DNA from: Gardnerella vaginalis ATCC 14018 = JCM 11026
GTDB taxonomy: Bacteria > Actinomycetota > Actinomycetes > Actinomycetales > Bifidobacteriaceae
Direction of reading: 5' to 3'
DNA: 64,000 nt
Assembly (NCBI RefSeq): GCF_001042655.1
Contig: NZ_AP012332.1
Span: 1,054,001 to 1,118,000 of the forward strand
The notes beneath the pieces were generated by a model. That model did no database searches. It had not been told where the DNA came from and saw only the letters and a program-made list of their open reading frames with translations. Shown one piece after another: positions 1 to 64,000 of this stretch; position 1 is the stretch's first letter; the number at the start of each line of letters is the position of its first letter. A program made the position numbers and the translations under genes.

Positions 1-31
1 TTTTTACTTAAATTATTTAATTGTCACTAAT

Positions 32-481
32 TTACTTGCTTTCTTTACGCAATGCTTGCAACCTAGCGTTCATTTCTTCCGCTTTCTTCTTCTCGAAGTA
101 ATAAATTATTGCAGCAAGTGCAATCGGGAAAATAACAGTGAATACAATCCATCCGCAAATCACAGCTGGCCCATCTTTGAATGAAATCCACCCAACAATC
201 ACAGACACAATAAATTGAATAGCAATTGGTGGAACTAGTGCAAAAACGAACTTCGCAAGATTTGACATACGCTCATTCGACCAAAAAATAGCGAACACTC
301 CATAGCCTATGCCAATAACAAACGACGCTACAGCATAAGATGCAATTCTGTTTCCAACTGCGGTATGCGCTAACAGGCTCGACACAAAACTAATTGCAGT
401 AAAAATAGTGCACCCTATGCCAATGCCTTTAACAATGTTTTTTACCATTGTTTTACCAAAAGTTGTAACTTGCTTTTCCAT
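32..481 (-). CDS. DUF3021-like four-TM membrane protein
   Basis: A membrane protein of about 149 residues with roughly four hydrophobic segments and a charged C-terminal tail rich in Lys, Glu and Arg. Length and pattern match DUF3021 proteins, which are typically encoded next to a LytTR regulator, as here. The start is placed at the ATG of MEKQVTTFGK because AAGGAA lies a suitable distance upstream; the longer open frame has an unlikely N-terminus that runs back into the regulator gene. The LytTR gene lies 77 bp upstream on the same strand, so co-transcription is likely. By analogy with other LytTR/DUF3021 pairs, this protein may modulate its regulator; that is inference. Molecular function is unknown. 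Confidence 0.75.
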   Translation of the reverse strand: MEKQVTTFGKTMVKNIVKGIGIGCTIFTAISFVSSLLAHTAVGNRIASYAVASFVIGIGYGVFAIFWSNERMSNLAKFVFALVPPIAIQFIVSVIVGWISFKDGPAVICGWIVFTVIFPIALAAIIYYFEKKKAEEMNARLQALRKESK

Positions 482-558
482 AATAATCATTTCCTTTTTA
501 AGTATTAAAAAATTAGTATTAAAATTTTTGATAGTTTTATATTTGACTACGCTTAAAA

Positions 559-1059
559 CTACATTCCTAAGCGCTTTTTGAACCCAGCTAAGCATCTGCG
601 ACTAATCCACTCAACGCTTCCGTCGTCCATTTTTACGCTCATACTTCCGCCGAATCCTGGATCAACTCGAACAATGCGATTCAAGTTCACGATTGCGGAT
701 TTAGATATGCGCACAAACGACGCGAATTGCGGATTGTCGAAATCCATTAGGCGCTTGTAAGACACGCACTCGCCTTTATCACTGTGAATAATTACGCGCG
801 AATTTTCTACGCAAATCATAATCACATCTGGCTCATGCATAACAATAATCGAATCGTTAATATAACCGTATATGAATGAATTATTGTTGCTATTTTCCGC
901 ATTTACAGTATTATTTTCAGTGTTACTTGCTTTTGCATTTTTAGAATCAATGCTTTGCAAATTGGCTATAATGCGTTTAAGATTGTCGTCAATATTGTGA
1001 ACTGACAATTGAGCGTGCTGCTCCTCTTCTGGCGGCACAATAGCAATCGTTACCTTCAT
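559..1059 (-). CDS. LytTR-domain DNA-binding transcriptional regulator
   Basis: A 166-residue protein whose C-terminal half (about residues 70-165) is a LytTR DNA-binding domain: the stretch YKRLMDFDNPQFASFVRISKS followed by NLNRIVRVDPGF is characteristic. There is no receiver domain, so it is a stand-alone LytTR regulator of the kind that pairs with DUF3021 proteins. The N-terminal region is variable and Asn/Ser-rich. The start is the ATG with GGGAGG four bases upstream; the TTG codon just before it sits too close to that site. It is the first gene of a two-gene unit with the downstream membrane protein. The upstream region contains LytTR-like half-sites, which suggests autoregulation. Confidence 0.85.
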   Translation of the reverse strand: MKVTIAIVPPEEEQHAQLSVHNIDDNLKRIIANLQSIDSKNAKASNTENNTVNAENSNNNSFIYGYINDSIIVMHEPDVIMICVENSRVIIHSDKGECVSYKRLMDFDNPQFASFVRISKSAIVNLNRIVRVDPGFGGSMSVKMDDGSVEWISRRCLAGFKKRLGM

Positions 1060-1071
1060 CAAGCCTCCCTT

Positions 1072-1200
1072 CCGTATACTACCGTTAGCGTTTACTAGCT
1101 TTTGCTAACTTTTCTTAGCTTTTGCTAGCTTTCTGTTTTGTAATTTTGACTATACGGCACTGTAAATAATCTGTCTTTACAAAACCGCTAAACGGTAGCT
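1072..1200. promoter_or_regulatory. Repeat-rich upstream region of the LytTR operon
   Basis: This stretch holds two near-identical copies of AGCTTTTGCTA (about 1097-1127) and two copies, in opposite orientation, of a TACCGTT-type motif, at 1079-1085 on the plus strand and 1188-1196 on the minus strand. The minus-strand version, ACCGTTTAG, fits the nine-base half-site described for AgrA-type LytTR proteins. The position directly upstream of the regulator start suggests operator sites for autoregulation. Binding is inferred. Confidence 0.4.
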
Positions 1201-1243
1201 TTTGGAACATAAGCGGCGAAAAATGAAAAGATTACACAGCTAC

Positions 1244-2065
1244 TTAAGCCGCTCCCCAAATGCGAATAAGACGCTGACTTGTAGGGTCGGCTGCAGGGCC
1301 TTGATCGTAAGCATCCAAACGCCAATGGATTGAACCATCCGCGTTAAGACTTGGAATTAAACGCGCCCAACGACCGTTTCCCATTCCACCAATCGTCTTA
1401 TAAGAAGGATCTACCTTGTCTAATCCAAGAAGCTTATGAACAGTTTGAGATAGGCAAGAGCCGTGCGAAAACACTAGCAAATCGCGATCCGAGCCAGTTT
1501 TGCGCGCCCAATCCTCAACAGCTTTCGCCGCGCGCTCGCCAACTTCTTGCTTAGTTTCTGCACCGTGGTTGAGTTCACCACCTTTGCCATCAACCCATGA
1601 CTTAAAATCTTCAGGCCATTTTTCGTTAATTTGCTGGCGATTAAGGCCTTCCCACTCTCCAAAAAAGCGCTCGCGCACACCATTTTCAACGTGAACATTA
1701 AGCTCAATCTTATCTGCAAAAGCATGAGCTGTCTGTTGTGCGCGAATAAGCGGAGAAGCAATTGCAACAAAACTCGCGTCTGCTTCTTCTGGAGTAATGC
1801 GCACGTGCTCCTCGCTATTTGGATTCTTTGGGTCTTCTAAGTCGGAAGCTCCAAAAAGAACACGCAAAGCCTTACCAGAGCGAGTCACCTGGTCTATTCC
1901 AGACTCATCTAAAGCAATATCAATCATGCCTTGAAGTCTAAATTGTGCATTATAAGGCGTCTGGCCATGGCGAACAAGCATTACAGAACGCGCAATACCT
2001 TCGTGAGCGCTGTTTTTATTGGCATTATGCGCAATTTGCGTTGCGCTTTCAACAAAATCAACCAT
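1244..2065 (-). CDS. Histidine phosphatase family protein (phosphoglycerate mutase-like)
   Basis: A 273-residue cytosolic protein of the histidine phosphatase superfamily. The N-terminal motif LVRHGQTPYN carries the phosphorylated His and the conserved Arg, and the second catalytic His lies in LVFSHGSCLS about two-thirds along. The acid residue is probably in the VRERFFGEWEG segment, typical of the broad-specificity phosphatase/GpmB-like branch. It could act on a phosphorylated metabolite; the substrate cannot be read from sequence. It begins nine bases after the rsfS stop, so it is the third gene of a glmU-rsfS-phosphatase operon. AAAGG lies upstream of the chosen ATG. Confidence 0.85.
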   Translation of the reverse strand: MVDFVESATQIAHNANKNSAHEGIARSVMLVRHGQTPYNAQFRLQGMIDIALDESGIDQVTRSGKALRVLFGASDLEDPKNPNSEEHVRITPEEADASFVAIASPLIRAQQTAHAFADKIELNVHVENGVRERFFGEWEGLNRQQINEKWPEDFKSWVDGKGGELNHGAETKQEVGERAAKAVEDWARKTGSDRDLLVFSHGSCLSQTVHKLLGLDKVDPSYKTIGGMGNGRWARLIPSLNADGSIHWRLDAYDQGPAADPTSQRLIRIWGAA

Positions 2066-2074
2066 TATCTTGCG

Positions 2075-2512
2075 CTACCTTTCAGACTCTTGATCGCCAT
2101 TTTGCGCATCATAGACATAATCGCCATCCGCATCGCTCTCATCATGCTCTGGAAGTTGCAAATCAATTGCAGGGCAATCATTCCACAAACGCTCAAGGCG
2201 ATAAAACTCGCGCGCTTCCTCGTGCATAATATGAATCACAAAGTCGCCAAAATCAAGCAAAATCCACTGTGCTAGTTCTAAACCTTCTCGAGATAAAGCT
2301 TTACGCTTATTGTCTTTTAAGTACAAGTCTTTTTCGATTTCTTCGCTAACAGCTAAGACTTGACGCTCGTTAGATGCAGAAACAACCAGCATGGCGTCTG
2401 TAATTCCAAGCAGATTGCTAACGTCAAAAGCCTGGATATTAGTGGCTTTTAACCTATCAGCTGCAGCCGCAGCAATCCTAATCGCGTTAACAGAGCTTTC
2501 TAAAGCTGCCAT
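2075..2512 (-). CDS. rsfS: Ribosomal silencing factor RsfS (Iojap/YbeB family)
   Basis: A 145-residue protein matching the RsfS family, which binds ribosomal protein uL14 on the large subunit and blocks subunit joining when nutrients are scarce. Family features are visible: DVSNLLGITDAMLVVSASNERQV near residue 35, and WILLDFGDFVIHIMHEEAREFYRLERLW in the second half. An acidic tail follows. AAGGAGAAACA precedes the ATG. It starts 29 bases after glmU and is followed closely by the histidine phosphatase, the same order seen in other bifidobacteria, usually near nadD/glmU genes. Confidence 0.93.
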   Translation of the reverse strand: MAALESSVNAIRIAAAAADRLKATNIQAFDVSNLLGITDAMLVVSASNERQVLAVSEEIEKDLYLKDNKRKALSREGLELAQWILLDFGDFVIHIMHEEAREFYRLERLWNDCPAIDLQLPEHDESDADGDYVYDAQNGDQESER

Positions 2513-2541
2513 TGTTTCTCCTTAACTATTGAACTATCGAA

Positions 2542-3957
2542 CTAGCGCTCCCAAACTGGCTTCCAGCCTTCTACAACATGCTGCGTATTTTCCGAATACA
2601 CCATGGAATCCGCTGGAACATCGTGACGCACAACAGATCCTGCACCCGTTGTAACTCCATCTCCAACAGTAACGGGAGCTACAAACAGGTTTCCTGCACC
2701 AACATGCGCGTTAGAGCCAATAGTCGTGTGATTCTTATGCACACCGTCGTAGTTTGCTGTAATTGTGCCACCGCCGATATTCGTGTGCTCACCCAAATCA
2801 GCGTCGCCCATGTAGCTTAAGTGTGGAACCTTAGTGCCGTTTCCAATATGCGCTTTCTTCATCTCCACAAACGCGCCCGCTTTGCTCTCCTCGCCAAGCA
2901 CATTTCCTGGTCGCAAATACGTCCACGGACCAATGTTTGCAGCGCGGCAAATATGTGATTCTTGCACACGCGAGCGCTCCACAACCGCGTCTTCATCTAC
3001 TTGCGCATCGATAAGCGTAGTGTATGGTCCTACAACCGCACCGCTTTTAACAATCGTTTGCCCTTGCAAGAAGCACCCTGGAAGTACCGTAACGTCTTCT
3101 TGCAAAACAACATCGTCTTCGATCCACGTGTTTTCTGGGTCTAGAATCGTTACGCCTTCAAGCATCCACTTTTCGCAAACGCGCTTGTTGTATGCTTTTG
3201 CAAGCGCAGCTAATTGAACGCGTGTATTTACGCCTTCTACTCTCAACGAATCAGCTGCCGCCATTGCTCCAACACGCCCCATTGTGCGAGCGTGCTCTAG
3301 CGCATCCGTTAAGTAAAACTCGCCTTGAGCGTTCTTGGAATTAAGGTTAGATATTGCGTCTGTAAGCACTTCCGCATCGAACACGTACACAGATGTGTTC
3401 ACTTCCTTAATCGCAAGCTCTCCTGCATTAGCATCTTTGTGTTCAACAATTCTTAGCACATCACCATTTGCTTCTCGCACAATTCGCCCGTAGCCAGTGG
3501 CATCGTCTAAAACAGCGGTTAAAACAGTTGCTACATTGCCTTGATTATTGTGAAAATCAATTAATGATTGCAATGTTTGCGTGTCTAAAAGTGGCATATC
3601 ACTTGCCGCAATTACCACAGAACCTTTAAGCGCACTACCACATTCTTGTTTTGAAGCTTCATTAAGATCTCGCATTGCGCACTGCACTGCCCTGCCCGTT
3701 CCAGGCTTATCATCCTGGTTCACAATACGCACGGCGTTATTGTAGCTTTGCGCAGCTGCCGACACTCGTTGCGCTTGAGCGTGCACTACAACAGCAAGCT
3801 CCTTAGGGTTTACGCCTGCCATTGCGTTCATTACGCGATTTAAGAACGTTTTTCCAGCGAACGGATGCAATACTTTCGGCGTTGTTGAACGCATGCGCGT
3901 CCCATCACCTGCTGCCAGAATTATCGCTGCGGCTACATTATCATTATGCTTTTCCAC
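2542..3957 (-). CDS. glmU: Bifunctional UDP-GlcNAc pyrophosphorylase / GlcN-1-P acetyltransferase GlmU
   Basis: A 471-residue enzyme making UDP-N-acetylglucosamine for peptidoglycan and envelope polymers. The N-terminal half is the uridylyltransferase domain, with the nucleotide-binding motif LAAGDGTRM (about residue 15) and a following conserved Lys in TPKVLHPFAGK. The C-terminal half is a left-handed beta-helix acetyltransferase, with the segment LRPGNVLGEESKAGAFVEMK and the conserved His region HLSYMGDADLG. The start is a GTG preceded by AAGGAG. It is the first gene of an operon with rsfS and a histidine phosphatase. Length and domain order are normal for the family. Confidence 0.96.
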   Translation of the reverse strand: MEKHNDNVAAAIILAAGDGTRMRSTTPKVLHPFAGKTFLNRVMNAMAGVNPKELAVVVHAQAQRVSAAAQSYNNAVRIVNQDDKPGTGRAVQCAMRDLNEASKQECGSALKGSVVIAASDMPLLDTQTLQSLIDFHNNQGNVATVLTAVLDDATGYGRIVREANGDVLRIVEHKDANAGELAIKEVNTSVYVFDAEVLTDAISNLNSKNAQGEFYLTDALEHARTMGRVGAMAAADSLRVEGVNTRVQLAALAKAYNKRVCEKWMLEGVTILDPENTWIEDDVVLQEDVTVLPGCFLQGQTIVKSGAVVGPYTTLIDAQVDEDAVVERSRVQESHICRAANIGPWTYLRPGNVLGEESKAGAFVEMKKAHIGNGTKVPHLSYMGDADLGEHTNIGGGTITANYDGVHKNHTTIGSNAHVGAGNLFVAPVTVGDGVTTGAGSVVRHDVPADSMVYSENTQHVVEGWKPVWER

Positions 3958-4029
3958 GCGCGCTCCTTGTTTTTATGAGATATTGTCGAAATGCTTTCGA
4001 AATAATACAAGAGCAGAAAATCAAACAAG

Positions 4030-4102
4030 TGCCCCCGACGCGATTCGAACGCGCAACCAACGGATTAGAAGGCCGTTGCTCTATCCATTGAGCTACAGAG
4101 GC
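4030..4102 (-). tRNA. tRNA-Arg (anticodon TCT)
   Basis: A 73-base cloverleaf on the minus strand: acceptor GCCTCTG pairs with CGGGGGC using G-U pairs, D-stem GCTC/GAGC, anticodon loop CTTCTAA with anticodon TCT, T-arm GCGCG-TTCGAAT-CGCGT, discriminator A. CCA is not encoded. The closing pair of the anticodon stem (positions 31-39) is a C-U mismatch, shared with the nearby plus-strand tRNA. Confidence 0.95.
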
Positions 4103-4288
4103 GCAAGTCGCAATTATACCAAAATTCTTACATCAACACACCCAGTCTTAAATAATTTGCAAATTAATATTTCTGTTTTGACTCTGTTTTGACTCTGTTT
4201 TGATTTATATTTATTTATTTTGATTTTACTTTGGGTTTTTGGTGCTCGGCTGCTAGCGACTTTTCCGCACGCGCAACACGCGGTATAT

Positions 4289-4316
4289 TTGATTACTCTA
4301 CAAAATGTGGTATAGT
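4289..4316 (+). promoter_or_regulatory. Promoter of the CAA-anticodon tRNA
   Basis: A TTGATT -35 box and a TATAGT -10 box are separated by 16 bases, ending about 35 bases before the tRNA. A short dyad, CGCGTT-AA-AACGCG, lies between promoter and tRNA at 4324-4337. Confidence 0.6.
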
Positions 4317-4351
4317 CATCAAGTCGCGTTAAAACGCGGATAATTTAAGAT

Positions 4352-4425
4352 GCCCCTGTATCCCAATTGGTAGAGGAAACAGCCTCAAAATCTGTGCAGT
4401 GTGAGTTCGAGTCTCACCGGGGGCA
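4352..4425 (+). tRNA. tRNA with anticodon CAA (nominally tRNA-Leu), short variable arm
   Basis: A 74-base cloverleaf: acceptor GCCCCTG/CGGGGGC, D-arm TCCC with AGGA, anticodon stem ACAGC/TCTGT, loop CTCAAAA giving anticodon CAA, a five-base variable region GCAGT, T-arm GTGAG-TTCGAGT-CTCAC, discriminator A. The anticodon reads the Leu codon UUG. However, bacterial leucine tRNAs normally have a long extra arm, and this one does not. CCA is not encoded. Confidence 0.8.
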
Positions 4426-4432
4426 CGTGCAC

Positions 4433-4463
4433 AACGCCGCTTAACATTCTAAGCGGCGTTTTT
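4433..4463 (+). terminator. Intrinsic terminator after the CAA tRNA
   Basis: Perfect 11-bp stem AACGCCGCTTA / TAAGCGGCGTT with a six-base loop, followed by a T run. It begins eight bases after the tRNA. Confidence 0.9.
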
Positions 4464-4648
4464 GTTATCTTCTCTCTCACGCGATTTTGCACGATACACA
4501 AACGACACACCAAACGACACACTTAATCCTCGTAGCGTTTTCATTACTGCGTTTGTTCCCTTTTTGGCTCAAATGGTAAACAAACGCGGGAATAGACGAC
4601 TTCGAGTTTAAATCGTAGCGTGAGAAATCACCAGATTCATGCTAAACG
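4464..4648. other. Intergenic stretch without a recognised gene
   Basis: Between the tRNA terminator and the pyk terminator I see no credible ORF. Two fragments at 4566-4580 and 4601-4615 faintly resemble a tRNA D-arm and T-arm, but no acceptor or anticodon stem connects them. Confidence 0.5.
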
Positions 4649-4649
4649 A

Positions 4650-4677
4650 AAACGCGCACCCAAAAGGATGCGCGTTT
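4650..4677 (-). terminator. Intrinsic terminator of pyk
   Basis: Nine-bp stem AAACGCGCA / TGCGCGTTT with a ten-base loop. On the minus strand it ends in a short T run and lies 37 bases past the pyk stop. An A/T-run on both sides could make it bidirectional. Confidence 0.75.
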
Positions 4678-4713
4678 AAAAAAACTAACGATTAACTAGC
4701 AATCAACTAGGGA

Positions 4714-6153
4714 TTAATCGCAAGCACCAACGGTGTGAACGTAAATAGAGTCGGTACGACCAGCCTGGCGCTCACCCTGAGCAGTGCTCAAAACAACAAT
4801 CTTGTCGCCGTCTTCAACCTTACCAGCTTCACGAAGAACCTTGTCGGTGAAGATCATAAGATCGTGACGGTTCATATCGTGGTAGTCCTCGCTAATCAAG
4901 AAGCCTTCAGTGCCCCAGCTCAAAGCCAACCAGTGATAAGTGTGCTCATTGTTGGTCAAGCCGTAGATTGGAGCAGCTGGGCGTTCGCGAGAAATGCGAT
5001 GCACAGTGCGACCAGTCTGAGTGTAAGCAACAATCGCCTTAGCGTTAAGCTTGTCCGCCAAGTCAACAGCTGCAGAAGAAACTGCACCCGTGCTAGACAT
5101 GTCAAGCTCCACAGATGGAATGCGATCATAGCCATTTTCAGTCGCGTATTGAGAAATACGAGACATGGTCTGAACGGTAACTGCTGGATACTTGCCGACT
5201 GCGGTCTCGTTAGATGTCATAGTTGCATCGGCGCCGTCAAGAACAGCGTTAGCGCAATCAGAAGCCTCTGCACGAGTTGGAACTGGAGAGTTAACCATTG
5301 ATCCAAGAACTTCAGTAGCAACGATTACTGGCTTTGCGTATTGGCGAGAAAGCTCAATGCAGCGCTTGGTAACGAGTGGAACCTGCTCAAGTGGCATCTC
5401 CACTGCCATATCTCCACGAGCAACCATAATGCCATCAAAGGTCTTAACAATCTCTTCCAAGTTTGCAACAGCCTGTGGCTTCTCAATCTTTGCAACGATT
5501 GGAATGCGGCGGCCTTCTTCGTCCATGATTTCGTGAGCGCGATCAATATCGGTAGCAAAACGCACGAACGACATTGCAATAATGTCTGCACCCGTGCGAA
5601 TAGCCCAACGAAGATCAGACTCATCCTTTTCGGTCAATGCTGGAAGAGAAACGGCAACGCCTGGAAGGTTAATGCCCTTGTGGCTAGAAACTGGGCCAGC
5701 AACAACAACCTTAGTGTGTACGTCGTTGCCTTCTACCTTGGTAACCTCAAGACGAACCTTGCCATCATCAATCAAAATTGGATCGCCTGCGTGGCAATCT
5801 CCTGGCAAACCCTTGAAGGTTGTGGAAGTGCGATGCTCATCACCCTCAATATCGTCTGTGGTGATAACGAACTCTTGACCTTCTTCCAAATAAACCTTGT
5901 CTTCGCCGTCAGCGTTCTTCTTGAACCAGCCGCAACGAATCTTTGGACCCTGCAAATCAACAAGAGCAGCAACATTACGACCAGTGGTCTTTGAAGCTTC
6001 GCGCACATTGTTGTAAACGCGCAAATGATCTTCAGGAGTGCCATGCGAACGGTTTAAGCGAGCAACATCCATGCCAGCTTCAACAAGCTTGGTAATGCCC
6101 TCTAACGATTCGGTAGCTGGTCCAATAGTATCAACAATTTTGGCTTTTCTCAT
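4714..6153 (-). CDS. pyk: Pyruvate kinase
   Basis: A 479-residue glycolytic enzyme converting phosphoenolpyruvate and ADP to pyruvate and ATP. The start MRKAKIVDTIGPATES matches the normal N-terminus; a 17-residue upstream extension is open but contains no family sequence, so the inner ATG was chosen. Visible motifs are the substrate region VARLNRSHG, the PKIRCG strand, and the active-site helix IVAKIEKPQAVANLEEI. MVARGDMAVEM and the segment TRAEASDCANAVLDGADATM (MTSNETA follows) complete the barrel. The C-terminal alpha/beta domain is complete. It is monocistronic, with its own terminator. Confidence 0.96.
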   Translation of the reverse strand: MRKAKIVDTIGPATESLEGITKLVEAGMDVARLNRSHGTPEDHLRVYNNVREASKTTGRNVAALVDLQGPKIRCGWFKKNADGEDKVYLEEGQEFVITTDDIEGDEHRTSTTFKGLPGDCHAGDPILIDDGKVRLEVTKVEGNDVHTKVVVAGPVSSHKGINLPGVAVSLPALTEKDESDLRWAIRTGADIIAMSFVRFATDIDRAHEIMDEEGRRIPIVAKIEKPQAVANLEEIVKTFDGIMVARGDMAVEMPLEQVPLVTKRCIELSRQYAKPVIVATEVLGSMVNSPVPTRAEASDCANAVLDGADATMTSNETAVGKYPAVTVQTMSRISQYATENGYDRIPSVELDMSSTGAVSSAAVDLADKLNAKAIVAYTQTGRTVHRISRERPAAPIYGLTNNEHTYHWLALSWGTEGFLISEDYHDMNRHDLMIFTDKVLREAGKVEDGDKIVVLSTAQGERQAGRTDSIYVHTVGACD

Positions 6154-6396
6154 AATGCCTGCCTGTTTCCTTGTTTGTTTATTTTTAAATGGGAAAATAC
6201 CCACTTTCCGAGTAATAGTGTACCAGCAAATTGTGACCTATAGACAAAACTCGCGCTTATTTATTTATCGCGTCTATTTATTAGGCACACTTATCACTTA
6301 GCAACACTCATTTATTAAAGCACGATTACCTTGTGACTAGTCACGATTAATCACTACTAGCTTATTTATACGCGATTAACTCACGATTAATCATAC

Positions 6397-8511
6397 TCAC
6401 TTATTAGCCTCATCCATTTGACGCAATTCTTTCTTTAGATCGCGTATTTCGTCACGCAATCGCGCTGCAAGCTCGAATTGCAACTGTTCTGCAGCAACAT
6501 GCATCTGCTCGCTCAAATTCTTAATCAAAGACATAATATCGTCTTGCGGCAACTCAGAAATATTCGCCATACGCTTTTCTTTACTTTGCTGCCCAAGATT
6601 TGGCTCTTTTGGCACGCCATAATGCGAGTTCCCAGCCTTATTAGCATTCCTGTAACCGCCTACTAGCAAAGTTTGAGTATCAACATCCTCTTTAGCAAGC
6701 ATATCGTTCACATCGCTAATCTTCTTTCGCAAAGGCTTAGGGTCAATTCCATGCGCCTTGTTATACGCGATTTGCTTTTCGCGACGCCTCTCCGTCTCAC
6801 TAATCGCCTTGCTCATAGCATCCGTAACGCTATCTGCATACATAAGCACAGTTCCAGAAACGTTACGAGCAGCGCGTCCAATCGTCTGAATAAGCGAGCG
6901 GTAAGATCTTAAGAAGCCTTCTTTATCTGCATCTAAAATCGCAACAAGCGAAACTTCCGGCAGATCCAAGCCTTCACGAAGCAAATTAATGCCAACAATC
7001 ACATCAATTTTTCCTTCGCGAAGCTCGCGCAAAAGCTCCACTCTGCGCAAAGTATCAACATCCGAATGCAAGTACTCAACTTTAATACCAAGCTCCAAAA
7101 AGTAATCAGTTAAGTCTTCCGCCATTTTCTTAGTAAGCGTAGTAACAAGCACGCGCTCATCTTTTGCAACACGCGCCTTGATTTCCGCAAGCAAATCATC
7201 AACCTGCCCTTCCACAGGTCGAACCTCAATCTTAGGGTCAAGCAAGCCAGTTGGGCGAATAATCTGCTCAACTACGCCATCCGAAAGCCCCAACTCGTAA
7301 TCTCCAGGTGTTGCCGAAAGATACACAGTTTGACCAACATGCTCCAAAAATTCTTTCCACTTTAACGGGCGATTATCCATTGCAGAAGGCAGTCTAAAAC
7401 CATGCTCCACAAGCGTTCTTTTGCGCGAAGCATCGCCTTCATACATAGCTCCGATTTGCGGCACAGTTACATGCGACTCGTCCAAAACCAGCAAAAAGTC
7501 GTCTGGGAAAAAGTCAAGCAAAGTATGCGGAGGCGTGCCTGCAGCGCGACCGTCAAAATGCCTCGAATAATTTTCCACTCCTGGACATACTCCAACTTGG
7601 CGAAGCATCTCCAAATCATACGTAGTTCGCATTTCCAAACGCTGAGCTTCCAGCAATTTATTCTGCTTTTTAAGCTGCGCAACTCTTTCGTCACGCTCTT
7701 TTTCAATCGCCTCCAGCGCGCGCTCCATGCGCTCAGGCCCTGCAATGTAGTGAGATGCAGGGAAAATATGAACACTACTCTCTTGGCGAATCACTTCCCC
7801 AGTAAGCGGATGCAACATTGTAATTCTGTCGATTTCGTCACCAAAGAACTCAATTCGCACAGCTAATTCTTCGTAAACTGGAATAATCTCAACCGTATCT
7901 CCACGCACTCTAAAAGTTCCACGCGTAAAAGCAATGTCATTGCGCTTGTATTGCATGTTCACAAATTGACGCAATAAATCGTCTCGCTCAAGCTGCTCCC
8001 CAACACTCAGCATAAGCATTCGCTCGGCATACTCCTCTGGGGTACCGAGTCCATAAATGCAAGAAACGGTAGCTACAACAACGCAATCTCTACGCGTAAG
8101 CAAATTCGCTGTAGCTGCGTGACGAAGACGCTCAACATCGTCGTTAATATTCGAATCTTTTTCAATATACGTATCTGTTTGCGGAATATACGCTTCCGGC
8201 TGATAGTAATCGTAGTAAGACACAAAATAGCTCACAGCATTATCTGGCATAAGCTCGCGAAACTCCGCGCAAAGTTGAGCCGCCAAAGTTTTATTCGGCT
8301 CAATAATAAGAGTCGGTCGTTGCAAACGCTCAATTAGCCAAGCGGTTGTAGCAGTTTTACCAGTTCCAGTAGCACCCATTAAAACAACATCGTTTTCGCC
8401 GTTTTCAATGCGATTAGCCAGCTCTTCGATTGCTTGCGGCTGATCGCCAGAAGGATTGTATGGCGCTTTTACTACAAAAGGCTTGTTTGTGCGCTGAATT
8501 TTATTCGACAT
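6397..8511 (-). CDS. uvrB: Excinuclease ABC subunit UvrB
   Basis: A 704-residue DNA repair helicase-like protein of the UvrABC nucleotide excision system, which verifies damage and positions UvrC. Walker A is [10 protein letters not shown] near residue 45. The damage-probing beta-hairpin [12 protein letters not shown] follows at about residue 100, and the helicase motifs DESHVTVPQ and QTIGRAARN come later. The C-terminal UVR helix pair ([20 protein letters not shown]) binds UvrC. GGAG lies upstream of the ATG. Downstream of coaE on the same strand, as in other bifidobacteria; the 80-base gap has no obvious terminator. Confidence 0.97.
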
Positions 8512-8591
8512 TATTTTTCTCCAAGAGCATTTTATTTATTTTACTAAAACCCAACAATCGCGCGGTTGCTTGCGATTTTTCCTTTGAGTCT

Positions 8592-9263
8592 CTAATGCTC
8601 CTTACCCATCCACGTTTTAATTTTTGAATCAACGCTTTTAAGCATAACTTCCATAGGCTTTGTAGAATCAACTACAAAATCAGCGATTTTCCTTCGCGCA
8701 ATCTCTTCAACTTGATTATTTATGCGCTGCTCCGCCTGATTCTTACTCATTTTGCGCTCGTTTATCATTCGCGCAATGCGAACATCTTTAGGCGCTTCAA
8801 CTGTAATAATATGATCAAAACTAAATGGAATGCTGTCAATTACTTGCGCAAGCAGCGGAATATCGTGCACAATAATTGAGCTTAAAGATGCGCGTTCACA
8901 GCAATCTTCTTTAGAAATTTTCCTAGAATACTCGCTTATATACTCACCTTCTAAAGTCTTCGCTAAATCATAAATAGCAGGATGAATAAGTGATTCAATC
9001 TTACTTAACGCTTGCTTATGATTTACATCATCCCCAAAAACACGCTTTGCAATAAACTCGCGATTTAAAGAACCATCATTCTTAACGGCATTTTCCCCAA
9101 AAATGCTTACGATTCCCCGCAACACTGCGCTTCCCGGTTCCACTACTTTACGCGCTAAAACATCGTAATCTATAACAAACGCGCCAAACGAACGCAAATG
9201 ATTTACTACTGTAGATTTTCCAGCAGCGATTCCGCCCGTTACCGCAATCCGCATCATTGTCAT
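8592..9263 (-). CDS. coaE: Dephospho-CoA kinase CoaE
   Basis: A 223-residue enzyme for the last step of coenzyme A synthesis, phosphorylating the ribose 3'-hydroxyl of dephospho-CoA. The P-loop is GGIAAGKST at the N-terminus, preceded by MRIAVT. The lid and substrate region includes VIDYDVLARKVVEPGSAVL, and a later strand, VHDIPLLAQV, is typical. The exact start among the closely spaced ATG codons is uncertain by a few residues. Its first 114 bases are duplicated at 10151-10264. The gene normally follows rpsA directly; here two TM2 genes and a GNAT gene intervene. Confidence 0.93.
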   Translation of the reverse strand: MTMMRIAVTGGIAAGKSTVVNHLRSFGAFVIDYDVLARKVVEPGSAVLRGIVSIFGENAVKNDGSLNREFIAKRVFGDDVNHKQALSKIESLIHPAIYDLAKTLEGEYISEYSRKISKEDCCERASLSSIIVHDIPLLAQVIDSIPFSFDHIITVEAPKDVRIARMINERKMSKNQAEQRINNQVEEIARRKIADFVVDSTKPMEVMLKSVDSKIKTWMGKEH

Positions 9264-9277
9264 ACATAAATTATAAG

Positions 9278-9309
9278 TAATGCCCCAGTAACTAATTACC
9301 GGGGCATTA
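9278..9309 (-). terminator. Hairpin between the first TM2 gene and coaE
   Basis: Nine-bp perfect stem TAATGCCCC / GGGGCATTA with a 14-base loop, sitting between the TM2 gene stop and the coaE start on the minus strand. The trailing U-tract is weak, so it may be a terminator or an attenuator for coaE. Confidence 0.55.
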
Positions 9310-9332
9310 TACGCTAAATAATAATTGTAAAA

Positions 9333-9923
9333 TTAGTCTTGAAGTTCAGCTCCATCGGCATCCTTATGCCACTTAGAACCAGGCTGAGAGCAAAGAATGC
9401 AAATTCCTTCAATAAATGCCCAAATTCCAGAAACAAAAGCCAGCAAGCCGAAAGAAAGAATAGAAATAAGCAGCTGAGCAACAGCCTTGCCTTTAAAACC
9501 AAGATAGAAATTGTGCACACCCAAAGCACCCAAGAAAATCGCTAACAGGCCTGCAGCAATCTTGTTACGAGAGCTTCTGTATGCGTTTAATGAATAATTA
9601 GACCCATAGTTAGAGTATGAAGATGCTTGATTGTACTGAGGAGTAGACTGAGAGTACTGACCATATTGCGGCTGAGCATATGAATTCTGATTATACTGAG
9701 TCTGACCATACTGAGGCTGAGCATTGCACTGAGGCTGAGCATTGTATTGCGGCTGAGCATTGTACTGAGTTTGAGCACCATACTGGGATTGGTTGTTATA
9801 TTGTGGCTGAGCCTGGTTATACTGCTGGGACTGATCATTGTACTGTGGCTGTCCGTACTGAGTCTGTCCGTCAGAGCCGGAGTAATCTCCAGTTTGCTTA
9901 TCTAAATCACTCACAATAATCAC
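9333..9923 (-). CDS. TM2-domain membrane protein with Gln/Tyr/Asn-rich repeat region
   Basis: A protein of about 196 residues. Residues 15-100 form a low-complexity region with repeated QPQYNA, SQYGAQTQ and similar units; the C-terminal third is a TM2 domain: SSRNKIAAGLLAIFLGALGV (HNFYLGF follows), a turn, then a second hydrophobic helix, ending GSKWHKDADGAELQD. Function is unknown; TM2 proteins are small bacterial membrane proteins with two helices. The start is GTG at 9923 or GTG at 9914; the paralogue at 11131 aligns best with the upstream GTG. Repeats at the DNA level are based on an 18-bp unit, so length may vary between strains. It is the second copy of a duplicated TM2 gene. Confidence 0.8.
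   Translation of the reverse strand: MIIVSDLDKQTGDYSGSDGQTQYGQPQYNDQSQQYNQAQPQYNNQSQYGAQTQYNAQPQYNAQPQCNAQPQYGQTQYNQNSYAQPQYGQYSQSTPQYNQASSYSNYGSNYSLNAYRSSRNKIAAGLLAIFLGALGVHNFYLGFKGKAVAQLLISILSFGLLAFVSGIWAFIEGICILCSQPGSKWHKDADGAELQD
9685..9850. repeat. Short tandem repeats coding the Q/Y/N-rich region
   Basis: Near-identical units of about 18 bp (plus-strand core TGAGGCTGAGCATTGTACTG, with small variations) recur in phase through this stretch and encode YNAQPQ-like hexapeptides on the minus strand. Units keep the reading frame, so changes in copy number would lengthen or shorten the protein without breaking it. Confidence 0.7.
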
Positions 9924-10007
9924 ACTTTCTCTCGTAAGAAATTTATTTTCTTAAAAACTGTATAATAAAAAATTAATAAATCAAAGCGTTATTACTAAAG
10001 ATATTAA

Positions 10008-10042
10008 AAGATGCCCCGATGATTACTCACCGAGGGCATCTT
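10008..10042 (-). terminator. Duplicate copy of the rpsA terminator
   Basis: Nine-bp stem AAGATGCCC / GGGCATCTT with a 17-base loop that shares CGATG..ACTCA with the terminator behind the intact rpsA. It lies behind the rpsA 3' fragment at 10066-10135, at the corresponding distance. Confidence 0.85.
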
Positions 10043-10065
10043 ATTTATAAGATTTTAGTAGAAAA

Positions 10066-10135
10066 CTACTTCTTTTCGCTCAAAAGCTGTTCGCGCAAAG
10101 CTGCGAGCTGATCGGAATCAGCTAAAGCACCTTCG
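10066..10135 (-). pseudogene. 3' fragment of rpsA (duplication remnant)
   Basis: Seventy bases identical to the last codons and stop of rpsA at 11681-11750, encoding EGALADSDQLAALREQLLSE followed by KK and stop. It has no start and abuts a fragment of coaE. It is a by-product of a tandem duplication and is not expected to make a protein. Confidence 0.95.
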
Positions 10136-10150
10136 GTAGAAACCTCATTC

Positions 10151-10264
10151 ACGCGCTAAAACATCGTAATCTATAACAAACGCGCCAAACGAACGCAAAT
10201 GATTTACTACTGTAGATTTTCCAGCTGCAATTCCGCCCGTTACCGCAATCCGCATCATTGTCAT
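10151..10264 (-). pseudogene. 5' fragment of coaE (duplication remnant)
   Basis: These 114 bases match the first 114 bases of coaE (9150-9263) with two substitutions, including the ATG codons and the P-loop region. The reading frame ends about 16 bases before the rpsA fragment. If transcribed and translated from the old start it would make only a short hybrid peptide. Confidence 0.95.
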
Positions 10265-10319
10265 ATTTTGATTATAAACGATACATTTCTCACAATAGCG
10301 TAAATTTTCATTGACCCTA

Positions 10320-10844
10320 CTAAAACTTCTTATATAGTACGCAGTAAATAGGCCCGTAATAGGATTTCCAATTATCGGTTAATAAACTGTATCCAAGCTT
10401 GTTATAAAAATCTAAGGCAACAGCATTGTCATCTTTTTTTGTAGATAAAATTATTGTTTTATATAATTCAAGATTTTCGACTTTCTTCATAAGCGCACTG
10501 CCCACACCTAAATGTTGAAATTCGGTGTCTACAAACAACTCATTTAGCTCTAAGCTTTGATTGAACCAATCATAATTTTCTGATAAAAATGGCTTAATTT
10601 GATGCGCATACCAATTATCTTGTAATAATTCTATGCCATATAAAACACCGATAATACGATTATTCATCGTAGCAACAAGTAAAAGCGCACTATTGTTATA
10701 TCTCAAACTATCTAATATGCGTTCACGAACATTATCTATACGATCTAGTTCTTTAGGGAATGCTTTTAGATATAAATCTAAAATTATATTCATATTATCT
10801 TTGGCTTCTAAATAATCTAATTTTTTAATTTCAATATTCTTCAT
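10320..10844 (-). CDS. GNAT family N-acetyltransferase
   Basis: A 174-residue protein with the GNAT fold. The acetyl-CoA binding strand-loop is LELNELFVDTEFQHLGVGSA at about residues 100-120, with the signature Q-x-x-G-x-G as QHLGVG, followed by FYNKLGYSLL near the C-terminus, typical of the last strand. Substrate is unknown. It lies within the duplicated rpsA-coaE interval but is present only in the copy next to the intact rpsA, so it was either inserted there or lost from the other copy. Surrounding sequence is more AT-rich than the housekeeping genes. Confidence 0.82.
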   Translation of the reverse strand: MKNIEIKKLDYLEAKDNMNIILDLYLKAFPKELDRIDNVRERILDSLRYNNSALLLVATMNNRIIGVLYGIELLQDNWYAHQIKPFLSENYDWFNQSLELNELFVDTEFQHLGVGSALMKKVENLELYKTIILSTKKDDNAVALDFYNKLGYSLLTDNWKSYYGPIYCVLYKKF

Positions 10845-11042
10845 AAAAACCCTTTATACAAGCTACTATCCGTATTACAACACAACATATTTAATCGACA
10901 TATGCATATTTGATTTTACATAACCATCGTTATATAAGTACTAATTATCTCTGCAGCATTAATGAAATTAAAAAATATGCAATATTAAAGAATAAGTATA
11001 TTTGCTATATTATTCATTTGTTCTAATGTTTTAGGCATAAAA

Positions 11043-11090
11043 AATAAAAGATGCGTTTTGGAAATTGAATTCTAAAACGCATCTTTTATT
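11043..11090 (-). terminator. Terminator after the second TM2 gene
   Basis: A 17-bp perfect stem AATAAAAGATGCGTTTT / AAAACGCATCTTTTATT with a 14-base loop, 40 bases past the TM2 stop. A and T runs at both ends make it potentially bidirectional. Confidence 0.9.
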
Positions 11091-11130
11091 TGTAAAATTA
11101 CTTATAAATCTTAATACTAAATATTTATTT

Positions 11131-11469
11131 TTAGTCTTTTAACTCAGCACCATCAGCATCTTTGTGCCACTTACTTCCAGGCTTTGAGCAAAGAATCAAA
11201 ATACCCTCAACCAATGCCCATATTCCCGTAATAATCAACAGGAAACCAAAAGAAAGAACAGAAATAAGCAGCTGTGCAATCGCCTTTCCTTTAAAACCAA
11301 GATAAAAATTGTGCACACCTAAAAATCCTAAGAAAATCGCTAGCAAACCTGCAACAATTTTATTGCGCGAGCTTACTAAAGTTGCTTTAGCGTTTTCCTC
11401 ATTATTACCATCATACGAAGGGAACTGAGGATTTTTCTGATTGTTATCAAACGTGCTCATAATCTTCAC
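11131..11469 (-). CDS. TM2-domain membrane protein (paralogue)
   Basis: A protein of about 112 residues consisting of a short Asn/Gln-rich N-terminus and a TM2 domain: SSRNKIVAGLLAIFLGFLGV followed by HNFYLGFKGKAIAQLLIS, a second helix, then GSKWHKDADGAELKD. It is closely similar to the TM2 domain of the gene at 9333-9923 but lacks the long repeat region. The start is ambiguous: the GTG chosen has AAGGA close upstream and aligns with the paralogue, while an ATG three codons later (11460) is also possible. It sits directly downstream of rpsA, separated by the rpsA terminator. Function unknown. Confidence 0.8.
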   Translation of the reverse strand: MKIMSTFDNNQKNPQFPSYDGNNEENAKATLVSSRNKIVAGLLAIFLGFLGVHNFYLGFKGKAIAQLLISVLSFGFLLIITGIWALVEGILILCSKPGSKWHKDADGAELKD

Positions 11470-11619
11470 CAATCCTTTTAAGAATTATGATTAATGTTTA
11501 AAAGCATCATATAATCATTATTCTTAAAAGAAAATTAATTGTACCTATATTTAATTACAAAACTTGAGTCACAAAAATACTCGTAAAACATACTCAAAAT
11601 AGTAGCCAAACATAAACAA

Positions 11620-11651
11620 AATTGCCCCGATGGTAACTCATCAGGGCAATT
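11620..11651 (-). terminator. Intrinsic terminator of rpsA
   Basis: Eight-bp perfect stem AATTGCCC / GGGCAATT with a 16-base loop, followed on the minus strand by TTTTG, about 30 bases after the rpsA stop. Confidence 0.88.
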
Positions 11652-11680
11652 GTTAATAAACTTCTAGTAGAAAGTAGAAA

Positions 11681-13183
11681 CTACTTCTTTTCGCTCAAAA
11701 GCTGTTCGCGCAAAGCTGCGAGCTGATCGGAATCAGCTAAAGCACCTTCGCTAGCTGCTTCAGAAGAATAGTTGGAAGCAACTTCTTCCTTCTTTTCTTC
11801 CTTAGCTGGCTTCTTTTCAGCTTCTTCGTTCTGACCATCAGCGGCTGCGGATTCTGCTGCAGCTGCGAGTTCCTTAGCGGCAAACACCTTGTGCTGCTCC
11901 CACAATTCGTGAGCTGCTGCATACTGTGCTTCCCACTCTTCGCGCTGCTGCTCGTAACCAGCAATCCACTCGTTAGTGTTTGGATCGAAGCCTTCTGGGT
12001 ACTTGTAGTTTCCTTCTTCGTCATACTCAGCTGGCATGCCGTAGAGAGCTGGATCGAAATCTTCAGAATTTGGATCAACAGCCTCGTTAGCCTGCTTCAA
12101 GGAGAGCGAGATACGACGACGATCGAGGTCTACGTCAATAACCTTAACGAATACTTCTTCGCCACCCTTAACAACAGTTTCTGGGTTCTCTACATGACGG
12201 TTAGCAAGCTCGGAAATGTGAACCAAGCCTTCGATGCCGTCTTCAACGGAGATGAACACACCGAACTGAACAATCTTGGTGACCTTACCCTTAACAACCT
12301 GTCCAGGAACATGGGTACGAGCGAAGCGCTGCCATGGATCTTCCTGAGTTGCCTTAAGGGAGAGGGAGATGCGTTCGCGATCGAGATCAACGTCGAGAAC
12401 CTCAACAGTGACCTTATCGCCAACCTTAACAACCTCGGATGGGTGATCGATATGCTTCCAAGAAAGCTCGGAAACGTGAATGAGACCGTCAACACCGCCG
12501 AGATCAACGAATGCGCCGAAGTTCACGATAGAAGACACAACGCCTTCACGAATCTGACCCTTCTTAAGCTGCGAAAGGAAGGTCTCGCGAACTTCGGACT
12601 GGGTTTCCTCGAGGAATTGACGACGAGAAAGTACAACATTGTTGCGATTCTTATCGAGCTCAAGAATCTTAGCCTTAATCTTCTGACCAATGTATGGGGA
12701 AAGATCGCGAACGCGACGCATTTCAACGAGAGAAGCTGGCAAGAAGCCGCGCAAACCGATGTCTACAATCAAGCCGCCCTTAACAGCCTCAATAACGGTA
12801 CCTTCAACAATGCCGTCTGCATCCTTGATCTTCTCAATATCACCCCAAGCACGCTCATACTGTGCACGCTTCTTGGAGAGAATAAGACGTCCTTCCTTGT
12901 CTTCCTTAGTTACAACAAGGGCTTCGATGGTGTCGCCAACTTCAACAACATCATCTGGATCAACGTCTTTCTTGATGGAAAGTTCACGGGAAGGGATTAC
13001 ACCTTCAGTTTTGTAGCCGATGTCCAACAATACTTCGTCGTGATCAATCTTTACGACTGTACCTTCAACTAAATCACCATCGTCAAAATTCTTGATGGTT
13101 GAATCGACTGCCTTGATGAAGTCTTCTTCGGTGCCAATATCATTAATCGCAACCTTGGCGACTTCGTTATTATTCTCTGCCAT
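11681..13183 (-). CDS. rpsA: 30S ribosomal protein S1
   Basis: A 500-residue S1 protein that helps recruit mRNA to the 30S subunit. Four S1 RNA-binding domains can be seen: GDLVEGTVVKIDHDEVLLDI (about 37), DGIVEGTVIEAVKGGLIVDI (about 122), GQIREGVVSSIVNFGAFVDL (about 208) and GQVVKGKVTKIVQFGVFISV (about 293). A Tyr/Glu-rich tail and an acidic/Lys-rich C-terminus follow. Four domains and about 480-500 residues is the actinobacterial norm. Its last 70 bases are duplicated at 10066-10135. Confidence 0.97.
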   Translation of the reverse strand: MAENNNEVAKVAINDIGTEEDFIKAVDSTIKNFDDGDLVEGTVVKIDHDEVLLDIGYKTEGVIPSRELSIKKDVDPDDVVEVGDTIEALVVTKEDKEGRLILSKKRAQYERAWGDIEKIKDADGIVEGTVIEAVKGGLIVDIGLRGFLPASLVEMRRVRDLSPYIGQKIKAKILELDKNRNNVVLSRRQFLEETQSEVRETFLSQLKKGQIREGVVSSIVNFGAFVDLGGVDGLIHVSELSWKHIDHPSEVVKVGDKVTVEVLDVDLDRERISLSLKATQEDPWQRFARTHVPGQVVKGKVTKIVQFGVFISVEDGIEGLVHISELANRHVENPETVVKGGEEVFVKVIDVDLDRRRISLSLKQANEAVDPNSEDFDPALYGMPAEYDEEGNYKYPEGFDPNTNEWIAGYEQQREEWEAQYAAAHELWEQHKVFAAKELAAAAESAAADGQNEEAEKKPAKEEKKEEVASNYSSEAASEGALADSDQLAALREQLLSEKK

Positions 13184-13345
13184 TACTTATTAGTGGTTTC
13201 TTCTTGGGGTGGATATTACTCGATATTAAATTATGACTTTTGCACGCGCACTATGCACGCACTCTGTCAATGTTATATATAGGCATAGCCAAAATCGCCG
13301 TTTTACTTCGGGCGTGTCGCGCTACTTGATATTTGCTACTTAACA

Positions 13346-14230
13346 CTACTCGCCGCTTGCTGCTCGCTCAGCCATGTCAACAACATTAGCCAATAGCATT
13401 GCGCGAGTCATTGGACCCACTCCACCAGGATTTGGCGAATACGCTCCCGCGACTTCTCTACAAGCAACATCAACATCGCCTTTTACACGATACCTTCCCA
13501 CTTCTTCATCAAAAACGCGCGATACACCAACATCAACCAACACACATCCAGGCTTAACATCGCAAGGCTTTACAAATCCAGCGCTGCCCATTGCCGCAAT
13601 AATAACGTCAGATCGCATCATAATATCATGCAAATCGCGCGTGCGCGTGTGGCATAATGTTACAGTTGCATCTACTCCCCTGCGCGTAAGAAGCAGCCCG
13701 ATTGTTCGTCCAACAGTAATTCCTCGTCCAAGTACGCACACATTTTTGCCTTCAAGATCAATGTTATAAGCATCTAGCAGTGCCAAAATTCCTCGCGGCG
13801 TGCATGGAAGAGGTGTAACAATATCTCCCGAAATATGCATAACCAGCTCGCCTAAATTGTACGGATGCATTCCGTCGCAATCTTTTGCAGGGTCTATTGC
13901 CTCAATAATCTTCTTAGAATCCACGCCTTTTGGCAAAGGTAATTGCACTATAAAACCTGTGCAGGAAGGGTCATTATTTAATTTTTCGACAGCAGTAAGA
14001 ATTTCGTATTCGCTAGCGTCTTCTGGCAAATCGCATCGAATTGAGCGAATCCCCACTTCTTCGCAATCCTTGTGTTTTCCAGCAACATACTTCAACGAAC
14101 CAGGGTCGCTTCCAACTAAAAGCGTTCCAAGCCCTGGATTAATGCCCTTTTCTTTAAGCTTTTCTACTCTATTTTTTAAGTCGCTTTTAATACTTGCAGC
14201 TAGCGCTTTCCCATCTAATACAACAACCAT
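13346..14230 (-). CDS. folD: Methylenetetrahydrofolate dehydrogenase / cyclohydrolase FolD
   Basis: A 294-residue bifunctional enzyme interconverting 5,10-methylene-, 5,10-methenyl- and 10-formyl-tetrahydrofolate in one-carbon metabolism. Visible family signatures are GFIVQLPLPKGVDSKKII near residue 90, GRGITVGRTIGLLLTRRG at the NADP-binding site near residue 165, and PGGVGPMTRAMLLANVV at the C-terminus. The catalytic Lys is expected in the YVAGKHKDCEEVGI region (AGK). GGGAAG precedes the ATG. Length is normal. It stands alone, downstream of nothing on its strand, and divergent from the lipoprotein gene. Confidence 0.96.
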   Translation of the reverse strand: MVVVLDGKALAASIKSDLKNRVEKLKEKGINPGLGTLLVGSDPGSLKYVAGKHKDCEEVGIRSIRCDLPEDASEYEILTAVEKLNNDPSCTGFIVQLPLPKGVDSKKIIEAIDPAKDCDGMHPYNLGELVMHISGDIVTPLPCTPRGILALLDAYNIDLEGKNVCVLGRGITVGRTIGLLLTRRGVDATVTLCHTRTRDLHDIMMRSDVIIAAMGSAGFVKPCDVKPGCVLVDVGVSRVFDEEVGRYRVKGDVDVACREVAGAYSPNPGGVGPMTRAMLLANVVDMAERAASGE

Positions 14231-14353
14231 GATTCACTTCCCAGCTCGCATGTTAATTCTTATGTTCAACTTACAAATCATCTAATACAATTCGTACACG
14301 TAGTATATTCGTATGGATAGGCTATCGTGAGGTATAGAGGTGCGCGACACAAC

Positions 14354-14434
14354 TACTAATAACAGGATATTAATAATAGAATGGTATTTATTATTAGTAA
14401 TACAACTTATTAGCTGTACCACAGCAGTACCACA
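14354..14434. promoter_or_regulatory. Dyad and direct repeats upstream of the ZnuA-like lipoprotein
   Basis: TACTAATAA (14354-14362) and TTATTAGTA (14391-14399) form a long-spaced inverted repeat, and GTACCACA occurs twice with 11-base spacing (14416 and 14427), one helical turn apart. This is a plausible operator region for the downstream gene; no regulator is identifiable from sequence. Confidence 0.35.
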
Positions 14435-14473
14435 CTTTTGTACGTGCACGCTGTTTACGGAAGGGGCGCAAAG

Positions 14474-15547
14474 ATGTGTGAAAATACTTTTCATTTAAGT
14501 CGCGCAAAGAAAATATGCAAAGCGATTTTAGCTTGCGCAATTGTGCCATCAATGTTGATTGGCATGGCTGGGTGCGGTGCAAATTCACAATCTTCTGAAA
14601 AAACAACACATACAAAAAAAGAAATTAAACAAATTAAAGTTGTTTCCACACTTGAATCTTGGGCAAGCTTAGCCAGAGAGATCGGAGGCAACGATGTTGT
14701 TGTTAAGTCAATAATAAACAAGCCAGATGTTGATTCCTCCTCATTTAAACCATCCAGTAAGGATTTGCAAAAACTTTATGATGCACAAGTTGTGATTTCT
14801 AACGGGGCTGGATATGACAGTTGGATTGCAAAATACTTATCTAAAAAGAGCGAAACAGTAAATGCTGCTTCTACAGTTGGCGCTTTAAATGGTGATAATC
14901 CTTACTTATGGTTGTCCAAAGATGCGAGAAGTGCTATGGCGTCTAATATTTGCGACGTTTTCTCTAAGATTCTTCCGTCAAAGAAGAAGATTTTTACTAA
15001 AAGACTTAATACTGTTAAATCTCAAGAAAAGAATCTTGACGAATATATTGAAAAGTTTGGTAAAGATCACAAAAACTTAAAGTATGCGTCAACTAATCCT
15101 ATTCTTTTCTGGCTTATGTCAGATATGAATATAGAGGATTCTACTCCTAAAGAATATGCTACTCAGGCTGCTCAAGACGATGCTATTGATAAGACTAATG
15201 TGGACAAATTCCAGAAATTAATAGAAGAAAGAAAATTTGACGTAATAATCAACAACAGTCAACGCAATAATACTGACATAAGCATTTTGACTGGAACAGC
15301 TGGAAGAAGCTACACGTCTGTAATGTGGGTTAACGAGCTCATGCCAACGTATGCAACCGATTTAAGAAAATGGGTTATGAAAATTTGCGAAGACATTGAC
15401 AATGCCGGTAAAGCTACGATTAACATGAGAAAAGAGTTGGGAAAGCACGAAGCCTCTCAGCAAAATAAGCCTATTACAGAAAAGCCTACAGTTTCTAAGC
15501 CAGATCCAAGTAGGTCTAACAAAGGTCAGCAGGATCCTGGAAAGTAA
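14474..15547 (+). CDS. ZnuA/TroA-like substrate-binding lipoprotein lacking the usual His ligands
   Basis: A 357-residue lipoprotein of the cluster-9 metal-binding (TroA/ZnuA) family. A signal peptide ends in the lipobox MAGC near residue 36. The start is the ATG after GGAAGGGG; an upstream TTG frame is less likely. The three positions that carry His in ZnuA-type proteins appear changed: the DPHxYEPTPSD segment reads PDVDSSSFKPSSKD, NPHVWLDP reads NPYLWLSKD, and the third reads ASTNPILFWL. No transporter permease or ATPase gene is adjacent. The C-terminal tail is Lys/Pro-rich. Zinc or manganese binding is therefore doubtful, and it may bind another ligand. Confidence 0.75.
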   Translation: MCENTFHLSRAKKICKAILACAIVPSMLIGMAGCGANSQSSEKTTHTKKEIKQIKVVSTLESWASLAREIGGNDVVVKSIINKPDVDSSSFKPSSKDLQKLYDAQVVISNGAGYDSWIAKYLSKKSETVNAASTVGALNGDNPYLWLSKDARSAMASNICDVFSKILPSKKKIFTKRLNTVKSQEKNLDEYIEKFGKDHKNLKYASTNPILFWLMSDMNIEDSTPKEYATQAAQDDAIDKTNVDKFQKLIEERKFDVIINNSQRNNTDISILTGTAGRSYTSVMWVNELMPTYATDLRKWVMKICEDIDNAGKATINMRKELGKHEASQQNKPITEKPTVSKPDPSRSNKGQQDPGK

Positions 15548-15609
15548 ATCTGAAAAATAAAAATAAGTAGAAGATATAGGAAGATATAAAAAAATATAAA
15601 TAAAGAATA

Positions 15610-15650
15610 AAATTCACCTCCTAAATTTTTATAACTTAGGAGGTGAATTT
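15610..15650. terminator. Bidirectional terminator between the lipoprotein gene and carD
   Basis: A 15-bp perfect stem AAATTCACCTCCTAA / TTAGGAGGTGAATTT with an 11-base loop and A/T runs on both sides, lying between convergent genes. The AGGAGG inside the stem is not a ribosome site. Confidence 0.92.
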
Positions 15651-15657
15651 TTATGTC

Positions 15658-16284
15658 CTACTTCTTTTTAGATTTTTTAGACCTCTCGGCAAGCAATCTA
15701 AGAGTATCTGCAGCAGCTTCTTCTGGAGCTTGAGTATGGTGTTGCTCATCTCCAGGCAGAGGATCAGCATATCCAAGATTCACATTTAACAAGCGCTCTG
15801 CCTGCTCTTCGTCAATCTTTTCAGATAATGCAATTTCCGAAATAAGAATACTGCGAGCGCGAGCAAGCATACGCTTTTCTCCTGCAGACAAACCATGTTC
15901 GTCTACATCTCGCTGTGATAAATCTCGAACAACTTCTGCAATCTTGTTAACATCGCCAGTAGCGATTTTCTCAACATTAAGCTTGTATCTACGAGACCAA
16001 TTCATTTCTTTTTCGAGAATAGGAGTGCGTAAAATTTCAAAAACTTTAGCAACTTCTTTTGCGCCTACAATATCTCGAACGCCAACTTTTTTGACATTGT
16101 CTACTGGGACATTAATCTCTAAACCATCTGAAGACAATACAACTAAGCGTAAGTATTGCCTAGTAATACCTTTGACAGTGCGTTCACTAATTTCCTCGAC
16201 TCGAGCCGCACCATGACGAGGATAGACGACCATATCGCCGACTTGATAACCCACAGAACCCTCCGTATGCACAGAAAAACTCAT
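15658..16284 (-). CDS. carD: CarD family transcriptional regulator
   Basis: A 208-residue CarD/CdnL-type RNA polymerase-binding protein, which in actinobacteria stabilises open complexes and is often essential. The N-terminal RNAP-interacting domain starts GYQVGDMVVYPRHGAARVEE and continues GLEINVPVDNVKKVGVRDIV; the C-terminal helical domain includes NWSRRYKLNVEKIATGDVNK, whose Trp is the conserved DNA-minor-groove wedge. A charged tail follows. The start is placed at the Met of MSFSVHTEG; a longer open frame upstream lacks family sequence. No strong ribosome site is visible, so the start is tentative. Confidence 0.88.
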   Translation of the reverse strand: MSFSVHTEGSVGYQVGDMVVYPRHGAARVEEISERTVKGITRQYLRLVVLSSDGLEINVPVDNVKKVGVRDIVGAKEVAKVFEILRTPILEKEMNWSRRYKLNVEKIATGDVNKIAEVVRDLSQRDVDEHGLSAGEKRMLARARSILISEIALSEKIDEEQAERLLNVNLGYADPLPGDEQHHTQAPEEAAADTLRLLAERSKKSKKK

Positions 16285-16330
16285 TTCAGTTTTCCATAAG
16301 GCAAAGACTTGAGGCTCGAAAAGATATTTT

Positions 16331-16348
16331 TTTGACTGATTAGTCAAA
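16331..16348. promoter_or_regulatory. Perfect dyad in the carD-glgB divergent promoter region
   Basis: TTTGACT-GATT-AGTCAAA is an 18-bp perfect inverted repeat between the divergent carD and glgB genes, close to the likely carD promoter. It could be an operator. Confidence 0.45.
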
Positions 16349-16400
16349 CTTTGCTCAAAACACACAAGACATACGCAAATAATGTTGTATGATAGACAAC

Positions 16401-18674
16401 ATGAGTACAGTATCTAACATCAATGAAGATGCAATCGCAATGGCTGTCCGTCAGGACGTGCTTGCTGCGGTCAGCAACGCAGAATACTACAATCCACACG
16501 AGGTCCTTGGTGGACATCTCGGAACTGGCAAAGGCGCTGGTACTGCCACGGTTCGCGTATTGCGACCAATGGCCAAGAAGGTAACAATTCTTACTAAGGG
16601 CGGAGAATACGAAGCCAAACACGAATACAACGGTATTTTTACTGCTGTTGTTCCTGCCACAAAGCATTCTAAGAGCAAAGAGTGGTCTGTTCCTAGCTAT
16701 CGTATCCGCACTGTGGAAGTGAATGGAACCGAGTCTGTAGATGATGATCCGTACCGTTACTTGCCTCAGATTGGCGATATGGACATGTATCTGTTTGGCG
16801 AAGGCAGACACGAAAGACTTTGGGAAGCACTGGGTGCTCATGTTAAAAGCATTACCGATTCTTGGGGTCTTGTTAGCCCAGAAACAGGAAAGATGGTTAA
16901 AAAAGTTACTGGAACTGCTTTTACGGTGTGGGCGCCAAACGCACGCGCTGTAAGAGTTGTTGGCAACTTTAACTATTGGAATGGTCGCCGCCACGCAATG
17001 CGTTCTCTTGGATCTAGCGGTATTTGGGAGCTTTTCATTCCAGGAGTAGGTGCAGGCGAAGTTTATAAGTTTGAGATTATGACTCAAGCTGGAAACTGGA
17101 TTATGAAGGCAGATCCTATGGAGCGCTCTCATGAGCTTCCACCTAATACTGGATCTGTTGTTGTTGATTCCGAATTTAAATGGCACGATAGCGAATGGCT
17201 TGAACATCGCGCAAAGACTAATGCTCACGATGGTCCTGTAAGCATCTACGAAGTTCAGGCAAATAGCTGGAATCGCGATTACGATAATTATCGCGAACTT
17301 GCAGATCACCTGGTTGATTACGTTCAGCAAGAAGGCTTTACTCACGTTGAGTTTATGCCTCTTACCCAATACCCGTTCTCAGGTTCTTGGGGTTATCAGG
17401 TGACTGGTTATTACGCTGTTGACTCTAGGCTTGGAAGCCCAGACGACTTTAAGTACTTAGTAAACAAGCTCCACAAGGCTGGCATTGGTGTGATTATGGA
17501 TTGGGTTCCAGCACACTTCCCTAAGGATGACTTTGCTTTGGGTAGATTCGACGGCACCGCGCTTTATGAAGACCCTGATCCTCTTCGCGGCGAGCACCCA
17601 GATTGGGGAACGTACATATTTAACTTTGGCAGACACGAGGTTCGTAACTTCTTGGTTGCTAACGCCTGCTTCTGGCTTAGCGAGTATCACGTTGATGCTT
17701 TGCGTGTAGACGCTGTGTCTTCTATGCTCTACTTGGATTACAGCCGTGAAGCTGGCCAATGGCGTCCAAACATGTATGGCGGACGCGAAAACCTTGAGGC
17801 TATTGACTTTATTAAGGAAGCAAACGCTACTGCATACAAGAATAATCCTGGAATTATGATGATTGCAGAAGAGTCCACTGCATATCAAGGCGTTACTGCT
17901 CCTACAGACATGGGCGGCTTAGGCTTTGGCTTAAAGTGGAACATGGGCTGGATGCACGACACTTTGCAATACCTTAAGGAAGAGCCAATTAATCGCCGTT
18001 GGCATCACAACGAAATCACATTCTCTATGGTTTACGCATATTCCGAACATTATGTGTTGCCTTTGAGTCACGATGAAGTTGTGTATGGCAAGGGATCTCT
18101 TCTTGGAAAGATGCCTGGAGACGAGTGGCAGCAATTTGCTGGTCTTCGTGCGCTTTTGGCATATCAGTGGTCTCACCCAGGAAAGAACCTCCTGTTTATG
18201 GGTGGAGAAATCGGCCAGTCTTGCGAATGGAACTTCAACAATTCGCTTAATTGGCATGAGCTTCAATGGCCGTTCCATCAAGGTGTACAAAAGTTGGTAG
18301 CAGATCTTAACGCTTTGTATAAGAGTTCTAGAGCATTTTGGAGCCAAGACTTTACGCCAGACGGATTCCAGTGGCTTACTAGCGACGATTCTGATCACAA
18401 TACTTTAAGCTACATTCGTATTGGTGATAACGGTGAAGAAATTGTTGTGGTTGTTAACTTCTCTGGTCAGGCTTGGCAAGATTACCAAGTGGCATTGCCT
18501 AAGGGTGGTCAATGGGAAGAAGTTCTTACAACAGACGACGCTAAGTATTGTGGTTCTGATATTCACAATGGCACATTCACAGCCGCTGCTGAAGAGTATC
18601 ATTCAAGACCATATTCTGCAAGGATTACTGTTCCAGCGCTTGGAGCTGTATTCCTTAAGCCAGTCAGCAAGTAG
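16401..18674 (+). CDS. glgB: 1,4-alpha-glucan branching enzyme GlgB
   Basis: A 757-residue enzyme that introduces alpha-1,6 branches in glycogen. An N-terminal beta-sandwich region is followed by CBM48 ([20 protein letters not shown] at about 175-195) and a GH13 catalytic barrel. Catalytic residues are in [10 protein letters not shown] (Asp nucleophile, about 435), MMIAEEST (Glu acid, about 487) and [13 protein letters not shown] (about 556). The start at 16401 has no ribosome site; TATGAT ends seven bases upstream, which suggests a leaderless mRNA. An ATG four codons earlier is also in frame. It is followed 47 bases later by a two-component system. Confidence 0.95.
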
Positions 18675-18721
18675 TTAGTTGATAATTAATAACTTAAGTT
18701 AGGAATCTGAATTAGGTTAAA

Positions 18722-19462
18722 ATGTTGGACACTCCATCAGAAAAAGGTGTTCCTCGAACAATTCTTGTTGTAGAGGATGAGCCAGATTTAGCCACAGCTA
18801 TTGCGCAACGTATTGTTGCCAGAGGTTGGAAGGCTAGAGTTGTTTCTGATGGAGTGTCTGCTGTTAAAGCTGCTTTAACCTTAAAGCCTGATCTTATAAT
18901 TATGGACGTCATGCTTCCTGTTATGGACGGCATTGAGGCGACTCGCAGAATAGTATCTAGATACCCTATTCCTGTGCTGATGCTTACAGCTAGAGATGCT
19001 GAGTCGGATAAACTGGCTGGATTAAGCGCTGGAGCAGACGATTATGTTACTAAACCGTTTTCTCCTAGAGAACTTATCGCAAGATGTGCTGCTATTTTGA
19101 GGAGAGTTGAAAGAGCTACTTTAATCGCAAATAGAGCGCAATATAACGCTCTATTTAAGTTTGGAGATTTGATTATTGACCCTAGACAGAGGCTTGTTAC
19201 TCTTAACGGTAAAGAAATTCATTTTACTCCTACTGAATTTTCTTTATTGACTACTTTTGCAAAGCATCCTCATGATGTTTTAAAACGAGAAACACTTTTA
19301 GAAGAAGTCTGGGATTGGCCAGATGCTTCTGGAACTAGAACTGTTGATTCACATGTTAAATCTTTAAGACATAAAATTGGTTCTTCTTGGATTCGCACAA
19401 TACATGGAATAGGTTATGCTTTTGAGCCACCTGATGAAGATTATGACCAAATATTTAACTAG
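18722..19462 (+). CDS. OmpR/PhoB-type response regulator
   Basis: A 246-residue response regulator. The receiver domain has the acidic pair in VVEDEPD, the phosphoacceptor Asp in IIMDVMLPVMDG (about residue 62), Thr in LMLTARDAES and Lys in YVTKPFSPREL. The C-terminal winged-helix domain (about 140-240) includes LLEEVWDWPDASGTRTVDSHV, then KSLRHKIG and WIRTIHGIGYAF. It overlaps the start of the kinase gene by about 20 bases, so the pair is co-translated. The regulon is not evident from context. Confidence 0.93.
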   Translation: MLDTPSEKGVPRTILVVEDEPDLATAIAQRIVARGWKARVVSDGVSAVKAALTLKPDLIIMDVMLPVMDGIEATRRIVSRYPIPVLMLTARDAESDKLAGLSAGADDYVTKPFSPRELIARCAAILRRVERATLIANRAQYNALFKFGDLIIDPRQRLVTLNGKEIHFTPTEFSLLTTFAKHPHDVLKRETLLEEVWDWPDASGTRTVDSHVKSLRHKIGSSWIRTIHGIGYAFEPPDEDYDQIFN

Positions 19463-20567
19463 AAATAATAAAAATAACAATAACAATTCTGTTGATAAAG
19501 TAGGTAAAGTCGATTCTTTTTCTGAGGTCACTTTGCAATCTGCTTTGCATCCTAATCGTTTTATAGGGTTTTTTGCGTCTTTAAAAGGTGAATTATCTGC
19601 GATTATTGTTGTTGCAACAGCTATAGCATTTGTAATGGCTTGGTTTCTTTTAAAAGTTGGGTTAAGCGGATGGATTGCAATGCCTATAACGCTAGCTGTA
19701 GCGCTAGGTATAACTTACGCATTTTCCAGAGGATTAACTGCTCCGCTTAGACAAATGCGAGATGCTTCTGAAGCAATGGCAGATGGCGATTATTCCGTGC
19801 GAGTTCAGATTGAGAATAGAAAAGACGAGGTTGGAAAATTAACTCTAGCTTTTAACGAAATGGCTGAAGAACTAGAGCATGCTGATAACATGAGGCGTGA
19901 TCTTATAGCTAATGTAAGCCACGAGCTTAGAACACCTGTTAGTGCATTACAAGCTATGGTAGAAAATCTTGCTGATGGAGTTGTAGAGCCAACACCGTCG
20001 AATATGGAGGCTATTCTAAATCAGATTCACAAGTTGGCTGATTTAATCACTTTTCTACTCGATTTATCTAGAGTAGAAGCTGGTGCAGAAAGTCTTGTTA
20101 TTACAGAGTTCGATTTTAAAGATTTTCTTAACAGTATTGTCGAACCTATAGAAATAGCGGATGCTGGGCATAATCATCATATAAGTCTTAATGTCGAAAA
20201 TGATATTACGCTTGTTGGGGACAAAAATCGCCTATCGCAATTGTTTACTAATGTGGTTTCTAATTCTATTAAACATTCTGCAGACAATACTAAGATTCTT
20301 ATAACAGCAAAATCGAATCATGAGAAGAATACTCTAGTTTGTAACGTTATTAATTTTGGAAACCAGATTCCTGAGGAGGATAGGGCTGATATTTTCCGAA
20401 AATTTGTTAAGGGAAGCCAAGGTATTGGAACTGAGTCTGGTGGCACAGGATTGGGTTTGTCTATTGCAAGATGGGCTGCACAATTGCATAACGGTACTGT
20501 AAAAGTTGTTGATGATAAGCGTGGAGCTAATTTTGAGATTACACTACCGCTTACGTATAACAAATAA
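19443..20567 (+). CDS. HAMP-domain sensor histidine kinase
   Basis: A 374-residue membrane kinase paired with the preceding response regulator. Two hydrophobic segments (about residues 55-100) have almost no extracellular loop between them, so the input may be membrane- or HAMP-mediated. The HAMP domain (LTAPLRQMRDASEAMADGDY) is followed by the H-box VSHELRTPVSAL, the N-box FTNVVSNSIKHS and the G-box GTGLGLSIARWAAQ. An in-frame ATG three codons earlier (19434) is also possible. The stop lies seven bases from the convergent comF stop. Confidence 0.92.
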   Translation: MTKYLTRNNKNNNNNSVDKVGKVDSFSEVTLQSALHPNRFIGFFASLKGELSAIIVVATAIAFVMAWFLLKVGLSGWIAMPITLAVALGITYAFSRGLTAPLRQMRDASEAMADGDYSVRVQIENRKDEVGKLTLAFNEMAEELEHADNMRRDLIANVSHELRTPVSALQAMVENLADGVVEPTPSNMEAILNQIHKLADLITFLLDLSRVEAGAESLVITEFDFKDFLNSIVEPIEIADAGHNHHISLNVENDITLVGDKNRLSQLFTNVVSNSIKHSADNTKILITAKSNHEKNTLVCNVINFGNQIPEEDRADIFRKFVKGSQGIGTESGGTGLGLSIARWAAQLHNGTVKVVDDKRGANFEITLPLTYNK

Positions 20568-20574
20568 CGAGTTA

Positions 20575-21360
20575 TTATAATCCGTATAAAACACTTTCCT
20601 TTGACCATACTCCTGCTATAGCAAAACACGCGAAAACTGTTATACCACAATCTTTTAATGCTTCAACACAATTTTTCATCGTAGATCCTGTAGTGATAAT
20701 GTCGTCTAAAAGTATTACTTTGCATCCTTTTGGCACTATTCTTGTGTCTACTAAAAACCCTTTTGTGGTTCGCAAAGATCGTCCCCTACTTCCTTTAACT
20801 TGAACTGATTTTACTTTTATTTTGCCCATTTTGATTGCTTTTACAACCCGTGCATTAATACCATATTCTTTAAGATTTTTAGAAACGTATTTAGCAATAG
20901 GATCCATGTGTTTTCTTCCGCGTTTTCTTTGCGATTTAGAAGACGATGGAATTGGTACGATAATAAGATTTTCAATAATATTTTCATCGGTATTTTTGCA
21001 ATTACTTTCATAACTATTTTTATAATCACTAATAACTTTGATTATCAATTGAGAAACCAAATATGAAAAAGGCTTATCGAGAAGTTGATTACTATGATCC
21101 TTCCAACACAACAAAGATTTCCTTACAAAACCTACATAAGTTGAGCACGAATAAATATTTCCGCACATTACGCTTATCAAAGGATCCTTATGCCATTCTT
21201 TAAACATACTCGTGCAATCATCGCACAAAACGCAATCAGGAAGATCACATCCTGCGCAGCCAACTGGAAGAATAAGATTAACCATGGTTTTAAAAACAAT
21301 CGTCCAAGAAATGTTAAGGATAAGCCCATTTATTTTATGAGTTAGATTTTTTAAAAGCAT
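20575..21360 (-). CDS. ComF family protein (phosphoribosyltransferase-like)
   Basis: A 261-residue ComF-type protein. The N-terminus carries four Cys in CAGCDLPDCVLCDDC, a probable zinc-binding site. The middle has LIIVPIPSSSKSQRKRGRKHM and the C-terminus the PRPP-binding loop KVILLDDIITTGSTMKNC. ComF proteins take part in DNA uptake in competent Gram-positives, but are widely conserved in bacteria without known competence. The region around it has no other com genes. Function here is inferred from family only. Confidence 0.85.
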   Translation of the reverse strand: MLLKNLTHKINGLILNISWTIVFKTMVNLILPVGCAGCDLPDCVLCDDCTSMFKEWHKDPLISVMCGNIYSCSTYVGFVRKSLLCWKDHSNQLLDKPFSYLVSQLIIKVISDYKNSYESNCKNTDENIIENLIIVPIPSSSKSQRKRGRKHMDPIAKYVSKNLKEYGINARVVKAIKMGKIKVKSVQVKGSRGRSLRTTKGFLVDTRIVPKGCKVILLDDIITTGSTMKNCVEALKDCGITVFACFAIAGVWSKESVLYGL

Positions 21361-21478
21361 AAATCGACGATAAATATTACAAAATGTAATTGCAATAAAA
21401 TTAAGTCAATGTGGTTAAAGGCTATTTTAAAATTTGAAAATATTTATGGAATTAGAAAATTGTCTAAAAATCAGCGCA

Positions 21479-22294
21479 CTAGGAATTAAGATGTTTTAAC
21501 ATTCCAGTGCACAAGTTAAATGTGTCACTAGGATCTTTTACTCTAATAGCCAAAGCTCCAGTTAAAGATGTTGGGTAATCATTACCGCCTTCATACATCC
21601 GATCTCCAACAAAAGCCATCTTATTTAAAGGAATATGGCAATAGGAAGAAAGAGCCTTAAGAGCTTGAGCCTTATTATCACCTTTGCTGACAATATCGAC
21701 ACTAGTAAAGCCACCAGCGCGCACAGAAAAATCAGGCAAATTTTTAGAAATTTCTTGAGCTAAAGTAGTTTTTAAAATTCCACTAGGATCCCACTGTTTT
21801 TTAAATTCAACAGGAGCGAGTTGACCTAAAGCTGAAAAAGTGATTTGCGTACCACGATTCTCTATCTGACTCCCCCAAAGTTTCTCATCTGAATCACACT
21901 TCCACAAACCCATTTTTTTAGCACAAGATATAATTACTTCAATAACATGATTTGCATCATCGTCAGAAATATTATGCGAGTAAATGCAGTACAATCGCCC
22001 ATCCGAAATGCGATAATAGCTTGCTCCATTAGTCGGCATAATGTGTAGATTATCAAGTCTTGTATATGCAGGTAAAACATTTAAAATCTGACTTTTAACT
22101 AGTCGCAAGTCACCGCCAGTAATAACAGCAATAGGCAACCTATTTATCAAATCACCAAAAACTGTACGCATTCCACTTGTCATAGGCTTTTTTGAACAAG
22201 CAAGAGTATTGTCTAAATCAAAACCAATAAGCGAATACGATACAAGATACTCACAAAGTCCTTGCTCATTCCACTCATGAATATTAGACTCCAA
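21479..22294 (-). CDS. HAD-superfamily phosphatase (Cof/phosphomannomutase-like)
   Basis: A protein of about 271 residues of the HAD superfamily. Motif I is GFDLDNTLA, motif II is the Thr in AVITGGD, and motif IV is FVGDRMYEGGNDYP near the C-terminus; the cap domain between them contains the W/F-rich ITFSALGQLAPVEFKKQWDP segment typical of phosphomannomutase-like HADs. Substrate is unknown. The start is set at TTG because AGGAGG lies six bases upstream; GTG one codon earlier is a close alternative. Three copies of a 12-bp repeat lie in its leader. Confidence 0.8.
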   Translation of the reverse strand: MESNIHEWNEQGLCEYLVSYSLIGFDLDNTLACSKKPMTSGMRTVFGDLINRLPIAVITGGDLRLVKSQILNVLPAYTRLDNLHIMPTNGASYYRISDGRLYCIYSHNISDDDANHVIEVIISCAKKMGLWKCDSDEKLWGSQIENRGTQITFSALGQLAPVEFKKQWDPSGILKTTLAQEISKNLPDFSVRAGGFTSVDIVSKGDNKAQALKALSSYCHIPLNKMAFVGDRMYEGGNDYPTSLTGALAIRVKDPSDTFNLCTGMLKHLNS

Positions 22295-22390
22295 CACTTG
22301 CCTCCTGTACAAACCTTGCAATTCAAGTATTCCATATTATTAACATATTTACTACAACGTGTCTTGCATGTTTTGCAGACCACTCATTTC

Positions 22391-22426
22391 ACCATCTATT
22401 CCACCATCTATTCCACCATCTATTCC
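22391..22426. repeat. Three exact 12-bp tandem repeats
   Basis: ACCATCTATTCC occurs three times in a row. On the minus strand each unit holds a complete mini-ORF, ATG GTG GAA TAG, so the leader of the HAD gene contains three to four consecutive minimal reading frames. Confidence 0.9.
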
Positions 22427-22472
22427 ACTATGAGTTTGTCAAATTGCCCTAGCATACAAATAAAGTTAAAGC

Positions 22473-22901
22473 ATGACGTCTTTAATATGGGAACAGCGAA
22501 GATATAAAAATCGACACGGCAGAGGAATGAGAATGCCAATGTTTGGCACAAGACTACCACGGTACAGAACAGCAAGCGGAATGTTTGACTCAATGGTAGC
22601 TGGTCAAATACGAAGACTTAATGGCGCATGGTCTAATCTTACAAAAGGCGTGCAGTTTGCTGTAGAAGACGTTCCACCATCTCAACCAGTACTTTGGGAA
22701 AGCAACAAAAGAATAATGTCTCAAGTATTTCCAGCTTCCAAAGGAATACCACCTAGAATCGTATTGTACAGGCTGCCGCTATGCACACATGTTACTAGTC
22801 GCGCAGAATTACAATACGCCATTCGAGATGAGATGGTCCAACGACTAGCAGAATTGTATGGCAGAAGACCAGAAGAAATAGACCCAGACTGGGGATTGTA
22901 A
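22473..22901 (+). CDS. Zincin-family (metallopeptidase-like) protein, degenerate active site
   Basis: A 142-residue protein. The middle and C-terminal parts (VQFAVEDVPPSQPVLWESNK; IPPRIVLYRLPLCTHVTSRA; LQYAIRDEMVQRLAELYGRR; PEEIDPDWGL) match the actinobacterial version of the small metallopeptidase family PF06262. The family HExxH helix is here IRDEMVQRLAELYG, with no His pair, so proteolysis is unlikely. The N-terminus is Arg-rich. Actinobacterial relatives commonly sit next to DUF5719/glycosyltransferase genes, as here. Starts at MRMPMFG are possible but the longer frame resembles relatives. Confidence 0.65.
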   Translation: MTSLIWEQRRYKNRHGRGMRMPMFGTRLPRYRTASGMFDSMVAGQIRRLNGAWSNLTKGVQFAVEDVPPSQPVLWESNKRIMSQVFPASKGIPPRIVLYRLPLCTHVTSRAELQYAIRDEMVQRLAELYGRRPEEIDPDWGL

Positions 22902-22929
22902 AGATAATTAAAATAGTTTACTAAATAAA

Positions 22930-24531
22930 CTACTTCACAATAGCAGGATTTGCTCTAACCTTAACACTTATTCTGTTAGGATCAAGTGATTTAGAAGGAA
23001 TCCAAGCAACTCCTGCAAGTCCCGCGCTATTTACCGTATTATTTTGAATCCTAGAAGCAAAAGATACGCCAGACTTTGATTTAAGCGTAAACATAATTGC
23101 TTTAGGATTAATATCTTTTGCATATATTGTTGAAACAGTATAAGGTTTAATATCAACCGCTTTAGAAGATACCTTTATTCCATAAGAATCATAAGCATTT
23201 ATGGTTACGTGAGAATTATCCACTAAACCATTTGCAATATATAACGAAGTTTCATCTGCAGAAAGCGGAGATACAAAAGCACTATTAGTCATAGGATTAA
23301 CAGCATTAACAAAAGCAATATCACTCTGACCATCTTTACCGTTTCTTTCAACAGAAGCCATAATAAAAGTCGAGACAGTGCTTTGAGCAAAAATAGCGCC
23401 AACTCCCTTAGGAGCATTTCCTAAATCAACAACCTGAACTTGCCTTGCATTAAGATCTACTTCCTTAATGCTTTTCTTTCCTGAATCATCCAGCCAATAT
23501 AAATCGAGTTTCCCACTTTTATCAGACCAAATATAAGCTTTGACCTGATCTCCATCTGTAATGCCGGGTAAAACAGGTTCCTTAGACGCCGAGCTTGTTG
23601 GCTGAATAATATCCACTCCCTTAGAAACAAGTCCTTGAGAGCGAACGACTTTAACAAAAGATGAAACTGGTGCTTGGTCACTTGAAACTTGAATATACAG
23701 CCCATTAGTTTTCTCGGCTGCGGCAGAAATGTTAAAAGAAGAGTCACTATGCGCTGGAACAGTAAAAGTACTTCCAGTAGATAGATTCATTTGAGCACCT
23801 GATCTACTTGTTGACCATGCTTTAACACTCACAACAGTTGGTTTTGATGAAAGATTAATAGAATTTAATCTTATTGACACACCTTCCGATATTTGCGGAA
23901 TAATAAAGTTTTGTCGCATTGATGGAGATACGCAAGAAGTAGCAGACAAACCTTTTAAATCCCCATTTGTTGCCCAAGATACACTAGAAGCAACTGATCC
24001 AGTACCAGACTGTGCATTAAGAAAATTGCTTTCTAAAATTTGAGCATCTTTGTCTACATTATTTTCAGCAAAATAAGCTTTACTATCATCATCTGAATTA
24101 GAAACATTAGTAAAAGATTTATTGACTAAATCTTTAGAATTTCCAGAATCTTTTAAACCATGTACAGAGGACTTATAAACATTGCCAAAGGACGCATATC
24201 GCGCAACCGACTTTAAATCACCTTCGGATTCTTGAAACTCACTATCGCCATAATTTGCTAAATCTGGCAAAGATACTCTAGTCGGACAAACCGTTTGAAA
24301 ATTAGTAGAACTTACTTGTTTTTCCACACTTCCATTCGGATAAATAGGATCATCCATAATATGTTTAAACGGAGATGTGTAGGATATTACAACAGCAGTA
24401 GAAACTAGTATTGCAGCGCTTAAAAGCGACAATAACAATAATTTGAATCTTCTAAAACGAGTAGAAAGATTAACAGAAGCATACTCTTCTGCATGGCGAT
24501 GACTATTTTTAGAATTCTTATTCGACTTCAT
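22930..24531 (-). CDS. DUF5719-family membrane-anchored protein
   Basis: A 533-residue protein with a Lys/Arg-rich cytosolic N-terminus and one transmembrane segment (LLLLSLLSAAILVSTAVVIS, about residues 30-50), followed by a large extracytoplasmic part. Repeated beta-rich segments with Ser/Val/Thr predominate, and no catalytic motif is recognisable. Similar actinobacterial proteins (DUF5719) sit beside membrane glycosyltransferases and a zincin-family gene; the same neighbours occur here. It starts about 50 bases after the glycosyltransferase stop on the same strand, suggesting co-transcription. Function unknown; a role in envelope polysaccharide handling is inferred from context. Confidence 0.65.
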   Translation of the reverse strand: MKSNKNSKNSHRHAEEYASVNLSTRFRRFKLLLLSLLSAAILVSTAVVISYTSPFKHIMDDPIYPNGSVEKQVSSTNFQTVCPTRVSLPDLANYGDSEFQESEGDLKSVARYASFGNVYKSSVHGLKDSGNSKDLVNKSFTNVSNSDDDSKAYFAENNVDKDAQILESNFLNAQSGTGSVASSVSWATNGDLKGLSATSCVSPSMRQNFIIPQISEGVSIRLNSINLSSKPTVVSVKAWSTSRSGAQMNLSTGSTFTVPAHSDSSFNISAAAEKTNGLYIQVSSDQAPVSSFVKVVRSQGLVSKGVDIIQPTSSASKEPVLPGITDGDQVKAYIWSDKSGKLDLYWLDDSGKKSIKEVDLNARQVQVVDLGNAPKGVGAIFAQSTVSTFIMASVERNGKDGQSDIAFVNAVNPMTNSAFVSPLSADETSLYIANGLVDNSHVTINAYDSYGIKVSSKAVDIKPYTVSTIYAKDINPKAIMFTLKSKSGVSFASRIQNNTVNSAGLAGVAWIPSKSLDPNRISVKVRANPAIVK

Positions 24532-24580
24532 TTAAATCTTCCCTGACATATTATTCGTTTAATAAATCATAATCATCTAA

Positions 24581-27500
24581 CTAATCATCTAAACGCTCTA
24601 TTAAATTGCTATTATTAAAACGGGGCAACGCTACTAAGCAATACAATAATAGGACTAAAGCAAAAACAATAAACCAAGGCATTCTCCATGAAAGTGGACG
24701 AGAATGGCTATAAATCGATGTTTTTGAAACAGATTTTTTACTGTTATCAACATCAAAACGGCAGTATGTTCCGTGATCAGATGAAACAACAAGTTGAGTA
24801 CCATCCGAAGCATTAACGTTCGCAATCAGGTTTTCTGTAGCCTCCTTATTAGAAGTACTATCAGAAGACAAGATGGAATTGTTAGCAGATAAGTTAGTTT
24901 TAGCTATGGAATCGTCAACAATATAAATTCCACCTATTCCAAGCTGTTTCAGAGTTTCTATAGACTCATCGTCTGCATGAGAAAGAAGCTTAGAAGCTGC
25001 ATAATATAGTGTGTTTCTGCTAGGAGAATACCCGTAAAGTACATCTCGAACTTGTAATGCTGGAGATAGATCAATAAGATCACCGCGAACAGTTCGCATA
25101 AGTGAAATATCTAGCTCACGACTATTTATTGCTTTAATAGCAAGGACTCGATTAGAGTCATTCTTCCTTAAATAGTCAGAAACAACCATTGGTAAACCGT
25201 TATCACTTGCATAAACAGAAGTTAAAGGACCACTTGTTATAGCAAATAATCCGAGCAGAATAGCAACAGCAAAAATACCAAAAGCTAAAATTCCTCTAGC
25301 AAGATGAATAATCTTACGGAGCATCGCTTTAGCAGAGCGCCTAATAGCAGCACGCTTAGAAACGCGCGTCGTATAATCGTCTGGATTATTATCAATATTT
25401 ATATTAGATCTTCGCAAAGGCTCAAAACGATGAACAGCTTTACCGGCAACCATGCACATGCAAGCAAGCACACCAAGCGCGCTTAAACATACGCCTGGAA
25501 GAACGCTAGAAGATATAGGACCATCAAAATCCGCTGCGATAACGACTCGAGATGCAACTAATGAAAGAGCCATACCACTTACTATCACAACCCACATCAT
25601 TCTAGAAGTTCTTAAAGCAAATGGAAGAGCAAGAGAAGCTAAAGCCATTAACAAAGCGAGAACAGCAAACACAATCATTATGATTCCGCGAAGCTGCATA
25701 ATAGGCAAAGATTGGGAAGAAAAATGATTCAAATCAATATTGAAAGCTCTAAGTAAAACATCTAAATAGTTGACAACTCTAGGAGCACCATTGATTTTTT
25801 GCGATGGAACAGCCATAGTCGCAAAAAGCTGACGCCACATTCCAGATTCAAAATAGCGAACTACACTACCTAGAGTTGGAAGAAGAACCAATACAGAAGG
25901 TATAGGCATAAGCGCTAGCATAAAACGATGTGAACGAACCATTATCAATGATGCTACGAAAATAACAATCATAGGTAGGATAAGCTGAGGGCAAGCTGCA
26001 AGAGGAATCATAAAGCATAACGACGCGCATGCAGCACATTGTATAGATGGAACAGGAAGCACTGGGTCTTCTGTAACATACATTCCTACAGCGTGGAAAG
26101 CAAACGCAAATGCTGCTGGCAAAAACACCATTGTTAGAAGCATTGGTAAGTCGCCTCTAGCGAATATGCCAAATGCCATTGCAATCATTGTCCAACAAAT
26201 ACCAGAACAAACTCTTACAATATCGGAACGAGTAAATACTCCTGCAAGCGCCCAAAAACTTAACAACATTGCTGGAGCTGCAAGGAAGAAAATAACACTT
26301 ACTGCAGCGATTGTATTGCCACCAAACACAATAGAGGCGAGCATCCAAATAATAAGAAGAGGAGATGGAGGTATTGCAGAGGCAAAGCCATCATCTGGAA
26401 TATAAGATCCGATTGCAGAATTAAAAAGTTGATTAAAACTAGAGCCAGTAGGAAGTAATTGGCTTGAATAAAGCGATGATCCAGAAAAAATCTTACTAAT
26501 AGGAGCACCATAAAGAAGCATAACAGCCGCAAACACAAGCAAAGAAGCAAAAATAGCAGCACTCCAACGAAGTAAAATTCGCTTATGCAAATGTCTTCTT
26601 GCAAGCGGACTTAAAATAACTCCCTTTTTTTGAGTTTTAAAAGCAACAGTCTTGTCTTTCCAACGTGTAATTTGGCTACGACTTGCTATAAGGGACGAAA
26701 GCCTCTTCAAAGACACTTTCGCCACTCTAGATACTCTTCTTCTAGCAAAAATAGCTTTAGGAAATTGCGCTAATGCTATCCACGGGAGCATAAGGTGCAT
26801 GAATGCCACATATGGTTGCTTAGCAAACAAAGACTGCAAGGCGCGAATTAATGACATAGGCAGGCTACACAACCAAACAATTGGCCACATAATCACACGA
26901 ATATCCGTGTACAAATATCTTTGTTTTGCCATAATCGAATACGCAGAACCGTAGCAAATACTAGATTTTTCAACAGGTCTTTCTTCTCCACTTCGAGTGC
27001 GGATTCCATCAAAACGCGCTCTTTTATGCGCTATGCGAGCTTTTGGCACAACAGCTACTCGCCCACCGCTTAAAATAACTCGCCTACAAAAATCGTTAGA
27101 CTCTTCAAACGTTGTTAACCAAGGTTGAGTCCCTCGCATTGTTTGCCATGCGCTAAGAGAAACAAGAGCACCAGCCAAAGAAACAGAATAAACATCTCCG
27201 CGAAAATCATACTGCTCCTGATCTGGTTCACCTTCTACAGTAAGAGAATGCACTCTATGTTTCCATGCATACATGCCAACATTGTGCAAAATCTTACCCT
27301 GCCAATCCACTTGTTTTGCACCTAGAATACAAGCTGTTGGTGTATTTCTCCATGTTTCTCTTAAAGCTTCAAGACACTTGTTATCGCAAGGTTTTGAATC
27401 GTCGTGAAGAAGCCACAAGGATTTAACGCCTTGCAATGGTAAAAGTTTTCTCAAAGATTTTTCTACCGCATCGCCAAAAGATTTTGCAGATTTAATAGGT

Positions 27501-27880
27501 AGAACAATAATCTTTATCTTTGCGTAAGATTCCTGTATATAACCCTGATTGTTGTTAGAAAAATCACCACCATAATTACTAACAAAATCTGCGCTAGAAA
27601 TTAGACCAGATAATGTTGTTGGTTCTATTTGAACATTAAAAGATGTTACAGATTCTTTTTCTACTCTATTAGCACAATCAGCTACAACAATAGTTCCTGG
27701 AAGAACAGTTTGATTTATTAAAGCTTGCAAAGTGTCTTCATAAAACCGCGTATCTCTCTCAACACTCATTATTGAAATAATCGACGAATCAACTTCGCGC
27801 GGTTGCTTGCGATTTAAAGCTGAAAAAACGTGTAAAACATTATTTTCAAACGTATCAGTCTCAGCGGTTAATGAATCCAT
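24581..27880 (-). CDS. Large membrane glycosyltransferase (GT2 domain plus polytopic membrane region)
   Basis: About 1,099 residues. The N-terminal third is a family 2 glycosyltransferase: metal/sugar-nucleotide motif LWLLHDDSKP near residue 160 and the acceptor-side FEESNDFCRRVILSGGRVAVV near residue 270. A first membrane pair (about 325-370) is followed by a dozen hydrophobic helices from about 440 to 880, then a large extracytoplasmic region and a final helix near the C-terminus. It probably builds or extends an envelope polysaccharide. The start MDSLTAETD was chosen; an in-frame ATG 12 codons earlier is possible, and no clear ribosome site helps. Divergent from the LCP gene; followed by DUF5719. 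Confidence 0.8.
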   Translation of the reverse strand: MDSLTAETDTFENNVLHVFSALNRKQPREVDSSIISIMSVERDTRFYEDTLQALINQTVLPGTIVVADCANRVEKESVTSFNVQIEPTTLSGLISSADFVSNYGGDFSNNNQGYIQESYAKIKIIVLPIKSAKSFGDAVEKSLRKLLPLQGVKSLWLLHDDSKPCDNKCLEALRETWRNTPTACILGAKQVDWQGKILHNVGMYAWKHRVHSLTVEGEPDQEQYDFRGDVYSVSLAGALVSLSAWQTMRGTQPWLTTFEESNDFCRRVILSGGRVAVVPKARIAHKRARFDGIRTRSGEERPVEKSSICYGSAYSIMAKQRYLYTDIRVIMWPIVWLCSLPMSLIRALQSLFAKQPYVAFMHLMLPWIALAQFPKAIFARRRVSRVAKVSLKRLSSLIASRSQITRWKDKTVAFKTQKKGVILSPLARRHLHKRILLRWSAAIFASLLVFAAVMLLYGAPISKIFSGSSLYSSQLLPTGSSFNQLFNSAIGSYIPDDGFASAIPPSPLLIIWMLASIVFGGNTIAAVSVIFFLAAPAMLLSFWALAGVFTRSDIVRVCSGICWTMIAMAFGIFARGDLPMLLTMVFLPAAFAFAFHAVGMYVTEDPVLPVPSIQCAACASLCFMIPLAACPQLILPMIVIFVASLIMVRSHRFMLALMPIPSVLVLLPTLGSVVRYFESGMWRQLFATMAVPSQKINGAPRVVNYLDVLLRAFNIDLNHFSSQSLPIMQLRGIIMIVFAVLALLMALASLALPFALRTSRMMWVVIVSGMALSLVASRVVIAADFDGPISSSVLPGVCLSALGVLACMCMVAGKAVHRFEPLRRSNINIDNNPDDYTTRVSKRAAIRRSAKAMLRKIIHLARGILAFGIFAVAILLGLFAITSGPLTSVYASDNGLPMVVSDYLRKNDSNRVLAIKAINSRELDISLMRTVRGDLIDLSPALQVRDVLYGYSPSRNTLYYAASKLLSHADDESIETLKQLGIGGIYIVDDSIAKTNLSANNSILSSDSTSNKEATENLIANVNASDGTQLVVSSDHGTYCRFDVDNSKKSVSKTSIYSHSRPLSWRMPWFIVFALVLLLYCLVALPRFNNSNLIERLDD

Positions 27881-27943
27881 ACATAATAGTGTACGCAAGG
27901 GGTATGTATTATGCATGTTTAGATAATTCTCAATAGAATGCAC

Positions 27944-27949
27944 TATAAT
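27944..27949 (+). promoter_or_regulatory. -10 element for the first LCP gene
   Basis: A perfect TATAAT lies 36 bases before the LCP start codon; the matching -35 region (AGATAA, 17 bases upstream) is poor. Confidence 0.45.
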
Positions 27950-27984
27950 AGTAGCTTATATGTGTGTTTACGAAAGAAGGAAGC

Positions 27985-29439
27985 ATGGCAGCCTCTCGCT
28001 ATGAACAAGACCGCCGGTACCAAACTAACTATTGGGACTCCTCAGCTCCACATCATAGCTTAAGCAATCATATTTTATATAATTCTCGTAAATTAATTTC
28101 TATTGTTATTGTTGCCATTCTAGCCTTCTTTTCTACAATCATAGCAGCTGTTTGGCTTGATTTTTCGTCTACAATACAATCTCGTGTTGTTAACATGATT
28201 ACAAAAGATGGCAAAAAAGTTCAAGCAGTAGACCCTAACGCTGGTAAAACAATCAACATTCTTGTTCTTGGTCAAGATACTCGAGAAGGCAGAAACCGTG
28301 CTTTTCAGGGCGGTGGCGAAGATGAAAATCATCAATCAGATACGGCGATGATTGTTCAAATCAGCGCAGACAGATCCTATATAAATATTGTTTCTATTCC
28401 AAGAGACTCAATGGTTAAAGCAGCATCATGCAATACGACTAATGGAAAAATTCCTTCCAGGCGCAAAGTGATGTTCAATTCTATTTTTGCTCTTGGGTAC
28501 GCTAAAGGCGGCGATTTAGCATCGGCAGCATCGTGCACTCTTGCAACAGTAAATGAAATTACTGGATTAGATATAACTAATTTCATTGTTGCAGACTTTA
28601 GTGGTCTAAGCGACATGATTAACGCAATAGGCGGCGTAAATTTGTGTATTCCAGTAGATACTAAAGATTACTACACTGGAGTTAATTTAAAGCACGGATT
28701 ACAGCATTTAGATGGTGTTCAAGCAACACAGTATGCAAGAATGAGGCATGATACTGCAAGCGACGGCTCAGATATTATGCGAACTACGCGTCAACAATAT
28801 CTACTAAAACAGCTTATTCATCAAGCATTGTCTAAAAACTTGTTCACACAATCAGGTCAGCTATATCAGCTTGCAAAATCTGCTCTAAAATCGCTTAATA
28901 TAAGCGAAGGATTAGCAAATCCCGCAACACTGGTTGGATTAGCAACAAGCCTTCACAAGTTAAATACTTCTAATATTTATGCACAAACAATACCGATTAC
29001 AGCTGATCCAGCTGACGAGAATCGTGTTATTCTTGACGACAGTGCAGAAGACGTTTGGGAATTGATGAGAGAAAATAAACCACTTACTAAGCATCTTGCC
29101 TCTAAGCAAAGTAAGTCTGAAAAATCTACAAAGAAAAATTCTAAAGAAGATAAAAAATCAACTTCTAAAGATTCCAATGTCTCAAATGACGATTCGGATA
29201 ATACGAACGGTACAGGTTCCTACGATTCTACAAATAGCGGACCAGCAGGAAAACTTAGCGCTATTAATCCAAAAACTGGATTAGCTAAAGACGAATTAGG
29301 CAGACTAATAGACCCAAATAGTGGAGGCATAGTGGATCCAAATGATGGAACAATAAGAGATCCAAATACTGGGCATTACATGGGTATTGCAGATAAATAC
29401 TTAAATAACACTATTTGCGCAGTTCCAAAAGGGAAATAA
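27985..29439 (+). CDS. LytR-CpsA-Psr (LCP) family protein
   Basis: A 484-residue membrane protein with one N-terminal transmembrane segment (about residues 30-55) and an extracytoplasmic LCP domain. LCP signatures are LVLGQDTREGRN, SDTAMIVQI, VSIPRDSMV and, near the end, YARMRHDTASDGSDIMRTTR; Arg and Asp at these positions bind the polyprenyl-pyrophosphate. LCP enzymes attach glycopolymers to peptidoglycan. After the domain come a Lys-rich stretch and a hydrophilic Asp/Gly/Asn-rich tail. AAGGAAGC precedes the chosen ATG. A second LCP gene follows. Confidence 0.93.
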   Translation: MAASRYEQDRRYQTNYWDSSAPHHSLSNHILYNSRKLISIVIVAILAFFSTIIAAVWLDFSSTIQSRVVNMITKDGKKVQAVDPNAGKTINILVLGQDTREGRNRAFQGGGEDENHQSDTAMIVQISADRSYINIVSIPRDSMVKAASCNTTNGKIPSRRKVMFNSIFALGYAKGGDLASAASCTLATVNEITGLDITNFIVADFSGLSDMINAIGGVNLCIPVDTKDYYTGVNLKHGLQHLDGVQATQYARMRHDTASDGSDIMRTTRQQYLLKQLIHQALSKNLFTQSGQLYQLAKSALKSLNISEGLANPATLVGLATSLHKLNTSNIYAQTIPITADPADENRVILDDSAEDVWELMRENKPLTKHLASKQSKSEKSTKKNSKEDKKSTSKDSNVSNDDSDNTNGTGSYDSTNSGPAGKLSAINPKTGLAKDELGRLIDPNSGGIVDPNDGTIRDPNTGHYMGIADKYLNNTICAVPKGK

Positions 29440-29580
29440 TAAGAAAGATAGAAAATATATTTTCGACACTACTTTATAACCACAATGCTTTATAATGCCA
29501 TTGTTAGTTATTGCATTGAGTTAATACGATTAGAAATTATTAATTAGCAAACACATACGAGTTATGCTACAGGAGGATAA

Positions 29581-30966
29581 ATGAGCCAGCAACGTCCAGA
29601 AGACGCTTCAGGGAATCAGAATAATCCTCCTAGTTTTGCACCATCTAATCGTAGAAAAAATAAGAATGGCTCTTACTCACACAATACAAGCGCAAATAAT
29701 GGAAATGCAATACCGAGTTTTCCTCCTAAACAGAATCACAAATTTAAAGAAATAGAAAATCAAAACTCACAAATCAATCAAAAAGCACCATCTTTTGCAC
29801 CAACATCGCGCAAAAACGGCAACACAAGTCATCCAAAAATATCGAATATAACACCATCAATTAATGTGCAACCGATTAGCACAGCATATTCAAATTCCGA
29901 ATCGTATATGATTTCACCTGAGTCTTATATAGGAACGTCTAATAAAATCTTTGAAAAACCAGACGATGTAGAATCAATTGATAATCCTGCTAATAACCCT
30001 ATAGGTTATAGAAAAAAACATCATTTCTTAAAATATTTAACTTTATTGTTAGTAACGCTCTTAATTATTGTAGGAGTGTGTGGAGCGTTATCTTGGAACT
30101 GGGTTGATTCACAAATAAAACGCGAACCATGGTTGACTAATACAGAAGACACTCAAGAAACAACATGGCTTATTCTAGGATCAGACCAGAGAGAAGGCGA
30201 AGAGGCTAAAGAGATAACAGGCTTTAGAACAGACACTATTCTTGTACTAACAAAACCTGTAAGCGGACACAGCTCTTTAATATCAATTCCAAGAGATTCG
30301 CTTGTTTCAATAAATGGTCAGCAAATGAAAATAAACACTGTTGCGCAAGATATTGGAAAACGAGCCTTAACAAAAACAGTCGAAAAAATAACTGGTCACA
30401 AAATAGATCATGTAGCAGAAATAAAATTCGAAGGACTTACAAAAGTTGTAAATTCTTTGGGCGGAATAGATTTATGCTATAACCGTACTGTAAATGATGC
30501 ATACAGTGGTCTTAATTGGACAGCTGGATGCCATAGTGTAGACGGAACAGTTGCGCTAGCTTTTTCCAGAATGAGATACGCGGATCCACAATCCGACTTT
30601 GGTAGAGCGGCAAGACAACGCATGGTGATAAGCGCAATAATGAAAAAAGCATTATCTAGCAGCACACTTACAAATTTTGGGACCGTAAAAGGATTTGCAA
30701 AAGCATCTCTCGATTCAGCAATGTTAGACGAAAACACAAATCCTGGAACACTACTAAACATGGGGCTTGCGTTTAAAGAAGCTACAGGAAAAGATGGTGT
30801 AACGGGAACAGTTTATTGGACAAACCCTGATTATGAGGTTTACGGAGTCGGATCATCAGTATTGTTAGACGACGCCAAGAATATTGAATTATTCAACCAG
30901 TTATCTGCAGGAACACATGCTCCTGGAAGCGTGGGAACACTTGCAGAATTAATGAATCAACAATAA
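29581..30966 (+). CDS. LytR-CpsA-Psr (LCP) family protein, second copy
   Basis: A 461-residue protein with a long cytosolic N-terminus (about 145 residues, Asn/Ser/Lys-rich and repetitive, with recurring PSFAPT segments), one membrane helix near residue 155 and an LCP domain with LILGSDQREGEE, FRTDTILVLT, SIPRDSLVSI and ALAFSRMRYADPQSDFGRAA. AGGAGGATAA precedes the ATG. It probably acts beside the first LCP protein as a cell-wall glycopolymer ligase with a different acceptor; that is inference. The start is secure. Confidence 0.93.
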   Translation: MSQQRPEDASGNQNNPPSFAPSNRRKNKNGSYSHNTSANNGNAIPSFPPKQNHKFKEIENQNSQINQKAPSFAPTSRKNGNTSHPKISNITPSINVQPISTAYSNSESYMISPESYIGTSNKIFEKPDDVESIDNPANNPIGYRKKHHFLKYLTLLLVTLLIIVGVCGALSWNWVDSQIKREPWLTNTEDTQETTWLILGSDQREGEEAKEITGFRTDTILVLTKPVSGHSSLISIPRDSLVSINGQQMKINTVAQDIGKRALTKTVEKITGHKIDHVAEIKFEGLTKVVNSLGGIDLCYNRTVNDAYSGLNWTAGCHSVDGTVALAFSRMRYADPQSDFGRAARQRMVISAIMKKALSSSTLTNFGTVKGFAKASLDSAMLDENTNPGTLLNMGLAFKEATGKDGVTGTVYWTNPDYEVYGVGSSVLLDDAKNIELFNQLSAGTHAPGSVGTLAELMNQQ

Positions 30967-31062
30967 TACGAATACGATTAACACGATTAACACAAAAAGT
31001 TTTATCGTATTTAAACCTTTAACCACACTGCTAGATTTTTCTTGCACAAACTGTAAAAACTC

Positions 31063-32952
31063 ATGCATGATTGCGTTATGGAATATAAGGAATGTAAAAA
31101 CTACGGAAACTATGAAAACAACGCAATCTATAATAAAAACGCATCCTCAAAATCAATGTTTTGGATGCAGATTATCGCTAATATTGTGCCAATTTTTGCC
31201 AATATTGCTCTAGCAATAATGGCGTGCTTGCAAAAAAGTTGGATGATGTTAGCTATGGTTGTCCCAAGCATAATGATGTATATTGCTTGCTTAATACCAC
31301 AAATTATTCAATACAATGTGAATAAGAAAAGTGATAACAAAAACGAAAATAATATTAAAAAACGTGTTGAAACACAATTTTCTAAAAGGATAAGTCGCCA
31401 GCATGTTCAAGGTGTTCCAAATACGCTTGTTCCAATAAATTTAGAAGCAATACTGATAAATAATGCTAATCAAATAAGCAACATAAGTAATTCTAAAAAT
31501 ATAGTAAATAGCAGTACTCCTCCATGGAAAAATGTTGTTTACTCTTGGCTAAAATCTTCCAATGAGTCAAATAAAAAACTCGTAGCACCAATCGGGATAA
31601 GTGAAAACGGATATTTTTGTTTAGACCTTATTAGAAACGGACCACACGCTCTTGTAGCAGGTACAACAGGCTCAGGCAAATCTGTGTTACTAACATCATG
31701 GTGTTTGGCTTTAGCATTCAACTACTCCCCCAAATCTTTGCAATTTGTTTTTATGGATTTTAAAGGTGGAGCCACATTTGATGCTCTTTCCACACTCCCA
31801 CACAGCATTGGGAATGTAGGAGATCTAAACCTTCAACATGCAGTAAGAGCACTTAGAGGATTAGAAAAAGAATTAGATAGAAGAGAAAGATTAGTAGCAT
31901 GCCAAGGATGCCATGATATTAATCAAGTAAAACCATACCAGCCTTCACTGGCTATTGTTATAGACGAATTTCACGCATTAAAAAATCAATTGCCAGACTA
32001 CATGAATCGTCTTATACGAATAGCATCAGTTGGAAGATCCTTAGGAATGCACCTTATAGCATGCACACAGAATCCAATGGCACAAGTAAATGCAGACATG
32101 AAAGCAAATATGTCTATAAACATATGTTTAAGAGTTAGAGATGCAATGCAATCTCATGAATTATTAGGATCATCTTGTGCAGCGAGCATAAATCCAAACA
32201 ATCCTGGAGCAGCATACTGCAACACTGGAGATGGAATAATAGCATTACAATGCTCACAAAGCAGAAACAAAGATTCTCTTATACAAGCAATAAAATTAGC
32301 TGGAAAATTCTACTACTATAATCAACCTAAACAACTATTCAGTGCTCCATTACCAAGATATTTAGGTTATTCAACAATCAAAAATTATTGCAATAATACT
32401 TTTTGCAACGATAAATCTTCTAGGTTTAATTCTGACTTTAGCTATGACTTAAGTAAAGAAGATGGATTGTTAATAGGCTTAAAAGACGATGGCATTAATT
32501 TAAGCGAGGCAATTCTACCTACAAATCTGGGAAATATCGCAATTATTGGAGGAAATAAGAGAGGAAAAACTAATCTTATAAACGTAATTTCTAAAGCTAT
32601 AAAATCAAGAAACACATACAACAATTCGCAAAATATTTATATTTTAGACAATGCAGACTCACTGCTAGAACCTTTTAGTAGCGACACAAAGTCTCAAGAA
32701 TTTCAAAGTAAACTAGTCAATCCAAAAATAACTGTAATTTTCTGCGCACAAAACGCAAGGCATATTCGCATACCAGAACAAGCACCAGTAAGAATAATAT
32801 TCCCAACAGGAGATGCTGGGACAGATACAATGCTCGGAATACCATCAGACTTGCTAAAAACTCTTAATGTAGATGATTATCAAACTCCAGGAAGATGCGT
32901 AATGGTAATTCCTGGAAGTGCTAATCTATTACAGATTTTAAGTTTTACATAA
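31063..32952 (+). CDS. EssC/FtsK-like tandem ATPase with two N-terminal membrane helices
   Basis: A 629-residue protein. Two hydrophobic helices (about residues 30-75) precede two P-loop domains. The first is complete: Walker A GTTGSGKS near residue 200, Walker B LAIVIDEFHAL near 298, typical of FtsK/SpoIIIE. The second has GGNKRGKT near 495 and IYILDNADSLL near 525, and looks more divergent. Tandem ATPases after two helices resemble EssC/EccC of type VII secretion, not the DNA translocase FtsK. No WXG100 gene or other secretion component is nearby. The start is uncertain; a Met six codons in is possible. Confidence 0.72.
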   Translation: MHDCVMEYKECKNYGNYENNAIYNKNASSKSMFWMQIIANIVPIFANIALAIMACLQKSWMMLAMVVPSIMMYIACLIPQIIQYNVNKKSDNKNENNIKKRVETQFSKRISRQHVQGVPNTLVPINLEAILINNANQISNISNSKNIVNSSTPPWKNVVYSWLKSSNESNKKLVAPIGISENGYFCLDLIRNGPHALVAGTTGSGKSVLLTSWCLALAFNYSPKSLQFVFMDFKGGATFDALSTLPHSIGNVGDLNLQHAVRALRGLEKELDRRERLVACQGCHDINQVKPYQPSLAIVIDEFHALKNQLPDYMNRLIRIASVGRSLGMHLIACTQNPMAQVNADMKANMSINICLRVRDAMQSHELLGSSCAASINPNNPGAAYCNTGDGIIALQCSQSRNKDSLIQAIKLAGKFYYYNQPKQLFSAPLPRYLGYSTIKNYCNNTFCNDKSSRFNSDFSYDLSKEDGLLIGLKDDGINLSEAILPTNLGNIAIIGGNKRGKTNLINVISKAIKSRNTYNNSQNIYILDNADSLLEPFSSDTKSQEFQSKLVNPKITVIFCAQNARHIRIPEQAPVRIIFPTGDAGTDTMLGIPSDLLKTLNVDDYQTPGRCVMVIPGSANLLQILSFT

Positions 32953-33131
32953 GGCTTTACATAAAAAATATTTTAAATTATTCAAAAAATTAAAAAAATA
33001 AAAAATTCTTAAAAAAGTCTTGAAAAAAAGTTATATTCATGGTTTCCTTGAGTGCGGATAGTTTTTAAAAACAAAGTTTAATAATAGTTTTAACCAGCGT
33101 AAGCTACGTTTTTTAAAGGGGATATTTATTT

Positions 33132-33404
33132 ATGAGCAGCGCATTTGATTGGCGTTCAAAAGCAGCATGCAGAGACAAAGATCCTGAGCTTTTCTTCCCA
33201 GTAGGAAGTAACAGTGCATCTAATCAGCAGGTTGAGGAAGCCAAAGCAGTGTGCAGAACTTGTAACGTTGCAGACAATTGCCTAAGATGCGCGCTTGAAA
33301 CAAGCCAAGATTACGGCGTATGGGGTGGTCTTAGTGAAGATGAACGACGATCACTAAAACGCAGGGCTATACGTGCAAGAAGAAACCAAAATGCAGAACT
33401 GTAA
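33132..33404 (+). CDS. whiB1: WhiB-family iron-sulfur transcription factor (WhiB1-like)
   Basis: A 90-residue WhiB protein with the four cluster-binding Cys at 13, 41, 44 and 50, an extra Cys at 53, the conserved G-V-W-G-G turn at residues 62-66 and a basic C-terminus for DNA binding. The N-terminus FDWRSKAACRDKDPELFFPV closely resembles WhiB1 of mycobacteria, and the neighbour is a PdtaS-like kinase as in those species. WhiB1 is an NO-sensitive [4Fe-4S] protein that works with the major sigma factor. It is convergent with pdtaS, eight bases apart. Confidence 0.93.
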   Translation: MSSAFDWRSKAACRDKDPELFFPVGSNSASNQQVEEAKAVCRTCNVADNCLRCALETSQDYGVWGGLSEDERRSLKRRAIRARRNQNAEL

Positions 33405-33411
33405 TCTACAT

Positions 33412-34896
33412 CTACTCCACTCCTGGAACTCGTAGCTTAATGTCGAGAAGAACACGAGTTCCACCTTCTCTACGTTGCTCCCATTTAACTGTTCCGCCAA
33501 AGTCGTTAGTAACAAAAGTATTGATTAACTGAGTGCCTAACCCAGATCCAGAAGACTTAGCCATACCGTGCAAAGACTCACTTTCAATACCCTCTCCATC
33601 ATCTTCGACGACGATACTCAAATTATCCCCACCTCTACCAACAGAAATCTTAATATGTCCTTCACTAACTCCCTCAAAACCATGCTCTACTGCGTTAGTC
33701 ACAAGTTCTGTTAAAACAATAGAAAGAGGAGTTGCATCTTGTGCTGCCAACATGCCAAACTTGCCACAAAAATCTATCGTAATATTCTGATTTTGCGAAG
33801 CAAGCTCAATAGACATTTTAAGCAAACTAGAAATAACCTTATCAAAATCAACAACCTCATCAGCTGTTTGACTTAAACCTTCGTGGACAAGAGCAATCGT
33901 CTGAACGCGTCTTTGTGCTTCTTCTAATTCTTTACGTACTTCTGCAGACTTAGTTTTTCTAGCTTGAAGACGAAGCAAAGCAGAAACAGCTTGAAGATTA
34001 TTCTTAACACGATGATGAATTTCAGAAATAGTAGCATTCTTAGTTTGAAGCTCTTTTTCCCTACGGAGAACCTCTGTAACATCACGACAAAGAACAACTG
34101 CACCCGTTCGATCATTTGGACCATACAATGGAAGCGAGCGCATAGAAACAACAGAATTATTAACTTCTAGTTCGCAATCAACATCCGCTTTACCGCTTAG
34201 TACAAGAGGCAAACTTTCAGGAACAACATCGTTTGTGTGCAACAATCTTGCTCCAAACTCGCATAGAAACTCGCCTTGCATAGTGTCTAATCCGCCTAAT
34301 CTACGGAAACAGCTAATTGCGTTAGGAGAAGCATAGCGCACAACTCCGCTTTCTTCTAAAATAATAAAACCATCTGCAACTCTAGCATTGTGGCGCTGAT
34401 TTAGCATTGAATCGTGGTATGGAAATTGCTCTCGCGAAATCATGTCGAACAGAGTTTTGCCAGCATTAATGCTTTCGGTCTCATACCTACCGTTTGATTC
34501 TCTTGTAGCAAGATTTGTTTCTCTAAGAACAAGACCTAACGTCTTGCCATTATGACGCACTGGGGCGTAAACATTACAAACTGTTGCTCTTCCAACAGTT
34601 CTTAATACAGAAGAGTGGAAGCTTGTTTCTTTACTCATTGCTGCATTTAATTCTTGATGCATTGATTCGTCTAGTTTTACACCTAGTAAATCTTCAGTTC
34701 TAAGTGTGATTGCTGTAGACGGACGACATTGTTCTGCTACAACGTAATCACCATTGCCGTTTTGAATAATCAAAAGCAAGTCTGCAAAACTTAAGTCTGC
34801 TATTACCTGCCAGTCTGCTACAAGGTGATGCAGCCATTCGCGATCAGACTCATCAAAATCTGGACGCGTTGCAAGAATATGAGAAAAATCAGCCAT
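33412..34896 (-). CDS. pdtaS: PdtaS-like sensor histidine kinase
   Basis: A 494-residue soluble kinase. The N-terminal domain (VADWQVIADLSFADLLLIIQ near 25-45) is GAF-like, followed by a PAS domain (about 170-280). A HisKA_2 helix region with EIHHRVKNNLQAVSALLRLQ holds the phosphorylated His, and the HATPase domain contains ELVTNAVEHGFEG and GEGIES. In mycobacteria PdtaS signals to the antiterminator PdtaR. No PdtaR gene is next to it here. The ATG at 34896 was chosen over GTG two codons earlier. No membrane segment is visible. Confidence 0.9.
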   Translation of the reverse strand: MADFSHILATRPDFDESDREWLHHLVADWQVIADLSFADLLLIIQNGNGDYVVAEQCRPSTAITLRTEDLLGVKLDESMHQELNAAMSKETSFHSSVLRTVGRATVCNVYAPVRHNGKTLGLVLRETNLATRESNGRYETESINAGKTLFDMISREQFPYHDSMLNQRHNARVADGFIILEESGVVRYASPNAISCFRRLGGLDTMQGEFLCEFGARLLHTNDVVPESLPLVLSGKADVDCELEVNNSVVSMRSLPLYGPNDRTGAVVLCRDVTEVLRREKELQTKNATISEIHHRVKNNLQAVSALLRLQARKTKSAEVRKELEEAQRRVQTIALVHEGLSQTADEVVDFDKVISSLLKMSIELASQNQNITIDFCGKFGMLAAQDATPLSIVLTELVTNAVEHGFEGVSEGHIKISVGRGGDNLSIVVEDDGEGIESESLHGMAKSSGSGLGTQLINTFVTNDFGGTVKWEQRREGGTRVLLDIKLRVPGVE

Positions 34897-34902
34897 AACC
34901 AC

Positions 34903-35150
34903 AATAATATAGCCACATGGATAAATCTAAAACTATGGAGGATTTACTCCTACCAATTACGTGGCAACAAATTACAATAACTCTTTTAATAAAATAGTCT
35001 TATAAATTTCTGTTCATAGATTTCTGTTAATAAAATAAATTTACGACTTTCCATATTTGTACGAACAAAAGTTAGTTTAAATTTGCATCGTTTCTTATAT
35101 TTCACTCCAAATCATGATTTGCATAATTTCTATGCAGCAAACCGAATACA
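34903..35150. other. Intergenic region between pdtaS and hicA
   Basis: AT-rich DNA without a credible ORF; it should contain the pdtaS promoter. Confidence 0.5.
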
Positions 35151-35186
35151 TTGACACCATATGTAACACCACTTATAATTTTATAA
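35151..35186 (+). promoter_or_regulatory. Consensus promoter of hicAB with a TTATAA dyad
   Basis: TTGACA (35151-35156) and TATAAT (35174-35179), 17 bases apart, match the sigma70-type consensus exactly. TTATAA-TT-TTATAA (35173-35186) overlaps the -10 box and is a candidate HicB operator. Confidence 0.85.
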
Positions 35187-35218
35187 ACACCAAAAACACG
35201 CTATTAACTGGGGGTGAA

Positions 35219-35485
35219 ATGTCGCAATGGGACAAATTACTTAAGCGAATACTTAGCTTATCTAAAGATATGAGATTTGAGGAATTGAAAAAAGTGCTAG
35301 AAGCCTACGGATATGAAATGTGCAATCCAAGAAGCGGAAGCAGTCATTATACTTTTCGCAAAAATCACGCCAACCCAATTACAATTCCTAAGCATGAACC
35401 AATCAAAAAGATATACGTAGAAATGGTGAAATCTGTAGTAGAAGCAGAAGACGAAGAAATAAAAGAGGAAAATCAAATATGGTGA
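35219..35485 (+). CDS. hicA: HicA-family toxin (mRNA interferase)
   Basis: An 88-residue HicA protein with a double-stranded RNA-binding-like fold. The catalytic His is in RSGSSHYTFRK (His43), and the helix FEELKKVLEAYGYEM precedes it, as in the family. HicA cleaves mRNA when unneutralised. The ATG with GGGGGTG upstream was chosen over a longer open frame. It overlaps hicB by seven bases, toxin first. The C-terminus carries an unusually acidic extension (VVEAEDEEIKEENQIW). Confidence 0.92.
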   Translation: MSQWDKLLKRILSLSKDMRFEELKKVLEAYGYEMCNPRSGSSHYTFRKNHANPITIPKHEPIKKIYVEMVKSVVEAEDEEIKEENQIW

Positions 35486-35877
35486 AAACACTTACGAATA
35501 AAACGCTTAGCTACTACATGTCACTCCCATACAAGCTGGAGATTGTAAAAGATCCAGATGAAGGCGGATTTGTGTCCTACTACCCTGATTTGCCAGGGTG
35601 CATGAGTTCTGGAGAATCCGAACAAGAAGCAGCAGCAAATGCGCAGGATGCTAAAAAGGCTTGGCTGGAAGCCGCACTTCAAAGCAAAGTAAACATAAAA
35701 GAGCCGTCTTACCATGAGATAAATGATTATTCTGGGCAATTCAAATTGCGTCTTCCTAAAGAATTACACAGACAATTGTCTGAGCAATCTCAAGCCGAAG
35801 GCATAAGCATGAACCAGTATTGCGTTTATCTTCTTTCGCAAAACAACGCTATTGAGCGCGTGCTTGAGCGAGCATAG
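35479..35877 (+). CDS. hicB: HicB-family antitoxin
   Basis: A 132-residue HicB antitoxin. The N-terminal partially degraded RNase-H-like fold includes DPDEGGFVSYYPDLPGCMSS and the conserved downstream EAAANAQDA helix. The C-terminal segment FKLRLPKELHRQLSEQSQAE, followed by GISMNQYCVYLLS, is a ribbon-helix-helix DNA-binding domain, so it probably represses the operon. A consensus promoter lies upstream of hicA. The pair is typical of mobile or accessory DNA. Confidence 0.93.
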   Translation: MVKTLTNKTLSYYMSLPYKLEIVKDPDEGGFVSYYPDLPGCMSSGESEQEAAANAQDAKKAWLEAALQSKVNIKEPSYHEINDYSGQFKLRLPKELHRQLSEQSQAEGISMNQYCVYLLSQNNAIERVLERA

Positions 35878-35899
35878 AAAATAAATACCTAGCTATTTG

Positions 35900-36505
35900 C
35901 TAGCAATCACTCGCAATCACTTGCAACGCAATTTCAATACCTCGAAGCATATCAGCTAAACTCATAGAACTCGTACTCGGCTTATTGAGAATCTGCTCAG
36001 GCAAATACGGAACGTGAATGAAACCGCTCTTGATCGGCAATTTCTTAGTCTGGCAATAATGACAAACACTGTAAAGCACGTCATTACACACGTATGCGCC
36101 CGCAGAAAAAGACACAGACGCCGGCAATTTTGCTTTATTTAAAGCATCAACTATGTTTACAACTGGCAAAGTCGCTTTATAAGCCACATCACCATCTTGC
36201 ACAACAGGCTCATACCAAGGCTTATATCCACTATTATCCGGTATGCGCGCAGCTCTACAGTTAATACCAACATACTCGACATTAAAACAAGCAGAACCGC
36301 CAAATTGCCCTAACGAAAGCACAGCATTAGGATGAACTTCCTCTATTTTCTCAATAACTTTTTGCGCACCCTTGTTAAATTCCGTAGGAATCTGCAAACG
36401 AACAAGTTCCACACCCTCAGGCGCATGCACTGATTGCGCAATCTCCCACGACGGATTTATAGACTCATTATCAAACGGCGTAAAACCAGTAATCAAAATA
36501 CGCAT
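35900..36505 (-). CDS. pcp: Pyrrolidone-carboxylate peptidase (pyroglutamyl peptidase I)
   Basis: A 201-residue cysteine peptidase removing N-terminal pyroglutamate from peptides. The catalytic triad positions are visible: Glu in GSACFNVEYVGIN, Cys in SAGAYVCNDVLYSV and His in SGFIHVPYLPEQ. The N-terminus LITGFTPFDNESINPSWE is the family signature. GAGGGGG precedes the ATG. It is monocistronic, convergent with hicB. Confidence 0.93.
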   Translation of the reverse strand: MRILITGFTPFDNESINPSWEIAQSVHAPEGVELVRLQIPTEFNKGAQKVIEKIEEVHPNAVLSLGQFGGSACFNVEYVGINCRAARIPDNSGYKPWYEPVVQDGDVAYKATLPVVNIVDALNKAKLPASVSFSAGAYVCNDVLYSVCHYCQTKKLPIKSGFIHVPYLPEQILNKPSTSSMSLADMLRGIEIALQVIASDC

Positions 36506-36821
36506 TAAAATACCCCCTCATACAACTCTCACTTATCAAACTTTATCAAAGTTTATCAAAAGACATTGCGAAAACTATATATACACGAATGCACTTATAT
36601 AAAACACTCACGATTCTATTACATACTTCACGTTCATAGAAAAGATTAAATCGTAATTACAACTTATACAATAATCAGAAACAACACACCTAGAATCAAA
36701 ATTAGCAAGACTCGTATCAATGTAATAAGATTTAGTACCAGCGTGTAACTAACGAACAATGTTGTTAATAGCACGCATATGAAAATTAAACAATAACATC
36801 GACGACGAAAAGAGATTACCG
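36506..36821. other. Intergenic region upstream of the NADH oxidase gene
   Basis: AT-rich sequence with no convincing ORF or hairpin; it should contain the divergent promoters of pcp and nox. Confidence 0.5.
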
Positions 36822-38162
36822 ATGACCAAGATTATTCAGATTGGCGCAAATCATGCTGGCACTGCCTGCGCTAACACCATTTTGAGCTACCCAGGAAACG
36901 ATCTTACAATTTACGATCAGAATAGCAACATTTCCTTCCTTTGCTGCGGTATGGCTTTGTGGATTGGAAAGCAGATTCAAAGCAGCGATGGTCTGTTCTA
37001 CCAGAAGCCAGAAGATTTCGTTAAAAAGGGCGCAAAAGTAAATCTTGAAAGCAAAGTTCTAGACATTGATTACGCAAAGAAAGAAGTTACTGTAGAGCTT
37101 AAAGACGGCACTGTTATTCACGATTCTTACGATAAACTCGTTCTAGCTACTGGTAGCCTTCCAAACAAGCCACGCATTAAAGGCATTGACTTGGAAAACG
37201 TGCAAATGGTAAAGCTTTTCCAGAACGCGCAAACTGTTATTGCTAAGCTTCAAGAGCGCGATTTTAATAACGTTGTGGTTCTTGGCGGCGGCTACATTGG
37301 CGTGGAACTTGCGGAAGCTTTTAAGCGCCTTGGCAAGAACGTGACTCTTATTGACATGGAAGACCATATTCTTAACGGCTATTTTGACCCAGAGTTTTCC
37401 GATAATTTGAAGCAGATTATGGAAGATAAGGGCATTAAGTTTGAGCTTGGTCAAGCTGTTGAAGAGATTGTTGGAGATACTGAAGTTAAGGCTGTTAAAA
37501 CAAGCAAGGGTACTTACGATGCCGACATGGTGATTTGTGCTATTGGATTCCACCCAAATGTTGCTCTTGGAAAAGATCATTTGAAGCAATACGAAAACGG
37601 CGCTTTCCTTGTTGATAAAAAGCAGCAAACTTCCGACCCAGACGTGTACGCTATTGGCGATTGCGCTACAATCTACGACAACGCTCGAGACCGCGTAAAC
37701 TACATTGCGCTCGCTACTAATGCCGTTAGAAGCGGCTTGATTGCAGGCCACAACGTTTGCGGAACTCCTGTAGAAACCGAGGGCGTGCAAGGCTCTAGCG
37801 CAATGATGATTTACGACTACAAGCTTGTTTGCACTGGTTTGAGCTTAACGGCTGCTCAAAAAGAGGGCATGGACGTTGATTACGTTGATTTTGAGGATAC
37901 TCAAAAGCCTGCGTTTATGGAAGTTGAGAATCCAAAAGTTAAGATTCGCATTGTTTACAAGAAGGATTCTAAGGTGATTGTTGGATGCCAATTGGCTTCT
38001 AACTACGATATGTCTGCAGCAATCCACCTGTTCTCTCTTGCTATTCAAAAGAAAGTCACGATTAAAGAGCTTGCATTGTGTGATATCTTCTTTATGCCTC
38101 ACTTCAACCAGCCATACAATTACATTACGATGGCAGCTTACACGGCTTTGTTGAAGGGATGA
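36822..38162 (+). CDS. nox: FAD-dependent NADH oxidase (Nox-2-like, H2O-forming)
   Basis: A 446-residue flavoprotein of the NADH oxidase/peroxidase family. An FAD-binding N-terminus (QIGANHAGTACANT, with His11) is followed by the redox Cys42 in SFLCCGMALWIG, the NADH-binding GGGYIGVELAEAF, and the FAD-binding VYAIGDCATI. The C-terminal dimer domain begins near residue 330. Nox-2 enzymes reduce O2 to water and regenerate NAD+ in oxygen-tolerant fermenters. An alternative is CoA-disulfide reductase, but the CGMALW context favours NADH oxidase. A terminator follows. Confidence 0.9.
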   Translation: MTKIIQIGANHAGTACANTILSYPGNDLTIYDQNSNISFLCCGMALWIGKQIQSSDGLFYQKPEDFVKKGAKVNLESKVLDIDYAKKEVTVELKDGTVIHDSYDKLVLATGSLPNKPRIKGIDLENVQMVKLFQNAQTVIAKLQERDFNNVVVLGGGYIGVELAEAFKRLGKNVTLIDMEDHILNGYFDPEFSDNLKQIMEDKGIKFELGQAVEEIVGDTEVKAVKTSKGTYDADMVICAIGFHPNVALGKDHLKQYENGAFLVDKKQQTSDPDVYAIGDCATIYDNARDRVNYIALATNAVRSGLIAGHNVCGTPVETEGVQGSSAMMIYDYKLVCTGLSLTAAQKEGMDVDYVDFEDTQKPAFMEVENPKVKIRIVYKKDSKVIVGCQLASNYDMSAAIHLFSLAIQKKVTIKELALCDIFFMPHFNQPYNYITMAAYTALLKG

Positions 38163-38221
38163 TTAGCTTCTGATTAATCTCTGCTGATTAAGTTCTGCGA
38201 TTAGCTTAAATCGCGTTTATT

Positions 38222-38266
38222 AAACCAAGCAATTTGTTCTATAATGGAGCGGTTGCTTGGTTTTTT
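38222..38266 (+). terminator. Intrinsic terminator after nox
   Basis: Ten-bp stem AACCAAGCAA / TTGCTTGGTT with a 20-base loop and TTTTTT, 60 bases past the stop. Confidence 0.8.
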
Positions 38267-38343
38267 AATCATCCGCGCACAAATCGCGAATTAAAACGCG
38301 CATATTAGCGTAAGACGTACAAATTAAAACAAAGGAGTCTAGG

Positions 38344-39474
38344 ATGAAGCAGCTATCTATTAAGCCAACTATTCACAAATTTGAAAATACGCGCGATTTT
38401 GCGCAAGAATTTAAGCTTGGCAAAGACGATTTGGTTATTACAAACAAGTACATTTGGGAGCCTTATTTTGGCGATTTAAATCTTGATTGTAATGTGATTT
38501 TCCAAGAAAACTACGGCAAGGGCGAGCCAAGCGACGAAATGGTTGACGCGATTGTTCGAGATATTCACACTACTCCAAGGCGCGTGATTGGCATTGGCGG
38601 CGGCACTGTTTTGGATATTTCTAAAGTTTGCGCGTTAAAGCAAACAAGCCCGCTTGAAGACTTGATTGATGGCAAGATTCCTGCGCAAAAAGGCGCAGAT
38701 CTTATTCTTGTTCCAACTACTTGCGGCACTGGTTCCGAAGTTACAAACGTTGCCGTGTTCTCGCTCACAAAGCGCAACACTAAAAAGGGTTTGGCAAACG
38801 ATTCTTGCTACGCTACAGACGCGGTTCTTATTCCAGAATTGTTAAAGAGCCTGCCTGATTACGTTTTTGCAACCAGCTCTATTGATGCTCTTACGCATTC
38901 TATTGAGTCTGCACTCTCCCCTATTGCAACAGAGCTTACAAAAATGTTTAGTTACAAGGCTTGCGGTCTTATTTTGCAAAGCTACATGCGAGTTGTTAAG
39001 GAAGGTAGCAGCGCTAAAGCCCAAGTTGTAAGCGACTTGGTTTCGGCAAGTCTTTACGCTGGCATTGCATTTGGTAATGCCGGATGCGGTTGCGTGCACG
39101 CTATGGCTTATCCTCTTGGCGGCACTTTCCACGTGGCTCATGGCGAAACGAACGCCGCGCTTCTTACAAGCGTTTTGCGCTACTATGCTAAGCACGAAGA
39201 GAATAGCGCTAGCGCAGAAAACACTGAGCTTTCTAAGCTTTTTGACTTTATGGCAAATATTCTTGAATGCCAAAAAGCAGACGTATTAAACAATCTTGAC
39301 GAAGTTCTTAACACGATTCTCCCTAAGCACAAGCTTCACGAGTATGGAATGACCAAAGACATGATTCGCGATTGGGCTTCAAGCGTTGTTAAAGAGCAGC
39401 AGCGACTTCTAAAGAACTCGTACATGCATATGAGCGAAGATGCTATTGCCGAAGTCTACGCATCTACTTTCTAA
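38344..39474 (+). CDS. Iron-containing alcohol dehydrogenase (4-hydroxybutyrate dehydrogenase-like)
   Basis: A 376-residue group III alcohol dehydrogenase. NAD-binding GGGTVLDISK near residue 80, and metal-binding residues in DALTHSIESALS (Asp, His), HAMAYPLGGTFHVAHGETNA (two His). The best match among family members seems to be the 4-hydroxybutyrate dehydrogenase-like branch; substrate is not determinable from sequence. AAAGGAGTCTAGG precedes the ATG. It is followed by a strong terminator. Like nox, it is likely to be involved in NADH balance. Confidence 0.87.
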   Translation: MKQLSIKPTIHKFENTRDFAQEFKLGKDDLVITNKYIWEPYFGDLNLDCNVIFQENYGKGEPSDEMVDAIVRDIHTTPRRVIGIGGGTVLDISKVCALKQTSPLEDLIDGKIPAQKGADLILVPTTCGTGSEVTNVAVFSLTKRNTKKGLANDSCYATDAVLIPELLKSLPDYVFATSSIDALTHSIESALSPIATELTKMFSYKACGLILQSYMRVVKEGSSAKAQVVSDLVSASLYAGIAFGNAGCGCVHAMAYPLGGTFHVAHGETNAALLTSVLRYYAKHEENSASAENTELSKLFDFMANILECQKADVLNNLDEVLNTILPKHKLHEYGMTKDMIRDWASSVVKEQQRLLKNSYMHMSEDAIAEVYASTF

Positions 39475-39530
39475 TATATAGTTAACAGTGAGATTTTCAA
39501 TTATTAACGAAAATTTCTCATCTTCTCAAA

Positions 39531-39564
39531 AATAGACCCTACAAATCTTGTAGGGTCTATTTTT
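39531..39564 (+). terminator. Intrinsic terminator after the alcohol dehydrogenase gene
   Basis: Perfect 14-bp stem AATAGACCCTACAA / TTGTAGGGTCTATT with a three-base loop and T run. Confidence 0.95.
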
Positions 39565-39636
39565 ATTCTCACAGCTTGCTTACTTCGTTAGATTTCCATC
39601 CGTTAGATTTCCATCCGTTCGTTAGAATGCTGTTCG

Positions 39637-40290
39637 TTAGATTGCCACAGGAGTCTCATACGAATTATCGAAGAACATGCGCTCCAGCTTTACTGCACGC
39701 GCAAAATATTCTCGAGCAATATCAGCATCCTTAGGACCAATACGATCCAACTCATCACGCAAGAACCCTACAAACTTGTGGAATCCTTCATAATCATGCA
39801 GGTCGATCCACTGGTAATGAACCTTGCGTTCAGGACGCTTACCTTCAGCATTTGATGCCCACGTAAGATATATCCATTCCGTAACGTTTAACACGGCTAG
39901 CACGGCAGCATAATGTCCACTGTGAGCCGCGTCTAAAAACATCTTTTTAAATTCGCGAGTTGCTTCAGTGTCTGGAATTTTATTGCGGAAAGATTCAGGA
40001 GTATTAAATTCGTTAAACGCATCCACAAAATACGTATTCTCATCTCCCGCTACCTCACCAATATATTTCGAAAACACGAGACGAGAATCAAGTGTGTCTG
40101 CTGTCGTAACTGCAGCACCAAGCAGAGCCAAGAAACTATCTAAAAATCGGTAGTCTTGAATTAAATATCCAGCTAATACAGCATCAGGAATAGTGCCCTC
40201 AACTAACTCGTTAACAAAACTATGATGAATAGCAGCATCCCATGTTTCGATATTCTCATTTTTTAATTCGTCGGTAAATCGTGCAGTCAT
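39637..40290 (-). CDS. tenA: TenA family protein (TenA_E type)
   Basis: A 217-residue all-helical TenA/THI-4 protein. Residues AGYLIQDYRFLDSFLALLG (about 40-58), SGHYAAVLAVLNVTEWIYLT (about 127) and the C-terminal RAVKLERMFFDNSYET match the family. The protein contains no Cys, so the thiaminase-II nucleophile of TenA_C proteins is absent; it fits the TenA_E group with Glu in its place. TenA proteins recycle degraded thiamine. AAAGGAC lies upstream of the ATG. No other thiamine gene is near, and I see no TPP riboswitch element. Confidence 0.82.
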   Translation of the reverse strand: MTARFTDELKNENIETWDAAIHHSFVNELVEGTIPDAVLAGYLIQDYRFLDSFLALLGAAVTTADTLDSRLVFSKYIGEVAGDENTYFVDAFNEFNTPESFRNKIPDTEATREFKKMFLDAAHSGHYAAVLAVLNVTEWIYLTWASNAEGKRPERKVHYQWIDLHDYEGFHKFVGFLRDELDRIGPKDADIAREYFARAVKLERMFFDNSYETPVAI

Positions 40291-40590
40291 TGACACGTCC
40301 TTTCTCTCTGTAACTCATATAAGCCCTTAGGTAGATTAATATAATTGCGCATAGTTGCGTTAGCCATACCAGTTACGTCATATACAGTTCACATATAGTC
40401 GTATAGTTATGCACAACCGAGCACTGCTCGTACACCTAGCTGAACAACTACGCTAGTATGAACAATATCATAAGTAGTCATACTTAACTTGGGTACAAAT
40501 TTGAGCAGCACTCGGTTGCAATTTTTATATTATGGTAACTTCAGTAACTTCAGCAATCACAGTAATTACTCCCTACTCATTGTCGTATTC

Positions 40591-42669
40591 TCATGCCTCC
40601 AATGTAATTACTGGATGCAAATCAAACATAGTAACTGTGCGCTTTACACAATCAACAATGCTTGTTATTGCAATCGCAATAATGCCAAATATTACAAGAA
40701 TTCCAATGCTGGAGGCTATTGCTCCACTGTTTCTTCCAGCCATAGCTTGACGAAGCCCAAGAATCGAGTACGTCATAGGCAAGTATGGGTGAACTGCTCT
40801 AAAGAACGATGGCGTCATTTGCACTGGGAAAGTTCCTGCAGAGCTAGTGATTTGCAACATAAGCAGCACAATCGCAACTATTCTTCCTGGAATCTTAAAC
40901 ACTACCATAATCATTTGCATTATGGCCATAAAGACTATTGACGCTATAATCCCCAGCGCGTAGAATGCACCAACATTGTCGATTTGCAACTTCAACGCTC
41001 CGTGAACAACGCCCATAAGAATTACAGCTTGCACAACGCCCATAATCACAAACGGCGTAAAACTAATAAGCGCACTTTTAAGCGGATTCATGCCATTAAG
41101 TATTGCTCGCCTATCCATAACCCTTAAAACAAAGGTTGCCATAAGCGCGCCAACCCAAAGGCCTATCGAAATAAAGTAAGGCGCAAAGCCAGTTCCATAG
41201 TTTTCAACATGCGAATAATCATGCTCTTTAAGCGCAACTGGCGCACTCATCATCTTGCTTTTTTGCTTAATATTGTTGATTTTTCCAGACTTTTGAGCAT
41301 CCTTAAGCCCGTCATGCAACTTTTTTGCGCCTTCAACCAGCTTTGGAGTATTATCCGAAAGCTTTTTAGCACCGGAATTAAGCTGATCAGAACCGTTCAC
41401 TATTTTCGCTGAACCTTGAGCTGCTGCATTCACACCATTATTTAGTTTCTCGCTACCGTTACTTACTTGAGCCAAACCTTCAGCAAGACTATTCGCTCCA
41501 GCAGCAAGTTTATTTGAGCCAGTATTAACAGCCTCAAAACCTTGAGATATTGCGTCAGCGCCGCCCTTTATTTGCAAGCTTCCATCAGAAAGCTTGTCTG
41601 CTCCAGCGCTTAAAGCAGAAAGATTTGTTTCGAGAAAATTAGAATTTTCACCTAATCCTTCTGCCAAACTTTGCAAATTAGCAAGCACGTCTTCTTTTGT
41701 TACTGCTGGGTTTTGCGCTTGCATAAGAAGACCCGCAAGTTTCGTTTTAGTTTCAGCATTTCCAGCTTTAACATGTTCTTCTAATTCGTTGCTTGAAGCT
41801 GCAAGCTTTTGAGCTCCTTCATAGAATTCGTCTGTTGCAGCCGATAACCTTTGCGTTCCTTCGCTTAACTGTTGAGCTCCGTTTGCTAAATCTTGCGTTT
41901 TTTGTGCAAGATATTGTGCTCCTTCTTTGCTGCGAGCATTGGCTTCAGTTAGCGTATTCGCTCCTTTTTGAAGCTCCCCTAATCCGCCTTGCAATTTTCT
42001 AAGCGAAGCAGAAAGTTTATTCGACCCATCTGCAAGCTTATTTATTCCGCCTTGCAAAGACTTTGATCCTTCATGCAATGCTCCAGCACCGTTTGCAGCA
42101 GCACCAAGGGAATCAGAAGCTGAGTTAACTTTCGCAAACATGTGCTCCCAATACTCTTGCGCAATAGCTTCACTTATTTCGCTACGTATAGTGCGGAAAG
42201 CGGTCTTACCAATCTGAGATGCCAGCATATTACTTGCCTGATCGTATTTTACGTGAAGCTTTGCTTTAGTAGGAGTATCGTATTGCGCAGAAGCAATGCA
42301 CTTACTGAATGAAGCTGGAATAGTTGCTACCATAAAGTAATCGCCATTTTTAAGTCCTTTGTTTGCTTTAGCGCTATTTACAAAATTCCACTGGAATCCT
42401 TCGCTTCCATCTTTTTGATTCTTTAAACGATTCTTGATTTCATTGCCAACATTGCGCATTTTGCCGTTTATTATTGCACCGTTATCTTCCACAACAACTG
42501 CGACTGGAACAGTGTCTAGCGTTTTGTAAGGATTTGTAAAAGCCCATAAATATAACGAACCATATAAAAGTGGGATTAAGGCTACTGTTCCAATAACAAG
42601 TTTTCGAGCTTTACCTTTTATAGCATTATTTAATTCACGGAACGCAAGAACAATAGTATTAACGCGCAT
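40591..42669 (-). CDS. YhgE/Pip-type membrane protein (ABC-2 family)
   Basis: A 692-residue protein with an N-terminal transmembrane helix (LVIGTVALIPLLYGSLYLWA), a large extracytoplasmic segment with long hydrophobic heptad-like repeats (SEGTQRLSAATDEFYEGAQK and similar, about residues 200-490), and about five C-terminal helices. This architecture is that of YhgE/Pip, the ABC-2-like phage-infection-protein group. The start overlaps the ATP-binding gene by 11 bases. The repeats between residues 200 and 490 (LxxGxxxL, ASNEL, ALSAGADKLSDGS) suggest a long coiled coil. Function and cargo unknown. Confidence 0.85.
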   Translation of the reverse strand: MRVNTIVLAFRELNNAIKGKARKLVIGTVALIPLLYGSLYLWAFTNPYKTLDTVPVAVVVEDNGAIINGKMRNVGNEIKNRLKNQKDGSEGFQWNFVNSAKANKGLKNGDYFMVATIPASFSKCIASAQYDTPTKAKLHVKYDQASNMLASQIGKTAFRTIRSEISEAIAQEYWEHMFAKVNSASDSLGAAANGAGALHEGSKSLQGGINKLADGSNKLSASLRKLQGGLGELQKGANTLTEANARSKEGAQYLAQKTQDLANGAQQLSEGTQRLSAATDEFYEGAQKLAASSNELEEHVKAGNAETKTKLAGLLMQAQNPAVTKEDVLANLQSLAEGLGENSNFLETNLSALSAGADKLSDGSLQIKGGADAISQGFEAVNTGSNKLAAGANSLAEGLAQVSNGSEKLNNGVNAAAQGSAKIVNGSDQLNSGAKKLSDNTPKLVEGAKKLHDGLKDAQKSGKINNIKQKSKMMSAPVALKEHDYSHVENYGTGFAPYFISIGLWVGALMATFVLRVMDRRAILNGMNPLKSALISFTPFVIMGVVQAVILMGVVHGALKLQIDNVGAFYALGIIASIVFMAIMQMIMVVFKIPGRIVAIVLLMLQITSSAGTFPVQMTPSFFRAVHPYLPMTYSILGLRQAMAGRNSGAIASSIGILVIFGIIAIAITSIVDCVKRTVTMFDLHPVITLEA

Positions 42670-43426
42670 TGTTTTCACCACCATTTGCTTCACTTGTAGC
42701 AAGTTGAGAATCAATATGAGAATTTTCTACTTCCCCATGATTTGGGCTTAGTCTTAAAACTTGATCTGCTTGCTTTTCTAACTCGCTTTGCAAAACTCCC
42801 ACGCAGCACGAGCAAAAGTGTTTGCTAACATACTCGCGAATATCTGCAATTAAGCATTCACTTTGCTCACTTGTAAGCTCAGTTTCTACGCCGTCTACAA
42901 AAAGAATCCACGGCTTTTTTAGCAAAGCAAGTGCGATTCCCAATCTCATGCGCTCACATGGCGTTAAATCACCAATAGCAGTTTCTCTAGGAGATAACAC
43001 TTTCCAATATGCTAATAGGTTATACGCGTATTGTTGTAGAGCTTCGTGATTTTTAACATTATTCTTGTATTGTTCGCGGAAAAGCGGCGATGCGCTAGCA
43101 AGTTTTAGCTCGCTCATAAGCGCTTCTTCTATTGTTTGAGTGTTGTAGAATTCATTGATTCCATTGAACAGTCCCAGCCCAACATATTGACGCGATTCTC
43201 TAGTGTCTGTTGGCATATCCAAATCTGCTATTTTTAGCATTCCACTTGTGAATTTCATATATCCAGATAGTGTGAGCAGCAGTGCAGACTTTCCAGAGCC
43301 ATGTTCGCCCGATATTGCAACGATTTGGTGAGGCTCAACTTTTAATGACACATCCCAAAATGGAGATTTTCTAAATCTTTTTAATCCTAATTCTTTCGCT
43401 TCTATAAGCGTTTGTTCTTCTTGCAT
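42659..43426 (-). CDS. ABC transporter ATP-binding protein with degenerate motifs
   Basis: A 255-residue ATPase partnered with the YhgE/Pip-type protein downstream. Walker A is GEHGSGKSA near residue 40. The family signature is reduced to LTPCERMRLGIALALLKKPW and Walker B reads ILFVDGVE, with Gly in place of the usual catalytic Glu. These changes suggest weak or absent ATP hydrolysis. A Met at 43426 is preceded by no strong ribosome site. The two genes form an operon. Confidence 0.82.
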   Translation of the reverse strand: MQEEQTLIEAKELGLKRFRKSPFWDVSLKVEPHQIVAISGEHGSGKSALLLTLSGYMKFTSGMLKIADLDMPTDTRESRQYVGLGLFNGINEFYNTQTIEEALMSELKLASASPLFREQYKNNVKNHEALQQYAYNLLAYWKVLSPRETAIGDLTPCERMRLGIALALLKKPWILFVDGVETELTSEQSECLIADIREYVSKHFCSCCVGVLQSELEKQADQVLRLSPNHGEVENSHIDSQLATSEANGGENNAR

Positions 43427-43973
43427 AATTTACATGCGACGAAATAAGCATTTGAAGCGAAACTGTACGGCACGCTTCTATTGCAATCGTCGAGCATTCC
43501 TCCTTTTACTCTTTAATCGTGGATTTTTAATTTTCAATTTTCAATTTTTTGGTTTTATTTTGATTTTTTTGATTTTTTTGATTCTTCTAACTTCAGACTC
43601 AATATTTAATTCTGATATCGCCTATAATGATTTTGGCGACTACCTCATATTGCTATGTTGCAACAAAAGGTTATAAATTAAGAGACCAATTATTGACGTT
43701 AATCTCCTGAAAGTACTTTCATCGTACTATTCAAGGCGAACAAATATTAACTTATTTTTAAACATTTTGTTCATTTGTCTATATTTTAGCCATAAAAATA
43801 CGCTATATATAACAAAATCTCACATTTTTGATTTAATCATGTTACTTCCAAATATCATAGATAATCTTAAATCTATTTATGAAAGTTAAACCACTTGAGA
43901 CGAGTGCTGGCTTTTCTAAATCACTATTGGCAAGCTTTAGTGCTGTTTACGTTTTTCTAAAACCAATCGCAAT
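43427..43973. other. Long intergenic region without recognised genes
   Basis: About 550 bases of AT-rich DNA with poly-T and poly-A tracts between two minus-strand genes. Short open frames lack ribosome sites and family features. It should contain the promoter of the ABC/YhgE pair. Confidence 0.5.
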
Positions 43974-44017
43974 AGTAATTCAGCCCCACAAATTTTATTT
44001 TGCAGGGCTGAACTACT
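43974..44017 (-). terminator. Intrinsic terminator after kdgT
   Basis: A 13-bp stem with one mismatch, AGTAATTCAGCCC / GGGCTGAACTACT, 45 bases beyond the KdgT stop on the minus strand. Confidence 0.75.
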
Positions 44018-44061
44018 TATTTTATTTATTATCTATTTTTTATTTATTTATTATCTATTGA

Positions 44062-45024
44062 TTACTTGCTAGATTTTTTAGCAAATTTTTTACTCACTAG
44101 TGCAGTTAACCATGGCGTAGCCAAAGCAGTAATAATTACTGCAGCAGCAATTTGAGGAGTTGCTATTAATGCGGCTTTTGCCAAATTTGGATCTATAGCC
44201 ATCATTGCAGCTGGTGTTGCAACAGCACTTGCTGCAGTACTACTTATTGCAGCTCCAGCAATACCAGAGCCCCTAGTTAAGAAGCGATCTGCTAATACTG
44301 TAAATACAAATCCAGAAAGCACTATAATGCCAAGCAGCACACCAGAAAGTCCACCTTCAACTAGTTGAGCAAAGTTCATGTTTGCTCCTAGAACAAAGCC
44401 CAGAATCATGGTTATAGGGATTATGCCATTAACCAGTTGCTTCTTCATGTAAGGGAAACAATTTCCTAGAATCATTCCTAAAACAAGAGGCAAAATTGAT
44501 CCAACAATCTGCCAGAATGGTATTACGGCTTGCCCAGAAGAGTTCATAACAATCATTGTTACTGTTGGACCAACGCTTATGGTTGTCATAGCAACAGCTC
44601 CACGATCTACTTCAGTGCCATAGTTTGCTGTAATACCAGAATAAAGTGCATTATTAGCTACAGTCATTGCGCCTAAAATAGATAACATTGACAATCCAAG
44701 TAGATTATTGTTGCAGAACTTGGAAACAAGCAGAGCAATAACAATAGCAGTTAGGATCTTAACGCTAATAATCACAGCACCGCGCCACAAAGCTTTAGGA
44801 GCGTTCTTAAATGAAAGACTTGCTCCAATGCAAAGCATGAATGCGCCGACTAAAGGACCAGTTCCGTTAATTACAGCTGTTGTAAAACCACCTATTTTTA
44901 AGGTTGCTGGGAAACATGAGTTTACCAAGCATCCTATAAATAGAGGAACAACGATTGTAGCTCCTGGAATTTTTATTTTCTTTAAGTCTATTTTTGTGAT
45001 TTGGCTTTTTAGGTTTGCGAACAT
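44062..45024 (-). CDS. kdgT: 2-keto-3-deoxygluconate permease-like transporter (KdgT family)
   Basis: A 320-residue polytopic membrane protein with about ten helices. The segment GPLVGAFMLCIGASLSFKNA and the later GAAISSTAASAVATPAAMMA are characteristic of the KdgT family, proton-driven importers of 2-keto-3-deoxygluconate and similar acids. It starts 11 bases after an SDR gene and is followed by a terminator. The substrate in this organism is not certain. No KDG kinase or aldolase is in the window. Confidence 0.85.
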   Translation of the reverse strand: MFANLKSQITKIDLKKIKIPGATIVVPLFIGCLVNSCFPATLKIGGFTTAVINGTGPLVGAFMLCIGASLSFKNAPKALWRGAVIISVKILTAIVIALLVSKFCNNNLLGLSMLSILGAMTVANNALYSGITANYGTEVDRGAVAMTTISVGPTVTMIVMNSSGQAVIPFWQIVGSILPLVLGMILGNCFPYMKKQLVNGIIPITMILGFVLGANMNFAQLVEGGLSGVLLGIIVLSGFVFTVLADRFLTRGSGIAGAAISSTAASAVATPAAMMAIDPNLAKAALIATPQIAAAVIITALATPWLTALVSKKFAKKSSK

Positions 45025-45035
45025 GATTTTCTCCG

Positions 45036-45788
45036 TCAGCCGTCTAATACGATTCCGCCATCAACATCGCCAATCTCTCCGTTAACGAAGGAGGCTTCTT
45101 TAGATGCAAAGAATAGAATCATTTGCGCAATTTCTACAGGTTGTGCTTTGCGGCGCAAAGGAATTGCGTTAATAATTTTCGCTTCCTTTTCCTTATCTTC
45201 CTTCAAAGCTTGAGTCATTGGTGTTTCAGTATAAGATGGGCATACTGCATTGCAACGAATGCCATACTTGCCGCCTTCTTTTGCAACGGCTTTTGTTAAA
45301 CCATTCACACCAGCTTTAGATGTTGCGTATGCTGCTGTTCCTAGTAAACCGCCACCAATTTTTCCAGCAACAGAGCTAACGTTTACTATTCTTCCGCCAC
45401 CATTTTCCTTAAAATGCTCAAATAAAGCATGGTTTGTTGCGTAAGTGCCGTAAAGATTAATCTTTACTGTTCTATCAAATTCAGCGTCTGTTAACTGTTC
45501 AAATGGAACAGTTGATACAACGCCTCCGCAGTTTACCAAAACATCCACTTTGCCAAAATCTTTGATTATCTGCGCAAAAACGTCGTTAACATTTTGAACA
45601 TCACCAAGATTTATCTTATAGACAAAGATATTATCTGAACCTAATTCAGATTTTGTTTGGTTTGCTTTTTCTTCATTGATATCGGCGATAATTACCTTTC
45701 CGCCTCCATCTAGTACGCCTCGCACGACTTCTCTGCCGATTCCTTGGGCGCCTCCTGTTACAATGACCACGTCATTTGTGAAATTCAT
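45036..45788 (-). CDS. SDR family oxidoreductase
   Basis: A 250-residue short-chain dehydrogenase. Cofactor loop TGGAQGIG, the NAG-type NCGG motif, and the Ser-Tyr-Lys catalytic set in VNVSSVAGKIGG and AAYATSKAG are visible. It resembles 3-ketoacyl-ACP reductases and 2-keto-3-deoxygluconate-type SDRs (KduD), and its position beside KdgT favours the second reading. The pair is an operon. Upstream it is divergent from an antiporter-family gene with a 278-base gap. Confidence 0.88.
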   Translation of the reverse strand: MNFTNDVVIVTGGAQGIGREVVRGVLDGGGKVIIADINEEKANQTKSELGSDNIFVYKINLGDVQNVNDVFAQIIKDFGKVDVLVNCGGVVSTVPFEQLTDAEFDRTVKINLYGTYATNHALFEHFKENGGGRIVNVSSVAGKIGGGLLGTAAYATSKAGVNGLTKAVAKEGGKYGIRCNAVCPSYTETPMTQALKEDKEKEAKIINAIPLRRKAQPVEIAQMILFFASKEASFVNGEIGDVDGGIVLDG

Positions 45789-46066
45789 TGTTTTTACCTT
45801 CTTTCTGAAAAAGAGATAATAACATGGCTGAGTCTACTCTTAAATGCTATTGTTAACAAATTTGTATTAATGTATTTAATTAGTGTATTTAACTTTTAAA
45901 GAGTACTTTATAAAAAAGTAATTTAAGTTTTACTTTGCAAATAAAACTTTACGTAAATCTTTATGATATTGTCTTTAATTATTAAAATTTAAAAATTATC
46001 AAAATTGAAAAACATATTATTTGCAAACATCAAAATGAAGATAACTTTAAAAAGAGGTGAAACAGT

Positions 46067-47398
46067 ATGCAGATTTTAAACATTCTATGCAATCCGGTAA
46101 TCGTATCGGTTGTAGTGTTATGCGCGTTAAGTCTCGCTAAACTCAATGTTTTACTCGCAATGATTGTTGCATGCGTTGCAGGAGGCATAGCTGGACATCT
46201 CCCTCTTTTTGGAGATGGAAGCCATACTATTATGGCTTTGCTATGTGATGGTTTTTCCACAAATGCGCAAACTGCGCTCGCCTACATTCTTCTTGGTACT
46301 TTTGCAGAAGCAATTACAGCAACTGGCCTAGCTCAAATCATTTCTAAAAAAATCAGTAAACTTATTGGCACAAACAAATTTATTCTTCTTGCAGTTCTAA
46401 CAATTATTGCATGCATGTCTCAAAATATTGTGCCTGTTCATATTGCTTACATTCCTATTCTTATTCCGCCAATTCTTTCCATTATGAACAAGCTTAAGCT
46501 AGATCGCCGCGCCGCCGCATGCTGCACTGCGTTCGGACTAGAAGTGCCATACATTGCTATTCCATTTGGCTTTGGCTTAATTTTCCAAACAGTTATTGCA
46601 ACTAATCTTTCTAAAAATGGTATGAAAGTTAGCGTTTCAGACGTTAGCGCTGTGAACTGGTATTTAGGTGCTGCAATGCTTGCAGCCCTCCTATTCGCCG
46701 TGTTTGTGCTATACAGAAAGCCTCGCGAATATAAAACAACCGAAGCAGATACTCGCGCAGCGGACGCTGTTGTTGGCCCGCTTACTAAAGCACACTATGT
46801 AACCATGCTTGCGATTATTGTTGTTGTAGTAGTTCAAGTTATTAGTAAGGATCTTTCACTTTCTTCTCTTGCAGGTCTTGCAACCATGATTATTTTTAGA
46901 GCCGTTGCATGGAAAGATATCGATAAGCAGCTTATGGGCGGCGTTAAGCTTATGGGTCTTATTGCATTTATTATGCTCATTGCTGGCGGCTACGCTAACG
47001 TGATTCAAGCTACGGGCGGAGTTAATGAGCTTGTACACTTTGGCGTTGCTTCTATGGGTCAAAACAAGCTAATCGCTGCATTCGTTATTACGATTATTGG
47101 TTTGCTTGTAACTATGGGCATAGGCACTTCGTTTGGCACGGTTCCTATTCTTGCAGTTTTGTTCGTGCCTCTTTGCCAAAGCATTGGTTTTAGCACTCCT
47201 GCAACAATTATTCTTATGTCTTCTGCTGCAGCTCTTGGAGACGCAGGCTCCCCTGCTTCCGATACAACGCTTGGCCCTACTTCTGGCCTAAATGCAGATG
47301 GTCAGCATAGCCACATTTGGGATACTTGCATTCCAACATTCCTTATCTTCAACATTCCACTTATGGCTGCAGGTATTGTAATATCTCAGTTTATTTAG
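46067..47398 (+). CDS. Na+/H+ antiporter-family permease (YuiF-like)
   Basis: A 443-residue membrane protein with about eleven helices. The repeat architecture (TALAYILLGTFAEAITATGL near 60, VPVHIAYIPILIPPILSI near 128, and TMGIGTSFGTVPILAVLFVP near the C-terminus) fits the PF13726/PF03553 antiporter family. The C-terminal segment ALGDAGSPASDTTLGPTSGL is the ion-site region. Alternative: a short-chain organic anion transporter. It is divergent from the SDR gene and followed by a strong terminator. AAAGAGGTGAAA lies upstream of the ATG. Confidence 0.82.
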   Translation: MQILNILCNPVIVSVVVLCALSLAKLNVLLAMIVACVAGGIAGHLPLFGDGSHTIMALLCDGFSTNAQTALAYILLGTFAEAITATGLAQIISKKISKLIGTNKFILLAVLTIIACMSQNIVPVHIAYIPILIPPILSIMNKLKLDRRAAACCTAFGLEVPYIAIPFGFGLIFQTVIATNLSKNGMKVSVSDVSAVNWYLGAAMLAALLFAVFVLYRKPREYKTTEADTRAADAVVGPLTKAHYVTMLAIIVVVVVQVISKDLSLSSLAGLATMIIFRAVAWKDIDKQLMGGVKLMGLIAFIMLIAGGYANVIQATGGVNELVHFGVASMGQNKLIAAFVITIIGLLVTMGIGTSFGTVPILAVLFVPLCQSIGFSTPATIILMSSAAALGDAGSPASDTTLGPTSGLNADGQHSHIWDTCIPTFLIFNIPLMAAGIVISQFI

Positions 47399-47494
47399 CA
47401 GATTATTTCTTAAGATTAGATACTAAATATCTTATATTATTTAGCTAAATATTTAGTTGAATATTCAATAGAGATTAAGTATTTCGAAACGCGA

Positions 47495-47532
47495 ATAAGT
47501 GTTTATTGATAAAATTATCAATAAACACTTAT
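47495..47532 (+). terminator. Intrinsic terminator after the antiporter gene
   Basis: An 18-bp perfect stem, ATAAGTGTTTATTGATAA with its complement, around a two-base centre; a T run follows. About 100 bases past the stop. Confidence 0.9.
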
Positions 47533-47631
47533 ATTTTTTATCAAAATCGTTATAATGTAATATGCAATTATGTATTTGTTATATTTTATGAAATAAAGTA
47601 ACAAAAGTTTAGTTAATTAATTGGGTATTTT

Positions 47632-50121
47632 ATGAATAAGACAGCGAAAATCATTCTGACCTCAACCATGATGGGTATTGCGACCGCAGCTTGCGCAGTA
47701 TGCATGAGCCAAACCGCTTATGCTGCTGATACTAATGCAAGTAGTGTCAATGGAACTAATGTTGAGAGTGCAAATAGTAGCACAAAAACAAATACCCCCC
47801 CCCCACCACATACCGATTCCACTAATCAGCATAATTTAAAAAATGATAAATCTACTAACCACAACAACACTACCAGTGAAGATCGCGACTACGATACAAA
47901 TACGGTTCAAACAACTGTTGATTCCAAAGGCGTAACGACAGATAAGGATGTTCAGCAAAACACATCACACGCTGATTCAACAAGCAATGAATTAGCATCG
48001 GGGACAGCGACCGATAAGAACGGCACACAAGTCAAATGGCAAGTAACGTATAATTCCAGTAATATCAAAGCTACTGACGCGGCAAAAATGAGCGAATATG
48101 GCAAACAGCTCAATTATGATTCTAATAATAATAAGCTAATCGCAACTATGAGCAATTTGCCATTCAAGAATGAAGCAGCAAATGTTGTTGCAAGGAAATA
48201 TAACGAAATTACCTTAAAAGTTACAAACAACAATGAAACGACGCCTACAATCATTAGCAATATTAAAGAAACACCATGGTTCTACAAAAGTCAATATTTA
48301 AAGAATATTTTGGATGAAATTGATAAAACGACAATAGGTTCGTACAACTTTACGAGATACAATCAAGAACAAAAAGTTGGCGGCAAACACCTTAGCGGTT
48401 TGAAATACAACTTTAGTGCGCGCAAAGTTGAGGGCACGCCAATAATAACAGACTGGCAGGAAGGTGAAACAAGCCGCATAATTCCTGTATACATGGCAAC
48501 AACCCATGCGGGCAAAGATTCAGACTATATAACGTTGGGCATATTGCAAAACATTACTGTAAATAAGCCACAGACACCCGTTGTTCCACCAACACCACAG
48601 CCAAAGCCACCTGTTACCCCACCAGTCCCAAAGCCACCTGAGTCTGCTACTAATGTATTGGCATCTGGAGCTGCAACGGACAGTAACGACAAACAGGTTC
48701 AGTGGCAAGTAATAAATAACGATAAAAATACTAATACTGAACAAATAAGGGCGTACGCTCAGTATCTCAGTTACAATCCCAATACAAACGCGTTGACAAT
48801 GACAGATGTTGCAGCGTTTACAGAAGACGGTAAAGCTATTTCCGCAAGAAAACTCAGCAACGTTACGCTAAAAATCACGAAGGACGGAAAAACAACAGAA
48901 GAAAACATCAAGGAAACGCCATGGTTCTTCAAAGATCAAAATTCACAGAAGATGTGGGACTCAATTAACCAAACAACAATAGGCACGTATAGCTTTGCAA
49001 AACACAATCTTGAACAAAAAGTCGGTGGCGTAGGGCTGGAAGGTTTGACCTACGACTTTCTGAATAAGAATTTTGATGGCGCTCCTACGATTGCCTGGAA
49101 GAATGGCGAAATAAGCCGCGAAATTCCTGTGTATATAGCAACGATCCATAAAGGTAAAGATGGCTCAGACTATATGATGGTAGGTGAATTTAAGAAATTC
49201 AAGGCGTATAAAAATAGGAATGATATTTTTGAAGGCGAACCTGGAACTAATCCTCTAACAAAGCAGCAGTATAAATTTAGTGATCTTGGCGACAATAATG
49301 TTAGTAGAACAGTAACTGCCATGTATGCTAATGGTCCTATTTATCTTAAGCCGGGAGAAACAAAAACGGTGCCACTCAAGTTTTATCTGGTAGATGAAAA
49401 TCGTAAGCCAATTAAGGATATTACTGATGAATTTATGAAGGTATTGAATCCAGAACCAAAGGAAGTGGAAATAAAAAAGGTTCTGTTTACTCGAAATCGG
49501 CAGACGTCTTTGATGGATATGAATGTGTCGTATGTGCTGCATACGGATTATTCAATTACATTTACCGCGAATAAAGATGCTCAGGTTGGGGATTCTTACA
49601 ACACAGATGGCTCTAAGTTGGATAATCTTCCAATGGTTCTTAATCCAGCAGAAACACCAAAATATACCTATGAGCCGGGTATAACGTTGCATGAGAAGAG
49701 CAATGCGAAGCACGTAGCTTTTATCAATGCATTCTTTGACGTGATAAAAGCAACACCTAATCCAAATCCTAATCCAAAATCTCCTAAACCGAAACCACCT
49801 GTAGTTCCGCCAACACCTGTTCCGCCAACACCTGTTCCACCGGAACCTGAACCAGAATTGGAACCAGAACCAACTCCTGTTCCAATTCCAGAACTTGAAC
49901 CGGTTCCAGTGCCTATAATTTCGGCACCAGAACCTGAACCAGAGCCATCACCAGCACAAGAAGAGACTGTGGAAGAAGCACCGACTTTACAAACGCACGA
50001 ACCGCTTGCACGCGCAGGCTCTGAAACCTCAACCATTGCAGGCACTGGATTAGCGTTCCTGCTGTCAGCTTTCGGTGCATTTTCGCTTAAACGCACGCGC
50101 ATTGGCAAGCACAGCAAGTAA
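47632..50121 (+). CDS. Repeat-containing cell-surface protein with sorting-like C-terminus
   Basis: An 829-residue surface protein. A signal peptide ends around AYA-ADT. Two homologous modules of about 180 residues follow (about 124-300 and 340-525), both containing ASG-ATD, ETPWF and a IPVY-AT strand. A third, unrelated domain (about 540-700) and a long Pro/Glu-rich stretch (PEPEPELEPEPTPVPIPE) come next. The C-terminus has LARAG, a hydrophobic helix and a basic tail, resembling a sortase signal. Between residues 55 and 59 the DNA has a run of ten C. Function unknown; a host-interaction role is inference. Confidence 0.85.
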   Translation: MNKTAKIILTSTMMGIATAACAVCMSQTAYAADTNASSVNGTNVESANSSTKTNTPPPPHTDSTNQHNLKNDKSTNHNNTTSEDRDYDTNTVQTTVDSKGVTTDKDVQQNTSHADSTSNELASGTATDKNGTQVKWQVTYNSSNIKATDAAKMSEYGKQLNYDSNNNKLIATMSNLPFKNEAANVVARKYNEITLKVTNNNETTPTIISNIKETPWFYKSQYLKNILDEIDKTTIGSYNFTRYNQEQKVGGKHLSGLKYNFSARKVEGTPIITDWQEGETSRIIPVYMATTHAGKDSDYITLGILQNITVNKPQTPVVPPTPQPKPPVTPPVPKPPESATNVLASGAATDSNDKQVQWQVINNDKNTNTEQIRAYAQYLSYNPNTNALTMTDVAAFTEDGKAISARKLSNVTLKITKDGKTTEENIKETPWFFKDQNSQKMWDSINQTTIGTYSFAKHNLEQKVGGVGLEGLTYDFLNKNFDGAPTIAWKNGEISREIPVYIATIHKGKDGSDYMMVGEFKKFKAYKNRNDIFEGEPGTNPLTKQQYKFSDLGDNNVSRTVTAMYANGPIYLKPGETKTVPLKFYLVDENRKPIKDITDEFMKVLNPEPKEVEIKKVLFTRNRQTSLMDMNVSYVLHTDYSITFTANKDAQVGDSYNTDGSKLDNLPMVLNPAETPKYTYEPGITLHEKSNAKHVAFINAFFDVIKATPNPNPNPKSPKPKPPVVPPTPVPPTPVPPEPEPELEPEPTPVPIPELEPVPVPIISAPEPEPEPSPAQEETVEEAPTLQTHEPLARAGSETSTIAGTGLAFLLSAFGAFSLKRTRIGKHSK
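47795..47804. repeat. Poly-C tract (10 C) inside the surface-protein gene
   Basis: Ten consecutive C at codons 55-58. In the sequence given the frame is open through the tract, so the gene is in the ON state; gain or loss of one C would shift the frame soon after the signal peptide. Confidence 0.95.
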
Positions 50122-50152
50122 CGAGCACAGATAGCCAATAACGCAAATAACT

Positions 50153-50195
50153 AATAAACGCCAGTCAAGTTGAACTAAACTAACTGGCGTTTATT
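50153..50195 (+). terminator. Intrinsic terminator after the surface-protein gene
   Basis: Perfect 13-bp stem AATAAACGCCAGT / ACTGGCGTTTATT with a 17-base loop and a T run. Confidence 0.9.
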
Positions 50196-50223
50196 TTTAA
50201 AAACACCAATCAACCAATACAAA

Positions 50224-50262
50224 TGTAGCCAATCGATGCAAATTCGCGGGCGATTGGCTACA
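50224..50262. repeat. Intergenic palindromic element, copy 1
   Basis: TGTAGCCAATCG and CGATTGGCTACA pair across the inner segment ATGCAAATTCGCGGG. The core CAAATTCGCGGGCGATTGGC recurs, exactly or with one change, at 55499-55537 and about 58624-58660. Confidence 0.85.
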
Positions 50263-50292
50263 TTAGATATACCGTCTAGCTAAACATTTTCG

Positions 50293-50871
50293 CTAGCCCA
50301 ATATGCTATCGATATTCTTCTTATTGCTTAAATCATCTTCATCAAGAAAATCCATCTGCTTCATTCCGCTTAATCTTGCAATAAGCGAAATTGGGAAAGT
50401 AACAATATTTTGATTAAGAGCGCTGATATTACTATTTACAATTCTTTTTGCTGCAGCCAATTGCTCGTTTTCGTCGTTCACTTCTTCTTGCAAATTCAGA
50501 AATTGTTCAGAAGACTTTAATTCTGGGTAAGCTTCTGCTAAAGCATAAATCTTCCCTATCGCATGATTCTGATTTTTTATTACCGCACTAGAATCATCAG
50601 AGTTTAAGCCTTCTCTTAGACTCACTAAATCCACTAATGTTGTTTTTTCATATTTTGCAAATGACTGTGCAACTTTGAACATTTGGCAAATCGTGTCATA
50701 TCTTTTAGCGAGCGCAATATCAACGTTTTTCTGCGACTCTTTTATAATCACTCTATATTTTCTTAATCTATTTAAAGTGCCAATAAACCAACCAATAATC
50801 ATTACAAGCACTATTGCAATAACTATTAAAATGGTGTCCCTATCTATAATGCTATCCATAATGTCACTCAT
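50293..50871 (-). CDS. lemA: LemA family protein
   Basis: A 192-residue membrane-anchored protein. One N-terminal helix (TILIVIAIVLVMIIGWFIGT) precedes a helical domain with the family pattern: SQKNVDIALAKRYDTICQMF, the Ala-rich helix and AYPELKSSEQFLNLQEEV. AAAGGAGACATT precedes the ATG. It is the second gene after a DUF3137 gene on the minus strand. LemA functions remain unclear across bacteria. Confidence 0.92.
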   Translation of the reverse strand: MSDIMDSIIDRDTILIVIAIVLVMIIGWFIGTLNRLRKYRVIIKESQKNVDIALAKRYDTICQMFKVAQSFAKYEKTTLVDLVSLREGLNSDDSSAVIKNQNHAIGKIYALAEAYPELKSSEQFLNLQEEVNDENEQLAAAKRIVNSNISALNQNIVTFPISLIARLSGMKQMDFLDEDDLSNKKNIDSILG

Positions 50872-50968
50872 AATGTCTCCTTTAGTTCTAGTCTTTCTCT
50901 AGTCTTAGTTTTCTCTAGTCTTAGTTTTTCTGCTTTTGCAATTCGCCAGTATCGCAATTTTCTAGCTT

Positions 50969-51955
50969 CTAATTTTGCAATTTTTCTTTAATTACGCTGA
51001 CTATTCCGTAATACTCAGCCAAAACATCTCTAAATTTTTCATATTCTCTTATTAAAGATATATTTTCTATTCCAGATTTTCCAGGAGCTCCGAATAGATA
51101 CCGACCAGAGTCAAAAGCTGCAATAATATGCTCACTATCTATATATATGCAAACTCTCATTCTTTTTTGCAAATTATTCAATGCTTCTATAAAACTTGGA
51201 TCTAATACAAGCTTTGTATAAAAATCGTCTGTAGAAAAGATTGAATACGAATTGTTAAATTCAATGGATTCTGTTTGGACTTCGCTCTCTTCTTTTGTTT
51301 TTTTGCCATAGTATCCATTTAGTTTTTGCCCCATAAAGGTCTTTCCAGTAACGGGAACAATTCTAATATGACCATTTATATTGGTTTTTGCGTTTATTAA
51401 TAAGACTTGACCAATAAAATCAGTTTTTTTGACAGTTTTTCCACTTTCAGTTCTAGAAAAGTGCATTGCTTGCATATTTGAAAATTCAGTTTTAGATTCA
51501 TCGCCAAAAATTATGTGTTTGTTTGAATAATACCTACTAGATATTGGCAGAAGATTATTAAAAATGCTATTGTCAATTCCTTCGGAATTTTCTAATACCG
51601 TTCCAGGCAGAATCGCATTCAAAATCGGCGTTAAAACATTATCCGCGTATAGCGCGCTTACATCAACCTTATTCTTTACAAAAAACTTGCCAGCAAAGCA
51701 AACAACAAAAGCAATTACTATGAGTAAAGGATATTTATAAGTAGAGTAATCAAGTGAAGGCAGATAATTGCCAACAGCACCAATAATCAGGACTACTGGT
51801 ATTAATGGAATCAAACGCATTGGGTCAAAAGCGTTGTTTTTTATGCCGTCTTTTAACTCATTTAATTTCCCTTGCATTTGGGGAGATTTTTCTAATTTAT
51901 TAAGTCTTTCTAAAACTTCGGGATTTGTAAACACGCCACTATGCTTTACATTCAT
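50969..51955 (-). CDS. DUF3137 membrane protein
   Basis: A 328-residue protein with two closely spaced membrane helices (about residues 48-90) and a long soluble part containing RYYSNKHIIFGDESKTEFSN and FYTKLVLDPSFIEALNNLQK, which match DUF3137. It is often next to lemA, as here. The ATG chosen has GAGGGAG at suitable spacing; a Met two codons earlier overlaps that site. Function unknown. Confidence 0.82.
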   Translation of the reverse strand: MNVKHSGVFTNPEVLERLNKLEKSPQMQGKLNELKDGIKNNAFDPMRLIPLIPVVLIIGAVGNYLPSLDYSTYKYPLLIVIAFVVCFAGKFFVKNKVDVSALYADNVLTPILNAILPGTVLENSEGIDNSIFNNLLPISSRYYSNKHIIFGDESKTEFSNMQAMHFSRTESGKTVKKTDFIGQVLLINAKTNINGHIRIVPVTGKTFMGQKLNGYYGKKTKEESEVQTESIEFNNSYSIFSTDDFYTKLVLDPSFIEALNNLQKRMRVCIYIDSEHIIAAFDSGRYLFGAPGKSGIENISLIREYEKFRDVLAEYYGIVSVIKEKLQN

Positions 51956-51974
51956 CGTCATCTCCCTCTTATAA

Positions 51975-52324
51975 TCGCCAATGTTTTTGTAACAATATTT
52001 TTATAACAACATTTTTGCAAAAGGCATAAAAGGCTCTTATATTTTTTTATCATAAATAACCATTATTTGGAATAGTAGAATTTATGAATATTTGAATTTG
52101 AAATAGTTGAATAATAACCACTTTGATTTTGCTAGAGAAGTGGTATAGCTGTGATTATTTTCCGCAAAAATTTAATACAAAATAAATAATAAAGAATCAG
52201 TTAAAATAACAAAAAATAAACAAGATTACAATTTATAACACATTAATTTTCAACTACTTTAATAACATTTCTCAAAGCGTATAATGAACTTGAATTTATT
52301 CCTTAACTGATAGGAAGTTCCAAA
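51975..52324. other. AT-rich divergent promoter region
   Basis: No ORF. It lies between the DUF3137 gene and the ECF S component and should contain the promoters of both; I see no riboswitch hallmark. Confidence 0.5.
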
Positions 52325-52924
52325 ATGGTAAAGAAACTAAAAAATATTTGGAGCGTTAAATTAACTACTGCTTCACTCGTACTAATACCAGCTGCAATCG
52401 GCATAAATTACGTTGCGAAACTATTTGCAAGCATGCTAAAACTACCTCTTTGGCTTGGCACACTAGGCACTTGCATTTCAGCATGCTTAGCTGGGCCTGT
52501 TGTAGGCGGAATTGCTGGATTTTTAACCAATATTGTTTACGGCTTAACAATTGATCCAATTTCTACAGTCTATAGCATTACAGCTGCAGCAATTGGAGTA
52601 AGCGTTGGAATCGCTGCACGATTAAAATATATGGACAAAGGCCTACACATTTTTATAACAAGCCTTATTGTTGCAGCAATAGCAATAATCATTTCTACAC
52701 CTCTAAACATGATTTATTGGGGCGGAACCACTGGAAACGTTTGGGGCGACGCTGTTTTTGCAGCAATGGGATCCAAAGGCTTCTTTGCATCATTCGTAGA
52801 TGAGCTTGTTGTAGATATACCAGACAAGATTGTTGTTTTGTTCCTTGCAGCTGGAATTTATAAAGTTCTTCCTAAGAGTTTAATAGCCATATATCAATCA
52901 GATGACGAAGATCTTGATAAATAA
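52325..52924 (+). CDS. ECF transporter S component (substrate-binding)
   Basis: A 199-residue membrane protein with six hydrophobic helices. The segment GTCISACLAGPVVGGIAGFL, followed by YGLTIDPISTVYSITAAAIG, is typical of ECF S components, which capture vitamins or related small molecules. It is first in a four-gene transporter locus (S, T, A, A'). The substrate cannot be assigned. Ribosome site: AGGAAG before the ATG. Confidence 0.85.
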   Translation: MVKKLKNIWSVKLTTASLVLIPAAIGINYVAKLFASMLKLPLWLGTLGTCISACLAGPVVGGIAGFLTNIVYGLTIDPISTVYSITAAAIGVSVGIAARLKYMDKGLHIFITSLIVAAIAIIISTPLNMIYWGGTTGNVWGDAVFAAMGSKGFFASFVDELVVDIPDKIVVLFLAAGIYKVLPKSLIAIYQSDDEDLDK

Positions 52925-53002
52925 ACGTTTATCACCAGAAAATAAATCGCATAAACGCTAAGTTCTACAAGTTTTAATATAAGCACAATAAGACGAGATA
53001 GC

Positions 53003-53803
53003 ATGAAAAGCATCAGCCTATTTGAAGATAAGCATTCGTTTCTAAACGGACTATCTGCAAAAACCAAACTTGCATACGTAATATGCGCTACAAGCACACC
53101 AAGCTTACTTGGAGGCTATAGTTCTTTCGCTATCTTTATTATTTTGAGCCTAATCTTACTTGCAACATCAAAGGTTCTAGCAAAAATAAAAATCGTAATA
53201 CAAGTTACTGGTTTTATTATTGTAACTATTTTTATAGTTCAGACTTTCTTTAGATCAGGAAATTACACGATTTTATTCAAACTAGGACCTTTGATTGCTC
53301 GCAAAGAAGGTTTTGAAGTAGCTATGAAGATTGTGCTAAATATATTAAATATTTCGTTTGCATTTTGTGTTTTAACGCTTACAACTAAACCTTCCAATAT
53401 GATGCAAGAGATGATACAAGCTGGATTACCACCTAAAATTGGTTATGTTTTTGTATCTCTATTCCAAATCATTCCTCAAATAACACAGCAAACTTCGACT
53501 ATTGTTGACGCTCAAAGAAGCAGAGGATTGAAAACAAAAGGTTCTCTTATAACGCGTTTCAAAGCTTTCTTGCCTTTAATATCCCCGATTATAATGTCTT
53601 CATTTATGAGTTCTAAAGAAAGAACTATAGCTTTAGAAGTTCGCGGATTTTCGTGCAATAATCAAAAAACATTCATAAAACCATTTAAGCCAAGCAAATA
53701 CAATACGCTATTTTTATGCGCTTGTTTAATTGTAATAATAGCGTCTATTATTTATGCGTTGCTTCATAATTTAGGATATATAGCATGGCAGCTATTCATA
53801 TAG
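53003..53803 (+). CDS. ecfT: ECF transporter transmembrane component EcfT
   Basis: A 266-residue EcfT. The hydrophobic region with FFRSGNYTILFKLGPLIARK near residue 85 is followed by the conserved coupling-helix region QRSRGLKTKGSLITRFKAFL (about 172), which docks to the ATPases, and ALEVRGFS near residue 215. EcfT couples ATP hydrolysis to S-component toppling. It overlaps the first ATPase gene by 19 bases, showing tight co-translation. Confidence 0.93.
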   Translation: MKSISLFEDKHSFLNGLSAKTKLAYVICATSTPSLLGGYSSFAIFIILSLILLATSKVLAKIKIVIQVTGFIIVTIFIVQTFFRSGNYTILFKLGPLIARKEGFEVAMKIVLNILNISFAFCVLTLTTKPSNMMQEMIQAGLPPKIGYVFVSLFQIIPQITQQTSTIVDAQRSRGLKTKGSLITRFKAFLPLISPIIMSSFMSSKERTIALEVRGFSCNNQKTFIKPFKPSKYNTLFLCACLIVIIASIIYALLHNLGYIAWQLFI

Positions 53804-54636
53804 AGCACTTAAAATATCGCTATCCTTATAGTAATACTCTTGCACTTAATGACATTTCTTGCGATATTCATAAAGGCGAATTTATTGGAATAATAGGTGC
53901 TAATGGAGCTGGAAAATCAACATTATCTCAAGCCATTTTAGGTCTTGTTCCTAATCTTTACCACGGAGCATACGGCGGCAAAGTTGAGGTAGACGGTCTT
54001 AATGCAAAAACTACGCCAATAGACAGTCTTTGCAAAAAAGTTGGTTTAGTTTTTCAAAATCCTTTTAATCAAATTACTGGATCTAAACTTACTGTGTACG
54101 AAGAAATTGCGTTTGGGCTTGAAAATCTTGGAATTGAGCAAAACGAAATGCAAAGTCGCGTAGAGAAAATCATGGACATGCTCAACATTGCCCATCTTAA
54201 AGATTGTTCTCCATACGATTTATCTGGCGGTCAAATGCAGCGAATGTCTATTGCCGCTATTTTAGTTATGCAACCAGAAGTAATAATTTTAGACGAGCCA
54301 ACTTCGCAACTTGATCCTAAAGGTTCTGAAGAGGTTTTTAAGTCGGTAGAATCCTTAAAAAATCAGGGTCAAACTATTATTATGATTGAGCACAAAATGG
54401 AAAAAATCGCGCAATATAGCGACCGCGTAATGCTTTTAAGCGAAGGAAAACTCATTGATTTTGATACTCCGCAAAAAATCTTTTCTCGCGAAGACTTGGA
54501 AGAATATGGCGTAAATCCTCCTGTTTATACTCAAATTTGCAAAAAACTTTCGTTAAAAAACAATAATGGCTTGTATCCAATAACTCTTGAGCAAACGTCA
54601 CAAATTTTAAGCTCGCACGAAGGGAATCGCTTATAA
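53785..54636 (+). CDS. ecfA1: ECF transporter ATPase, first subunit
   Basis: A 283-residue ATPase: Walker A GANGAGKST (about 37), signature LSGGQ in DLSGGQMQRMSIAAILVM, Walker B VIILDEPTSQLDP, with intact catalytic Glu, and a H-loop in IIMIEHKME. All motifs are canonical. It overlaps both flanking genes. Confidence 0.94.
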   Translation: MAAIHIEHLKYRYPYSNTLALNDISCDIHKGEFIGIIGANGAGKSTLSQAILGLVPNLYHGAYGGKVEVDGLNAKTTPIDSLCKKVGLVFQNPFNQITGSKLTVYEEIAFGLENLGIEQNEMQSRVEKIMDMLNIAHLKDCSPYDLSGGQMQRMSIAAILVMQPEVIILDEPTSQLDPKGSEEVFKSVESLKNQGQTIIMIEHKMEKIAQYSDRVMLLSEGKLIDFDTPQKIFSREDLEEYGVNPPVYTQICKKLSLKNNNGLYPITLEQTSQILSSHEGNRL

Positions 54637-55451
54637 TGACTCCTACTATTGAAATACGAAACGTGTCTTTTTCTCATACTCCAACAACACAAATATTCAA
54701 CAATCTAAATTTGTCTTTTGCTCCTGGAACATGCGCTATTGTTGGTCAAAATGGCACTGGAAAAACAACTTTACTTAAAATCCTTAGAGGACTTCTTACG
54801 CCGAAATCTGGAAGCGTTTTATTAAATGGTAAAGATATTGCAAAATGTAGCGTTCCATCTCTTGCTAAAGATATTGGCTTTGTATTCCAGAATCCAGATG
54901 ACCAGATTTTTGAATCAACTGTTATACGCGAAGTAATGTTTGGACTTTTAAAAATTGGAATTGATAAGAGTCAAGCATTGATCCAAGCAAAAGAAAGTCT
55001 AAAACTCGTAGGACTTTTAGATAAAAGCGACTTAAATCCTTACGATTTAAGTCTTTGTGAAAGAAAAATGGTTTCTATTGCGTCAATTTTAGCAATGGAT
55101 ACTCAAGTTGTTATTTTAGATGAGCCTACGATTGCTCAGGACGATTGCGGAAAACGTTGTATTGAATCAATTATTAAGCACCTTGTTTCTCAGGGGAAAA
55201 TTGTTATAGCTGTTCTTCACGATATGGATTTTGTGGCTCGAGTATTTAATCGCGTTGTTGTGCTTTCAAATGGCAAGGTTCTTTTTGACGGCACTGCGCG
55301 CGACGCATTTATGCGAGACAACATACTTTCTAGCGCACATCTTGATAAGCCAGATGTTGTGAAGCTGTGTGAGAAACTGGGTTATGAAAATACGTTCCTA
55401 TCTGTTGAAGAATTTGTGAACTCGTATCGTGAACGAAATAATCGCAGATAG
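54636..55451 (+). CDS. ecfA2: ECF transporter ATPase, second subunit
   Basis: A 271-residue ATPase: Walker A GQNGTGKTT (about 40), Walker B VVILDEPTIAQDD, H-loop VLHDMDFVAR. The signature motif is LSLCE instead of LSGGQ. In the EcfA-EcfA' heterodimer this would leave one of the two composite sites (the one using this signature) degenerate. It starts within the last base of the first ATPase gene. Confidence 0.93.
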   Translation: MTPTIEIRNVSFSHTPTTQIFNNLNLSFAPGTCAIVGQNGTGKTTLLKILRGLLTPKSGSVLLNGKDIAKCSVPSLAKDIGFVFQNPDDQIFESTVIREVMFGLLKIGIDKSQALIQAKESLKLVGLLDKSDLNPYDLSLCERKMVSIASILAMDTQVVILDEPTIAQDDCGKRCIESIIKHLVSQGKIVIAVLHDMDFVARVFNRVVVLSNGKVLFDGTARDAFMRDNILSSAHLDKPDVVKLCEKLGYENTFLSVEEFVNSYRERNNRR

Positions 55452-55498
55452 CAGAAACGGAATAATCAGAGCGCTAATCGCAAAGTATCCAATACCAA

Positions 55499-55537
55499 AG
55501 TAGCCAATCGCTGCAAATTCGCGGGCGATTGGCTACT
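55499..55537. repeat. Intergenic palindromic element, copy 2
   Basis: AGTAGCCAATCGC and GCGATTGGCTACT flank TGCAAATTCGCGG, forming a 13-bp palindromic pair. It lies between two convergent genes. The 29 bases from 55514 match the third copy with one difference. Confidence 0.9.
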
Positions 55538-55648
55538 ATCGCAGAAAGCATGCTGCGTTAATATTTTTACCGAGATTGAAATTGCACAGCACATTACAAC
55601 AAACCAGCGCAAGCCAGCGCAAGCCAGCCCCAAGCCAGCGCCATATAC

Positions 55649-57451
55649 TCACATAGACACAGTGTAAAGCGAGTAGAAGTAAGCCTTCTGATTCATAAGC
55701 TCCTCAAAGCTTCCGCGCTCAATAAGCTCGCCGCTTTTCATCACAAGAATCTCATCATATTGCTTAAGTGAATTAGCATCCAAGCGATGAGTTACCACGA
55801 GTCGAAGAATTCCTTGCAAATCCAAAATAGACTGCGTTACGTTCGCGCTCGTCTCGTTATCTAACGCACTCGTTGCCTCATCAACCAGCAGAATCTCGGA
55901 CTTTTTAAGCAAGCTTCGCGCAATAGCAATACGCTGCTTTTCACCACCAGAAAGATGACTACCATTCTCACCGCACTGATAATCCTTACCTTTAGCAGAA
56001 ATCAAATCATCCAAACCAGCCAGGTGAATCACGCGATCCACCTCCGCGTCCTGGAATGGCTTAAACAGCGTAATATTATCTAAAATCGAAGCATCAAACA
56101 TAAACACAGACTGCTGCATAAGAGTCGTCTTATCATAAAGCGAACTCTTGCTCACATTGCTAAGTTCGTGATTATTCAGCTGCACGCTACCTTCATAATC
56201 CTTGTAATATCCCATAAGCAAATTAATCAAGCTACTCTTACCAGCACCAGAAGGCCCTACTATCGCGTAAGATTTTCCAGCTTGCAAAGTTAGATTTACG
56301 TTTTTCAAGACTTTACGATCAGCATCGTAAGAATACGAAACATCTCGCAAAACAATGCTTTTAATAGAATCGTCAATAATATCGCCAGAATCTTCCTTAA
56401 CGTTACTCATATAATCAGCCATCTTGCTAATAAGCTTCTTAGCACCCTTCATCTCGCCAAGCATTTGCGGAAGACTTGCAATAGGCTGAAGCACTCCATT
56501 CATCAAATTAGTGAAAGCTAACACCATTCCAGCAGTAATAACACCAACATGAGCATTAACCATCCAAGCGCCAACAAGCATCACGCCAAGCTGAGTTGCA
56601 AGGCTTGAAATCGTTCCAAGAGCAGAAACAGTAGTCATCGTTTTTTCGCGAAGATTCTTAGTATGCTCAAGCTCCATCGACTGATTCTGATAACGGTTAA
56701 TAACCTCCTGCTCCGCCTTAAAACTCTTAATAACCGAAACTCCGTTCAAAACATCCTTCGTCAGTGCCGTATAAGACTCATTCGACTTAGAAACCTGCTC
56801 CTCTCGAGTGGCAATTCCATTAGCTGTAAGAATCGAGCACGCCATAGGAAGCACAGAAACAATAAGAGCAATAACAGTGAGCAGCGGACTGTAATAAATC
56901 ATAAGAGCCAGAGAGCTTACAAGCATAAGAACGTCTTGAACAAAGTCAAAAATCTTCTTCAAATACTTTTCTTGAATACGCTCGCAATCATTAGTAAGTA
57001 CAGAAAGATACGTGCCAGAATTCGCAAGCGAAAAATCACTATAACTCTTTTTTAAAAGCTTCTTAATAACAGACTCTTTATGCTGATTCATTGCTTTTTC
57101 AAGAAAGCGAGGGTACGCGCTGCGCTTCAGCGCAAAAATCAGGGAGATTACCAGCATAAAGGAAACTACAAGCAGCAAAATAGTAGTTAAAGAGAAGGTT
57201 CCTTTACCTGCCATATAGTCGAAAATAATTTGCAAAATCCAAGAAATAGCAGTGTAAATCATAGACAGGGCAATAAAAACTATCATCGAAAGAAAAGCTA
57301 CAAGCTTGTTTTCCTTGAAAAATAGTTTTACGTAATTTTTTACGTCGGGATGTAGTTTGGATGATTGCTGATTCTCAGGCGATTGCTGATTTGACGCAGT
57401 ATTTTGATTTGCGCGTGAATTCTGATTTGCTGTATTGTCAGTTTTACTCAT
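55649..57451 (-). CDS. ABC exporter (fused permease/ATPase)
   Basis: A 600-residue half-transporter of the MsbA/LmrA-type ABC family. The N-terminus is a low-complexity Asn/Gln/Ser region of 30 residues. Six membrane helices (about 50-330) are followed by the ATPase with Walker A VGPSGAGKSS, signature LSGGEKQR and Walker B ILLVDEATSALDN. The catalytic Glu is intact. It probably exports a lipid, peptide or drug. The ATG was chosen over an upstream GTG because of the spacing to GAGAGG. Confidence 0.92.
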   Translation of the reverse strand: MSKTDNTANQNSRANQNTASNQQSPENQQSSKLHPDVKNYVKLFFKENKLVAFLSMIVFIALSMIYTAISWILQIIFDYMAGKGTFSLTTILLLVVSFMLVISLIFALKRSAYPRFLEKAMNQHKESVIKKLLKKSYSDFSLANSGTYLSVLTNDCERIQEKYLKKIFDFVQDVLMLVSSLALMIYYSPLLTVIALIVSVLPMACSILTANGIATREEQVSKSNESYTALTKDVLNGVSVIKSFKAEQEVINRYQNQSMELEHTKNLREKTMTTVSALGTISSLATQLGVMLVGAWMVNAHVGVITAGMVLAFTNLMNGVLQPIASLPQMLGEMKGAKKLISKMADYMSNVKEDSGDIIDDSIKSIVLRDVSYSYDADRKVLKNVNLTLQAGKSYAIVGPSGAGKSSLINLLMGYYKDYEGSVQLNNHELSNVSKSSLYDKTTLMQQSVFMFDASILDNITLFKPFQDAEVDRVIHLAGLDDLISAKGKDYQCGENGSHLSGGEKQRIAIARSLLKKSEILLVDEATSALDNETSANVTQSILDLQGILRLVVTHRLDANSLKQYDEILVMKSGELIERGSFEELMNQKAYFYSLYTVSM

Positions 57452-57689
57452 TCTCACTACCTCTCACTTCCTTTATATCTATACTATTTCTACTATCTCT
57501 TCTCTAATAGCATTTTCGCAGCTAGCATCTTCATAAGCTATTTGCTTATTCACTCGCTACAAAGCATTGAAAGCTACACTATCATACTTATCATGATTAT
57601 TAACCCTTAACGTAATACTTAAACGCATTTATACGTAATTCTTGACAGAAATAATAAGCATAGAGTTAAAAAAAAAAAATCAAATTAAA

Positions 57690-57717
57690 ACACTGATTCC
57701 ATATGTATTATCAGTGT
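57690..57717 (-). terminator. Intrinsic terminator after the nucleoside phosphorylase gene
   Basis: ACACTGAT and ATCAGTGT, 12-base loop, followed on the minus strand by TTTTAATTTGA and a run of T (plus-strand A12 at 57668-57679). Confidence 0.8.
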
Positions 57718-57724
57718 AAACGTG

Positions 57725-58534
57725 TCAAATGCGCAACGTTGCTTCAATACAAAGCTCAAGAGCATACGCTTTAGAGTCTCCACCCCAATTGCGCTCATCG
57801 TAATTTTCAACATCGTGCAAAGTATCTGCAGTGTAAAGAATCTCACCCCAAACGATCCCACGCATTTGCGCACAAGCCGCTAAAGCAGAACACTCCATCT
57901 CCACAACCGCACATCCTTCCTGCTTACGACTAGCAACTTTCGTCTTAGTTTCACGGAAAAACCCATCCGTAGTCCACGTTTTAACTTCATGATAAGGCAA
58001 ATTGTGCGCTTGCAAAGTTTGTAAAATAGCACGTCTCGAGCGCTCTGAAACGTCAACATAACGACTTGGAGGCAAATAATGATAAGAAGTCCCCTCATCC
58101 CTTAAAGCTTTATACGGAACCAGGAAAACATTTTCCGCATAATCAACTAGCGATCCGCAAGAACCAGCACTAACAACTTCGCTAACACCGTAAGAAATCA
58201 GCCAGTCTAAGATCTGAACAGCGGCAGGAGCGCCAACTGGAGCCTGCACTAAGCAGATTTTTTGCGTTTCTTCTTCTACTTCACTGTTTGTATTTTCCCT
58301 TACTGTATCTCCTACTTTTTCTTCCAAAACATATATTGGATATACTTTAGTTGCAGATTCAAAATTTGCTACAATCGTAGCTTTCCTACTTAAAGCATAC
58401 TGATCAATTTCATCGCCTAAGAAAGCAAAAACCGCTTTAGATGGAAGCTGAACAGAAATATTATCGTGATTTGGCATTAAAACTGCACTTTTATCGGAAT
58501 CATACTCTAAAATCGGTAAATCGTATTCTGTCAT
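57725..58534 (-). CDS. Nucleoside phosphorylase (PNP/UDP family)
   Basis: A 269-residue phosphorylase related to uridine/purine nucleoside phosphorylases. The phosphate-binding region is in VQAPVGAPAAVQILDWLISY, the catalytic-area GSCGSL follows near residue 130, and a late VVEMECSALAA is the ribose-binding Met-Glu. It would cleave nucleosides with phosphate for base salvage. GAAGGAG precedes the chosen ATG; the upstream 14 codons are open but lack a ribosome site. Exact base specificity is uncertain. Confidence 0.87.
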   Translation of the reverse strand: MTEYDLPILEYDSDKSAVLMPNHDNISVQLPSKAVFAFLGDEIDQYALSRKATIVANFESATKVYPIYVLEEKVGDTVRENTNSEVEEETQKICLVQAPVGAPAAVQILDWLISYGVSEVVSAGSCGSLVDYAENVFLVPYKALRDEGTSYHYLPPSRYVDVSERSRRAILQTLQAHNLPYHEVKTWTTDGFFRETKTKVASRKQEGCAVVEMECSALAACAQMRGIVWGEILYTADTLHDVENYDERNWGGDSKAYALELCIEATLRI

Positions 58535-58623
58535 ATAATCAACTCCTTCATACAATAAACTAATTCTACAAGCCATTCAATCCTATATACAAGCACGCAC
58601 ATTATCGCACAAAAATCACAAAT

Positions 58624-58665
58624 CAGCCAAACACAACAAATTCTCGGGCGATTGGCTACTATCGC
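58624..58665. repeat. Intergenic palindromic element, copy 3 (imperfect)
   Basis: AGCCAA and TTGGCT form a shortened palindrome around CAAATTCTCGGGCGA. The segment from 58637 to 58665 matches 55514-55542 with one change. Confidence 0.75.
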
Positions 58666-58700
58666 CAAACAGAGACACTCACGCATGAGAAGGAGTACAT

Positions 58701-58740
58701 ATCAAAGTTTGACAAACACAAATCAAGTTTGACAAACACA
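58701..58740 (+). promoter_or_regulatory. Two tandem GTTTG-A-CAAAC dyads overlapping the cys promoter
   Basis: GTTTGACAAAC, a perfect inverted repeat about a central A, occurs at 58707-58717 and at 58727-58737, exactly 20 bp apart (two helical turns), within a repeated 19-20-bp unit. The second copy overlaps the -35 box. This is the expected geometry of a cooperative repressor operator. Confidence 0.7.
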
Positions 58741-58757
58741 GATCCATTCGCTATAGT
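58729..58757 (+). promoter_or_regulatory. Promoter of the cys leader-cysK-cysE operon
   Basis: TTGACA (58729-58734) and TATAGT (58752-58757), 17 bases apart, about 40 bases before the leader ATG. Confidence 0.85.
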
Positions 58758-58795
58758 CTTCACTTATCACCATTTCTACTAGTAAAGGAGTGCGC

Positions 58796-58882
58796 ATGTA
58801 TCATACAAATATGATGACAAATTGTTGTTGTAACGTATGCTGTTGCGCATTTCTTAATCGAAATGATGTTTGCAAGCACTAA
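58796..58882 (+). CDS. Cysteine-rich leader peptide upstream of cysK
   Basis: A 28-codon ORF. The peptide carries a CCC run at residues 10-12, a second CCC run at 15-17 and another Cys at 26, so it contains seven cysteines, six of them within eight residues. AAAGGAG lies seven to eight bases before the ATG. It is followed by a hairpin and an intrinsic terminator before cysK, the arrangement of an attenuator leader. Cysteine-rich short ORFs acting as cysteine-responsive attenuators have been described in mycobacteria. The first Met codons of the peptide are plausible because no other start fits. Confidence 0.85.
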   Translation: MYHTNMMTNCCCNVCCCAFLNRNDVCKH

Positions 58883-58898
58883 GTATGCATCATCTAGC

Positions 58899-58930
58899 CT
58901 GTGTTAAAAAGCATTTACGTTAAAACACAG
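58899..58930 (+). promoter_or_regulatory. Hairpin downstream of the leader peptide
   Basis: CTGTGTT pairs with AACACAG (seven bp) around an 18-base loop, between the leader stop and the terminator. It could be a pause or competing structure of the attenuator. Confidence 0.5.
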
Positions 58931-58943
58931 CAAATTACGATTC

Positions 58944-58970
58944 AAGAAACAGCGCGCTGTTTCTTTTTTT
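58944..58970 (+). terminator. Attenuator-like intrinsic terminator before cysK
   Basis: AAGAAACAG and CTGTTTCTT (nine bp) with a CGCG loop and a run of seven T. It lies about 200 bases before the cysK start and within the transcribed leader. The leader segment GCGCATTTCTT (58845-58855), directly after the Cys codons, is complementary to its 5' half. Confidence 0.85.
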
Positions 58971-59169
58971 ATGCCAAAAATCGAATATAAGACGTTGAAA
59001 AGATAACAATTTAATACGGATTAGATATTAAACAGATAAATGGCATCTTTAGAAACAACTAATAAAGCAATAGTCGCTTTATTAATAAAATCATTTTTTA
59101 AAAATTAAAAACAAATCAAACAAAACAAAAACAAACAAGTAAAACAACAAACAAGTAAGGGGAAATATT

Positions 59170-60102
59170 ATGTCTAATATTTACAAGTCCGTGCAAGAAC
59201 TCGTAGGCCACACTCCACTTATGGAGCTTACGCACATTGAAAAAGAGTATAATCTAGCAGCAAAAATCCTTGTAAAACTCGAATACTTCAACCCAGCAGG
59301 CTCTGTAAAAGACCGAATTGCAAAGCAGATGATTGAAGAAGCAGAAGCCGAAGGCACGCTTAAACCAGGCTCAGTAATTGTTGAGCCAACCTCTGGAAAT
59401 ACTGGCATTGGTCTTTCAATGATTGCTCAAACAAAAGGATACAAAAGCATTATTGTTATGCCAGAAAGCATGTCTATTGAACGCAGAAAACTTATGAAAG
59501 CATACGGCGCCGAACTCGTGCTCACCCCAGCTGCAGAAGGAATGAAAGGCGCAATTGCCAAAGCGAAGGAAATCGTTGAAAACACGCCAAACGCGTGGAC
59601 TCCAGGACAGTTTACCAATCAAGCAAATGTACACGCGCACTACAACACAACAGGTCCAGAAATTTGGCAAGACACTGACGGAAACGTGGATATGCTCATT
59701 GCTGGCGTTGGAACAGGCGGCACAATCACTGGTACTGGCACATACTTAAAAGAGCAAAATCCACATCTGGAAGTAATCGCAGTAGAACCAGCCGACTCCC
59801 CTGTGCTCGCAGGCGGCAAGCCAGGAGCGCACAAGATTCAAGGAATCGGCGCAGGATTCGTGCCAGATGTGCTCAACCAAAACATTTACAATCGCATTAT
59901 TCACGTAACAAATGAAGACGCAATCGAAAGCGGCAAGCTTATAAGCAAAAAAGAAGGCGTTCTCGTGGGTATTTCTTCTGGAGCTGCAATCTGGGCAGCA
60001 ATCCAAGAAGCAAAAAGAGAAGAAAACAGCGGTAAAACCATTGTTGCAATACTTCCCGATTCAGGAGATCGATACTTGTCTACAGCATTATTTGAAGACT
60101 AA
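59170..60102 (+). CDS. cysK: Cysteine synthase CysK (O-acetylserine sulfhydrylase)
   Basis: A 310-residue PLP enzyme that forms cysteine from O-acetylserine and sulfide. The PLP Lys is K47 in NPAGSVKDR, the substrate loop is TSGNTG, and the phosphate-binding GTGGTITGTG lies near residue 180. A C-terminal loop with SSGAAI is also conserved. AAGGGGAAATATT precedes the ATG. It lies between the Cys leader and cysE. It is not cystathionine beta-synthase, given the position beside cysE and the absence of a CBS domain. Confidence 0.95.
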   Translation: MSNIYKSVQELVGHTPLMELTHIEKEYNLAAKILVKLEYFNPAGSVKDRIAKQMIEEAEAEGTLKPGSVIVEPTSGNTGIGLSMIAQTKGYKSIIVMPESMSIERRKLMKAYGAELVLTPAAEGMKGAIAKAKEIVENTPNAWTPGQFTNQANVHAHYNTTGPEIWQDTDGNVDMLIAGVGTGGTITGTGTYLKEQNPHLEVIAVEPADSPVLAGGKPGAHKIQGIGAGFVPDVLNQNIYNRIIHVTNEDAIESGKLISKKEGVLVGISSGAAIWAAIQEAKREENSGKTIVAILPDSGDRYLSTALFED

Positions 60103-60241
60103 CTACATTTAGGAGCACTACTGTAAATACGCAAGTTTTGATTAAATAATATATGGATAATAAATGGATAATAAATAACATTATTAGATAATGATCAAAA
60201 CTATAAAATAAAGAAAATATCAAAAATAACGGGAGAAATGT

Positions 60242-61099
60242 ATGAATGATCGCCTTGATCTTATAAATCAACTAAACTCAATTAACGATTCAGACATAAG
60301 ACAAGCTACATTCATACCTAATTACCGAAATATTATTGCGCTCATACATGCGACTCAGGCTCTACTTTTGCCTGAGTTGCATGTGCGCAATGAAAGCAAC
60401 GAGGCTACACAACTCAACGCTAGTTTGAATACTAACGCTAGTTTAAATACCGTTACTTCAAACGCATTAGACACTATAGAACGCATTATATTCCACGAAC
60501 TTCAATGCTACACAAGCAACACAATTAAAATTCGAGAAACTTGCAATCAATTTATAAATACTCTTCCTACAATTAAAAAGTTACTTTTAACAGATATTCA
60601 AGCCATGTATGAAGGCGATCCTGCTTGCACAAGCAAAGTAGAAGTCACACTCGCATACCCTGGTTTTTATGCGATGCTTATTCACCGCACAGCTCACGCA
60701 CTATACGAACTTAACGTACCGCTAATTCCTAGACTTATGAGCGAATATGCACACAGAAAAACTGGAATCGACATTCATCCAGGAGCAAAAATTGGCGCAT
60801 ATTTCTGCATAGATCATGGAACCGGTATTGTAATTGGCGAAACAACTGTAATCGGCGAGCATGTTAAACTTTACCAAGGCGTAACGCTGGGTGCGAAAAG
60901 TTTTGCGCTAGATGATTGTGGAAATCCTGTAAAAGGCGGAAAGCGTCATCCGAATATTGGAAATAACGTAGTAATCTACGCAAACGCAACAATCTTAGGC
61001 GGAGAAACCACAATTGGAAGCGGAAGTATAATCGCAGCAAACGCGTGGATTAACCGCAGCATTCCTGCAAACACAACCTACCACTTCCCTAAAGCCTAA
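60242..61099 (+). CDS. cysE: Serine O-acetyltransferase CysE
   Basis: A 285-residue acetyltransferase making O-acetylserine from serine and acetyl-CoA. The C-terminal left-handed beta-helix contains GIDIHPGAKIGAYFCIDHGT (catalytic His region), followed by GIVIGETTVIG, and a KRHPNIGNNVVIYANATIL segment; the N-terminal helical domain is present, with an Asn/Thr-rich insertion about residues 55-75. GGGAGAAATGT precedes the ATG. It is 139 bases after cysK and probably shares its transcript. Feedback inhibition by cysteine is known for the family. Confidence 0.93.
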   Translation: MNDRLDLINQLNSINDSDIRQATFIPNYRNIIALIHATQALLLPELHVRNESNEATQLNASLNTNASLNTVTSNALDTIERIIFHELQCYTSNTIKIRETCNQFINTLPTIKKLLLTDIQAMYEGDPACTSKVEVTLAYPGFYAMLIHRTAHALYELNVPLIPRLMSEYAHRKTGIDIHPGAKIGAYFCIDHGTGIVIGETTVIGEHVKLYQGVTLGAKSFALDDCGNPVKGGKRHPNIGNNVVIYANATILGGETTIGSGSIIAANAWINRSIPANTTYHFPKA

Positions 61100-61106
61100 T
61101 ACGCTA

Positions 61107-61529
61107 TCATGCTCTGTCCTTTATAAAACCGCAGCACTCGATTTCCGATAACTCAATAAAACCAGCAGATTTATAAAAAGCAATAGTTTTTTCAGTACAA
61201 TCCGTGGTTAATTGAATTTGACGAACATTAGGGTAACAATCCACAATCGCATTTAACAAAGCAGAGCCTATCCCCTGACGTTGATACTCTGGCAAAACAA
61301 GAATATCTTGAATAAGAACAACCGTATATCCGTCACCAACAGCTCTAGCAATTCCAACCAGCTCATCATTTTTATACGCAGCTAAAACCTTGAGTGAATT
61401 ATTAAAGCCATTTTCTAAAGAAACTAAATCATCTGTATACGAAGACCAACCAACGGAATCATATAGTCTTAAAATATCTTTGCTATTATATTTTTTATAC
61501 TCTTTTATTTGCACGTCTGTTAAATTCAT
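61107..61529 (-). CDS. GNAT family N-acetyltransferase
   Basis: A 140-residue GNAT with the signature LPEYQRQGIGSALLNAIV (acetyl-CoA binding, Q-x-x-G-I-G as QRQGIG) and AFYKSAGFIELSE near the C-terminus. Substrate unknown. GAGGTG precedes the ATG. It is convergent with cysE, seven bases apart, and lies downstream of a repeat tract. Confidence 0.85.
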   Translation of the reverse strand: MNLTDVQIKEYKKYNSKDILRLYDSVGWSSYTDDLVSLENGFNNSLKVLAAYKNDELVGIARAVGDGYTVVLIQDILVLPEYQRQGIGSALLNAIVDCYPNVRQIQLTTDCTEKTIAFYKSAGFIELSEIECCGFIKDRA

Positions 61530-61635
61530 TTACAATAACACCTCGCAAAATATAGCAAAAGTACGCGATTCTAAAACGTAAAAATGTAAAAACATAAAAA
61601 CGTAAGAACGCGTACTTGTAAGAATACTTAATAAC

Positions 61636-61689
61636 CGATGCAACAACTACAACAACTACAACAGATGCAACAGATGCAACCGCTACAAC
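61636..61689. repeat. Six 9-bp tandem repeats just after sstT
   Basis: Units CGATGCAAC, AACTACAAC (twice), AGATGCAAC (twice) and CGCTACAAC follow one another with no gap. On the minus strand one frame reads mostly Cys, with TGT/TGC pairs and Ser or Ile between them (11 Cys in 20 codons, then a stop). No ribosome site is visible for that frame. Confidence 0.85.
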
Positions 61690-61691
61690 AG

Positions 61692-62948
61692 CTACTTGTT
61701 AAGTTGCACAGTCTCGTGATCCATGCCCATCTTAAATTTAAGACCTGCACGCTGCCACATACGATATTCACCAACTGCCGTAAAGAGAACATCTGTGGAA
61801 GAATTAAGTGCAGTTTCGCAAGAATCCTGAATCACGCCAATAATAAGACCAATTGCAACTACTTGCATAGCAATATCGTTTGAAATACCAAACGACGAAC
61901 ACGCAAGAGGTATAAGCAAAAGCGAGCCACCAGCTACACCAGATGCACCTGCAGCGCTAACAGCAGAGAGCGCAGACAAAATCACGGCTGTTGGAATATC
62001 AACATAAATCCCAAGAGTGTGAGCAGCACACAAAGCCATAATCGAAATCGTTATAGCAGCACCACTCATATTAATGGTGGATCCAAGTGGTATAGAAACA
62101 GAGTAATTGTCTTTGTTAAAGCCTAGTTTTTCGCACAAATTCATATTTACAGGAATATTTGCCGCAGAAGAACGCATAAAGAACGCTGTAACTCCCGAAT
62201 CGCGCAATGTTCGCAATACAAGAGGATACGGATTCTTGCCAGTAAGAACAAAAACCAAAATAGGATTTACAATCAAAGCAACAACAGCCATAGTGCACAC
62301 TAACAATGCAATAACGGAACCGTATTCACTAAAAATACGAAGACCATTGCTTGCCACTGTTGTATAAACAAGACCCATAATGCCAAAAGGCGCTGCGTTA
62401 ATAATCCAGTGAACAATTTTTCCAATAGCAGACGAAACGTTGTCAAAGAATGCTTTAGTGGAAGGCTCAGCCAAACGAAGCGCTACACCGAAAGCAATTG
62501 CCCAGAATAAAATACCAATAAAGTTTCCCTTAGCAAGAGCGTCTACAGGGTTTACCACAATATTTAACACAAGAGAATTAAGAACTTCACCGATTCCTTG
62601 AGGAGATGGTGAAGATGCTGCTTCAACATGCGCAAAAGTGAAGTCAACAGGGAAAATCATAGCTGCACATACAGCTATAAGGCTTGCAGTGAAAGTAGAA
62701 ATCGCATACAACACGATTACAAGCTTCATGTTTCCAACACTTTTTGCTTTTGCAAGCGCTCCAATCACAAGGCAAAATACCAAGATAGGCGCAACGGATT
62801 TAAGTGCGCTCACAAACAGCTTTCCAATAAGATCTAACACGTAAACGTGAGCTGGCACAAAAAGACCAAGTGCAGCGCCAAGAAAAAGACCAATGACAAT
62901 ACGCAGAATAAGGTCAATGTTATTCCACTTTTGAATAATCTTGTGCAT
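61692..62948 (-). CDS. sstT: Serine/threonine:Na+ symporter SstT
   Basis: A 418-residue transporter of the dicarboxylate/amino-acid:cation symporter family, most like SstT. Eight membrane helices and two re-entrant loops are expected; typical segments are VSALKSVAPILVFCLVIGAL, the serine-rich hairpin FMRSSAANIPVNMNLCEKLG and SIPLGSTINMSGAAITISIM. It would import serine, the precursor for cysteine synthesis, and lies near cysE/cysK. AGGAGACTCTC precedes the ATG. Nine-bp repeats follow the stop. Confidence 0.92.
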   Translation of the reverse strand: MHKIIQKWNNIDLILRIVIGLFLGAALGLFVPAHVYVLDLIGKLFVSALKSVAPILVFCLVIGALAKAKSVGNMKLVIVLYAISTFTASLIAVCAAMIFPVDFTFAHVEAASSPSPQGIGEVLNSLVLNIVVNPVDALAKGNFIGILFWAIAFGVALRLAEPSTKAFFDNVSSAIGKIVHWIINAAPFGIMGLVYTTVASNGLRIFSEYGSVIALLVCTMAVVALIVNPILVFVLTGKNPYPLVLRTLRDSGVTAFFMRSSAANIPVNMNLCEKLGFNKDNYSVSIPLGSTINMSGAAITISIMALCAAHTLGIYVDIPTAVILSALSAVSAAGASGVAGGSLLLIPLACSSFGISNDIAMQVVAIGLIIGVIQDSCETALNSSTDVLFTAVGEYRMWQRAGLKFKMGMDHETVQLNK

Positions 62949-63157
62949 GAGAGTCTCCTGTAATTTAGTTTGTGCAGAATATTTTATACTCTTTTATTTG
63001 TATTCATACTCGCAAGATCTTCTATTTTTACATATTATACACACGCATGCATATATATGCAAATCGTTAAGTTCTAGCAATTTAACAATGCCTTTTGCTT
63101 AGAAGATAACACTTATTAATCACATATAAACTTCATATATTCTGCAGCGCAAATCAT

Positions 63158-64000
63158 CTAATCTGCATAACTCGTATTGGGTAATTGAGGCAAAACAACA
63201 AGCAATCCTGCTGTGAAAATCAGCGCGAGTATAGGCAAAAGCTGCCATTGGAACGCCGATGAGAATGCAAATCCAATCCAAGAACCAGTAGTAGCACCAA
63301 TCGCAAATGCGAGGCGCGCCCAACCAGAAAACTTAGCGAGAGCACTCCCCTTAAACAGAATCTGACGCGCAACAATAATCGGCTCTACTAGTAGCATTCC
63401 GCCAATCGCTTCAAGTAAGAATGCAAAGCACATCATTGGCAAAAGATTAATAAACATAAGACAATAAGCAAGCAAGCTCACAGCAATACCTAAAATCGCC
63501 ACTTTTCTTAAACCGAGCTTTTGAGACGAATGCGCATACAAAACGGATGCGAGCACGCTTCCTACACCAGTGAAAATATACAGTATTGTTAAAGATTTAG
63601 AGCCATATTGCTTACCTAGACCAAGAAGAATATAGGAAACAGAGCATGCAGGAATAAAAGCAACCAAAAGAGATCCAGCAAGAAGCATGATTTTACTCTT
63701 TAGTAATGGATTCGCAGATTTATTAGATGCAGATTTGGAATCAACATCATTTTCTTGATTTTCTTTCGATTCTTTCGACGCTTCCTCTACATCTTGCGGT
63801 GTTTCTTCTACTTCATTAGACGCTTGCGCTTTTTCCTCTATTTCGCAAGACGCTTGCGCAATGTCTTGTTTCATAATAAATCGCGTAGCACAAGCCGCAA
63901 AAGAAGTGACGGACGAGAAAATCAAAACCGCAGGAATCGACCAGCTTGCAATCCAAGATCCAAGCGGAGAGCCGAGCAAGGTTCCTGTAATACTTGCCAA
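63158..64000 (-). CDS. MFS transporter, cut by the window edge
   Basis: The C-terminal 280 residues of a major facilitator superfamily transporter; the gene runs off the right end and its real start is outside the window. About seven helices are visible. Between the two halves of the transporter is an acidic hydrophilic loop (about residues 50-92 of this fragment), rich in Glu, Lys and Ser and longer than usual. The final helices end near GLLVVLPQLPNTSYAD. Substrate unknown. Confidence 0.8.
   Translation of the reverse strand: MASITGTLLGSPLGSWIASWSIPAVLIFSSVTSFAACATRFIMKQDIAQASCEIEEKAQASNEVEETPQDVEEASKESKENQENDVDSKSASNKSANPLLKSKIMLLAGSLLVAFIPACSVSYILLGLGKQYGSKSLTILYIFTGVGSVLASVLYAHSSQKLGLRKVAILGIAVSLLAYCLMFINLLPMMCFAFLLEAIGGMLLVEPIIVARQILFKGSALAKFSGWARLAFAIGATTGSWIGFAFSSAFQWQLLPILALIFTAGLLVVLPQLPNTSYAD

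Follow-up and report, generated by a model that had tools for sequence, protein, structure and literature searches.

A candidate cysteine attenuator ahead of cysK and a cysE-type gene in Gardnerella vaginalis

Judged by its modelled folding, the leader that precedes cysK and a cysE-type gene in Gardnerella vaginalis ATCC 14018 = JCM 11026 very probably senses charged tRNA-Cys as a ribosome-mediated transcription attenuator of the classical type. What is established directly is its parts, how well they are conserved, and how they fold in computation. If this reading is true, we have a complete trp-type cysteine attenuator on biosynthetic genes in an actinobacterium, in contrast to the Cys leader peptides without a terminator that were predicted in the available passages of an actinobacterial survey (PMC1262725), and the leader offers a simple test of cysteine sensing in these bacteria. 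The window, that is the whole stretch of 64,000 nucleotides that was analyzed, comprises positions 1054001-1118000 of contig C1 (NZ_AP012332.1) of the source genome, G000, and all coordinates below are those of the window and its + strand. GTDB places Gardnerella vaginalis in Bifidobacterium, and it is in this sense that we speak of the genus. The source genome has 1,667,406 bases and 38-42% G+C; the genus members listed in our comparison range from 1.5 to 3.3 Mb.

The leader begins with a sigma70-type promoter at 58729-58757, composed of TTGACA (58729-58734), a 17-nt spacer, and TATAGT (58752-58757). The two hexamers agree with the consensus at 11 of 12 positions and, scored at the consensus level, rank first among the 15 promoter-like sites in 57500-61500; from them, a start of transcription near 58764 is assumed. 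The Shine-Dalgarno sequence AAAGGAG (58784-58790) leads into the leader peptide ORF MYHTNMMTNCCCNVCCCAFLNRNDVCKH (58796-58882), which has an ATG start, 28 codons, and seven Cys, six of which fall within the eight residues of codons 10-17. These six form a first triplet at codons 10-12 (58823-58831) and a second at codons 15-17 (58838-58846). As 38 nt, including the Shine-Dalgarno sequence, separate the -10 hexamer from the ATG, the ORF does not stand at the 5' end of the predicted transcript. Such Cys density is rare: 2 of the 1479 ORFs of at least 10 aa in the window have six Cys in eight residues, the leader ORF and an antisense Cys/Ser repeat at 61628-61792, and 40 dinucleotide shuffles of the window yielded one such ORF in total.

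Beyond the ORF lie a middle hairpin (about 58897-58931) and a predicted intrinsic terminator (58944-58970) with a 9-bp stem, a 4-nt loop, and T7; a perfect 22-nt palindrome spans 58944-58965 and the T7 58964-58970. Terminator-like sites in the region are no commoner than chance (three found, 4.2 expected) and the terminator call therefore rests on the perfect stem, the T run, the place, and the conservation. A translatable ORF, a cluster of end-product codons, and a terminator, the parts of a ribosome-mediated attenuator, thus all appear to be present in the sequence. In the window, Rfam covariance models at gathering score, T-box and riboswitches included, matched only two tRNAs.

Two side observations concern repeats. 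A CAG/CTG-rich repeat at 61638-61690, just past the stop of a minus-strand gene (61692-62948), creates the window's only other ORF with six Cys in eight residues. At 58705-58744, a 20-bp tandem copy with one mismatch (AAGTTTGACAAACACA twice) holds the -35 hexamer; it is full in G000, G105, and G091 and not in the other eight rows of the alignment described below.

The first gene downstream, cysK (cysteine synthase A, 59170-60102, + strand), matches TIGR01139 at 451.6 bits (cut-off 350.95) and starts 200 nt past the T run of the terminator. The second, at 60242-61099 on the same strand, is a cysE-type serine O-acetyltransferase that scores 165.2 bits with TIGR01172, below the cut-off of 210.65, and 152.0 with the EpsC-type serine O-acetyltransferase model NF041874, just over the cut-off of 150. 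Between terminator and cysK there is no promoter-like site of 9/12 on the + strand at the consensus level. Sequence and profile matches thus bear out the original prediction, which had named promoter, 28-codon Cys ORF, hairpin, T7 terminator, cysK, and cysE at these coordinates. On the other side of the promoter, a divergent gene (57725-58576) weakly resembles AMP nucleosidase and purine-nucleoside phosphorylases, with no score reaching any of the curated cut-offs shown.

Of the 112 genus genomes, 11 carry the leader, source genome counted, and in all 11 loci it is followed by cysK and then the cysE-type gene. The cysK of these genomes share 94.5-100% identity, and all six genomes with a cysK of at least 95% identity in the initial cysK search carry the leader. 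G141 was considered as a twelfth and rejected, its match being confined to an AT-rich stretch before cysK and accompanied by no cysK match. When 297 genomes sampled across the order were searched with an RNA model of the leader, R1, three matched, all from within the genus and none beyond it. The upstream stretches of ten family cysK-type loci with 54-68% identity (L009-L016, L018, L019; L017 left out) hold no such leader. The pattern CCCNxCCC occurs in at least 120 stretches over the genome contigs, a collection that may omit near kin of the window, and none among the matches listed encodes a CysK or CysE relative.

The original prediction had staked itself on conservation in relatives, and both leader ORF and terminator are kept in all 11 leader-bearing genomes. 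No row of the 11-row alignment departs from the others in the two promoter hexamers, the Shine-Dalgarno sequence, or the terminator stem, and the T run is 7 or 9. The ORF has no indel and substitutions in 9 of 87 columns; for comparison, 60 of the 217 columns between terminator and cysK are substituted and 68 gapped. Both Cys triplets are kept 11/11, and G186 alone replaces the seventh Cys (codon 26), by Phe. The 5' arm of the antiterminator proposed below lies within the longest block without any change (58841-58871, 31 columns), and all 38 bases of the 19 antiterminator pairs are invariant in 11/11. Of the 114 columns compared, 17 are substituted and none of these falls among the 38, giving P = 0.0005, or P = 0.003 when the terminator columns are dropped, in a statistic that treats columns as independent and uses a structure derived from the same sequences. 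Third codon positions are changed at 0/10 in codons 16-25 vs 4/18 elsewhere, which is not decisive alone. No pair of the structure is changed on both sides in the 11 genomes, so covariation lends it no support. The two helices of the middle hairpin have 98.9 and 97.0% of their cells paired. The G186 leader (L042) is of separate interest: along with Cys26 to Phe it has TGA in place of TAA as stop, and several joint changes near this stop swap one small hairpin for another (GCAC/GTGC).

These data bear on another explanation, in which the ORF would be a small gene, with a terminator of its own, whose product is a Cys-rich peptide (e.g., one that binds metals or thiols); cysK would have its own promoter, and their adjacency would be incidental. 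A conserved peptide with its own promoter, Shine-Dalgarno sequence, and terminator is what such a gene would offer. However, the antiterminator arms are free of substitutions whether coding or non-coding, the seventh Cys is not kept, no 9/12 promoter-like site precedes cysK on the + strand, and leader and cysK-cysE are found together at every one of the 11 loci. We consider a Cys-rich peptide gene quite improbable and continue with the attenuator.

The attenuator reading turns on three regions, all folded here with a single energy parameter set (Turner 2004). Region 1 (58785-58796) is the Shine-Dalgarno stretch; region 2 (58844-58864; TGCGC-A-TTTCTTAATCG-A-AAT), whose start the second Cys triplet overlaps, is by folding the 5' arm of an antiterminator; region 3 (58934-58956) is its 3' arm, which overlaps the 5' half of the terminator. 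It had been proposed that 58845-58855 can pair with that 5' half, and it does, as GCGC-A-TTTCTT with AAGAAA-CA-GCGC. In the free leader of the source genome, region 1 pairs with 58844-58855 (12 bp) and the terminator stands; this pairing is predicted to hide both the Shine-Dalgarno sequence and region 2. Over the 11 genomes, the probability of the 1:2 pairing, P(1:2), is 0.61-0.98 in the full leader, and in a chain ending at region 3 it is 0.00 in G069 and 0.40 in G183. The terminator of the ribosome-free leader has P of at least 0.94 in 11/11.

A different fold appears once the RNA starts ahead of a ribosome. With the ribosome at Cys10 or Cys12 in the source genome, region 2 pairs with region 3 over 19 bp and the terminator is gone; with the ribosome at Cys17 or the stop codon, the terminator forms. 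The middle hairpin is present in both folds of this genome, as a branch within the antiterminator. In a growing chain of the same leader, taken at equilibrium at each length, the antiterminator is present before the 3' arm of the terminator emerges. For RNA from Cys12 on, the antiterminator beats the forced terminator by 2.7-2.9 kcal/mol in 9/11 genomes and by 1.0 kcal/mol in G185, and is not the best fold in G183. The original prediction left it unsettled which state region 2 supports, and supposed that stalling on Cys codons would permit read-through; the folding sides with that supposition, as region 2 is the antiterminator arm that wins with a ribosome in the Cys block.

The ribosome was scanned along the ORF in two ways. 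In the first treatment, all RNA behind its front edge was removed, with the edge at +15. The antiterminator then exceeded P 0.5 at A-site codons 10 and 11 in 9/11 genomes each, codon 12 in 10/11, codon 13 in 11/11, and codon 9 in 1/11, and in 0/11 at codons 6-8 and 14-19; over all codons and all 11 genomes, such values were confined to codons 9-13, with late flips in G183 (codon 13) and G185 (codon 12). Setting the edge to +12 or +18 shifted the flip by one codon. This is the comparison with and without a ribosome that had been proposed at the outset, and in this treatment it came out in favor of the idea, with the antiterminator in 9 to 11 of the 11 at codons 10-13 and the terminator mostly elsewhere.

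In the second treatment, only the 31 nt under the ribosome were masked and pairing across it was allowed, with 16 positions tried. Here the terminator was kept at codons 10-12 (P of at least 0.91, 11/11), the antiterminator reached P 0.22-0.87 at codon 14 (over 0.5 in only 4/11) and 0.39-0.79 at codon 15 (over 0.5 in only 5/11), and a ribosome at the stop codon gave a terminator of 0.99-1.00 in 11/11. The terminator was as low as 0.08-0.32 at codons 16-26 in G185 and G103, with no gain of antiterminator, and 0.48 at codon 20 in the source genome. A switch at the Cys codons, as first supposed, therefore stands in that both treatments shift the modelled fold toward the antiterminator at codons 10-15; the exact codon and the completeness vary with how the RNA behind the ribosome is treated. 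Another ribosome waiting at the start codon, or the sheer size of the stalled one, would keep region 1 from pairing and so bring about the picture of the first treatment.

An unlikely refinement, drawn from the same models, is that the two Cys triplets act oppositely: a wait at codons 10-12 would give the antiterminator, and a wait at codons 15-17 would cover region 2 and restore the terminator. The leader would then be a threshold switch and not a graded sensor, its genes opening only when the very first Cys codons are unreadable. With the RNA behind the ribosome removed, the antiterminator prevails at codons 10, 11, and 12 in 9, 9, and 10 of 11 genomes vs 0/11 at each of codons 15, 16, and 17; in the same 11 genomes, the effect is absent when pairing across the ribosome is allowed.

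How far could chance account for these folds? The alternative pairing might be a by-product of a palindromic terminator and an AT-rich leader, with the terminator holding cysK at a steady low level. That the terminator is disturbed when the ribosome stalls is, by itself, weak evidence against this, because 25 to 73 of 1000 shuffled leaders show as much disturbance; the lack of covariation, and an antiterminator that exceeds one half in 5/11 genomes at best when pairing across the ribosome is allowed, point the same way. The joint behavior, however, with a terminator in the absence of a ribosome that is lost at Cys12 and back at Cys17, was reproduced by 1 of 1000 shuffles (stepwise counts 33, 4, and 1). 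The antiterminator arms are also without substitution even with the terminator columns excluded, and both treatments move toward the antiterminator at codons in or between the Cys triplets. Chance pairing strikes us as highly improbable. As a further control, seven terminator-like hairpins found by script in the window were each folded with their own upstream 108 nt: the leader terminator was the most disturbed (P 0.125), followed by a weak 7-bp stem at 8556 (P 0.193), and the remaining five kept P of 0.976-1.0.

The attenuator that we favor would work as follows. Transcription would begin near 58764, and a ribosome would initiate on the 28-codon leader. With ample Cys-tRNA, it would reach the stop codon, region 2 would be covered or left behind it, and with region 2 unavailable the terminator at 58944-58970 would halt transcription ahead of cysK. 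With scarce Cys-tRNA, the ribosome would halt in the Cys block and region 2 would remain free to pair with region 3 while the 3' half of the terminator is still untranscribed; with the antiterminator formed, RNA polymerase would continue into cysK-cysE. In a leader that is not translated, region 2 would pair with region 1 and the terminator would form. We infer from the parts and their folds the start of transcription, the stalling, the termination and read-through in the cell, and a transcript shared by cysK and the cysE-type gene.

Leader-peptide transcription attenuators are familiar from amino acid operons, with the trp, his, and ilv leaders as examples. The leader here resembles them in its short ORF rich in end-product codons, its terminator with an overlapping antiterminator, and its matching biosynthetic genes; it differs in that the amino acid is cysteine and that the Shine-Dalgarno stretch, rather than the control codons, serves as region 1, and a stalled ribosome would therefore itself leave region 1 uncovered. 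An attenuator model with the same logic is given for ilvB1 of Mycobacterium tuberculosis in the available part of PMC13236596. For cysteine, the accessible text of a survey of 26 bacterial genomes (PMC8632094) describes uORFC-8-2, a predicted terminator-bearing Cys attenuator before cysS in Rhodobacterales. Like our leader, it combines tandem Cys codons with an intrinsic terminator and is predicted to attenuate through the ribosome, but it belongs to Alphaproteobacteria, precedes the gene for cysteinyl-tRNA synthetase, and has two Cys codons, usually at 14-15, as far as that text goes, whereas the leader here has six within codons 10-17, precedes biosynthetic genes (cysK), and comes from Bifidobacteriaceae. 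We thus very probably have a new instance, with its own anatomy, of a kind of device already known, also for cysteine.

Closer by lineage are the Cys leader peptides that Seliverstov 2005 predicted in mycobacteria, in P. acnes, and before cbs of Bifidobacterium longum, the absence of terminators being stressed in the passages available (PMC1262725). They share with our leader a short ORF that carries consecutive Cys codons ahead of cysteine genes; in those passages, the Cys run lies near the stop codon and no terminator was found, whereas here it lies mid-ORF, is joined by terminator and antiterminator, and precedes cysK. In mycobacteria, short-ORF Cys codons are reported to control cysteine genes (Canestrari 2020, as described in other papers), and this precedent, which the original prediction had invoked, is indeed described. 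It is not the closest mechanism: the mycobacterial poly-Cys ORF is leaderless and its control is called translational in the parts of two papers that could be consulted, whereas the ORF here is led by a Shine-Dalgarno sequence and followed by an intrinsic terminator. Within the titles, abstract openings, and passages of the open-licence literature searched, no cysteine attenuator was reported in Gardnerella or Bifidobacterium except that of B. longum cbs (PMC1262725). PMC11979175 was set aside as a source on Gardnerella, the cysK row of a table in its available text adjoining a PREBIDRAFT locus, and the matches seen in PMC2965389 and PMC9094748 lay in reference lists only.

These precedents lend some weight to a cysteine attenuator that acts chiefly via translation, leader stability, or Rho, and not via the intrinsic terminator, given the translational action described for mycobacterial poly-Cys ORFs before cysteine genes and the terminator-less, possibly Rho-dependent poly-Cys leaders predicted in other Actinobacteria (PMC1262725, passages available). 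Here, however, the leader has both a terminator and an antiterminator that overlaps it, each invariant in 11/11, and cysK starts as far as 200 nt beyond the T run. We give such a terminator-independent device little credence next to transcription attenuation; an additional translational layer at cysK, whose ribosome-binding site lay outside the folded RNA, may exist.

Other genomes of the genus hold a second, conserved poly-Cys leader, which precedes cbs in the loci read. If both act as proposed, a single genus, in the GTDB sense, would have two Cys leaders with no evident shared sequence on the last steps of cysteine synthesis, cysK and cbs. We saw no sequence likeness between the two. A cbs leader peptide was reported for B. 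longum, with no mention of an RNA element in the available passages (PMC1262725). The short ORF ends in CCCR or CCCCR (CCRCCR in one) and, with a -10-like hexamer seen by eye a few bases 5' of its ATG, is apparently leaderless. Directly after it come a hairpin and then a tail close to GACGCATAACTTGAGATAGGA; the loci are L183-L212, around 1430-1560 in the orientation of the motif, together with L020-L030 and L032. A single pair of the hairpin shows changes in both partners (5 of 20 distinct rows), and the covariation score of the hairpin is no better than that of shuffles (264/500); the alignment has 33 rows, one of them a weak opposite-strand match. Rfam gave no match at the motif in 12 loci.

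An RNA model of the cbs leader, R2, matched 74 of 189 family genomes in one place each, 66 of them of the same genus and 8 of two other genera; none of the 74 matched rows comes from the source genome or the other ten with the cysK leader. The cbs query, a fragment from L029, had TIGR01137 as its best match at 477.6 bits, the cut-off of 510.25 being for the whole protein. Among the best 30 of the 74 R2 matches, the poly-Cys ORF is present in all 30, and all 30 are followed by a same-strand cbs-type gene.
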